A DNA stretch of 38,996 bases. Source: Verrucomicrobiia bacterium. Lineage in GTDB: Bacteria > Verrucomicrobiota > Verrucomicrobiia > Verrucomicrobiales > DEV007. Below, piece after piece: positions 1-38,996 of the stretch. The position numbers and the translations under genes were made by a program. The first letter of the stretch is position 1. Each line of letters opens with the position of its first letter. The stretch is taken from NCBI GenBank assembly GCA_030430255.1, contig JAUIGD010000012.1, positions 1 through 38,996 on the forward strand, written 5' to 3'. The notes below the pieces were generated by a model. It was given only the letters and a program-made list of their open reading frames with translations. It did no database searches and was not told the origin of the DNA.

Positions 1-438
1 CAAGAGAGCTTTTTCGGGCATCCGGTGCATGACCTTTCTGATCAATCAGACCCTGAAGAAGAGGGCCGGGCGCTGTTCCGGCTGCTGACAGGCTGTGGTG
101 CGAAATACCCCACAGAACCCGATTTCCCGCCCCCCCAGCGATGCCCCCGTTCCCATTGACCGTTGCCGGGAACGCCGTGACATACGGAAAGCTCGCCGCC
201 GTCGAGGCGAAACTCCCGCCCTCTGCATCCCAACGCCCGACGACCGCGGGGTCACTCAATACCACGGCCGCCGCAGAGGAACCCGGGAGAATGCACGCCA
301 GACCGAGGAAAAGAAGAATTCGCTTCATCGGGGTCGATCATCCCCGACCGCTGCGGGCAGTCAAGCGCGGACGGATCGGGAGTTCGGGAGAAATGGCGGT
401 CGTTTGGAGTAAGTAGAGGAGCATACCTCCAGATCACC

Positions 439-1872
439 ATGAACCCACCTTCCCGCCGCCAGTTCCTCCTCCACACCGGCCACGGTATGGGCGCCGCCGC
501 CCTCAGCTCGCTCTGGGCGCCCGGGATCGTCGGCGACGCGGCGGCCAATGCCCCGGATGTCCGCGGCTTCCCCAACTTCGCGCCGAAGGCGAAGCGCGCC
601 ATCTACCTGTTTTTCTCCGGCGGCCCGTCGCACATCGACACCTTCGACTACAAGCCTGCCCTGCGCGACATCCACGGCCAGGAGCTGCCCGACTCGGTGC
701 GCAACGGCCAGCGCATCACCGGGATGACCAGCGGGCAGAAGTCCTTCCCGTGCGTCGCGCCGATGTTCGAGTTCGAGCGGTTCGGGGAACATGGCACGTG
801 GGTCAACAAGGACATCCTCCCGCACACCGCCGGCATCGTCGACGACATCACCATCGTGAAGTCGATGAACACCGAGGCCATCAACCACGACCCGGCGATC
901 ACCTTCATCAACACCGGCGCCCAACAGCAGGGCAAAGCCTCGCTCGGCGCCTGGCTCAGCTACGGCCTCGGCAGCGCCAACGCCAACATGCCCGCCTACG
1001 TGGTGATGATCTCGCGCGGCAAGGGCAACCTGCAGGCGCTCTACGACCGCCTCTGGGGCAGCGGCTTCCTGCCCTCCAAGCATCAGGGTGTGAAGTTCCG
1101 ATCCGGGGACGAGCCGGTGCTCTTCCTCAACAACCCCGCCGGCATCGACCGCCAGGCGCGCCGCGGCATGCTCGACGGGCTCGCCGAGCTCAACGGCGGC
1201 ACCTACGAAAAGTTCAACGACCCCGAGACCCAATCGCGCATCGCCCAATACGAGATGGCGTTCCGCATGCAGGCCGAGGTGCCCGACCTCACCGATATCT
1301 CCTCCGAGCCGGAGTCGGTCAAATCCCTCTACGGTCCCGACGTCGAGCGCCCGGGCTCGTTCGCGCGCAACTGCCTGCTCGCCCGCCGCATGGCCGAGCG
1401 CGGCGTGCGCTTCATCCAGCTCTTCCACCGCGGCTGGGACCAACACGGCAACCTCCCGAAGCAGCTCTCCGGACAGTGCAAGGACATCGACCAGCCCTGT
1501 GCCGGCCTCATCAAAGATCTCAAGCTCCGCGGCCTCTTCGACGACACCTTGGTCATCTGTGGCGGCGAGTTCGGCCGCACGATCTACTCGCAAGGCAACC
1601 TGTCGAAGGACAACCACGGGCGCGACCACCACGGGCGTTGCTTCACCACCTGGCTGGCCGGCGCCGGCATCAAGCGCGGCTTCGAGTTCGGGCAAACCGA
1701 CGACCACTGCTACAACATCGTCAAAGACCCGGTCCACATCCGCGACCTGAACGCCACCATCCTCCACCAGCTCGGCATCGACCACGAGCAGCTCACCTTC
1801 CGCTACCAGGGGCTCGACGAGCGCCTCACCGGCGTCGAGGAGGCGCGGGTCGTGAAGGAGATCCTCGCCTGA
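439..1872 (+). CDS. DUF1501 domain-containing protein (sulfatase-like fold), Tat-type signal
   Basis: 477-aa ORF; N-terminal [25 protein letters not shown] twin-arginine signal; [16 protein letters not shown] and GGEFGRT...[21 protein letters not shown] motifs typical of DUF1501. Confidence 0.95.
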
Positions 1873-1911
1873 GCCCCGTCGAGGCCCGGCGTCGTTGCGG
1901 CACCACCACAC

Positions 1912-1944
1912 GCCCCCTCCCAATCCTGAGAATCCTGAGGGGGC
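1912..1944. terminator. Hairpin between convergent genes, possible bidirectional terminator
   Basis: Perfect 8-bp stem GCCCCCTC/GAGGGGGC with a 17-nt loop between convergent CDSs ending at 1872 (+) and 2072 (-); no clear U tract. Confidence 0.3.
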
Positions 1945-2071
1945 CGCCTGCGCCTTCACCCGCCTGGCCCGGAGGCGGTCGGAGTTCTCGGCGAAAGCGC
2001 CATCCCTTCGGTTGGTGCTGGAGGGCGAACTCCGTCTCCGCCGTGACTGGCGAAGAGGCGCGCCCCCACCT

Positions 2072-3547
2072 TCAGCGCCCTGCCACCTTGGTGGTCAGAT
2101 TCTCCAGCAGCTCGGCTTTGGCTTTGCCGCCGTTGCGCTCGACCGCGTAGAAGCGCACGTTGCCGAGGTAGTCCCCGACCACCAGCCGCGCCCCGTCGTG
2201 GGTGAAGACCGCGGCGGTCGGCATGTCCTCGAAGTCCTCCAACGCCCCCTCGCCGTTGGTGTCGGAACGCAGCAGGCGCACCGTGCCGTCGCGCCCCGCC
2301 GTGACCATCGCCCCCTCCTTGCTGTAATCGACGCTCAGCACCCCCGGCGCATCCGCCTTCGGGTCGACGCTGCGCCGGTCGGGATCGCCGCCGCCGCGGT
2401 GCGGGGTGGAGTTGCGCACCGGGAACCCCTCCTCCATCTCCCAGAGCACCAGCTTGCCGTCCTCACCGGCGCTGGCCAAGGTCGTGCCGTCCGGGCGCCA
2501 GGCGAGATCGGTGACGCGCGCCTTGTGGTCGGCAAGGGTGAACACGATGCTGCCGCTGACCGGGTCCCAGGTGTGGATGCCGCCGTTGCGGTCGCCGCTG
2601 GCCACACTGCGACCGTCGGGGCTGAACGCCACCGCCGTCACCCAATCGGTGTGCTTCTTGATCCGGTGCCGCAGCTCACCCGACGCGACCTCATAGATCT
2701 TGAGCAGCTTGTCGCTGCCGCCGAGGGCCACGTAGCGCCGGTCGGCGCTGATGTCCGCGGCGAGCACCGCATCGATCTCGTCCGCGCCGAACTCGGCCAG
2801 CCGCTCGGCGGTCTCGACCTCGAACAGCACCACCGCCCCCGAATGGGCGCCGCGCCCGCCCGCAGCTAACAAAATTTTGCCGTCACGGGAGAACCGCAAG
2901 ACGTGCGGCGTCCGCTCGGGGAAGGGCAGCGCGCCGAGGAACTCGAGCGTCTCGGTGTGGTAGAGCAAGATCGCCTCGTGCCCGGAGGCGGCGACCAGCG
3001 GCGCCCACGGGCTGGCCGCCAGCGCGATCACGGGATGCGCGTGGGCGACGGCGGGGGCGGCGTCCGGCGAAAGTTCGGGCGGCATCGGCGGCGGGCCCTC
3101 CGGCCGCGTGTTGGCGGCGTCGGCATCGACGGCCAGGTCGGCACCGGCCGGCCTCGCCTCCGCGGCGCCGGACGACTCCGGCAGGCCGCCGGCGATCCAC
3201 TCCCGCACCAGCGCCAGCTGCGGTTCGGGCAGCGGGTCGCGCTTCGGTGGCATCGTCTCGGCCTCCCCCGAGTGCGCCATCGACTGATACAGGATGCTGC
3301 CGTCCGGCGAGCCGCGCCGGACGATCTCGCCCGCGCTGCCCCCGGCGATCACCCCGGCATAGGTCGTGAGGTCGATATCGGCCTTCTTCTTGTCCGGGTT
3401 GTGGCACTTGAAGCACGCCTCTTTGAAGATCGGGCGGACGTCGTCGCGGTAGGTGGGCACCGCCCGCCCCTGGCCGAGCGAACCGATGGAGAGCGCGGCG
3501 GCGGCAAGGGCGACGGCGCGGGGCTTCGGGGAGGGGCAGGTCGGCAT
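2072..3547 (-). CDS. Planctomycete-type cytochrome c domain (CFKCH) fused to WD40 beta-propeller
   Basis: Start taken at ATG 3547 (MPTCPSPKPRAVALAAAALSIGSLGQG signal peptide); VRPIFKEACFKCHNPDKKKADIDLTTYAGVIAGG PSCyt1-like motif; WD40 repeats such as HTDWVTAVAFSPDGRSVASGDRNGGIHTWD. The longer ORF start to 4708 is spurious. Confidence 0.9.
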   Translation of the reverse strand: MPTCPSPKPRAVALAAAALSIGSLGQGRAVPTYRDDVRPIFKEACFKCHNPDKKKADIDLTTYAGVIAGGSAGEIVRRGSPDGSILYQSMAHSGEAETMPPKRDPLPEPQLALVREWIAGGLPESSGAAEARPAGADLAVDADAANTRPEGPPPMPPELSPDAAPAVAHAHPVIALAASPWAPLVAASGHEAILLYHTETLEFLGALPFPERTPHVLRFSRDGKILLAAGGRGAHSGAVVLFEVETAERLAEFGADEIDAVLAADISADRRYVALGGSDKLLKIYEVASGELRHRIKKHTDWVTAVAFSPDGRSVASGDRNGGIHTWDPVSGSIVFTLADHKARVTDLAWRPDGTTLASAGEDGKLVLWEMEEGFPVRNSTPHRGGGDPDRRSVDPKADAPGVLSVDYSKEGAMVTAGRDGTVRLLRSDTNGEGALEDFEDMPTAAVFTHDGARLVVGDYLGNVRFYAVERNGGKAKAELLENLTTKVAGR

Positions 3548-3591
3548 CGTGCAAGCAAATGTCCGCCGGACGGGGAATTCAACGCCCGGCG

Positions 3592-4506
3592 CTACCCGAT
3601 CGCCTCGCGCAGCCGCCCCAGCCATTCCGGCACCGCTCGGAACGGGTCTTCGGCGGCCTCGTACTCCAGCGCCACGAAACCCCGGTAGCTCGCCTCGCGC
3701 AGGATGCCCACCACCCGCTCCAGATCCACCGGCTCGGGCTCTCCGCCCCCCGGTTTCATCTCCACTTTGAGCTGCACGTTCACCGCGTACGGCGCCACTT
3801 TGGCCAAATCGCCATACGGGTCTGCGGTGTGGAAGTTTCCGGTGTCGAGGCTCACCCCGAACCACGGCGACTCCACCGCCTCGATGATCGCCAGCATCCC
3901 GTCCGCCCCCGCGACGATCCCGCCGTGGTTCTCGAGCCCGAGGAACACCCCGCGCTCCCCGGCGTGATCGCAACACTCCTGCAGGGCGGCGACGCAGCGC
4001 GCCCGCGCGGCGCCCTCGTCGGCCGCACCGGCCGACCCGGCGAAGACGCGCACATGCGGCGCCCCGAGCAACGCCGCCTTGTCGATCCAGCGCTTCACCT
4101 CCGCGATCTCCCGCTCGCGCGCCACGCCCTCGGGCAGGGCGAAGTTGTTGCCCACGGCCGTGCCGCTGATCGCCACGCCGCGCAGGAACGCGTGCCGACG
4201 CAGCTGCCGCAGATGGTCGTCCGGCGCTCCCGGCGGGAAGAAATAGGACGTCAGCTCGGCCCCGTCGCAGCCATGCTCGGCGCACAGGTCGATGAACTCG
4301 CGCATGTCGATCACCCTGCCGGCCACCCGTTGCCGCTCCCCCTTCATCCACGCGAAGTGCTTGCGGAACGAATAGGCGGCCAGGCTCAGCTTCATCTTCG
4401 CGCCCCCGGTCCGGGCGAAGGGCACGATCGCCGGCAGTTCGGCCCGGCCCGACAGGAGGCCCGCCCCGACGACGGAGGCGGCTCGGAGGAATTGGCGACG
4501 CGTCAT
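3592..4506 (-). CDS. Sugar phosphate isomerase/epimerase family (xylose isomerase-like TIM barrel), Tat signal
   Basis: 304-aa ORF; MTRRQFLRAASVVGAGLLSG Tat signal; GLENHGGIVAG, FGVSLDTGNFH, GFVALEYE motifs of AP_endonuc_2/xylose-isomerase-like TIM barrels. Confidence 0.9.
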   Translation of the reverse strand: MTRRQFLRAASVVGAGLLSGRAELPAIVPFARTGGAKMKLSLAAYSFRKHFAWMKGERQRVAGRVIDMREFIDLCAEHGCDGAELTSYFFPPGAPDDHLRQLRRHAFLRGVAISGTAVGNNFALPEGVAREREIAEVKRWIDKAALLGAPHVRVFAGSAGAADEGAARARCVAALQECCDHAGERGVFLGLENHGGIVAGADGMLAIIEAVESPWFGVSLDTGNFHTADPYGDLAKVAPYAVNVQLKVEMKPGGGEPEPVDLERVVGILREASYRGFVALEYEAAEDPFRAVPEWLGRLREAIG

Positions 4507-4576
4507 GACTCCTGAAGCAAAGCCGATCGCCGGGGGGATGCCCAGCGCAAATCGGCCAGCAACCCGAGGCTAGGGC

Positions 4577-4968
4577 GAATGGCGCTCGGTTGAGCCGGGT
4601 TCTCGGCGGTTTGGGTCGAGGACGGAACCGATGCTCGCTCCGGGAGATCCTCGTGGGTGCCGCCGTTTTAGCCGTGCGCGGTACAGCCCTTCGGAGTCGA
4701 GTTCCCAACCGGGGACGCGGTGGGATCGTTCGACACGATTGGCTCCGGAGACGCGGACCGCGGTGAGAGGCCCTTCGCGTTGCTCAGGGTGACAGCTGCG
4801 CGGAGTTGAGGGCAGTCAGGGCGGTGTGAGGGGATGGCCACCAGCCCTTCCGAGGAAGTGTTGTGTCATCCTGACAAGCGTAGCGCCGGAAGGATCCCGC
4901 CATGAAACCAGCGGGTCGAGCCCCGGGGCTGCCACCCGTCGATGCCTTTCCTTAACCAAGCGCCATTC
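4577..4968. repeat. MITE-like element copy A (inverted relative to copies at 21.8-22.5 kb)
   Basis: Bounded by 15-bp terminal inverted repeats GAATGGCGCTCGGTT (4577-4591) and AACCAAGCGCCATTC (4954-4968), one mismatch; the interior is clearly similar on the opposite strand to 21818-22500. Confidence 0.75.
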
Positions 4969-4970
4969 CG

Positions 4971-5156
4971 GCTAGCCCGGATCGATCACCACATCCGCAG
5001 GCGAGGCGCCGCCGATCGTTGATGCTGAGTAGGCGGCGGCTGGGATCGGCGAAGCGGCTGGGTAGACACCCTGCCCGAGCCGTTCCCAACGGCAACACCC
5101 TCAGCATCAACGAAGGCAAGCCGCAGCCCGGAGCTTGGTGATCGATCCGGGCTAGC
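4971..5156. repeat. 186-bp palindromic element with 21-bp perfect terminal inverted repeats
   Basis: GCTAGCCCGGATCGATCACCA (4971-4991) is the exact reverse complement of TGGTGATCGATCCGGGCTAGC (5136-5156); inner arms CGTTGATGCTGAG (5017-5029) / CTCAGCATCAACG (5100-5112) are also exact. Confidence 0.85.
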
Positions 5157-5326
5157 TAGGTGTGTTTGAAAACGGATCGTGAGTGCGCCAGCGAGAGGTT
5201 TTTGCCGAAGGCGAGACGGGGCGAGGCAGCGGGTGAACTCCCGCGGTCGAGCCACAACGCAGCGTGCGGCAGCACTTCTCCCCCCTCATATTTTGGCGCC
5301 GCGAGGCATATCCAAACACGCCCTAG
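5156..5326. mobile_element. IS5-like MITE candidate flanked by CTAG
   Basis: CTAG-GTGTGTTTG (5156-5168) and CAAACACGCC-CTAG (5313-5326): imperfect terminal inverted repeats with CTAG flanks on both sides, consistent with a YTAR-type target duplication; no transposase ORF inside. Confidence 0.6.
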
Positions 5327-5386
5327 TCTTCGATCCTGCAAAATAAGCAGCACCCGGGCGGGCGCAGATCCCTCGAGTTGATGCGC

Positions 5387-5746
5387 CTACCGGATCTCCA
5401 GCAGCTCGATCTCGAAGTGCAGGGTCTCGTAGGGCGGGATGACGTCGCCGAAGCCCTCCTCGCCGTAGGCCAGATCGTGTGGGATCACGAATTGATACCG
5501 CGCGCCGGGAGCCATCAGCTGGACGCCCTCCGTCCATCCGGCGATGACGCCTGAGAGCGGGAAGCTGGCCGGTTGGCCGCGCTCGACTGAGCTGTCGAAG
5601 ACCTCGCCGTTCTCAAAGCAGCCGGTGTAGTGGACGGTCACCACGCTGTTGGCCGACGGCCCGTCCCCCTCGCCCTCGCTGAGGGCGCGGAACTGGAGCC
5701 CGCTGGCGGTGGTTTGATACGGGAGGTCGGAATCGGTGAGCGGCAT
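5387..5746 (-). CDS. FKBP-type peptidyl-prolyl cis-trans isomerase
   Basis: 119 aa from ATG 5746; VTVHYTGCFENGEVFDSSVERGQPASFPLSGVIAGWTEGVQLMAPGARYQFVIPHDLAYGE...IPPYETLHFEIELLEI is the FKBP core. Confidence 0.95.
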   Translation of the reverse strand: MPLTDSDLPYQTTASGLQFRALSEGEGDGPSANSVVTVHYTGCFENGEVFDSSVERGQPASFPLSGVIAGWTEGVQLMAPGARYQFVIPHDLAYGEEGFGDVIPPYETLHFEIELLEIR

Positions 5747-5822
5747 GATTTGGAACTGGAGCCTACACAGGGCATCCGCAGGCGCGAGAGGAAGCTGGCA
5801 AAAAGTCCCGCCCCCCAGGGGC

Positions 5823-8800
5823 TCACAGTCCGCCGACGACCGTCGCCCGGCCCGGCGATCCGGGGACATCGACGAGCTCGATCTTCAGTCCGCCTTGGCT
5901 GCGCGAGGCGCGGTCGACCAGCACCACCACCTCGTGCCTCCCGACCTCGAGGGTCGCGCGCGTGTCTGACTTGGCGGCGACCATCGCCCCGCCGAGCAGC
6001 ACCTGCAGCCCTTGAGGGTTGTCGATCCGGAAACCGATCTCGCCGGCGGCGCTGACCTCGATCTCGAATTTGGCGAAGCTGAGGTCGTTGCTGAAGCCCT
6101 TGTTGACGCCCATCGCCGCGAGGGGGAGCTCGCCGGCGACCGTGCTGTAGGCGGCGTTCCACGGCCACCCCCGATCGGCGCCGAGCATCGCCTGGGTGCC
6201 CACCCGGCGGATCTGATGGCTCACCTCGTCGTTGTAGGGGAGCACCCGCCAGCGCCTGACGGTGCGTCCAGCGGGGACTTTGTAGGCGCCCTCTTTGCCC
6301 AGCTCCGAGAGGAAGCGCACGAGATCGACCAGTTCGTCGCGCCGCAGCCCCGCCGTCAGCCCGGCCGGCATGAGCGACACCGGGGCGATCTCCTTCTTGG
6401 CGATGTTGGCCACCGGCACGGTCGATTCGCTGCCATCGACGGCGCGCAGGACGAGCTCCCGGTCGGTCTCCCGCACGAGCGTGCCGGTCACCACGCCGCC
6501 ATTCTTCTGGGTCACCACGGTGGTGTGGTAGCCCTCCTTGATCTTCTTGGCCGGCTCCAGCAGCGAGTCGACGATGTAATCGACCGGCGCGCTCGAGCCG
6601 ATGCTCACCAAGTCTGGGCCGATCAGCCCCCCGCCGCCACCGATGGCGTGGCAGGTCTGACAGAGCAGCGCCCCTCGCCGGTAGATCTCCTCGCCGCGCG
6701 CCGGGTCGCCCGCCCTCGCCACGTCGGCGACGAACGCCGCCATCTCCTCAGCGCTCAGCCCACGCGCGATCGGTTGCAGGCCGCCCGCTTCGGTCAACGC
6801 GGAGACCAGGCCCGCGGTCTCGCCGCCGCTCTGCCCCGCCAACTTCACCCCCGCCGTGGCGACCGCCGGTGCCAGCTCCGTCCCCGACAGCGCCTTCGCC
6901 AGCGCGGCCGGACCGTCCTTGTGCGCGAGGAAGGCGCCGAACAAGGCGTCCACCGCGTCGCCGTCCTCGGCGTCCGCCAACACCGCCGCCGCCAGCTTCG
7001 CCCCGCGCCCGCGATCGCTCGCCGCGACCCCAGCCGCCCCCGCCGCTCGGGCCGCGATGCCACGCCCTCTGTCGCCCGCAAGCCCGGCCAAGGCATCGCG
7101 CGCGGATCCATCACCGTAGGCGGCCAGCGCTTCGGCGCCGACCGCAAACCGGTCGCTCTCAGCGAGCCAGCCGGCCAGCGCTCCCCGAGCCTCCTCGAGC
7201 TTCCAGGTGCCCGCGAGCCGGGCGGCGGCAGCGTCGCCCGCGTCGATCTGTTCCAACAACACCTCCCCGCGGAGATCGGCGGGGCGGGCGTTCCGCTCGC
7301 GCGCCGCCCGCAGCAGCTGCCCGAGGGCGAACTGGCGCTCGGCTGCGTCGCGGCCGTCCCCCAGCGCGGCGGCGTAGAGGGCGTCGAGGTCGGCGCCGCC
7401 CGCGACATCGCCGAACAGCGCCGCCAGCTCGCGGAAGGGCTCCCCTTCCGCCCCCGCAAGCTGCCCGCGCAGGAAGCGCAGCGCCCCGGGCTTCTCGATC
7501 GCCTTGAGGCAGAAGTTCAAGGCGTCGCCGCGGCCGGCGAAATCGAGCTCCCCGGACTCCAGCGCCGGCAGCCAATCGGCCTCCAGCTCCCGCGCGGCGA
7601 GCCACAGCGCGAAGTCGAGGTTGGTGTCGATCGCCGAGCCGAACACCGGCAGGATCGCTCGGAACGAAGTGAGGCCGCCGACCTGCCGCAGCGCGCCCAC
7701 CGCCTCCAGCCGCACCTGCGGGTGCGGGTCCATCGCCGCCTCCGCTAGCAAGCCGGCGGAATCATCGAGCCGGCCGTGCCAGTGGTAGAGCACGCGCACG
7801 GCCGCGGCGCGCAAGCGGTGGTCGTCGCCGCCCAGCAGTTCCCGGAGCAAGGCTTCGTCGAGCGAACCGACCCCCTGGTTCGCCCACAGGATCTCCAATT
7901 TGTCTTCCCCGCGCAGGCCGGGCTCCGCCTTGAGCTTCGCCAGCTCCGCCAGCACCGCGCCACGCTCGCGATTGCGGAGCTCCCGCTTGGCGGCGTGCCG
8001 CACCGCGCCCTCTGGCGAACGCAGTTGTGCCACGACGGCCGGCAGCCCCGCACCCACGACCTCCGGGCGCTTGGCGAGCGGACGCCCTTTATACGTCACC
8101 CGCCAGATCCGCCCGTGTTCGTGATCGCGGCGCGGGTCGCGGAAATCGACCTCGCCGTGCTGGATGATCGGGTTGTACCAGTCGGCGATGTAGAGCGCGC
8201 CATCCGGCCCGACTTTGACATCGACCGGCCGGAACGCGCCGTGCGTGGTGCGGATCAGATCCGGCGCCTGGCGCGACACGTAGCCGCTGCCGCTCTCGCT
8301 GACCACGAACCGGTTCACGCGGTGGCCGCGGAAATCGTTGGTGATCAGGTTCCCCTGCCACTCCTCCGGAAAGTGGCTCGAGTAGACCACCTCCAGCCCG
8401 CACTGCTTCGGCTGCCCGGGGTTGAGCCCGCGGAGGATCTTTTTGGCGTTGTGCGCGGTGAAGAACACCGCGCCTGGGAAGACGTAGTTGATGCCCTCGC
8501 CGAAGGCGCCATCGGTGGCGAAGCTCTGCCCGTAGCGGTCGAAGGCGTGCCCCCAACTGTTGACGAACCCGCGGGCGAACACCTCGAGCTCGGCGGTCTC
8601 CGGGCGGAAGTGCCAGATCCCGCCGGCGAGCAGGCGGCGCAGCCCGTGCGGCGTCTCGACGTGCGAGTGGATATAGATCGACTGGTTGAAGTAGAGCATC
8701 CCGTCCGGCCCGCCGCGGAACGCGTGGATGATGTGGTGGGTGTCTTCGGTGCCGAAGCCGCTCAGCACGACGCGCCGCTCGTCGGCCTCCAGGTCGCCGT

Positions 8801-9233
8801 CGGTATCCTTCAGGAACAGCATCTCGGTCGAGTTCGCGACGTAGGCGCCGCCGTCGCCGGGCATCACGCCGGTCGGGATGAGGAGGTCCTCCGCGAACAC
8901 GGTCGATTTGTCCGCCGCTCCGTCGCCGTCGGTGTCCTCCAACACCACCACCTGATCGTCGGAGCGTTCGCCCGGCTTGATGTGCGGGTAGAGCCGCGAG
9001 CTGACGACCCAGAGCCGCCCCTGCTCGTCCCAGTTCATCCCCACCGGCTTGGCGATGAGCGGGTCGGCGGCGAACAGGTTGATCTCCAGACCTTCGTCGA
9101 GGACGAAGGTCGCCATCTGCTCAGCCGGGTCGGGCTTCGGGATCGCGTCGGGAGGGAGGTCGTTCTGGGCCGGGAGCCGACCGGCGAGGAGGGCGGCCAC
9201 GACGGCGGACAAAGCGAGGCGGGGAGTTTTCAT
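5823..9233 (-). CDS. PVC-type haem-binding CxxCH protein / putative membrane-bound dehydrogenase, with HEAT-like middle region
   Basis: 1136 aa from ATG 9233, signal peptide MKTPRLALSAVVAALLAGRLPAQ; NHL/glucose-dehydrogenase-like N-terminal propeller (VGMNWDEQGRLWVV, VVVLEDTDGDGAADKSTVFAEDL); C-terminal GEEIYRRGALLCQTCHAIGGGGGLIGPDL. Confidence 0.93.
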   Translation of the reverse strand: MKTPRLALSAVVAALLAGRLPAQNDLPPDAIPKPDPAEQMATFVLDEGLEINLFAADPLIAKPVGMNWDEQGRLWVVSSRLYPHIKPGERSDDQVVVLEDTDGDGAADKSTVFAEDLLIPTGVMPGDGGAYVANSTEMLFLKDTDGDLEADERRVVLSGFGTEDTHHIIHAFRGGPDGMLYFNQSIYIHSHVETPHGLRRLLAGGIWHFRPETAELEVFARGFVNSWGHAFDRYGQSFATDGAFGEGINYVFPGAVFFTAHNAKKILRGLNPGQPKQCGLEVVYSSHFPEEWQGNLITNDFRGHRVNRFVVSESGSGYVSRQAPDLIRTTHGAFRPVDVKVGPDGALYIADWYNPIIQHGEVDFRDPRRDHEHGRIWRVTYKGRPLAKRPEVVGAGLPAVVAQLRSPEGAVRHAAKRELRNRERGAVLAELAKLKAEPGLRGEDKLEILWANQGVGSLDEALLRELLGGDDHRLRAAAVRVLYHWHGRLDDSAGLLAEAAMDPHPQVRLEAVGALRQVGGLTSFRAILPVFGSAIDTNLDFALWLAARELEADWLPALESGELDFAGRGDALNFCLKAIEKPGALRFLRGQLAGAEGEPFRELAALFGDVAGGADLDALYAAALGDGRDAAERQFALGQLLRAARERNARPADLRGEVLLEQIDAGDAAAARLAGTWKLEEARGALAGWLAESDRFAVGAEALAAYGDGSARDALAGLAGDRGRGIAARAAGAAGVAASDRGRGAKLAAAVLADAEDGDAVDALFGAFLAHKDGPAALAKALSGTELAPAVATAGVKLAGQSGGETAGLVSALTEAGGLQPIARGLSAEEMAAFVADVARAGDPARGEEIYRRGALLCQTCHAIGGGGGLIGPDLVSIGSSAPVDYIVDSLLEPAKKIKEGYHTTVVTQKNGGVVTGTLVRETDRELVLRAVDGSESTVPVANIAKKEIAPVSLMPAGLTAGLRRDELVDLVRFLSELGKEGAYKVPAGRTVRRWRVLPYNDEVSHQIRRVGTQAMLGADRGWPWNAAYSTVAGELPLAAMGVNKGFSNDLSFAKFEIEVSAAGEIGFRIDNPQGLQVLLGGAMVAAKSDTRATLEVGRHEVVVLVDRASRSQGGLKIELVDVPGSPGRATVVGGL

Positions 9234-9280
9234 GCGGAGATCAACGGGGTTGCGAGTCGGGAAGGCGGGCGGGGGGGCGC

Positions 9281-10186
9281 TCAGCGGGCCGCCAACTCCG
9301 AAGCGAGGGCGTGGATCGCGGCGTCCTGCGCCTCGACGAGCGGGGTGAACTCGGCGATCTCCGCCGCGTTCTGCCCCTGCTCGTGCTTGCGGAAGCCGCG
9401 CAGATAGGTCTCGTTCTGCGGTCTCCAGCCGTTGAAGAACAACCGGTTCTTCTCGACCACCAAGCCCCGCAGGCGCTCGAAGTCCTCGCTGAGCGATGGG
9501 GCGGGCGGGATGCCGAACCCCGCCGCGAAGGCGGGCGCGATCGCGGCGTAGCCCGCCTCGGTGAAGTGGACGCCGTTGTCGGTCAGCGCGCCGGCTGCGG
9601 CGACCTGTTCCGTCAGCGCCCCGAACAGGTCGACGAACCCGTAGCCCTCGCGCTCGGCGAGCTTCGCGATCGCATCGCGGTAGACCGCCAGTCGGGCGTT
9701 CTGCGCCGCCATGTCCGGCAGCGGCGCCCCGAGCGTCTCGCAGGGCGGCGGCGAGATCAGGCAGATGCGCGCGCCCAGCCCGGCCACCATGTCGAGCAGC
9801 CGCTCGTAGCCCTTCTCGAACTCCGCCAGGCCCGCCTCTCCGGAGAACGCCGCGTTGCCCCCGTAGCAGGCCAACACCACCGTCGGCGCCACGCGTTCGA
9901 GGTTCGCCTTCAAGCGGTCGAAGCCCTCCTGCGGCGGACCGAAGTAGGACCGCGCGTGGCAATCGACCGTATCTCCGCTCCAGCCCATGTTGCGCACCGT
10001 CACCTTCTTGCCCGCCAAGCCCACCGCAAGCCGGGCCTCGAGGTGCCCGTAGCCCCCTTCGCGTTCGAAGAAGGTGTTGCCCAGCAGGACGATCCGGTCG
10101 CCGTCCTCGAACTCGAACGGGGCGGCGGGCGAGACGGTGGCGAGCGCTGCCACCACGGAGGTGACGGCGAGGGTGAGGGTTCGCAT
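9281..10186 (-). CDS. SGNH/GDSL hydrolase family protein
   Basis: 301 aa from ATG 10186 with signal peptide; IVLLGNTFFEREGGYG, RNMGWSGDT, VVLACYGGNAAF, DNGVHFTEAGYAAIA block pattern. Confidence 0.88.
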   Translation of the reverse strand: MRTLTLAVTSVVAALATVSPAAPFEFEDGDRIVLLGNTFFEREGGYGHLEARLAVGLAGKKVTVRNMGWSGDTVDCHARSYFGPPQEGFDRLKANLERVAPTVVLACYGGNAAFSGEAGLAEFEKGYERLLDMVAGLGARICLISPPPCETLGAPLPDMAAQNARLAVYRDAIAKLAEREGYGFVDLFGALTEQVAAAGALTDNGVHFTEAGYAAIAPAFAAGFGIPPAPSLSEDFERLRGLVVEKNRLFFNGWRPQNETYLRGFRKHEQGQNAAEIAEFTPLVEAQDAAIHALASELAAR

Positions 10187-10273
10187 AGCGCGGGTATATC
10201 GCCCCGGCGCGGGGCGGTCAACCGCGAGCTTCCGCCCTGCCGTCGCCCTGCCGGGAATCGCCACCGAGAAAGG

Positions 10274-11944
10274 CTACACCTCTGTCCGGAAGTCGCCCCC
10301 GAGCGCCAGGTGGAGATCGACGCGATTCTGCAGCCGCTGGTTGCGCAGGGAGATCATCGAGTTGCGCGCCTGCACCGCCCGGCGCTGCGCCTCGAGCACC
10401 TCCAGGATGCCGACGATGCCCTCCGAATAATCGCGCGACGCCTGTTTCTCCGCGAGGTCCGCCTGGCGTAGTTCGACCTCGAGGAATGCCTCTTGCTGTG
10501 CGAGCGAGCGCTCCGCCGCCAGGGCGGACTCCACTTCCCGCAGCGCGCGCAGCGCCTCCCCGGCGAAGTTTTGCAGCGCCTCCCGGTTCCGCTCCAGCGC
10601 CCGCCGCGCCTCCGCGCGCAGCGCCCCGCCCTGGTAGACGGTCTGCGCCAGCGATGAGGCCGCGTTCCAGACGATCTGCTCCGGGTCGAGCAACATCTCG
10701 CCGAGCTCCTCGCTGGAGGTGGAGCCGCCGGCGCTCAACCGGAACGAGGGCAGCAGGTCCTTGCGCGCGGCGTCGGCACGCTTCGCCGAAGCGCGCACCG
10801 CGCCGGCCGCCGAAACCAGGTCGGGCCGCCGCATCAAGAGTTCGCTCGGCAGTCCGGCGGGCACGCCTTTGCGCAGCTTGGGCAACTCGGTGCCCGCCCG
10901 CACCGCCGCCGACGGGTAGCGCCCTAACAACCCTTCCAAAACCCGCGCCGCCTCGTCGCGGGCCTGCTCGCGACCGACGACGTCCCGCTCCGCCGAGGCG
11001 ATGTTGTTGCGGCTGAACTGGACGTCGAGCGCGCTCGCGGTATCGTCGCCCGCCTTGTAGTTGCGCTCGATGATGCGGCCGTTGCGCTCGTAGCTCTCCC
11101 GCGTGGCGACCGCGAGGTCGAGTTGCTGTTGGGCGGTGATCAAGTCGAAGTAGGCCTTCGCGGTGTTCGCGGCCAGCGACAGGCGCGCGGCGCGGAAGTC
11201 GGCTTGCGCCGCCTCGAAATCGGCGTAGGCGGCGTGGTCGAGGTCACGCAACCTCCCCCACAGGTCCATCTCCCACGAGGCGTCGAGGGAGAGGCCGTAG
11301 TCGGTGGAGTAGCGGATGACCGGAACGGGGTCGGGGGTCGCCACCGCCGCCGTCGCCCCACCGGCGGCGGCCATCGCCGCACCGTCGGTCATTGTGCTGC
11401 TCGTCCCGTCACCGGTGGCGGCCATGCCGTCGCCTCCGGTCGAGCCATCGCCGGCGCCGGCGCCGCCATCGGTCGCCGCGCCATCGCCCATGGCCGCGGC
11501 CGCCATGCCGGTGCCGGTGCCGGTGTCCGCAGCAGCCGCGCCGGCCGCCGAGGAAGTCGTGGCGGCGGGCGCCGGCGGGGTCACCAGTTCCGTCCGCCGC
11601 GTGCGCCGCGACGAGCCGCCGATGTTCAGGGAAGGGAATCGGGATGCCCGCCCGAGAATGGTGCCTTCCTCTGCTTGGCGCAGTCGCGAGGCCGCGGCCG
11701 CGAGGTCGTGGTTGTTGGCCATCGCCTCATCGATGAGGCGCTCCATACGCCGGTCGTCAAAGGTCTTCACCCAACCGGTCGAGATCTTCCCGCCGTTGCC
11801 CTCCCCGGCGCTATCCCAGAGTGCCGGCAAGTCGCGCGGTGCGGCCGAACCGGCATCGGGCTGCCCCTTCTTCAACAGCACGCATCCCGGGAGCATCACC
11901 GCGAGGGCGACGGCGGCAACGGGGCGGGCAAAGCGGATGGGCAT
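10274..11944 (-). CDS. Efflux outer-membrane factor lipoprotein, NodT/OprM family
   Basis: 556 aa from ATG 11944; lipobox AVMLPGCVLLKK; WVKTFDDRRMERLIDEAMANNHDLAAAASRLRQAE, WEMDLWGRLRDL, LLGRYPSAAV, LLMRRPDLVSA motifs. Confidence 0.95.
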   Translation of the reverse strand: MPIRFARPVAAVALAVMLPGCVLLKKGQPDAGSAAPRDLPALWDSAGEGNGGKISTGWVKTFDDRRMERLIDEAMANNHDLAAAASRLRQAEEGTILGRASRFPSLNIGGSSRRTRRTELVTPPAPAATTSSAAGAAAADTGTGTGMAAAAMGDGAATDGGAGAGDGSTGGDGMAATGDGTSSTMTDGAAMAAAGGATAAVATPDPVPVIRYSTDYGLSLDASWEMDLWGRLRDLDHAAYADFEAAQADFRAARLSLAANTAKAYFDLITAQQQLDLAVATRESYERNGRIIERNYKAGDDTASALDVQFSRNNIASAERDVVGREQARDEAARVLEGLLGRYPSAAVRAGTELPKLRKGVPAGLPSELLMRRPDLVSAAGAVRASAKRADAARKDLLPSFRLSAGGSTSSEELGEMLLDPEQIVWNAASSLAQTVYQGGALRAEARRALERNREALQNFAGEALRALREVESALAAERSLAQQEAFLEVELRQADLAEKQASRDYSEGIVGILEVLEAQRRAVQARNSMISLRNQRLQNRVDLHLALGGDFRTEV

Positions 11945-12129
11945 CCCCTCCCCGTAGCAAATCCCCCCCGGTTCGCCAAGCGAAGATCGTTCGGGCCGGG
12001 CGCAGCGGCCCGCAGGCGCACCGGACCCGGGGGAGCGGAGCTCCGACCTCTCCGCCGCTGAACCGGGCGAGCTGCCGAATGCCACCCGCGCCGGATGCCG
12101 AAGCCCTCCCCGCCCCGTCCTGTCCCCGC

Positions 12130-13761
12130 TCAGGGCTCCAGAGTTTCCGGCTCGACCAACTCCGTCCCCTCCGTTTCCAAAGTCCGCATGAGGTGGAACT
12201 CGAACTGCTCCTCCTCCATCAGGATCCCTGAGCCATCACTGAAAACCACCGCCCGCTTGCCATCGCGGCTCCATGGGCTGGCGAGCAAGATCGTGTCTGC
12301 GCGGCTGGCGTCGTGGAGCCCCCGGACATAGAACGGCGTGCGGAGCAGCCCTCCCGGGCCGCGGAGCCGCAGCGGTTCGGCCGTCCCCAGATCGTCGACG
12401 ATCGCTTCGAGGTCATCGGGGTAGACGCCGTCGTTGTCGATCGCCCAAACGCGCAGCCCCATCCCGACCATCTTGAGCTGCGAAAGGTCCTGCATCTCCT
12501 GCGCCCGCTCCTGCACCCGTTGAAACACCGGGACCGAGACCCCTGCCATAAACCCGACCGCAGCCGCTCCCCACACGGCCCCCGGCGTCATGACTTGTCC
12601 CCCTTCGGGCGCGGTCGAGACGGACAGGACCCCGTCGTCCAATGCGGCGGACGCGGCGGCGATGTCCGCCGGGACTCCGCCCCCGTAGAGCCGCAGGATC
12701 CCCTCGCGCGCCGCCGCATCCAGATCGGGTGCGGACTCCATCACATCGGTGAGCAGCGCGGTGTACTTCTCCCCAAACCGGGGCGACACGTAGGTGAAGA
12801 AATTCCCTTCCTTCGGCAGCGGTGCCGTCGCGGCCTGGAATCCCGGCTCGGCCCAGAGCCCGCCGGTGCCGGCCAAGACCTCGTCCAAGAACGCCGCACT
12901 CGTCGCCGCCGTCAGGTGGCCTGACACGGTGTCGAAGTGCAGCACCGGCTGCATGAAGGGGGCGTCGGGAGGCAGCGGCGGCAGCGCCATCTTCCAAAAA
13001 CCGTCGCCCTTCTCGATGGCGTCCTCGGGGATCTCCCCGGCCAATCCCTCCACCAGCCAAGCCACGTCCTCGAGGCGCACCGCCGCCTCGAAGGCGGGCA
13101 CCTCCACCGGCGCATCGGGGATCTCGAGGGTCGCCTCGGGATCCAGCCGCATCACCACGACCAAACGCGTGTGCAGCTCGCTCATCAGGGTGCCGACGTC
13201 CATCGGCAGCGGTTCGGCCGCTTGCCCGAGGAGTTGCTCCCAGCCGTCCTCGATCTCCGGCTTCCCCATCGCCTCGACGAAAGCGTCGCCGATCGGCCGC
13301 ATCGCGCGGAGGTCGAGCTCCAACTCGAGAACCCAGTCGCTCCCGGCCGGCGCCGAGGCCGCGCTCGAGAACGGCCGCGCTTCGGTGCCGATCAGCGTCA
13401 GCAGCCCGCGCCGCGACCCGGTCTTGGTGAACCCCCGGACGACGGTCCGCCCGCCCGCCGTCTTGGTGCTGGAGCCGAAGGCTTCGACGCCGTCGAGACC
13501 GAGCGCCCCGACCATGTCGCCGACGATGGGCGGCACCTCGTCGCTGCCGGTGATCTCGCCCACGAGCGCGATCACCTCATCCGCCCAGCGGCCGACCGCG
13601 GCAGGGTCGCCAGCGACGTCGACATAGCGGAAGGACTCGCCACCGAGTTCGAGGTGCTGGACCACCGAATCGAAGTGGGGCGACTTCTCTTGGGCGGTGG
13701 CCACCGAGGCGGTGATCGCGGCGGCGAGCGGGGCGAGGGCGGAGAGCCGATGGAGTTTCAT
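12130..13761 (-). CDS. Secreted protein of unknown family with C-terminal pseudopilin-like domain (paralogue 2)
   Basis: 543 aa from ATG 13761; signal peptide MKLHRLSALAPLAAAITASVATAQ; C-terminus GAAAVGFMAGVSVPVFQRVQERAQEMQDLSQLKMVGMGLRVWAIDNDGVYPDDL resembles the TM/helix/YP block of verrucomicrobial pseudopilins. Confidence 0.8.
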   Translation of the reverse strand: MKLHRLSALAPLAAAITASVATAQEKSPHFDSVVQHLELGGESFRYVDVAGDPAAVGRWADEVIALVGEITGSDEVPPIVGDMVGALGLDGVEAFGSSTKTAGGRTVVRGFTKTGSRRGLLTLIGTEARPFSSAASAPAGSDWVLELELDLRAMRPIGDAFVEAMGKPEIEDGWEQLLGQAAEPLPMDVGTLMSELHTRLVVVMRLDPEATLEIPDAPVEVPAFEAAVRLEDVAWLVEGLAGEIPEDAIEKGDGFWKMALPPLPPDAPFMQPVLHFDTVSGHLTAATSAAFLDEVLAGTGGLWAEPGFQAATAPLPKEGNFFTYVSPRFGEKYTALLTDVMESAPDLDAAAREGILRLYGGGVPADIAAASAALDDGVLSVSTAPEGGQVMTPGAVWGAAAVGFMAGVSVPVFQRVQERAQEMQDLSQLKMVGMGLRVWAIDNDGVYPDDLEAIVDDLGTAEPLRLRGPGGLLRTPFYVRGLHDASRADTILLASPWSRDGKRAVVFSDGSGILMEEEQFEFHLMRTLETEGTELVEPETLEP

Positions 13762-13787
13762 AGCGATGCTTCTTGCTGGGTTCCCTG

Positions 13788-15488
13788 TCAGTCCAAATAG
13801 ATGTCGTCCCCGGTGCCGGGCACGCCGTCCGGCCCCACCGAGAACACGTCCGGTTCGCCCGGATCTCCACGCAGGCCCGGGAAAACGTAGCGGTACTCCT
13901 GCCCCCAAGGGTCGCTGAACACCTCCTCGATCATCGGTTCCCACCCCTCCACATCACCGGGGTCTTCCACCAAGGCCCGCAAACCCTCCTCCGTCGTCGG
14001 GTAACGACCGGCGACGATCTGGAACAGGGTCAACGAAGTTTTCAGAGTGTTCAGGTCCGCCTGGAGGCGCGCCCCTTCGGCATCGGCCCGGACGGCTCGC
14101 ACCGCAGCGATCTCCGCCCGCTCATCAGCGACCACGTTCTTCCTCACGAAGAATGCGGGAGCAGCCAACAACACCGGGGCCAAGGCGGCCGCCTGCTTCA
14201 CGCTCGCCGGCGAGTTCGAGACGAGCCACACCCCGTCCTCAGCGTTGGCCTGCACCTGCGCGTAGTGCGAGCCGAGGTAAGGCAGCATCCGTTCGACGAG
14301 GTCGATCCCGCGCTCGACGACCTCCGGAGCCTGCCCCGTTTCGGACAGGGCCTGCCGATAGAGCGCCCGCAGCTCCTTGCCGAAATTCGGGCTGAGGTAG
14401 ACCAAGCCGTTCCCCTGCGTCGGCAGATCGGCGGTGGCTTCCTTGAACGCGGCGTCGGCGAACAGCCCGCCGGTGCCGCTCTCGCACTCTTCCAGAAACC
14501 CCGCCGAAGTGGCGAAGGTGACCTGGCCGCTCGCCTCGTCCCGCCGCAGCACCGGCTCGCCGAGCGGGTTCGGGGGCAGCGCCAGCACCGTGCCACCTTC
14601 CGTCTCGGTGAGCGCGTCCGCAGCCTCGGGCGGCAGCTGCTTCACCACCCGGTCGAACAGCCAACCCAAGCCCTCGAGTGATACGTAGAGTTCGGGGCGC
14701 GGCACTTCCGGGGCCCCGGCGCCCAGTTGGAGGCGATCCTCAGCCAGCCGGCCGATGATGATCGCCCGCGTATCGAGCTTCTGGAACAAGTCACCGACCG
14801 TGACCCCAAAGTCGGCGACCCCCTGGCCCATCGCTTCGGCGAACCCGCGCTCGCCCTCGGCACCGGCGTGCTTCGCCAGGTCCCGCCCCAACCGGTACAG
14901 CTCGCTGAGGTTCACCTCGCGCTCCATCAACAAATCCGTGCCCCGCGGCGCCAGCGCCGCCGTTTTGAACGCTCCCGCTTCGCGTCCGAGCAAGCGCAAC
15001 AGGCCGCCGCGCCCGCGCGGTGTGTGCAGATACACCTTGTTGAGATAGCGCTCGCCCTTGCGCGCCGAACTCACCCCCAAGGCCTCGACCCGGTCGAGGC
15101 CGAGGTCGGCGAGCACCTCGGCGAGATCGAAGTCGGCCACCTGTGGCGGCAGTTCTCCCTCGGGCACCAGCGCCAGGATGTTGTCGAAGTAGCTGGCCAC
15201 CGCCGGGGCGACCTCAGAGAGATCCCGGTAGATGCACACCTCGGCACCGAGGTCGATGTGCCGGAAGGTCGCCTCCCAGCGCGGCGGAGCACCGGCCACC
15301 TCGGGCGATGGCAGAGCTGCTGAGCCCCCCGCCGGCGCCGCGCCTTCCCCTCCGCCGGCACCGGCCTCGCCGTCCGCCGAGGGCTTGTCCCCACAGGAAG
15401 CACCGAACAGTGTCGCCAGCGCCAGCACCGCAGCGGGCGCCGAACCTGATCTCAAAGCCCGCCGGGGCGGGAAAAGGTCGCGTTTCAT
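13788..15488 (-). CDS. Lipoprotein-like secreted protein with C-terminal GspG-like pseudopilin domain (paralogue 1)
   Basis: 566 aa from ATG 15488; LATLFGASCGDKPS possible lipobox; C-terminus LKTSLTLFQIVAGRYPTTEEGLRALVEDP...FSDPWGQEYRYVFPGLRGDPGEPDVFSVGPDGVPGTGDDI matches the T2SS protein G pattern; N-terminal region alignable by eye to 12130-13761. Confidence 0.85.
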   Translation of the reverse strand: MKRDLFPPRRALRSGSAPAAVLALATLFGASCGDKPSADGEAGAGGGEGAAPAGGSAALPSPEVAGAPPRWEATFRHIDLGAEVCIYRDLSEVAPAVASYFDNILALVPEGELPPQVADFDLAEVLADLGLDRVEALGVSSARKGERYLNKVYLHTPRGRGGLLRLLGREAGAFKTAALAPRGTDLLMEREVNLSELYRLGRDLAKHAGAEGERGFAEAMGQGVADFGVTVGDLFQKLDTRAIIIGRLAEDRLQLGAGAPEVPRPELYVSLEGLGWLFDRVVKQLPPEAADALTETEGGTVLALPPNPLGEPVLRRDEASGQVTFATSAGFLEECESGTGGLFADAAFKEATADLPTQGNGLVYLSPNFGKELRALYRQALSETGQAPEVVERGIDLVERMLPYLGSHYAQVQANAEDGVWLVSNSPASVKQAAALAPVLLAAPAFFVRKNVVADERAEIAAVRAVRADAEGARLQADLNTLKTSLTLFQIVAGRYPTTEEGLRALVEDPGDVEGWEPMIEEVFSDPWGQEYRYVFPGLRGDPGEPDVFSVGPDGVPGTGDDIYLD

Positions 15489-15617
15489 CCCCGGCATCGT
15501 CTGCCGCCGCCCGGGGCGCAGGCAAGCGGAATCGCCCCGCCGGGCGCCCAGGTGGCTGGCGAGCCCTCCACCATCGCGGAAACCGGCCGATTTGCCCCGC
15601 CCCCTCCCCCCGCCCAT

Positions 15618-15650
15618 TTGACAGGAAAGTTTCGAGACTTGCTCTAAAAT
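15618..15650 (+). promoter_or_regulatory. Candidate sigma70-like promoter placing the start site at or next to the ATG
   Basis: TTGACA (15618-15623) and TAAAAT (15645-15650), 21-bp spacing (longer than optimal); ATG at 15657. Confidence 0.35.
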
Positions 15651-15656
15651 ACTTCA

Positions 15657-18434
15657 ATGCGTCCTCCAAGTCGCTCCCTCCACGCTGCCGCTGCGCTCGC
15701 CGCCACGGTCTCCCTCGCGCCGCTTCCCGCCGCCGCACAACGCGATGCCGCCCCCGACCCGCCCGCCGCCGCGGAGGCACCGGCCGATCCCCCCGCCACC
15801 GCCGATCCCGCCGATCCCGCCGTTGGCGCAGAGGCCGCAGAGGCCGCAGAGGCCGGCGTGAAACCGAGTGCGGAGGAAATCTTGGCAGCGATCAAGGCGC
15901 TCGGCTCCGACGATTTTTTTGAACGCGAGAATGCCGCCAAGCAGCTCTGGCTCATGGGGCGCGATGCCGAGCAACCCTTGCGCGAGGCCGTGGCCGCCAG
16001 CGAGCCGGGCACCGAGTCGAGCTACCGGGCAAAGCGCATCCTCGACGAGTTCGATCTCGGGCTCTACCCGGACACACCAGAGGAGTTGCGGCGCCTGGTC
16101 GAACTCTACCGCAGCGGCGACGAGCGCACCCGGGCGCAGGCGATCAACCAACTCGCCGCCGAGGGGCACATCGACCTGCTCGCCAAACTGATCAGCCGCG
16201 AACAGAACCCCGCCTTGCGCGAGGAGCTCGCGGCCGTGGTCGGCGAGAACGCCCGGCGGCAGGCCCCGGCGAAGATCGCCGACGGCGACTTCGATGCCGC
16301 CGACGACCTGCTGCGCACCGCCGCCCTCGCCTCGTCCGGGATGCGCGACTATGCCGCCTTTCTGGTCGCGACCGGGCGCGCCGCCGATGCGATCGATGCC
16401 CAGCGGACCCGCGCCGACAACTCCGCCGCCGATCGCGAATTGCTCGCCTGGATGTTGCGCGCCGAAGGGCGCTTCGACGAGGCTGCCGAGGCCTACCGGG
16501 CCGCGGGCCGCCCCGAGTTCGCCCGCGCCACCCACGCCGCCGGCGGCGACTTGCTCGCCCTCGCCGAACTCGCTGCGGAAGGGCGCGACCGCGGGATCGC
16601 GCTGCTCGCCCCCCAGTTGGCCGCCGCCCGCCTCGGCGGCGCCGCCGAGGAGGAGATCGACCGCATCGTCGGCGACATCGAGGACTACGCCGCCGCGGTC
16701 CCGGACGACGCGACCGCCTGCATCGCGGCGCTCTGCCTCAACGGCCGGGGAGCGGAAGGGATCGCCCTCGCTGCGCGCTTCGCCCCGGAGGACGCCCTCG
16801 ACCTCGCCCTCGCCCGCTACGACTTCGACACCGCAGCCCGCGCCGCAGGGCTGGAGTCCGCGGAGCCCGAGGCGCTCGACGCCTGGCTGCGGAGCTTCCT
16901 CGACACCTTCTCGGTGCGCCGAGAGACGATGGTCGCCGACGCCGTCGAGCCCGCCCGGATCGTGCTCTCGTTCCTCGCTGAAACCGGCCAGCGCGAGGCC
17001 TCCGCGCGGGTGCTGGACACGGTCGCCCGGCGCTTGACCGAGGACGGCTACAGCCCTTCGCTCATCTCCTCGTTCGCCCTGCAGATGGGGCACATCGACC
17101 TGGCGCTGGAGATCGCCGTCAGGGCGATGGAGACCGACACCGAGTTCCAAGTCGTCCAGGACCTGTTCGGACGCACCGCGACTCCGCTCTGGACCGAGAT
17201 CCGCGCCTCGAAACCCGGGCAGAGCTACGAGGCGTCGCTGCGCGAACTCGGCGCCGCGCTCGGCATCGAGGGTTTCGGCGACGGCGACCTCTCAGCGGTC
17301 ATCACCGCGATGCGCTCGCGCGCGGCGGAGGCGCCGCAGGAGGAGAAGCTCAACCTCTACCGGCAAGCCGCGGCGCTCGCGCTGGAGGCCAACCTCTTCA
17401 AGCTGGCGGCACAGTCGTTCCAGGACGCCTTGGCCGCCGACGCGGACGGCGCACAGGGCTGGTCCTGGTTTCTTCACTACCAGCTCGCCACCGCGTTGAG
17501 CGCCGAGGGGCGCCACGCGGAGGCGATCGAACACTACGACCTCGCCCTCGAAGGCAACGCCAACTCCCCCGACCTCCTCTACCTCAAAGCACACGCGCTC
17601 TCGCAGGCCGGCGATGCGGGGCAAGCCGACGCGCTGCGCCAGCGCGCCGCCGCGATGGCGCTCGGGGACATCTCCGACATCCGCAGCCTGGCCCGCAACG
17701 CCGCGTTCAAAGACGACCCCGCCTTCGAGCGCGCCGCCCTGCTTCTGGTGACCCGTCTGGCAGACGTCACCGACGAGAGCGAGGCCGTCGAACACTACGC
17801 CGCGAGCGCGAGGCTGGCGGGGGTCGAGGCCTCCGCGCGCCGGTTCGGCCCCGCCGCCGACGCCACCGAATCCGCAGCGGTCGCCCTGGTCGGCCTGATC
17901 GGCTCGCACGAGGGCCCCACCAGCTCGCTCGCCTATTCCTACGCCGCCCAGGTCGGCAAGTCCCGCGCCCGCGCGCTGCTCGACGCTGGCCGCTACGACG
18001 CCGCCGTCGCCCTGCTGCGATCGCTCGCGGAGACCAACCCGGCCGACAGCTCGCTGCTCGAGGACGCCTATCAACTCCTCGCCGACAACGGCAGGGGCGA
18101 GGCGGCGGAAGCCCTCTTCGCGACCGTCCACACACGCTGCCGCACCGCCGTCGAGCGCTTCCCGGAGCACGCCGAGCACAACAACAACATCGCCTGGCTG
18201 CTCTCCCGCTGCGGGCGCGAGCTCGACACCGCACTGGCCCACGCCGAGAAGGCGGTCGCGATCGAACCCGACAACGGCGCCTACCTCGACACCCTGGCCG
18301 AAGTCCACTTCCAGCGCGGCGACCGCGACAAGGCGGTCGAGTTCTCGCAGCGCGCCGTCGAACTCCTGGGCAGCGACCCCATGGTGCGGGCGCAACTCGA
18401 GCGCTTCAAGAACGGCGAACCCTCCGACCGGTAG
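15657..18434 (+). CDS. Secreted tetratricopeptide/HEAT-like repeat protein
   Basis: 925 aa; signal peptide MRPPSRSLHAAAALAATVSLAPLPAAAQ; C-terminal TPR pattern NNNIAWLLSRCGRELDTALAHAEKAVAIEPDNGAYLDTLAEVHFQRGDRDKAVEFSQRAVEL. Confidence 0.9.
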   Translation: MRPPSRSLHAAAALAATVSLAPLPAAAQRDAAPDPPAAAEAPADPPATADPADPAVGAEAAEAAEAGVKPSAEEILAAIKALGSDDFFERENAAKQLWLMGRDAEQPLREAVAASEPGTESSYRAKRILDEFDLGLYPDTPEELRRLVELYRSGDERTRAQAINQLAAEGHIDLLAKLISREQNPALREELAAVVGENARRQAPAKIADGDFDAADDLLRTAALASSGMRDYAAFLVATGRAADAIDAQRTRADNSAADRELLAWMLRAEGRFDEAAEAYRAAGRPEFARATHAAGGDLLALAELAAEGRDRGIALLAPQLAAARLGGAAEEEIDRIVGDIEDYAAAVPDDATACIAALCLNGRGAEGIALAARFAPEDALDLALARYDFDTAARAAGLESAEPEALDAWLRSFLDTFSVRRETMVADAVEPARIVLSFLAETGQREASARVLDTVARRLTEDGYSPSLISSFALQMGHIDLALEIAVRAMETDTEFQVVQDLFGRTATPLWTEIRASKPGQSYEASLRELGAALGIEGFGDGDLSAVITAMRSRAAEAPQEEKLNLYRQAAALALEANLFKLAAQSFQDALAADADGAQGWSWFLHYQLATALSAEGRHAEAIEHYDLALEGNANSPDLLYLKAHALSQAGDAGQADALRQRAAAMALGDISDIRSLARNAAFKDDPAFERAALLLVTRLADVTDESEAVEHYAASARLAGVEASARRFGPAADATESAAVALVGLIGSHEGPTSSLAYSYAAQVGKSRARALLDAGRYDAAVALLRSLAETNPADSSLLEDAYQLLADNGRGEAAEALFATVHTRCRTAVERFPEHAEHNNNIAWLLSRCGRELDTALAHAEKAVAIEPDNGAYLDTLAEVHFQRGDRDKAVEFSQRAVELLGSDPMVRAQLERFKNGEPSDR

Positions 18435-18523
18435 CCCATCGGGCGCCGGCCACCAGGCCAAGGGCAGCGCAGGGCAGGGCAGCGCCGCACCTGCAAGGTG
18501 CCCGATCGATCCGGCGAGCGGGA

Positions 18524-18543
18524 CCCGACTTTGGAAAGTCGGG
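18524..18543. repeat. Perfect intergenic palindrome
   Basis: CCCGACTTT-GG-AAAGTCGGG, 9-bp arms, 90 bp downstream of the TPR gene. Confidence 0.6.
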
Positions 18544-18776
18544 CTACAGCGGCGCTCGGTTTCGAGAATGTGCCACAGGCACGTGGGGAGGGGGCGCCAG
18601 CGAAACTCCCGGCAGCGGGCCCCGCCCCGGCAGGCGCGGGAGAAGCTCTCGCCGGGCTACCCTGCCCGGTGTGCGGAAGGTCCTCGCTCCCTGCCGGAAC
18701 GCTCTTTAGTGCTCAGGTGGTCTGACTCGTCAAATCGCCGCACGCCACTCCGACGCTGCGCAGAGCCCCTGGGCGC

Positions 18777-18818
18777 GGAGGCGGGACGCCTCCGGCACGG
18801 ACATCGGCGGGACGCCGA
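18777..18818. repeat. Twin GGA-triloop hairpins, REP-like
   Basis: GGAGGCG-GGA-CGCCTCC (18777-18793) and TCGGCG-GGA-CGCCGA (18804-18818). Confidence 0.6.
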
Positions 18819-18844
18819 CGCCACGTCATCGAGCCGACAGCCTG

Positions 18845-18923
18845 CCCGAGCCGGTCACGACCCCGACGTCTGCGTCAAAGAAGACAAACCGCAGCCCGTG
18901 GCTTGGTGATCGGTCCGCGCTAA
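18845..18923. repeat. Degenerate half copy of the 4971-5156 palindromic element abutting the prfB stop
   Basis: CCTGCCCGAGCCGG...AAACCGCAGCCCGTGGCTTGGTGATCGGTCCGCGCTA versus CCTGCCCGAGCCG...AAGCCGCAGCCCGGAGCTTGGTGATCGATCCGGGCTA at about 5071-5155. Confidence 0.6.
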
Positions 18924-20054
18924 ACCTCCTCCTCATCGTCGTCACCCGCCACCTCGCCGCGCAGGCGCGACTCGATGAAGCCGTCCAGGGCGCCGTCGGT
19001 GACCCCCTCGACATCGCTGGTGCGGTGACCGGTGCGGTGGTCTTTGACCATCTGGTAGGGTTGGAACACGTACGAACGGATCTGGCTGCCCCAGGCGATC
19101 TCCCCCTTCTCGCCGTACTGCCGCTCCATCTCCGCGCGCTTCTTGTCCTCCTCGAGTTGGAAGAGCTTCGCCCGCAACAGGTTCATGGCCACCGCCCGGT
19201 TCTTGTGCTGGCTGCGCTCGGCGCTGCAGCGGATCAGGATGCCGCTCGGGTGGTGCCTCAACAGCACAGCGGTCTCCACCTTGTTGACGTTCTGGCCGCC
19301 CTTGCCGCCGCTGCGGGTGGTGGTGATCTCGATGTCCTTCTCGTCGATCTCGATGCCGCCGGTGTCTTCGAGCTCCGGCACGACGTCGATGCTCGCGAAC
19401 GAGGTGTGCCGCCGGGACTGCGCGTCGAAGGGCGAGATCCGCACCAGGCGGTGGACCCCGCGCTCGGTGTTGAGGTAGCCATAGGCGTTGTGGCCGATCA
19501 CGTGCAGCGTCGCCGAGCGGATGCCCGCCTCGTCCTCCTCCTGGATCTCCACCAGCTCGACCTTGTAGCCCCGCCGCTCCGCCCAGCGCTGGTACTGGCG
19601 CAGCAGCATCGAAGCCCAATCGCAAGCCTCGACCCCACCGGCGCCGGCGTTGATCGTCAGGTAGGCGTTGGCGTCATCGTGCTCGCCGTCGAGCAACAGG
19701 CGCAGCTCCAGGTCGGAGAGGGCGGCCCCCAGTTCGTCGAACTCGGTCTTCACTTCCTGCGCGGAGGCAGCATCGCCCTCCTCGCGGGCGAACTCGATGA
19801 GGTCGGCGATGTCGCCGACGCGGCGCTCCAGCTCCAGATAGCCGCTGATCTTCTTCGCCGTCTCCGCGTGTTGGGCGGAAACCTTGGCGGCGCGCCGGTT
19901 GTCGTCCCAGAACCCGGGGGCGGACATCTCCGCCTCGAGCTCTTCCTGCTCTGCGTTCAACTTCCCCAAGTCAAAGATAGCGCCTCAGCTCGCCGAGGCG
20001 CTTCTTCAGGGAGTCGGTGTCGAATGCTTGCAGGTCGATGGAAACGGTCGCCAT
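18920..20054 (-). CDS. prfB: Peptide chain release factor 2 with +1 programmed frameshift (20054-19974 joined to 19972-18920)
   Basis: ATG 20054 reads [27 protein letters not shown] then UGA (19973-19971) in CTT TGA C; a +1 shift continues [24 protein letters not shown]... [14 protein letters not shown] is the release-factor GGQ motif. Confidence 0.97.
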
Positions 20055-20114
20055 GGGCGGCTATGGTAGCCGGTCGCCCCCACCGCGCAAGCGCGCCTTC
20101 GGCGGCCGCGAACC

Positions 20115-20639
20115 ATGAAGTGCCGTGGCACCCTCATCCGGCGAACGCCGCTGACCGAAACCTCCCTCATCGTCACCTGGTGCACGAGGGAGCACGGCAT
20201 CGTCCGCGCGGTCGCGAAGGGCGCGCGGCGCCCCAAGAGCCCCTTCGCAGGCAAGCTCGACCTCTTCTTCGACACCGAGTTCGAGGTCGCCGCCAGCCGC
20301 AAGTCGGACCTCCACGTGCTGCGCGACCTCGCCGTGCTCGACCCGCGCCAAGGCCTGCGCGCCAGCTACGCCCAAACCCTCGCCGCCAGCTATTTCGTGC
20401 AGTTGCTCGACATCGTCGCCGAGCCCGAGACCCCGATCGCCCCGCTGTGCGACCTGCTCGAGCGGGCGCTCGACTACACCGCGGCGCGCAGGCCCGAGAG
20501 GCGGGCGGTCACCTACTTCGAAGCCGAACTCGCCCGCGAACTCGGCATCGCCGAGCCGGGCCGGCCTGCCGACGAATCCCTCGCCGGCATGTTCCAGCGC
20601 TTGCCAAAATCGCGGCGGGAACTGCTCGACCTCCTGTGA
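20115..20639 (+). CDS. recO: DNA repair protein RecO (short form)
   Basis: 174 aa; MKCRGTLIRRTPLTETSLIVTWCTREHGIVRAVAKGARRPKSPFAGKLDLFFDTEFEV matches the RecO N-terminal OB fold. Confidence 0.85.
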   Translation: MKCRGTLIRRTPLTETSLIVTWCTREHGIVRAVAKGARRPKSPFAGKLDLFFDTEFEVAASRKSDLHVLRDLAVLDPRQGLRASYAQTLAASYFVQLLDIVAEPETPIAPLCDLLERALDYTAARRPERRAVTYFEAELARELGIAEPGRPADESLAGMFQRLPKSRRELLDLL

Positions 20640-20851
20640 GCAGAAAATGTGATTCAAACGGCGATTGTGCGCTTGAGATTCGCCCCCGGTCGTCAATACA
20701 TAGTAAGCGCCGGCAATTGGGGCAAAACATCCTGATTTTTTCGATTAATTCGCAGTAATTATACAAAATATTTGATCACCCTGCCTTTCTACTGGCGCTT
20801 AGTGAGACACTGACGACCATTTCTGAGATCCCACCTCCTCCCCTCCCCCCC

Positions 20852-21757
20852 ATGAGCAGCCCCCAACACAGCGTCGTCCGCGTCTTGATCGAGCGGATCG
20901 AAACCCTCCAAGAAGAAGGCAAGACCGCCGAGGCCACGCGAGCGGCAGAGACGGCTGTCGATGCCGGCCGGCGGGCGGTCGAGGCCGATCCCGGTGAAGC
21001 CCTCCACCTGGTTTCGGCGCTCGAGATCCTCGGCGATATCCGGCGTGAATCAGGGGACTACCCGGCGACGGAAACCCTCTATCTCGAAGCCCTCGAGTGG
21101 GCGAAGGAGGTCGAGCTCGAGCCCGCGCAACTCGCCCGCATCAAGAGTAGCCTCGCTGCCGTCTACGATTTCTCCCAGCTCCCCGACTGCGCCATCCCGC
21201 TCTACGAGGAGGCCATCGTCCTCTTCGAAAGCCTCTCCCCGCCCGCCGAAGTCGACGTCGCCAACCTCCGCAACAACCTCGGCATGCTGTATAAGGACGC
21301 CGGCAATTTCGACCGCGCCGAGGACAACTACGCCCGCGCCTTGGAGATCTTCGAACGCGTGCTCGGCCGCGACGATGCGGATGTCGCGGCGGTCTACAAC
21401 AATCTCGGCACCCTCTACTACGCCTGTGGCTACAGCGCCCAGGCGCGCGAGATGCACAACCAAGCGCTGGAGATCCGCGAGCGCGTCAACGGGCCGAACC
21501 ATCCCGACCTCGGCCAGAGCTACAGCAACCTGGCCACCGTGCTCCACGAACTGGGCGAGGACGACGAGGCGCAGAAAAACTACGAGACTGCGCTGCGCAT
21601 CCTCGAACACAATTCCTCGGGCGGCAGCGAGATGCTCTCGATCGTCTCCGCCAACTTCGCCACGCTGATGCGCGACCTCGGCAAAGTGCGGAAGGCGATG
21701 GCTATCGAACGCCGGGCGCAGAAGTTGCTGCGCCGCCACAGCGCGGTGGCCACGTAG
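20852..21757 (+). CDS. Tetratricopeptide repeat protein, kinesin-light-chain-like TPRs
   Basis: 301 aa; repeated ~42-aa units: LRNNLGMLYKDAGNFDRAEDNYARALEIFERVLGRDDADVAAVYNNLGTLYYACGYSAQAREMHNQALEIRERVNGPNHPDLGQSYSNLATVLHELGEDDEAQKNYETALRI. Confidence 0.92.
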   Translation: MSSPQHSVVRVLIERIETLQEEGKTAEATRAAETAVDAGRRAVEADPGEALHLVSALEILGDIRRESGDYPATETLYLEALEWAKEVELEPAQLARIKSSLAAVYDFSQLPDCAIPLYEEAIVLFESLSPPAEVDVANLRNNLGMLYKDAGNFDRAEDNYARALEIFERVLGRDDADVAAVYNNLGTLYYACGYSAQAREMHNQALEIRERVNGPNHPDLGQSYSNLATVLHELGEDDEAQKNYETALRILEHNSSGGSEMLSIVSANFATLMRDLGKVRKAMAIERRAQKLLRRHSAVAT

Positions 21758-21817
21758 CCGCAGGGCGCCATCGGATCCCGTCGGGAAAGGTTCCCCGCCC
21801 GCCACCAACTGAGGATA

Positions 21818-22115
21818 GGCATCGACGGGTGGCAGCGTCTCGGTGCCCGCTCGCTCGGTGCCCGTCAAGGCATCCTGGGCGTCCCGGTGGCTCCGCCGCG
21901 GGTTTCATTGGCGGGAGCCTTCCGGCGCCGCGCTTGTCGGGATGACACAACACTTCCTTGAGAGGGCTGGTGGCCATCCCCTCACACTGCCCTGACCGCC
22001 CTCAAGTCCGCGGCGCTGTCACCCTGAGCAACGCGAAGGGCCTCTCACCGCGGTCCGCGTCTCCGGAGCCATTCGTGTTGAACGATCCCACCGCCTCCCC
22101 GGCCCGAGCGCCATT
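21818..22115. repeat. MITE-like element copy B
   Basis: GGCATCGACGGGTGGCAG...TGACACAACACTTCCTTGAGAGGGCTGGTGGCCA...CACCGCGGTCCGCGTCTCCGGAGCCATTCGTGTTGAACGATCCCACCG, ending in TIR-like CGAGCGCCATT (22105-22115). Confidence 0.7.
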
Positions 22116-22126
22116 TGGGTTAGCCT

Positions 22127-22503
22127 GAATGGCGCTCGGTGAAGGATAGGACATCGCTGGGTGGCAGCGTCCCGGTGCCCGTTCGCTTGGGGCCGTCATG
22201 GCATCCGGGGCGTCCCGGTGGCTCGGGCCGCCGGTTTCATGGCGGGGTCCTTCCGGCGCTGCGCTTGTCAGGATGACACAACACTTCCTTGAGAGGGCTG
22301 GTGGCCAGGCCCATCACACTGCCCTGACCGCCCTCAAGTCCGCGGAGCTGTCACCCTTAGCAACGCGAAGGGCCTCTCACCGCGGTCCGCGTCTCAGGAG
22401 CCATTCGTGTTGAACGATCCCACCGCGCCTCCCCGGTAGGGAACTCGACTCCGAGGGGCTGTTCCGCGCACGGCTAAAACGGCGGCACCCACGAGAATCT
22501 CCC
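22127..22503. repeat. MITE-like element copy C, direct repeat of copy B
   Basis: Starts with TIR GAATGGCGCTCGGT (22127-22140); shares long near-identical blocks with copy B; its right part (GGGAACTCGACTCCGAGGGGCTG...AAACGGCGGCACCCACGAGAATCTCC) matches copy A reversed. Confidence 0.75.
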
Positions 22504-22665
22504 GGATGGCGCTTGGTTGAGAGGAGGTGTCGGAGGCACGAGAGGAGGGAGCGCGGAGTGGAGCGCCAGCGGAACTCTGGGGAACCGGAAAGCGGAGCGA
22601 GCCGCCCCGGCAGGGGCGGGAGAAGCCTCGGCCGAGCGACGCACCACCTGAACCAAGCGCCATCC
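22504..22665. repeat. 162-bp element with 15-bp perfect terminal inverted repeats shared with copies A-C
   Basis: GGATGGCGCTTGGTT (22504-22518) / AACCAAGCGCCATCC (22651-22665). Confidence 0.7.
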
Positions 22666-22671
22666 CTCACA

Positions 22672-22718
22672 GCCCGGATCGATGACCGAACCCCTGGCTG
22701 CGGTTTGCCTTCGTTGAA
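22672..22718. repeat. Half copy of the 186-bp palindromic element
   Basis: AGCCCGGATCGATGACCGA...GGCTGCGGTTTGCCTTCGTTGA versus reverse complement of 5106-5155. Confidence 0.6.
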
Positions 22719-22739
22719 GCAATGGAGGCGGCAGCGATA

Positions 22740-23939
22740 TCAACGCTGCAGGAAGCACGCGTCAGCCCAATCGGCGTGGTCGGCGATGTCGAGGTCGTGG
22801 CCCGCCTCGACACGCAGCGTCACTTGCGGCGCGCCTTCGAGTTCCACCTTGATCAGCTGCGCGGGTTCGCCGCCCCTCATGCGTTTGCGGAACAGTTCTT
22901 CGTCGCCAGCCAAGACGACGAACTCGCAGTCGCCGCGCCCGCGGGTGTCCGCATCGATGCCGATCTCGGCGAGGAAGAGATCGTAGGGCCCGTCGTTGTC
23001 GAAGGTGACCTCCGTGCCGGCCGCGAAGCCGAGGCCCTTGTCGTACGTCGTGTCGCCAATCTTGATCGGGGCCCCGGAGATGGTGCGGTCCCGCAGCCAC
23101 TGCCGGGGCGGGGCGACGATGGGCTGGGAGCGGGAGGCGGCCGCTTGGAGGTCGGAGGCGTAGGCCAGCCGCGGCGAGCGGATGCCGATCCGCTGCACGG
23201 ATGCCCAGGGCACGGCCACCTCGATCCCCTCGACCAGTGCCAGTCGGAGGTTGCCGTCCTCGAAGCCGAGCAGGTCTGCCTTGAGGCGGGTACCCCCGAC
23301 CAAGCTGAGCGTGCACAGCGGCCACTCGTCGTCCTGGAGCAGCGGCGAGGCCAGTACGGCTCCGTAGACGCGCGTCCGCGGCACGGTTTTGAGGTTCGCC
23401 GCACCCTCCATCTCGAACGACAGGCCGGAGTCGTCGACCTGTTCGATCAGGCCGTCGACCTCCTGGAGTTCGGCGCCGCCGGTCAGGAAGATCGTATCGT
23501 AGTCGCGCGAGGCCTCCCATTCTAGGAGCCCCTTTTGAAACCTCGAACCACGCAGCAACTCGCCGAAGCGTAGGGCCCGCACGGCGTCGATCGGGATCTC
23601 CCAATCGCCGAGTCCCGGAACGGCGAACATCACCTGCTCCTCGATGATCTCGATCCCCGCCGAGGCGATCTCGCTGCCGCAGATGAGGACGACGCGGCCA
23701 TCCGAAGTGTCTTCGACCTCCTGGGCATCGCCCGGGATGATCGCCCTGAGGCCCTCGATCTGCCAGTCTTTGCCCCCAAGGCGGACGGTCCCGTCGCCGC
23801 CGACCTCCTCGATCTCGCCGGGGATGAACTCGCCCTCCAAAGTGATCAAGCCCGGCTCTGCAGCGGAGCCGGAAGGGGCCGTGACGACCAGGGCGACGCC
23901 CAGCGACATCGCCCTCCAAGCAGAGGAGAGACTACTCAT
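22740..23939 (-). CDS. Secreted protein with C-terminal NPCBM/NEW2-type domain
   Basis: 399 aa from ATG 23939 (alternative start 23996); signal MSSLSSAWRAMSLGVALVVTAPSGSAAEP; C-terminal YDKGLGFAAGTEVTFDNDGPYDLFLAEIGIDADTRGRGDCEFVVLAGDEELFRKRMRGGEPAQLIKVELEGAPQVTLRVEAGHD. Confidence 0.88.
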   Translation of the reverse strand: MSSLSSAWRAMSLGVALVVTAPSGSAAEPGLITLEGEFIPGEIEEVGGDGTVRLGGKDWQIEGLRAIIPGDAQEVEDTSDGRVVLICGSEIASAGIEIIEEQVMFAVPGLGDWEIPIDAVRALRFGELLRGSRFQKGLLEWEASRDYDTIFLTGGAELQEVDGLIEQVDDSGLSFEMEGAANLKTVPRTRVYGAVLASPLLQDDEWPLCTLSLVGGTRLKADLLGFEDGNLRLALVEGIEVAVPWASVQRIGIRSPRLAYASDLQAAASRSQPIVAPPRQWLRDRTISGAPIKIGDTTYDKGLGFAAGTEVTFDNDGPYDLFLAEIGIDADTRGRGDCEFVVLAGDEELFRKRMRGGEPAQLIKVELEGAPQVTLRVEAGHDLDIADHADWADACFLQR

Positions 23940-23973
23940 CGATGACGGGATATGGCGGTGCTCGGCCTTCCGC

Positions 23974-24243
23974 TCACTCGCTTCCCCCCTCGCCATCCTC
24001 CTGGACCGAGCGGTAGTACTGATCGACCAGATGCCGGTAGCGGGCGGGGTACTTGAGTTTCAGAGCGCCGAGCGCGTCGGTGGCGCGGTCCCGCTCGCGG
24101 AGGTCGTCCCACGCGCTTTCGGCGGCACCGCGGATGCGGCGCACGACGCGCGGGGCTTCTTGGGCGGTGGCGTTGCCACCTTGATTCGCACCGGCTCCGT
24201 TTCCATTTTGTGAACCCTGACCAGGGCTCTGACCGCCATTGGG
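23974..24243 (-). other. 89-codon in-frame continuation beyond the UGA of the upstream gene (readthrough region or disrupted 3' part)
   Basis: TGA at 24246-24244 is followed in the same frame by PNGGQSPGQGSQNGNGAGANQGGNATAQEAPRVVRRIRGAAESAWDDLRERDRATDALGALKLKYPARYRHLVDQYYRSVQEDGEGGSE and stop 23976-23974. Confidence 0.8.
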
Positions 24244-25005
24244 TCATGTGCCTCCGCTGGGTGGCTGCTGCTGCTCCTGCTCCTCGGCCATGGCGATCAG
24301 TTCATCGAGCATGGTGACGATGTGCCCCTGCACGACCTGGGTGACTTCGCCCGCGTCGGTCAGGGTGAGCTTGCGGCGGGAGAACTCCATGTGGGTGGCG
24401 ACATCGCCGATGCTGCCGCGGTGGACGCGCTCGAGCGACGCCATCAGGTCCCAGGCGGCGCCGACGAGGCGCGGGCTGGCATCGGGATACTGGTCGATGA
24501 ACGCGTTCAGGTTGTCCGAAGCGTCGGTGCGCTGCAGCATGTTCGCGTTGCAGACGCCCTGATAGTAGAGCGACTCGCCGGTGCGCAGCGACGCATCCGC
24601 GAAATCGCTGCGGAGCTTCCGCAGATGCGGCAAGGCGTCCTCGAACCGCTCTTCGCCGATGAGGACGCGGGCGAGGTAGAAGGACGCCTCGGCGGCCAGG
24701 TAGGGATCGTCGGATCCCGCGAGCGTCTCCAGCTTGGCGATGCCTTCCGCCGGATCCTCGGCCGCCGCCCTGAGGGCTTCGGCGAACTCGGGGTGCAGTC
24801 CGCGCAGCACCCCGGTCAATGCTCCCGCCTCGACTCGGCCATCCGACATCCCATCCAATTTCTCAACGAGGGCGGGATCCGCATCGGGGGCGAGCGCGTC
24901 GCGAAAACCGCTGATCACCGTTGCGAACTCGTCCTTCTGGGCAGCGTTTGTGGTGCTGAGCGCCAATGCGGGCAGCGCGGCGAAAAGGAAAGAGGACCGC
25001 TTCAT
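24244..25005 (-). CDS. Secreted TPR-like protein, truncated by an in-frame UGA
   Basis: 253 aa; signal MKRSSFLFAALPALALSTTNAAQ; AAEASFYLARVLIGEERFEDALPHLRKLRSDFADASLRTGESLYYQGVCN; ends EEQEQQQPPSGGT then stop. Confidence 0.85.
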   Translation of the reverse strand: MKRSSFLFAALPALALSTTNAAQKDEFATVISGFRDALAPDADPALVEKLDGMSDGRVEAGALTGVLRGLHPEFAEALRAAAEDPAEGIAKLETLAGSDDPYLAAEASFYLARVLIGEERFEDALPHLRKLRSDFADASLRTGESLYYQGVCNANMLQRTDASDNLNAFIDQYPDASPRLVGAAWDLMASLERVHRGSIGDVATHMEFSRRKLTLTDAGEVTQVVQGHIVTMLDELIAMAEEQEQQQPPSGGT

Positions 25006-25036
25006 AGGCGTTAGACTAGGATATTCTGGGGGGGGT

Positions 25037-27169
25037 TCAATCGATTTCCGCCTCCGCCGGCGGCTGGCTGCGGGCGGCGAGTTCCCGCGCCGACTCGGTG
25101 ATTTTCTTCTGCAGCACGGCGGCGTCTCGGATTTGGCGCAGCAGGATCTCGCCCGCCTCTCCGACCTCCCGCTGCACCTCGTCGTGGAAGTCGACGGTGC
25201 GGCGGTTGATGCGCAACTGGGTGAGCCGGAGCAGCTTCAACTCAGCGCTCGGCGGCAACAGCGGCGGCTGCCCCTGTTGCCCCTGCTGCTGTTGTTGTTG
25301 CTGTTGCTGTTGGTTCTGCATCTGCTGGGCGATCTGCACCGCCTCGATCAGCTCCTCCAGGGTCGTCTCGATCTCGCGTTGGGAGCGCTGGACGAAGGTG
25401 CCCGTCTGCTGGTCGTCGATCAGGTCGGCGATGGCGATGAGGTCATGCTTCATCCCCTCCACCACGTTGCGCACCACCACGCTGGCGCCCTCCCCGACCA
25501 ACAATCCTTCGGCTTCCTCCGCCTTCTCGGAAAGCTCGCGCTCCGCGACTTCAGCCGAGCGGAGTTCGATGCGGTCGGCGCGGCGCAGGCTGCCGCCCTG
25601 GGCTTCGCGCTTGGCGTCGACAGCCGCAACGGTGGCGCTGGCCTCCTTCTGTTTCACCAGCATGTCGCGGAAGATCTGCTCCAGCTTGATCAGCGCCTCC
25701 ATCTGCTGGTCCTGCCGGAGTTCGTCCAACTGCTCCTGGACCTCCTGCCGCGCGCGCTCGAGGTCCTCCAAGGCGTCGCCCTGATCCTGGGACGCGCCGC
25801 CGGGGTTGCCCTGCGCGAGGCTACCCGCCGCCTTGCCCATCTTGCCCTGGGCGGATTCGACCGCCTCCTTGGCCGACTTCTGCCCTTCGCGCAGAGGGTC
25901 TTGTTGCCCGCCCTCTTCCCCCGGCGAGCCGGCCAGAGAATCCCCCATCTCCTCGGCGAGCTGCCCGGTCTCCCCGGCGGTCCCGTCCTGCTGCTGTGCC
26001 AAGCCCTGCATGTCCTCAGGTGTCATGCCGGCGATGCGGTCGCGCTCCGCCTGAAGTTCTTGAAGGGCGCGGTTGAGATCGTCGAGGGCTTGCGACTCCG
26101 AGTCTCCGGCATCTTTGCCTTTGCCGAGCGCCAAGTTCTTCTCCGCCCCCTCCTGATCTTGTTCCGCGTCCCGCATCGCCTGAGCCCCGGGCCGTTGAGA
26201 AGGCTCCTCCTCGCGAGGCGCCGGTTCCAATTGATTTTGCGAATCCTCAGCGAAGGGATCGAAGGGCTGCTCACCGCCCTGCGGTTGCTCCCCACCCTCG
26301 GGCTGCTCCCCGCCCTGCGGCTGCTCACCGCCCTGCGGTTGCTCCCCACCCTCGGGCTGCTCCCCGCCCTCGGGTTGCTCGCCGCCCTCGGGTTGCTCTC
26401 CGTCCTGCGGCCGCGTGTCGCCGTCACGCTCACCTTCGGGTCCCTTTTCGACCTCCTTGCGTAGCTTCTCGGTGTCTTCGCGGAGTTTGCGCTGTTCTTC
26501 GGCGACAGCGTCGAGGCCATCGATCCCCTTTTGGGTCTCCTCCGCCGTCTTCTCTTTGAGTTCGGCCTGCCGGTCGATCAAACGCTCCAGTTCGGCGATC
26601 TGGCGGTCGAGATTCTCCAGGGCCTGATCGCGCTCGTTGCGGATGTCGCTCTCCTGCTTGAGCTGGGTCTCGTCGTCGATGAGTTTGTCGAGCGCCTCCT
26701 TCCAGCGCTCGAGTTTCTCGATCTCCTTCTGGATCCGCTGTTCCTCATCGTCGGCCAGCAGCATCTCGATCAGCGCTTTGACGTCCTCGATGGCGCGCCC
26801 CTGTTCCTCGTTGGCGGTATCGAGTTTCGAACGGTTGAGGAGTTCGGCGATCTCGTCCATGCGGCGCTCCAGCAGCATCTCCTTCGAAGCCTTGAAGGCT
26901 TCGATCAGCTTCTCGGCCTCCTCGGGGTTCTCCGCTTGCAGCGCCCTCGCGAGTTCGGTGAACTGCCGCTCGAGATCGACCACCATCCGCTTCACCCGCT
27001 GCTGGCGCACCCCGAGGGGCGTCTCGCGGGCGGCGCCCGCCCCGTCGGCCCCCTCCGCATCCGCCGGCGCCGGAGGGGTATCCGCCGTCTGAGCCGCCAG
27101 CGGCAGCGCCGAAACGCACAGGGTAAACCCGACGAGAGCCGCGGGGAGGATAGGGATCACACGTTTCAT
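25037..27169 (-). CDS. Secreted coiled-coil protein with GEQP[EQ]G tandem repeats and poly-Gln tract
   Basis: 710 aa; signal MKRVIPILPAALVGFTLCVSALPLAAQ; long charged heptad-like regions. Confidence 0.9.
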   Translation of the reverse strand: MKRVIPILPAALVGFTLCVSALPLAAQTADTPPAPADAEGADGAGAARETPLGVRQQRVKRMVVDLERQFTELARALQAENPEEAEKLIEAFKASKEMLLERRMDEIAELLNRSKLDTANEEQGRAIEDVKALIEMLLADDEEQRIQKEIEKLERWKEALDKLIDDETQLKQESDIRNERDQALENLDRQIAELERLIDRQAELKEKTAEETQKGIDGLDAVAEEQRKLREDTEKLRKEVEKGPEGERDGDTRPQDGEQPEGGEQPEGGEQPEGGEQPQGGEQPQGGEQPEGGEQPQGGEQPFDPFAEDSQNQLEPAPREEEPSQRPGAQAMRDAEQDQEGAEKNLALGKGKDAGDSESQALDDLNRALQELQAERDRIAGMTPEDMQGLAQQQDGTAGETGQLAEEMGDSLAGSPGEEGGQQDPLREGQKSAKEAVESAQGKMGKAAGSLAQGNPGGASQDQGDALEDLERARQEVQEQLDELRQDQQMEALIKLEQIFRDMLVKQKEASATVAAVDAKREAQGGSLRRADRIELRSAEVAERELSEKAEEAEGLLVGEGASVVVRNVVEGMKHDLIAIADLIDDQQTGTFVQRSQREIETTLEELIEAVQIAQQMQNQQQQQQQQQQGQQGQPPLLPPSAELKLLRLTQLRINRRTVDFHDEVQREVGEAGEILLRQIRDAAVLQKKITESARELAARSQPPAEAEID
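25276..25322 (-). repeat. Poly-glutamine CAG/CAA microsatellite within CDS
   Basis: Encodes QNQQQQQQQQQQGQQGQ. Confidence 0.85.
26265..26408 (-). repeat. 18-bp coding tandem repeat, about 8 units
   Basis: Encodes GEQPEGGEQPEGGEQPEGGEQPQGGEQPQGGEQPEGGEQPQGGEQP. Confidence 0.9.
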
Positions 27170-27232
27170 CGTTCGGTCAGGTCGGTTGAGGTTGGCTTCT
27201 CTGGTATAACGGCGCCGGGGCGGGTAGTCTTG

Positions 27233-29536
27233 CTACGAATCGGCGGGGGCGGTCGGGGCGGCGGCGCTATCACCCCCGCCCGCCCCGGGCTGGGACTCGG
27301 GCTCGGGCTTCGGCTCCCCGCCGCCGTCGGGGCGATCCTCGATGACCGTCCCGAGTTGCTCCGCCTTCTCGCCCTCGGTCAGCTTCTGGATCCGCTCTTG
27401 GGCGCGTTGGATCTCGTAGAGCAAATTGACCGCCATCTGGTACGTTTCGTTGCGCACCATGTGGGTGAGGACTTCGTCCATGGCGGCGATCGCGCGCCGC
27501 TGGGCATCCATGGCGGTGGCGAAATCCTCCGCCCGGGCAACCGGGTCGCCCTCCCGGCGGGCGGCGTCGAGGGCGAGCGCGGCGCCGGCGAGCTCGACTT
27601 CGGCGACCCGCTTCAGAGGGGCGATGACCTTGGTGTTGAGCCGCTCTTTGAGGATGCCGTCCTCCTCCTCGAGGCGGTTGTTGACGATCTCCTGCACCAT
27701 GCCCTGCAGGCGCTCGATGATCGGCCGCAGGTTCGACGCCATCAGCTTCTGCTGCTTCTGGATGGCCACCAAGCGCTCGTCGGCGGACGGGTCGAGCTCC
27801 TCCATCTCGCGGGTCTCGGCATCGAGGGCGCCGACATCCGTGAGGAGGAGATCCTGCTTCTTCACGAGTTCCCCGAGGATCCCCCGCTGTTCTTTCTCGC
27901 GGCGGAGGAGGTCGGCGCGCAGTTCCGCGACGCCGACCACACGGAGGAGCAGCGGCGGCGATTCGCCGATGCCCGGCCCCGAGACCAGGTTGTTGTCCTC
28001 GGCGCGCACCGTCACGCTCAGGCGGGAGTTCACCGGCACGTCGAGCGGACCGATCTCGACCCCGCCCGCGATCTCCAGCTCGTTGCTCGAGACCTCAGTG
28101 ATGATGCCGTCCGTCGGCAGCTCGCCGCGGCGGGGCTCCTCCTCCTCGCTGGCGTCTTGCTTCCACTCATACAGGAGCGCCACCTTCTCCACCGCATAGT
28201 CGTCCGTGACCGAGCCGCGGAACGGCAGCCGCACCCCCGGCACGACCATGCCGCTCACGCCCTCCAGCGCCACCTGCACGCGGGGTTTCTTGTCCGGGGA
28301 GAGGCGGATCTTGAAGCGCACCGGCTCGCGCGGCCCGAGCCCGACCAGCCCCTCCTCGCCGGGCAAAGCCATCCTCTCGGTGTCCTCGATCGCGAGTTCG
28401 TACGTGCCCGCCTCGAGGGCGCCGGCATCGACCGCTCCGCGGAACCCGCCGTCCGCGATCTCGAGAGGGTATTCGCGATCGCCGAGCTTCAGCGCCGCAC
28501 GCGCAAGCGCTTTGTCCGTGCGGCCGGTGACCTCCAGGCGGGTGCCGCCGAGCAGATAATAGGGGCCGGCGCCGACCGGCAGTTCCCGCGAACCACCGCC
28601 GGTGTACTCGGGCGCCACCGCCATGAGCTTCAGTTCGGCGATGCGCGGCCGGTCGACGAGTTCGACCTTCAGCCACTCCGTCTCCGCCTCTCGGCTGCTG
28701 AGGCGGAACTCGACCGATTCCACCAAGTTCACCAGCTCGGCGACGAACTCCATGCCGTCGCCGCCGCGCACCATCGACTCGCGCCGGGTACCGGAGGCGG
28801 AGCGGACCTCCAACTCGACCTCGTCCGGTCCCGCCTCGAAGCCCGGCCCCGGGACGACCTTCGCCACCACCGGCCAATCGTCGCCGCGGGGGACGCGCAA
28901 TCTGCCCTCCTCCGCCCCGGCGATCTCGAGGAAGTACTTCTGCGGCCACTGCGAATCCCCGAGCAGCACGTTGCGGTCGAACCAGGTTTGCGCCGGCTTG
29001 AAAAACGCCAGCGAGACGGCGCCCAGTGCCGAGAACAGCCCGAGGAACACCAACAGGACGGCGTTGAAGCGCAGCCGCCCGAACCGCAGGACCTTGGTCA
29101 GGTCTACCGCGCGGCCGGCTTCGGCTCCGCGCTCGATCGTCTGGTGCACCATCCCGCGTGAGACGTTGGGGTCGGAATCGAGGTCCATCCGCGCGAGCTC
29201 CAGGGCGGAGATCAGGCGCTCGTCGAGCCCCCCTTCGCGCTGCTCGGCCTGCAGCAGCAGGGCGTCGTCGCTCAAGCGCGAGAACAGCGGGCGCAGCAGC
29301 CAGCGCCAGAGCGCGTAGAGCACCGCCGCCGCCCCGAGCACCAGCATGATCGTCCGCTGCGGCTTGTCCATCCGGAAGTTGCGGTCCACGAGGTAGCTGA
29401 TCGCGACGAAGCCGAACAGGAACAACAGAGCCTTGTTGACGCCGTCGATGAGGAAGAAGCGGATGACGGCGCGACGCATCGAGGCGATCACCCGGGCGAG
29501 TGAGCGCGGCAAGCTTTGGCGGTCCTTTGAGGGCAT
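27233..29536 (-). CDS. DUF4175-like membrane protein with two N-terminal TM helices and long coiled coil
   Basis: 767 aa; FFLIDGVNKALLFLFGFVAISYLVD and TIMLVLGAAAVLYALWRWLLRPLF TM segments; DDALLLQAEQREGGLDERLISALELA. Confidence 0.85.
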   Translation of the reverse strand: MPSKDRQSLPRSLARVIASMRRAVIRFFLIDGVNKALLFLFGFVAISYLVDRNFRMDKPQRTIMLVLGAAAVLYALWRWLLRPLFSRLSDDALLLQAEQREGGLDERLISALELARMDLDSDPNVSRGMVHQTIERGAEAGRAVDLTKVLRFGRLRFNAVLLVFLGLFSALGAVSLAFFKPAQTWFDRNVLLGDSQWPQKYFLEIAGAEEGRLRVPRGDDWPVVAKVVPGPGFEAGPDEVELEVRSASGTRRESMVRGGDGMEFVAELVNLVESVEFRLSSREAETEWLKVELVDRPRIAELKLMAVAPEYTGGGSRELPVGAGPYYLLGGTRLEVTGRTDKALARAALKLGDREYPLEIADGGFRGAVDAGALEAGTYELAIEDTERMALPGEEGLVGLGPREPVRFKIRLSPDKKPRVQVALEGVSGMVVPGVRLPFRGSVTDDYAVEKVALLYEWKQDASEEEEPRRGELPTDGIITEVSSNELEIAGGVEIGPLDVPVNSRLSVTVRAEDNNLVSGPGIGESPPLLLRVVGVAELRADLLRREKEQRGILGELVKKQDLLLTDVGALDAETREMEELDPSADERLVAIQKQQKLMASNLRPIIERLQGMVQEIVNNRLEEEDGILKERLNTKVIAPLKRVAEVELAGAALALDAARREGDPVARAEDFATAMDAQRRAIAAMDEVLTHMVRNETYQMAVNLLYEIQRAQERIQKLTEGEKAEQLGTVIEDRPDGGGEPKPEPESQPGAGGGDSAAAPTAPADS

Positions 29537-29554
29537 GGGAAGCAGCTAGTGGTC

Positions 29555-32194
29555 TTACAGCAGTTTGAAGCGCTTGCGCAGCGCCCACTCGAGCGTGAGC
29601 AGCCCGACCAGCAACAGCAGCGCGATCCGGTTGTCCCAGACGTGGAACGGTTTGCTCTCGTCGGTGAAGCGCGTGACGCGGTCGGGCAGGGCGGCGACCA
29701 GGCCGCCGAGCGCCGCCGCCGGGTCGAAGTACTGGCCGCCCGAATCGGCCGCCAGCGTCTGCAGCCGGCCGCTGTCGAGCCAGGCCTGTTGCACCTCTTT
29801 GAGCGGCAGGGTCACGGAGAAGTTCGTGTCCAGCTCGACGGTCTCCGCACCCTCCCCCGCGAGCGCGATCGAGACGCGGTGGGGGCCCTGCTGCACGGCG
29901 GCGAACAGCGCCTCGTAGGTGCCAGGCTGGCCGTCGACGGGGCGGAAATCGATCTCGGACTCTCCGCCGCCCGGCAGCTGGATCGTCGCGGTGATGTTCT
30001 CCTCTGCGAGCGGCGAGAAATCCTGAGCTTTGAGGCGTGCGCTGAGCCGAACCCGGTCGCCGATCTGGTAGCGGAAGCGCTCTGCCTCCACCACCCCGCG
30101 GCGCTTGCCGGCCAGCGAACGCCCCTCCACGAGGTATCGCGTCGTCTGGATCCAGAAGCGCTTGAAGAACTCGCCGTCCAGCCCCTTCGTCCGCCAGCGC
30201 CAGGTGCCGTCGAACCCGAGGTAGGCGGTCCGGCCACTGCCGAACTGGCCTGAGACGAGCAGCGGGCGGGCGACGTCGTTGCGCATGAGGTTCGGGTCGG
30301 AGTGTTCGATGAGCACCCGGGCTGCGGGCTTGGGCGCCATGGCGGGGAAGCTCCAGTAAGTCCCGGGCAGCTTCTTCCACTGTTCCGAAGTCTGTGCGGC
30401 GTCGTTGAAGAAGCGCATGATCGGCTGGTCGACGTTCGCGCGGACGATGCGCAGCGGCCATTCGCGGTTGTTGGTGGAGAGGAGGCTGTCGACCTCCATA
30501 CCTCCGACGTCGCCGAGCATCACGGGCAACAGATCGGTGATGCCCGAGGTGCGCGCGCCGTTGAGGAAGCCACCGGCGAACACCGGCCCGGGCATGTAGA
30601 GGATGCCCCCGGAGTGCTCCCGGACGAACTGCTTCAGCAGGTCGATCATCGCCTCGTCGAACTCGATCGGGTCCGGGTCGAGCAGCAGCACGACGTCGTA
30701 TTCGAACAGCGCCTCGCGGGTCGAGGGCAGGGCCTCGATCGGCGTGTTGCCCTGCTGCTGGCGACCGGGGTCGAGGCTCTGCAGCCAGCAGGACAGGTCG
30801 ATCATCTTCTCGCGCATCAGCAACCGGGTGAGCGCGCGGTACTCCCAGCTCGGGCCACCAGACACCATCAGCACCCGCGCGTTGTCGTCGAGCACCTGCA
30901 CCAGCGCCGGCGCCGCCGGCTGGTTGTCGTCGGTGTTGGACTCGTCGTCGAGCAGCGCGGCCCGGACGGTGTATTGCTTGGCGCCCGGCTCTTTCGGCGT
31001 GTGGCTGAAATCGATCCGCAGCTGCCCCCCCTCGGCGGGCAGGTCGACGTCGCGGGACTCGAGGACGATCTCGGAGCCGGCTTCCGCGCCCGGGCCGCCC
31101 GCTCCCGAGGGGGCTTCGGCCGGCAGCTCGACCAGCTCGACGCGGACCGTCTCGCCGCCGTAGCCTTCGGAACGCAAGACCGCCTGGATCTGGAACGGGT
31201 CGTTGTTCCAAACCTGTGGGTCGGCGTAGAGGTTGGCGACGCTCAGGTTGCGCGGGCGGTCCGGGTCGCCGAGTCCGACGAAGAACACCGGCACCGAGCG
31301 GGTGCGCGCCTCGTCGACCGCGGACTCCAGGTCGGAGGAAGAGTTGTGCTGACCGTCGGTGAGGACGACGATGGAAGAGGTCTGTTTCTCGGCAAGCGCC
31401 TCGCGGATCGCGCGGGCGATGTCGGTCCCCGTCCCGTGGGCCACCAGCGGCGGCAGGGAAGCCCCTCCCCCGCCGGGGGCGGGTTCCGCGGCGGGCGCCC
31501 CCTCCCCGGCGGCTGCGGCTGCGGCTGCGGCATCGACCGCGACCGCGGGCGCGCCACCGTCCGCCACCCCCTCACCGGCGGGTGCGGGTGCGGGCGGGTC
31601 CGACGCGGAAGGGAGGCCCCCATCATCGTCGCCACCGGGTGCGCGGCTCGGCGAGTCGGCCTCGGCGACGCGGTCGGAAAAATCGAGTACCCTCAGCCGC
31701 CCCTTCTCCTCCAGCCCCCCGAGGAGGCCGCTGCCCCGCGCCGCGAAGAGCGCCTCCAGGACGTCCACCCGCGTCGGGCGCTCCTCGCGCACCCGCTCCA
31801 CCGTGCTGCCCAAGACGGTCGCCGCCGACCGCGCCGCGGCGTCGTCCTCGTAGCGGTCTTCGGTGTTCATCGACTCCGAGGCATCGCGGAGCAGCGCCAC
31901 CACCGGGCGCACGACGTTGGACTCGGTGTAGGTGATCGACGGTTCGAGGAAGATGACCAACAGGATCAGGCCGACCAGCAGTCGCAGGAGCGCGAGCCCA
32001 TGTTTCGCAGCCGGCGGGCAGGAGGCGTTCTCCCGGCGGTAGATCCTGAAGGTGAACCACACGATCGCCAGCAGCACGGCGATGAAGACGAACACGCCCC
32101 ACGATTGCGGGAGGTTCGCGAACCGGAACGAGACCTCCGCGTCCTCGGGGATCTTCTCCCGGTCAAAGCCGAGCCATTGGAGCCAAGTGTTCAA
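29555..32194 (-). CDS. vWA-domain membrane protein with glutamine-amidotransferase-like region
   Basis: 879 aa; N-terminal TM segments; MIDAS-like VVALLRDASESM and IVVLTDGQHNSSSDLESAVDEARTRSVPVFFVGLGD; later RVLMVSGGPSWEYRALTRLL. Confidence 0.88.
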   Translation of the reverse strand: MNTWLQWLGFDREKIPEDAEVSFRFANLPQSWGVFVFIAVLLAIVWFTFRIYRRENASCPPAAKHGLALLRLLVGLILLVIFLEPSITYTESNVVRPVVALLRDASESMNTEDRYEDDAAARSAATVLGSTVERVREERPTRVDVLEALFAARGSGLLGGLEEKGRLRVLDFSDRVAEADSPSRAPGGDDDGGLPSASDPPAPAPAGEGVADGGAPAVAVDAAAAAAAAGEGAPAAEPAPGGGGASLPPLVAHGTGTDIARAIREALAEKQTSSIVVLTDGQHNSSSDLESAVDEARTRSVPVFFVGLGDPDRPRNLSVANLYADPQVWNNDPFQIQAVLRSEGYGGETVRVELVELPAEAPSGAGGPGAEAGSEIVLESRDVDLPAEGGQLRIDFSHTPKEPGAKQYTVRAALLDDESNTDDNQPAAPALVQVLDDNARVLMVSGGPSWEYRALTRLLMREKMIDLSCWLQSLDPGRQQQGNTPIEALPSTREALFEYDVVLLLDPDPIEFDEAMIDLLKQFVREHSGGILYMPGPVFAGGFLNGARTSGITDLLPVMLGDVGGMEVDSLLSTNNREWPLRIVRANVDQPIMRFFNDAAQTSEQWKKLPGTYWSFPAMAPKPAARVLIEHSDPNLMRNDVARPLLVSGQFGSGRTAYLGFDGTWRWRTKGLDGEFFKRFWIQTTRYLVEGRSLAGKRRGVVEAERFRYQIGDRVRLSARLKAQDFSPLAEENITATIQLPGGGESEIDFRPVDGQPGTYEALFAAVQQGPHRVSIALAGEGAETVELDTNFSVTLPLKEVQQAWLDSGRLQTLAADSGGQYFDPAAALGGLVAALPDRVTRFTDESKPFHVWDNRIALLLLVGLLTLEWALRKRFKLL

Positions 32195-32231
32195 AATCGG
32201 TGGGCGCTAGTCGTTGGGGAGGGTTGGCCGT

Positions 32232-33326
32232 TCAGCGGGCGAAGACGGGCAACATGTCATTGGGCATCTGCAGGATGATGCAGGCCATCGCGGTGGCGTA
32301 TTCCGAGCCGTAGGAGTCCGACCAGGACCCGTCGCCGTTCTGCGAGCTGAGGAGTTTGTCGCGGATGCTCGGGTACCAGTCGTTCCACCAGTTCCCGCCC
32401 GCGTGCCACATCGCCTGCACCGCATAGTAGTGGCCGTAGAAGTAGTAGTGGCGCTCGGCGGAGTCCTTGCGCCGCTTCAGGTAGGCCAGCCCCTTCTCGA
32501 TCTGCGGGCCGTCGTAGATCCCGGCGCTGAACAGCGACACGCAACCCGCGGCGGTGAGGGCGAAGGTGGTGTGCCCGCCGCCCAGCGTGTAGCGGAAACT
32601 GCCGTCGGCCGTCTGGCTCTTCTTCACATACTCGATGCACTTCTCGCGGGCGGCGTCGGGGACGTTGATGCCGGCATCGCGCGCGGCGCGCAGCGCCATG
32701 ATCTGGCACACGGTCACCGACAGGTCGGCGTCGCTCTTGACCGGCTGGTAGCGCCACCCCCCTTGGTCGTTCTGCGCGGCCAGCGTGCAGCGGACCGCCG
32801 CCCGGAGCTTGTCGCCGATCAGCTTCTTCCGCGACATGCCGTAGGCTTGGGAGAGGCAGAGGGTCGCGAAGCCGTGCCCGTACATGTTGCCCACCGCCGC
32901 CGCCATGTTGCGGGCGATGTAGCCGGTCGGCCCGGTCATGCGAGCGAGGAAATCGGCGGCCAGCTCGACGTTTTTCCCGAATCGCCCGACGCCCGGTGTG
33001 CTGCCCTCGCTCATGAAGGCGAGGCCGCCGAGGGCGCAGATCCCGACGCTCCCGGCGTAGCCCCCCGTCCCGAAGGCGCCGCGGTTCGAGCCGCGGCTGA
33101 TCTGCCGGCCGGCGAGGTGGCGCAGCCCTTTCTCGATCGCTGCGTGGGTCGAGGCCGTCATCAGCTCGTCGGCGGTCTTCTCTTTGACCTTGTTGTCGCC
33201 GTCGGCGGCGACCGCCGAGGGGAGCGCCGCGGAGGCGATGCCCGCCCCGGTGGCCGAGCGGAGGAACGCCCGCCGGCCCGAGCCCATGGAGTTTCGGTGT
33301 TTCATCGTTGAGTTCGTTCGGTTCAT
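32232..33326 (-). CDS. Prenyltransferase/squalene-oxidase repeat (alpha/alpha toroid) protein, Tat signal
   Basis: 364 aa; GSGRRAFLRSATGAGIASAALP; repeats such as AAQNDQGGWRYQP, KSQTADGSFRYTLGGGHTTFALTAAGCVSLF, SSQNGDGSWSDSYGSEYATAMACIIL. Confidence 0.92.
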   Translation of the reverse strand: MNRTNSTMKHRNSMGSGRRAFLRSATGAGIASAALPSAVAADGDNKVKEKTADELMTASTHAAIEKGLRHLAGRQISRGSNRGAFGTGGYAGSVGICALGGLAFMSEGSTPGVGRFGKNVELAADFLARMTGPTGYIARNMAAAVGNMYGHGFATLCLSQAYGMSRKKLIGDKLRAAVRCTLAAQNDQGGWRYQPVKSDADLSVTVCQIMALRAARDAGINVPDAAREKCIEYVKKSQTADGSFRYTLGGGHTTFALTAAGCVSLFSAGIYDGPQIEKGLAYLKRRKDSAERHYYFYGHYYAVQAMWHAGGNWWNDWYPSIRDKLLSSQNGDGSWSDSYGSEYATAMACIILQMPNDMLPVFAR

Positions 33327-36181
33327 GGCGCCACCTCCACCTCTTCCTCCGCGGTCTGGTACAGCCCGAACCGTACCAACAGCGCATCGTACTGACGCGT
33401 CCGCTCATCGAAGCGCTCGGAGAGCTCGAGCAGTTTTTCGGGGTCGTCGGCCGAACCCAGCAGGGCCGACATCTCCTCCCCCATCGCCGCTTCGGCGTCC
33501 CGCAGACGGCGCTTGTTCGCCTCGACCACCTCGGCGGTCGGGCCGGGCTGTTCCTCCAGCGCGGCGTGCACGGCACCGAGCGCGACGATCAGCGCCTCAT
33601 AGTCGTCCGCGTCACCGCCGGCGGCCGCAGCGACGGCGTCGGGGTAGCCCTCCAACACCTCGATCATCGCCGCCGCGATCCCGTCCATGTCTCCCAATCC
33701 GGAGCCACCGGCAGCGGCCTGATCCTCTTGCGCAGCGCGCCGGCGCTCTTGCTCGCCCGGGGTCAGGGTCGTGATCGAATACACCCGGCGCATGCCGATC
33801 CCGTAAAGTTGGCTGCCGTCGGAGTAGAGGTTCCCTACCGGTTGGTCCGCCTCCAGTTCGACCTGATGGCTCGCCACCAGTTCCCCTTCGAAGTCCAGTT
33901 GCACGACCCCGTCGCGGCCGGAGGTCGCGAACACGCCGGCATCGGTCAGAGCGGCGCGGCCGAAGCCGGGTTCGAAGGTCTTCTCCCAGAGCAGCCTGCC
34001 GCCGGAGGCGCGGTAGCAGCGCACCACGCCGCGACCGGCGACATAGAAATTGCCTCCGCGCACGCCCAGGGCGTGGGTGGCGGCGGTCGACTCGCCACCC
34101 GGGCGGCGCGCGCTCTCCCACAGCAGCTCGCCCGAGCGCCGGTCGAAGCCGACCACATGATCGAAATCGACCGGGGTCGCGATCACCGTGTTGCCGGCGG
34201 GGATCACCATCTCCTCCGCCCAGCCATCGAAGCCGCTCAACGAGGCCATGCCGGGCATCATCCTCCCGAAGCGCTGCATCTGCTGGCGCGCGGCCGGGTC
34301 GTCGGAGGTCGAGCGAGGATAGCGCACCGCCCAGTTCATCGCCCCCGAGATCGCATCGACCGAGAACACCATCCCGGCCCCCGTCCCGACGTAGGCTTCG
34401 CCGCCGGAGACCGCGATCATGATCGCCGACCCGGGCAGCACGCTCGCGGGCTCATCGGCGAGGAAGGTCTTCCAGAGGGTGGCGCCGCCCTCCGGCTCGA
34501 GGGCGGCGAGATACATCCCGCGATCCTCGAGCACCGGCACCAGGACCAGTCCCGCGTACGGCACCGGCGGACCGGCGAAGCAGGAGCGCTTCGGCACTTC
34601 CGCATCGGGCTCCGAAGCCGTCCGCACCCAGAGCACCTTGCCGTTGCGCGCATGGTAGGCCGCCAGCCGGTTCTCGCGGAAGCGGGTCGCCAGCACGCCG
34701 CCGCCACCGCGGTTGAAACGCATCATCTGCAGCTGCTGTTGATCGGGGGCCGCGGCCTCGTTCGCCTCCTGGGTCAAAAAGTCGAGCGGCTTGCCCTTGC
34801 CCTGCAGCACCAGCACTTTGTCGCGCACGACGCACATCGACTGGTGGATCTGGTCGCCGAAGTTTTGTAGTTCCAGCGGGTCGTTGGGCATGCTGTCGCC
34901 GCTGCCCCCGTTGCGCCCGTACTGGGCGGCCATCGCGTAGACCGGCGGGAACGGGTAGGCGTTCTCGAACCCCCACCAGCGCACCGCGCCGGTCGCGGCG
35001 TCGGCGCAGACCAGCGCCCCGTGGTTCTTGAAGTAGATCCGCCCGCCGTGGAAAAGCGCCTTGCCCGCCGGGAACCAGCCGTTCGCCGTCCAGTCTTCGA
35101 GCATCGTCTTCGGCGTCGCCGGCTTCTTGTTGTCGTTGCCGTTGGGGACATTGAGCCCGACCCCGAACGGGTTGTCGACCGCGTTCAGCGCCTGTTCGGT
35201 CGCGTCCTCCTTGGGGAACTCCGGAAACCCATCCGGCACGACCAGTTCGGTCGGCTGTCCCCAGCCTTCGGCGACAGCGCCCTCCTTCACCGCCGCCGGC
35301 GCCGGCATCACCCCGGTGCGCTCCGGCCGCCCCATCGCCATCGGCCAGAGTTCGCCCGCCCTGCTGTCTTCGCTCAGGTCGGCACCGGCCACCGCCGCCG
35401 CGTCCGCCTCGACGAGATCGAGGACAGAATCCGGCACCGAGGGGGTCACCCGGGTCCGCAGGTCGGCGATGATCGCCTGCGCGCGGTTCGGGTCGCCGAC
35501 CCTCGCGTTGAGCGCCGCCAGGCGCAGCAACACGACGTCGCGCTCGACGTTCGACTCTGGATACTCGTCGAGCACCTTCTCCAGCAGGCGGATCGCGGGC
35601 AGGAACTCGTAGCGGTCGAGCTTCAGGCAGGCCAGTTCGAACGCGGCGTCGTCGCCGAGCGAGCTGAGGAAGAAGCGGCGCACGACTTCGGCCAGCGCCG
35701 CCTCGCGCCCGTCGCTGCCGGGCGAGGCCAAGATGCGCTTCGCTTCGCCATCGGCCTCGATCCGGTAACCGTCCAGCCCCTCCTCCGGCAGTTCGGCCAG
35801 CGTGCTCTCGATGTCACCGGTGACCGAGCGGTAGCGCTGGTACTCGTTCTCCAACGTCTCGAAGCGCCACTCGTCGCGGGTGAACACGAGGTCGTTGCTG
35901 CCGTCGATCACTTTTTGCCAGAGCGTGCTGGCGAGGTCGTAGCGCCCCTGCTTGGCGAACTCCTCCGCCCGGGCCAGGAGGTCGGTGGCATCGGTATCGA
36001 CCTTCAGACCGGCGGTCTCCTGGCCGAAGGAGTCGCCCCCCTCGTCCTCCTCGTCCATCAGCAGTTCGAACTGTGCGCCACCGGCACCGGCGCCGAGCAG
36101 CGTCGCGGCGACGATGCGCCCCAGCAGCCCTCGGGGGCGGAGTTTCCCCGACTGGGCATCGCTTGGGTCTGTGGGTTTCAT
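33323..36181 (-). CDS. PQQ-like/BamB-type beta-propeller protein with N-terminal TPR-like region
   Basis: 952 aa; GALVCADAATGAVRWWGFENAYPFPP, NGKVLWVRTASEPDAEV, VYSVDAISGAMNW-type blades, VVGFDRRSGELLWESARRPGG. Confidence 0.9.
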   Translation of the reverse strand: MKPTDPSDAQSGKLRPRGLLGRIVAATLLGAGAGGAQFELLMDEEDEGGDSFGQETAGLKVDTDATDLLARAEEFAKQGRYDLASTLWQKVIDGSNDLVFTRDEWRFETLENEYQRYRSVTGDIESTLAELPEEGLDGYRIEADGEAKRILASPGSDGREAALAEVVRRFFLSSLGDDAAFELACLKLDRYEFLPAIRLLEKVLDEYPESNVERDVVLLRLAALNARVGDPNRAQAIIADLRTRVTPSVPDSVLDLVEADAAAVAGADLSEDSRAGELWPMAMGRPERTGVMPAPAAVKEGAVAEGWGQPTELVVPDGFPEFPKEDATEQALNAVDNPFGVGLNVPNGNDNKKPATPKTMLEDWTANGWFPAGKALFHGGRIYFKNHGALVCADAATGAVRWWGFENAYPFPPVYAMAAQYGRNGGSGDSMPNDPLELQNFGDQIHQSMCVVRDKVLVLQGKGKPLDFLTQEANEAAAPDQQQLQMMRFNRGGGGVLATRFRENRLAAYHARNGKVLWVRTASEPDAEVPKRSCFAGPPVPYAGLVLVPVLEDRGMYLAALEPEGGATLWKTFLADEPASVLPGSAIMIAVSGGEAYVGTGAGMVFSVDAISGAMNWAVRYPRSTSDDPAARQQMQRFGRMMPGMASLSGFDGWAEEMVIPAGNTVIATPVDFDHVVGFDRRSGELLWESARRPGGESTAATHALGVRGGNFYVAGRGVVRCYRASGGRLLWEKTFEPGFGRAALTDAGVFATSGRDGVVQLDFEGELVASHQVELEADQPVGNLYSDGSQLYGIGMRRVYSITTLTPGEQERRRAAQEDQAAAGGSGLGDMDGIAAAMIEVLEGYPDAVAAAAGGDADDYEALIVALGAVHAALEEQPGPTAEVVEANKRRLRDAEAAMGEEMSALLGSADDPEKLLELSERFDERTRQYDALLVRFGLYQTAEEEVEVAP

Positions 36182-36217
36182 GGGTTCTCCTTGGTCTGGT
36201 TCTGTGGCGGCCTCCCC

Positions 36218-38587
36218 CTATCTACGCGCCCCGATCCACCAGCCGAACAACAATTCGACGGCGAGCAGCCCGCCCAGCACGTAGAGGATCAGTTTCCAAA
36301 TCTCCGTCTTCGCCGCGTTGGCACCGAGTTCCCCGATGCGGCCGCCGCGGGCGACGATGCCGACCCCGGAGTCGCCCAGGTCGCCGCGCAAGACGGAGAG
36401 GCTGACCCGCCGGAGGGCGCTCTCGCCGGTGTCGATGTTGGCGGCGAACATCTCGGTGCGCGGCTCGCCACCCGCCGAGGGTTGCAGTTTGATCTCGTAG
36501 ATCCCGCGTTTCTCGGTCTCGTCGAAGTCGACTTCCCAGACGGTGCTCTCTTGGGTCGCCCCCTCCGGCAGCCGGGCGGCCACGGGTTGTCCGTCCGCTT
36601 CGCCGGGTGCGATCACCGAGACTTCGGAACGGAACTCGCGCAGATCGACATACTGCTTCACGGGCTGGCCGACCGCCACGCTGCCCTCGCCGCTCCGGTC
36701 GCGCGCCATGTAGCGCACCATCTCCTGGGTGGTGATCAAGAACGCGCCGCCGTTTTCGGGGAAGGTCCCCCAATCGGCGTCCATGGGCGTCGTCCACATC
36801 ATCACCTTGCCCTCCCCGTAGGCCTTCTCCACGACCGCCGGCGCGGCGCCCGGATCGGTCAGGGTCGCCAGCACGCGGACGCTCGAGTCGCCAGCGGCGC
36901 CGCCCCCGGGCGCTTCGTCCCCATCGCTCGCATCGCCGTTCTCGGCATCACCTCGGCCTTCGGCGTCAGCGGCGGCGGCGGCGTTGGAGCCTGCCGCCTC
37001 GCTGCGCCACCAGCGGAATATCTTCACGCCGTCGAGCAGTTGGCGGAGGTCGCCGACGAAGATGCGGAACAGCGGGTGGTTGTTCGTGGCGGGCTCCAGC
37101 AGCGCCCAGGTCTCCTCGGTCTCATCGCCCTCCACCGCGACGAGCCGCGACGGCAGCAGGCCATTGCCTTCTTTGAACAGCAGGTCGTTGTAGACGTCCT
37201 CGTCGATCTGATCGCCGAGCAGCACCACCAGCCCGCCGCCGTCCTCCACCCAGTTCTCGAGAAGCTCCACCCGGCGCGCGGTGACGCGGTAAAGGTTGGC
37301 GAGCAGCACCACCTCGAACTCGTCGAGCTCGACGTTGTCGAACTCCGTGTCGTCGACCACCGTCACCTCGACGCCGGAGAGGGCGTCGCCGTTCGGCGCC
37401 AGCACGTGGCGCAGGTAGTAGGTTTCCCCTTGGCCTAGCAGGCCCGAAGGGTCGCCGTCGACGACCAGGGCGCGCAGCCCCCGCACCACCCTGGCCGGGT
37501 AGAAACGCTCATCGTCCGCGGCCAGCAGATCCGCGCCCGCGTCCGGCGACGGCTCGAGGGAGACGTGGACAGGCACCGGTTCCGGCGCCGCGGTCCCGCC
37601 GCCCGCCTCGGCCTCCTCACCCGGCTCCGAACTGAAGGTGTAGGTGAAGGCCGCCACCCCGGTTTCGCCTGGGGCGATGCTGTCGATGGTCGCCTCCATC
37701 GGCAGGGTCTCGCCCGCGCCGAAGCGGACCCGGACGTCGTTCGCGCTCGCCCCGCCCGCGTTGCGCACGGTCACTTCGAACTCGGCTGGCACGCCGGCGA
37801 TCACCGCCTTGTCGCGGGAGGCCACCGATTCGACGACCAGGTTCGCGTCGCCCTCGGCGCCGAGCTCCAACACATGACACCCGGCGGCGGTGGCGGCGAT
37901 GCGCTTCAGGGTGTCGACGACGCCGGCGTCGGAACCGGCGGCCGCGGAGCCCTCCCAGTCCCTGGCGCGCAGGTCGCTGAGCACGTAGACGATGCGGTTC
38001 ACGCTCGCCTTGTCGTCCTTGAGCCCCGCCTCGACGTGGAGCAGCGCCGCACCGAGGTCGCCCGCCCGGTCGCTCGGCTGCAGCGCACCGAACTCGTCGA
38101 GGATCTGGCCGGTGGTGTCGTCGGTGAGGGGCAGACCATTGGCGGAGAACCGGTCGGGTGCCGTCGTGCGCACCACGGTGAGGAGGTCGTTGCTGCCGGA
38201 GGCCACGAGTTTCTCGACGAAGTCCGTGAGCATCGCCGACGCCTCCTCCATCGCGCTCTTGCCGTCGGCGGCGGCGCCCATCGACAGGGAGTCGTCGAGG
38301 ACGATGATGTGTTCGGTCTGCCCCGAGGCGAACAGGTTGGCGCCCGGGTTGCTCGAAAAATAGGGGCGGGCGAGCAGCAGGCCGATCAAGACCATCGCCA
38401 GGCAGCGCAGCAGCAGCAGGATGAACTCCTCCAGCTTCACCCGCCGGCGGTTGAGGCGCTGCGCTTCCAGCAGGAAATCCATGGCCGCCCAATCGACGCG
38501 CTTGAAGCGCCGGCGGTTCAGCAGGTGGATGATCACCGGCAGCGAGACCGCAGCCAGCCCGGCGAAGAACAGCCCGGAATTGATCAC
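36218..38587 (-). CDS. BatA-type N-terminal TM domain plus vWA protein
   Basis: 789 aa, GTG start at 38587; MINSGLFFAGLAAVSLPVIIHLLNRRRFKRVDWAAMDFLLEAQRLNRRRVKLEEFILLLLRCLAMVLIGLLLARPYF; MIDAS IIVLDDSLSMG; C-terminal TM. Confidence 0.95.
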   Translation of the reverse strand: MINSGLFFAGLAAVSLPVIIHLLNRRRFKRVDWAAMDFLLEAQRLNRRRVKLEEFILLLLRCLAMVLIGLLLARPYFSSNPGANLFASGQTEHIIVLDDSLSMGAAADGKSAMEEASAMLTDFVEKLVASGSNDLLTVVRTTAPDRFSANGLPLTDDTTGQILDEFGALQPSDRAGDLGAALLHVEAGLKDDKASVNRIVYVLSDLRARDWEGSAAAGSDAGVVDTLKRIAATAAGCHVLELGAEGDANLVVESVASRDKAVIAGVPAEFEVTVRNAGGASANDVRVRFGAGETLPMEATIDSIAPGETGVAAFTYTFSSEPGEEAEAGGGTAAPEPVPVHVSLEPSPDAGADLLAADDERFYPARVVRGLRALVVDGDPSGLLGQGETYYLRHVLAPNGDALSGVEVTVVDDTEFDNVELDEFEVVLLANLYRVTARRVELLENWVEDGGGLVVLLGDQIDEDVYNDLLFKEGNGLLPSRLVAVEGDETEETWALLEPATNNHPLFRIFVGDLRQLLDGVKIFRWWRSEAAGSNAAAAADAEGRGDAENGDASDGDEAPGGGAAGDSSVRVLATLTDPGAAPAVVEKAYGEGKVMMWTTPMDADWGTFPENGGAFLITTQEMVRYMARDRSGEGSVAVGQPVKQYVDLREFRSEVSVIAPGEADGQPVAARLPEGATQESTVWEVDFDETEKRGIYEIKLQPSAGGEPRTEMFAANIDTGESALRRVSLSVLRGDLGDSGVGIVARGGRIGELGANAAKTEIWKLILYVLGGLLAVELLFGWWIGARR

Positions 38588-38996
38588 CGCGCGGCCCTCC
38601 CCTTCCTGGTGTGGTGTTTACGGAACGCCAGGTAGCGGGCGAGCACCGCGCCGAGCGGTTCCCCGGTGTCGATCAGTGCGTAGTCGACCCCGAGCTTGTC
38701 GCAGACCTTGCGCAGGTCTTTGCGGTAGCGGCCGACGATCTCCAGGTAGGTCTTCCGCAGCGCCCGCGGGTCGGCGTGCACCTCGTCGGTGCTCTCCATG
38801 CCGATGAAGCGCGTGTTGTCCTCGAAGGGGAACTCCAGCTCGTCGCGGTCCATGACGTGGAACACCACCACCTCGTGGCGGCGCAGGCGGAACTGTTGCA
38901 GGGCCTGCCGGACCACATCGACGTCCGCGAACAGGTCGGAGAAGATCGCCACCAGGCCGCGGTTGCGGATCTGCGGCACCAGTTCGAGGAAGACAT
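38584..38996 (-). CDS. DUF58 domain-containing protein, C-terminal part; 5' end outside window
   Basis: Frame is open to the window edge: FLELVPQIRNRGLVAIFSDLFADVDVVRQALQQFRLRRHEVVVFHVMDRDELEFPFEDNTRFIGMESTDEVHADPRALRKTYLE. Confidence 0.92.
   Translation of the reverse strand, partial: VFLELVPQIRNRGLVAIFSDLFADVDVVRQALQQFRLRRHEVVVFHVMDRDELEFPFEDNTRFIGMESTDEVHADPRALRKTYLEIVGRYRKDLRKVCDKLGVDYALIDTGEPLGAVLARYLAFRKHHTRKGRAAR

Follow-up and report, generated by a model that had tools for sequence, protein, structure and literature searches.

Pilins are defined by their N-terminus: it is cleaved by the prepilin peptidase, becomes methylated, and packs by way of Glu5 into the core of the filament. 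In modular minor pilins, a graft is joined to a complete SPIII pilin (PMC10191384). In the type IV pili of Geobacter, stick and head are two separate proteins, and the head lacks alpha1-N (PMC10191384). The Gly14-Pro22 stretch of pilins loses its helical structure upon pilus assembly (PMC5059446), and a PERCAL calcium motif, with a loop that binds calcium in the pseudopilin 3G20, has been described (PMC3396595).

The window analyzed here, a stretch of 38,996 nucleotides from a Verrucomicrobiia bacterium, carries two adjacent genes on the minus strand, A and B. By sequence, their products are members of a Verrucomicrobiota-wide family of Sec-exported proteins, about half of them predicted to be lipidated, in which a DUF3352-like domain is followed by a C-terminal pilin part. 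In its plan, the family is a modular pilin turned around: as in modular minor pilins, a pilin module is joined to an unrelated domain, but the order is inverted, the Sec-exported domain comes first, and the pilin N-terminus is missing.

Genes A and B and their domains

Gene A (13788..15488, minus strand; ATG at 15488, starting MKRDLF) codes for a protein that, as judged from its ORF, its translation and a T2SSG match, is of the exported lipoprotein type. Its parts follow in the order signal, ~365-residue domain, SxK motif, 17-residue hydrophobic stretch, linker and GspG module. The signal peptide carries the lipobox LFGAS^C (15396..15488), the exported N-domain spans 14190..15263, the hydrophobic segment QAAALAPVLLAAPAFFV comes after the conserved SxK (14145..14195), and the GspG (T2SSG) head occupies 13806..14084, all on the minus strand. 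After a gap of 26 nt from the stop of A to its own ATG, gene B (13761..12130, minus strand; starting MKLHRL) codes for an exported protein with the same kind of N-domain and a different pilin head. Its signal peptide, MKLHRLSALAPLAAAITASVATA (13693..13761), is of type I, is devoid of a lipobox, and ends near ATAQ. It is followed, on the same strand, by the exported N-domain (12604..13665), a hydrophobic segment, PGAVWGAAAVGFMAGVSVPVFQ (12520..12585), and a pilin head of the DNxGxYPDxL type (12166..12519). The same A-B tandem pair is present in genome G013.

A preliminary description of this locus proposed that the two neighbors share an N-terminal region of ~430 aa belonging to an unknown family. 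The common region was confirmed: the N-terminal regions of A and B are 33% identical over 463 aligned columns (162 bits, E 1e-47), and the N-domains are 33-37% identical across comparisons. The proposed length and the lack of a family were both revised. The exported domain is about 365 aa long (residues ~75-432 of A). In a Pfam search, the N-domains of A and B gave no match, DUF3352 included, but two phylum-level homologues (L146 and L148) passed the DUF3352 (PF11832) cut-off of 26.8 bits with scores of 38.3 and 31.4 bits, and other members fell just under it. Since these homologues pass the cut-off, the A/B N-domain is, by homology, considered a divergent DUF3352-like domain, and its treatment as a wholly unknown family was dropped. 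We know of no function for DUF3352. It was mentioned in no paper of the literature searched, and no paper found there combined 'Verrucomicrobia', 'pseudopilin' and 'prepilin'. Profile A1 matched both N-domains (E 5e-113 for A and 2e-113 for B), although it was built from a set that included A and B themselves.

AlphaFold2, run with 12 sequences for A and B, modeled both N-domains well, with a pLDDT mostly of 76-95 for that of A. With the full-length models of both proteins, Foldseek returned weak leads only, and no pilin was among the best PDB matches. The best match of the A model was TP0453 (PDB 3k8g-3k8j; prob 0.99, E 0.0046, TM-score 0.40, rmsd 8.6, 8% identity), an outer-membrane-associated lipoprotein of Treponema pallidum. 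The two proteins have in common that they are of the lipoprotein type, and the match presumably comes through the confidently modeled N-domain. TP0453 may thus serve as a lead for the fold of this domain, and is not taken as a sign of relationship.

The C-terminus of A was previously called GspG-like, and the profile searches bear this out. T2SSG (PF08334) matched residues 471-563 of P0002, which is protein A with two extra residues in front, with an E of 2.1e-21 and 76-80 bits, versus a cut-off of 21. Solved GspG structures matched the same stretch (E ~1e-14). The head missed the equivalog cut-off of TIGR01710 (60.7 vs 88.85 bits). The last ~95 residues of A share with GspG (PF08334/TIGR01710) the fold-defining motifs, DPWGxxYxY and the calcium motif GxDGxxGTxDD, which reads GPDGVPGTGDD in A and GADGQGGTADD in its G013 orthologue; from this motif, calcium binding is predicted. 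Unlike GspG, A has no leader, no GFTLIE and no alpha1-N of its own, and its head follows an exported domain of 365 aa plus a linker. What A and its orthologue took from GspG is limited to alpha1-C and the head, the hydrophobic segment being that of the host protein itself. In the AlphaFold2 model the C-terminus of A had a pLDDT <50; therefore, its identity as a pilin part rests on sequence profiles.

The tail of B gave no Pfam or NCBIfam match. It resembles the alpha1 region of true prepilins encoded by its own genome, one of which reads ITIIAILAGVALPVF. The best match was C384 (35% identity, E 6e-6), followed more weakly by C651 and C162; all three prepilins have FTLIE or a close variant. The hydrophobic segment of B has Pro22 but no FTLxE, and corresponds to pilin alpha1-N starting at about residue 10. 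AlphaFold2 predicted for the C-terminus of B a single helix of 48 residues and then strands (pLDDT 82-92), the hydrophobic part itself being uncertain. As no pilin appeared among the top PDB matches, the proposed fold of B rests on predicted secondary structure together with sequence homology. Hence, an alpha1-C helix with a beta-sheet head is indicated by the model for B and by the T2SSG profile for A. The earlier assignment of a pilin-like C-terminus to B is thus supported by homology and by the predicted helix and strands, but not by Foldseek, and structure prediction was informative for the C-terminus of B and not for that of A.

The junction between exported domain and pilin module

We then compared the fused modules with genuine pilins at their N-terminal end. 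The junction was mapped for the AKEQWAL type in an alignment of fused proteins and stand-alone prepilins, both drawn from one group of genomes. Identity was 0 at pilin residues 1-3, 5-7, 9 and 12, almost nil over residues 1-9 as a whole, began at residue ~13-17, and was 1.0 at residues 17, 18, 20, 22 and 28. By this pattern, the fused module is a pilin minus its first dozen residues, devoid of the prepilin-peptidase site and of Glu5. The prepilin class III signal, a short leader with G/A ahead of F and with Glu5, is likewise missing beyond this type. Among the 54 members of all head types with an anchorable Pro22, some of them anchored automatically and imprecisely, an acidic residue at position 5 was found in one, which is probably mis-anchored. 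The heads of the family, and alpha1 from about residue 13, are close to those of stand-alone type IV prepilins in the same Verrucomicrobiota genomes (AKEQWAL/CPxGG, H-X9-DG/DUF1559 and other head types), but in the fusions the end of the exported domain takes the place of residues 1-12, peptidase site and Glu5 included. The Gly14-Pro22 stretch thus begins at the junction or shortly after it.

The hydrophobic part is also altered. The continuous alpha1-N of ~25 hydrophobic residues is not found; the segment is shortened and weaker and has a central Pro. Its summed hydrophobicity was +4.3, versus -1.6 for true prepilins (scale values used for comparison only), which ranks it between a true pilin helix and the interior of the N-domain.

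These results agree with the earlier remark that no prepilin-peptidase motif precedes the modules. Because the prepilin leader and Glu5 are absent, proteins of the A/B type should not be able to serve as ordinary filament subunits, and their assembly into a normal T2SS or T4P structure is very unlikely. The suggestion that they form a fusion family acting outside normal assembly therefore holds, the architecture being a recurrent one, as described below. Conceivably they might act as a sensor or tether, as that description conjectured.

Recurrence, head exchange and selection

The exported domain was found in 46 of 290 genomes of the order and in 93 of 390 genomes of the phylum Verrucomicrobiota; the named genomes with matches were Verrucomicrobiales and Verrucomicrobiia MAGs. 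Family ORFs are typically 500-700 aa long, and in most of the retrieved members the last ~100-170 residues are pilin-like, so that the fusion does recur. A lipobox-like signal was present in 41 of the 82 members with a complete N-terminus. Head labels were first assigned by simple pattern matching and afterwards revised by eye. At least six types were distinguished: GspG, DNxGxFPDxL, GEdY, AKEQWAL/CPxGG, H-X9-DG, for which several members gave Pfam DUF1559 matches, and WQN/CPxGG. Some members (L123, L130 and L135, read by eye) have two or three heads in tandem. Others are headless (at least four in genus g4, and also in g43), and in several genomes such proteins end directly after the hydrophobic segment (...STPMIHQLR). 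When the flanking ORFs of about 60 loci were clustered, no T2SS/T4P or other partner was conserved beyond one genus.

The window derives from a fragmented MAG (679 contigs, 89% complete), so that a secreted gene could in principle have been joined to an adjacent prepilin gene by an assembly error or a frameshift. The probability of this is negligible and the explanation was discarded: dozens of independent genomes, among them the single-contig genomes G306, G370, G367 and G041, share both architecture and junction, no stop codons interrupt them, and both parts are under purifying selection.

In a tree of 67 N-domains, the head type switches at least 13 times, against a minimum of 6. Automatic labels had given 20 changes, which fell to 13 once misassigned rows were relabeled by eye. 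A and its G013 orthologue, both with GspG heads, are sisters (support 100/99), as are B and its G013 orthologue (100/95), and the four proteins form one clade (98/84). Since each copy is sister to its G013 orthologue, we conclude that the A/B duplication predates the split of the two genera. Most simply, the A copy acquired its GspG head after the duplication and before that split. A derivation of this head from the GspG of its own genome was considered and set aside, the GspG tree giving no resolution near A (long branch of 1.29).

The heads are under purifying selection. Their dN/dS was 0.15-0.30 in seven of nine pairs, similar to that of the N-domain, and 0.40-0.47 in the two window pairs, whose dS is close to saturation.

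Could the pilin module simply be a folding and anchoring unit, with the segment holding the exported domain at the membrane and the head acting as a stable spacer or stalk that has no filament partner? The members that end right after the segment and the lack of conserved pilus-gene neighbors would fit such an arrangement. We nevertheless regard it as unlikely, given that the heads are constrained to a similar degree as the N-domain, that the GspG calcium motif is kept, that tandem arrays of two or three heads occur in some members, and that the head type changes in step with the resident pilins (see below).

Possible docking of leaderless heads on resident filaments

The genome that holds A and B was found to possess the machinery that had been raised as relevant to these proteins, i.e., a prepilin peptidase, several PilB/PilT/GspE-type ATPases, a GspG and about 23 prepilins. 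The relation between heads and resident pilins was analyzed with profile A5, which represents the AKEQWAL head minus its hydrophobic part; a match had to reach E < 1e-7 to be counted. Stand-alone AKEQWAL-type proteins were present in 12 of 12 genomes with the matching fusion, compared with 1 of 35 genomes with other head types (Fisher p 2.5e-10, before allowing for phylogeny). Nearly all of the stand-alone proteins inspected have FTLxE and are genuine prepilins. The genomes with AKEQWAL heads form nearly one clade. Head type thus tracks the type of the resident prepilins, an association that is suggestive only, because the carrier genomes are related and not independent. A strict co-presence of the family with T2SSG was also considered; the order-wide search was uninformative, as nearly all genomes except those of genus g19 have T2SSG.

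Of the readings considered, we tentatively favor one that is worth serious consideration though short of probable: the head, lacking its leader, would dock on type IV filaments or pseudopili resident in the cell. The head, together with the N-domain, would probably be periplasmic, the hydrophobic stretch being too weak for a clear transmembrane helix. There it may recognize resident pilins or pseudopilins; through such docking, the DUF3352-like domain, often tethered to a membrane, would reach the pilus or pseudopilus and serve it as an anchor, a cap or an escort. The partner of A would be the T2SS pseudopilus and that of B another filament, a choice that we infer. By analogy, the split pilin of Geobacter may be the nearest precedent for a docking head, with the difference that in the present family the head is attached to a large exported domain and retains some of alpha1-N.

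Some observations count against docking. The genes are orphans with no conserved T2SS/T4P neighbors, and the headless members indicate that the head is dispensable in some lineages. Furthermore, the hydrophobic segment could be a stop-transfer helix, which would leave the head in the cytoplasm, possibly as a signaling or sensing module below a periplasmic N-domain. This is the topology that a simple Sec-export reading predicts for a protein with a single later hydrophobic stretch, and Lys/Arg residues average 3.0 after the segment vs 1.3 before it. That charge bias, however, is inherited from pilin alpha1-C, and the positive-inside rule was therefore dropped as a means of deciding the topology. 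A conserved Pro sits in the center of the weak segment, and the calcium motif and the co-occurring Cys residues would suit an oxidizing, calcium-rich compartment; in one head type, nine sequences have all three Cys and three sequences have none of them (loss on one branch). The intact calcium motif, the co-occurrence of the Cys and the weak segment favor a periplasmic head, albeit none of them is proof, and we consider a cytoplasmic location improbable.

PulA is a known surface lipoprotein exported by the T2SS. By this precedent, the head could be an export or surface-targeting signal, with the DUF3352-like lipoprotein riding the pseudopilus to the cell surface as a substrate of the T2SS or T4P machinery. 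About half of the members are of the lipoprotein type, and GspG and GspE are both encoded in the genome. Genomes G173 and G278 carry the N-domain with no T2SSG among the matches listed, which speaks against such a route, although their copies are headless; we have little confidence in it.

To return to docking, its broader form is that leaderless heads are interchangeable docking modules, by which exported, often lipidated DUF3352-like proteins bypass the prepilin peptidase, and that the heads have repeatedly been replaced by those of resident pilins. This we regard as conceivable but doubtful. If true, the family would represent an inverse modular pilin whose task is to cap, anchor or load filaments. 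A family that dropped the pilin N-terminus, while keeping the head under selection and swapping it about a dozen times, would then show that the head has a role in its own right, apart from the assembly of filaments. Such proteins would also offer a handle on what the heads of T2SS pseudopilins recognize, and on the ways in which the periplasm anchors or limits filaments.

Gene surroundings of the tandem paralogues

Downstream of B, the second of the two tandem paralogues, the minus strand of the window carries genes for a TolC-like outer membrane efflux protein (PF02321), a GDSL hydrolase and a DUF7133 protein (5823-12085), and no pilus genes were found in this interval. Two adjoining minus-strand ORFs at 25037-27169 and 27233-29536, of 710 and 767 aa, gave no Pfam match at 1e-5. 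The prfB (RF2) gene contains CTTTGAC at 19970-19976 (minus strand), the classic programmed +1 frameshift site, preceded by a 27-residue stretch; this is ordinary autoregulation.

Pilin heads within the family and the genome

The number of C-terminal pilin heads varies among family members, with two in tandem in L123 and L130, and three in L135. In the headless member L203 (G173:C71), the head is replaced by a Cys-rich C-terminus (100 residues with 16 Cys). The genome that carries A and B also encodes a GspG-like protein of 137 aa (L052; G000:C547:5006-5242), whose N-terminus is lipoprotein-like (LGSGIGC) and lacks a prepilin motif.

Pilin heads on other N-terminal partners

An exported protein of ~625 aa without a Pfam match (L247; G443:C77) has an AKEQWAL/CPxGG pilin head at its C-terminus, and the pilin hydrophobic segment is absent ahead of it. 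In L021 (G032:C173), DUF4190-like transmembrane helices (DUF4190, E 2e-4) stand where the prepilin leader would be, and are followed by a GspG head (T2SSG, E 3e-20). The N-terminal part of L248 (G486:C29:7500-10800) consists of GYF_2 and DUF4190, and its last transmembrane helix passes directly into a pilin from about pilin residue 16 on (GLMAAIAVPNFVQARN...AKEQWAL). L248 is a further leaderless pilin fusion, with an N-terminal partner that differs from that of the A/B family.
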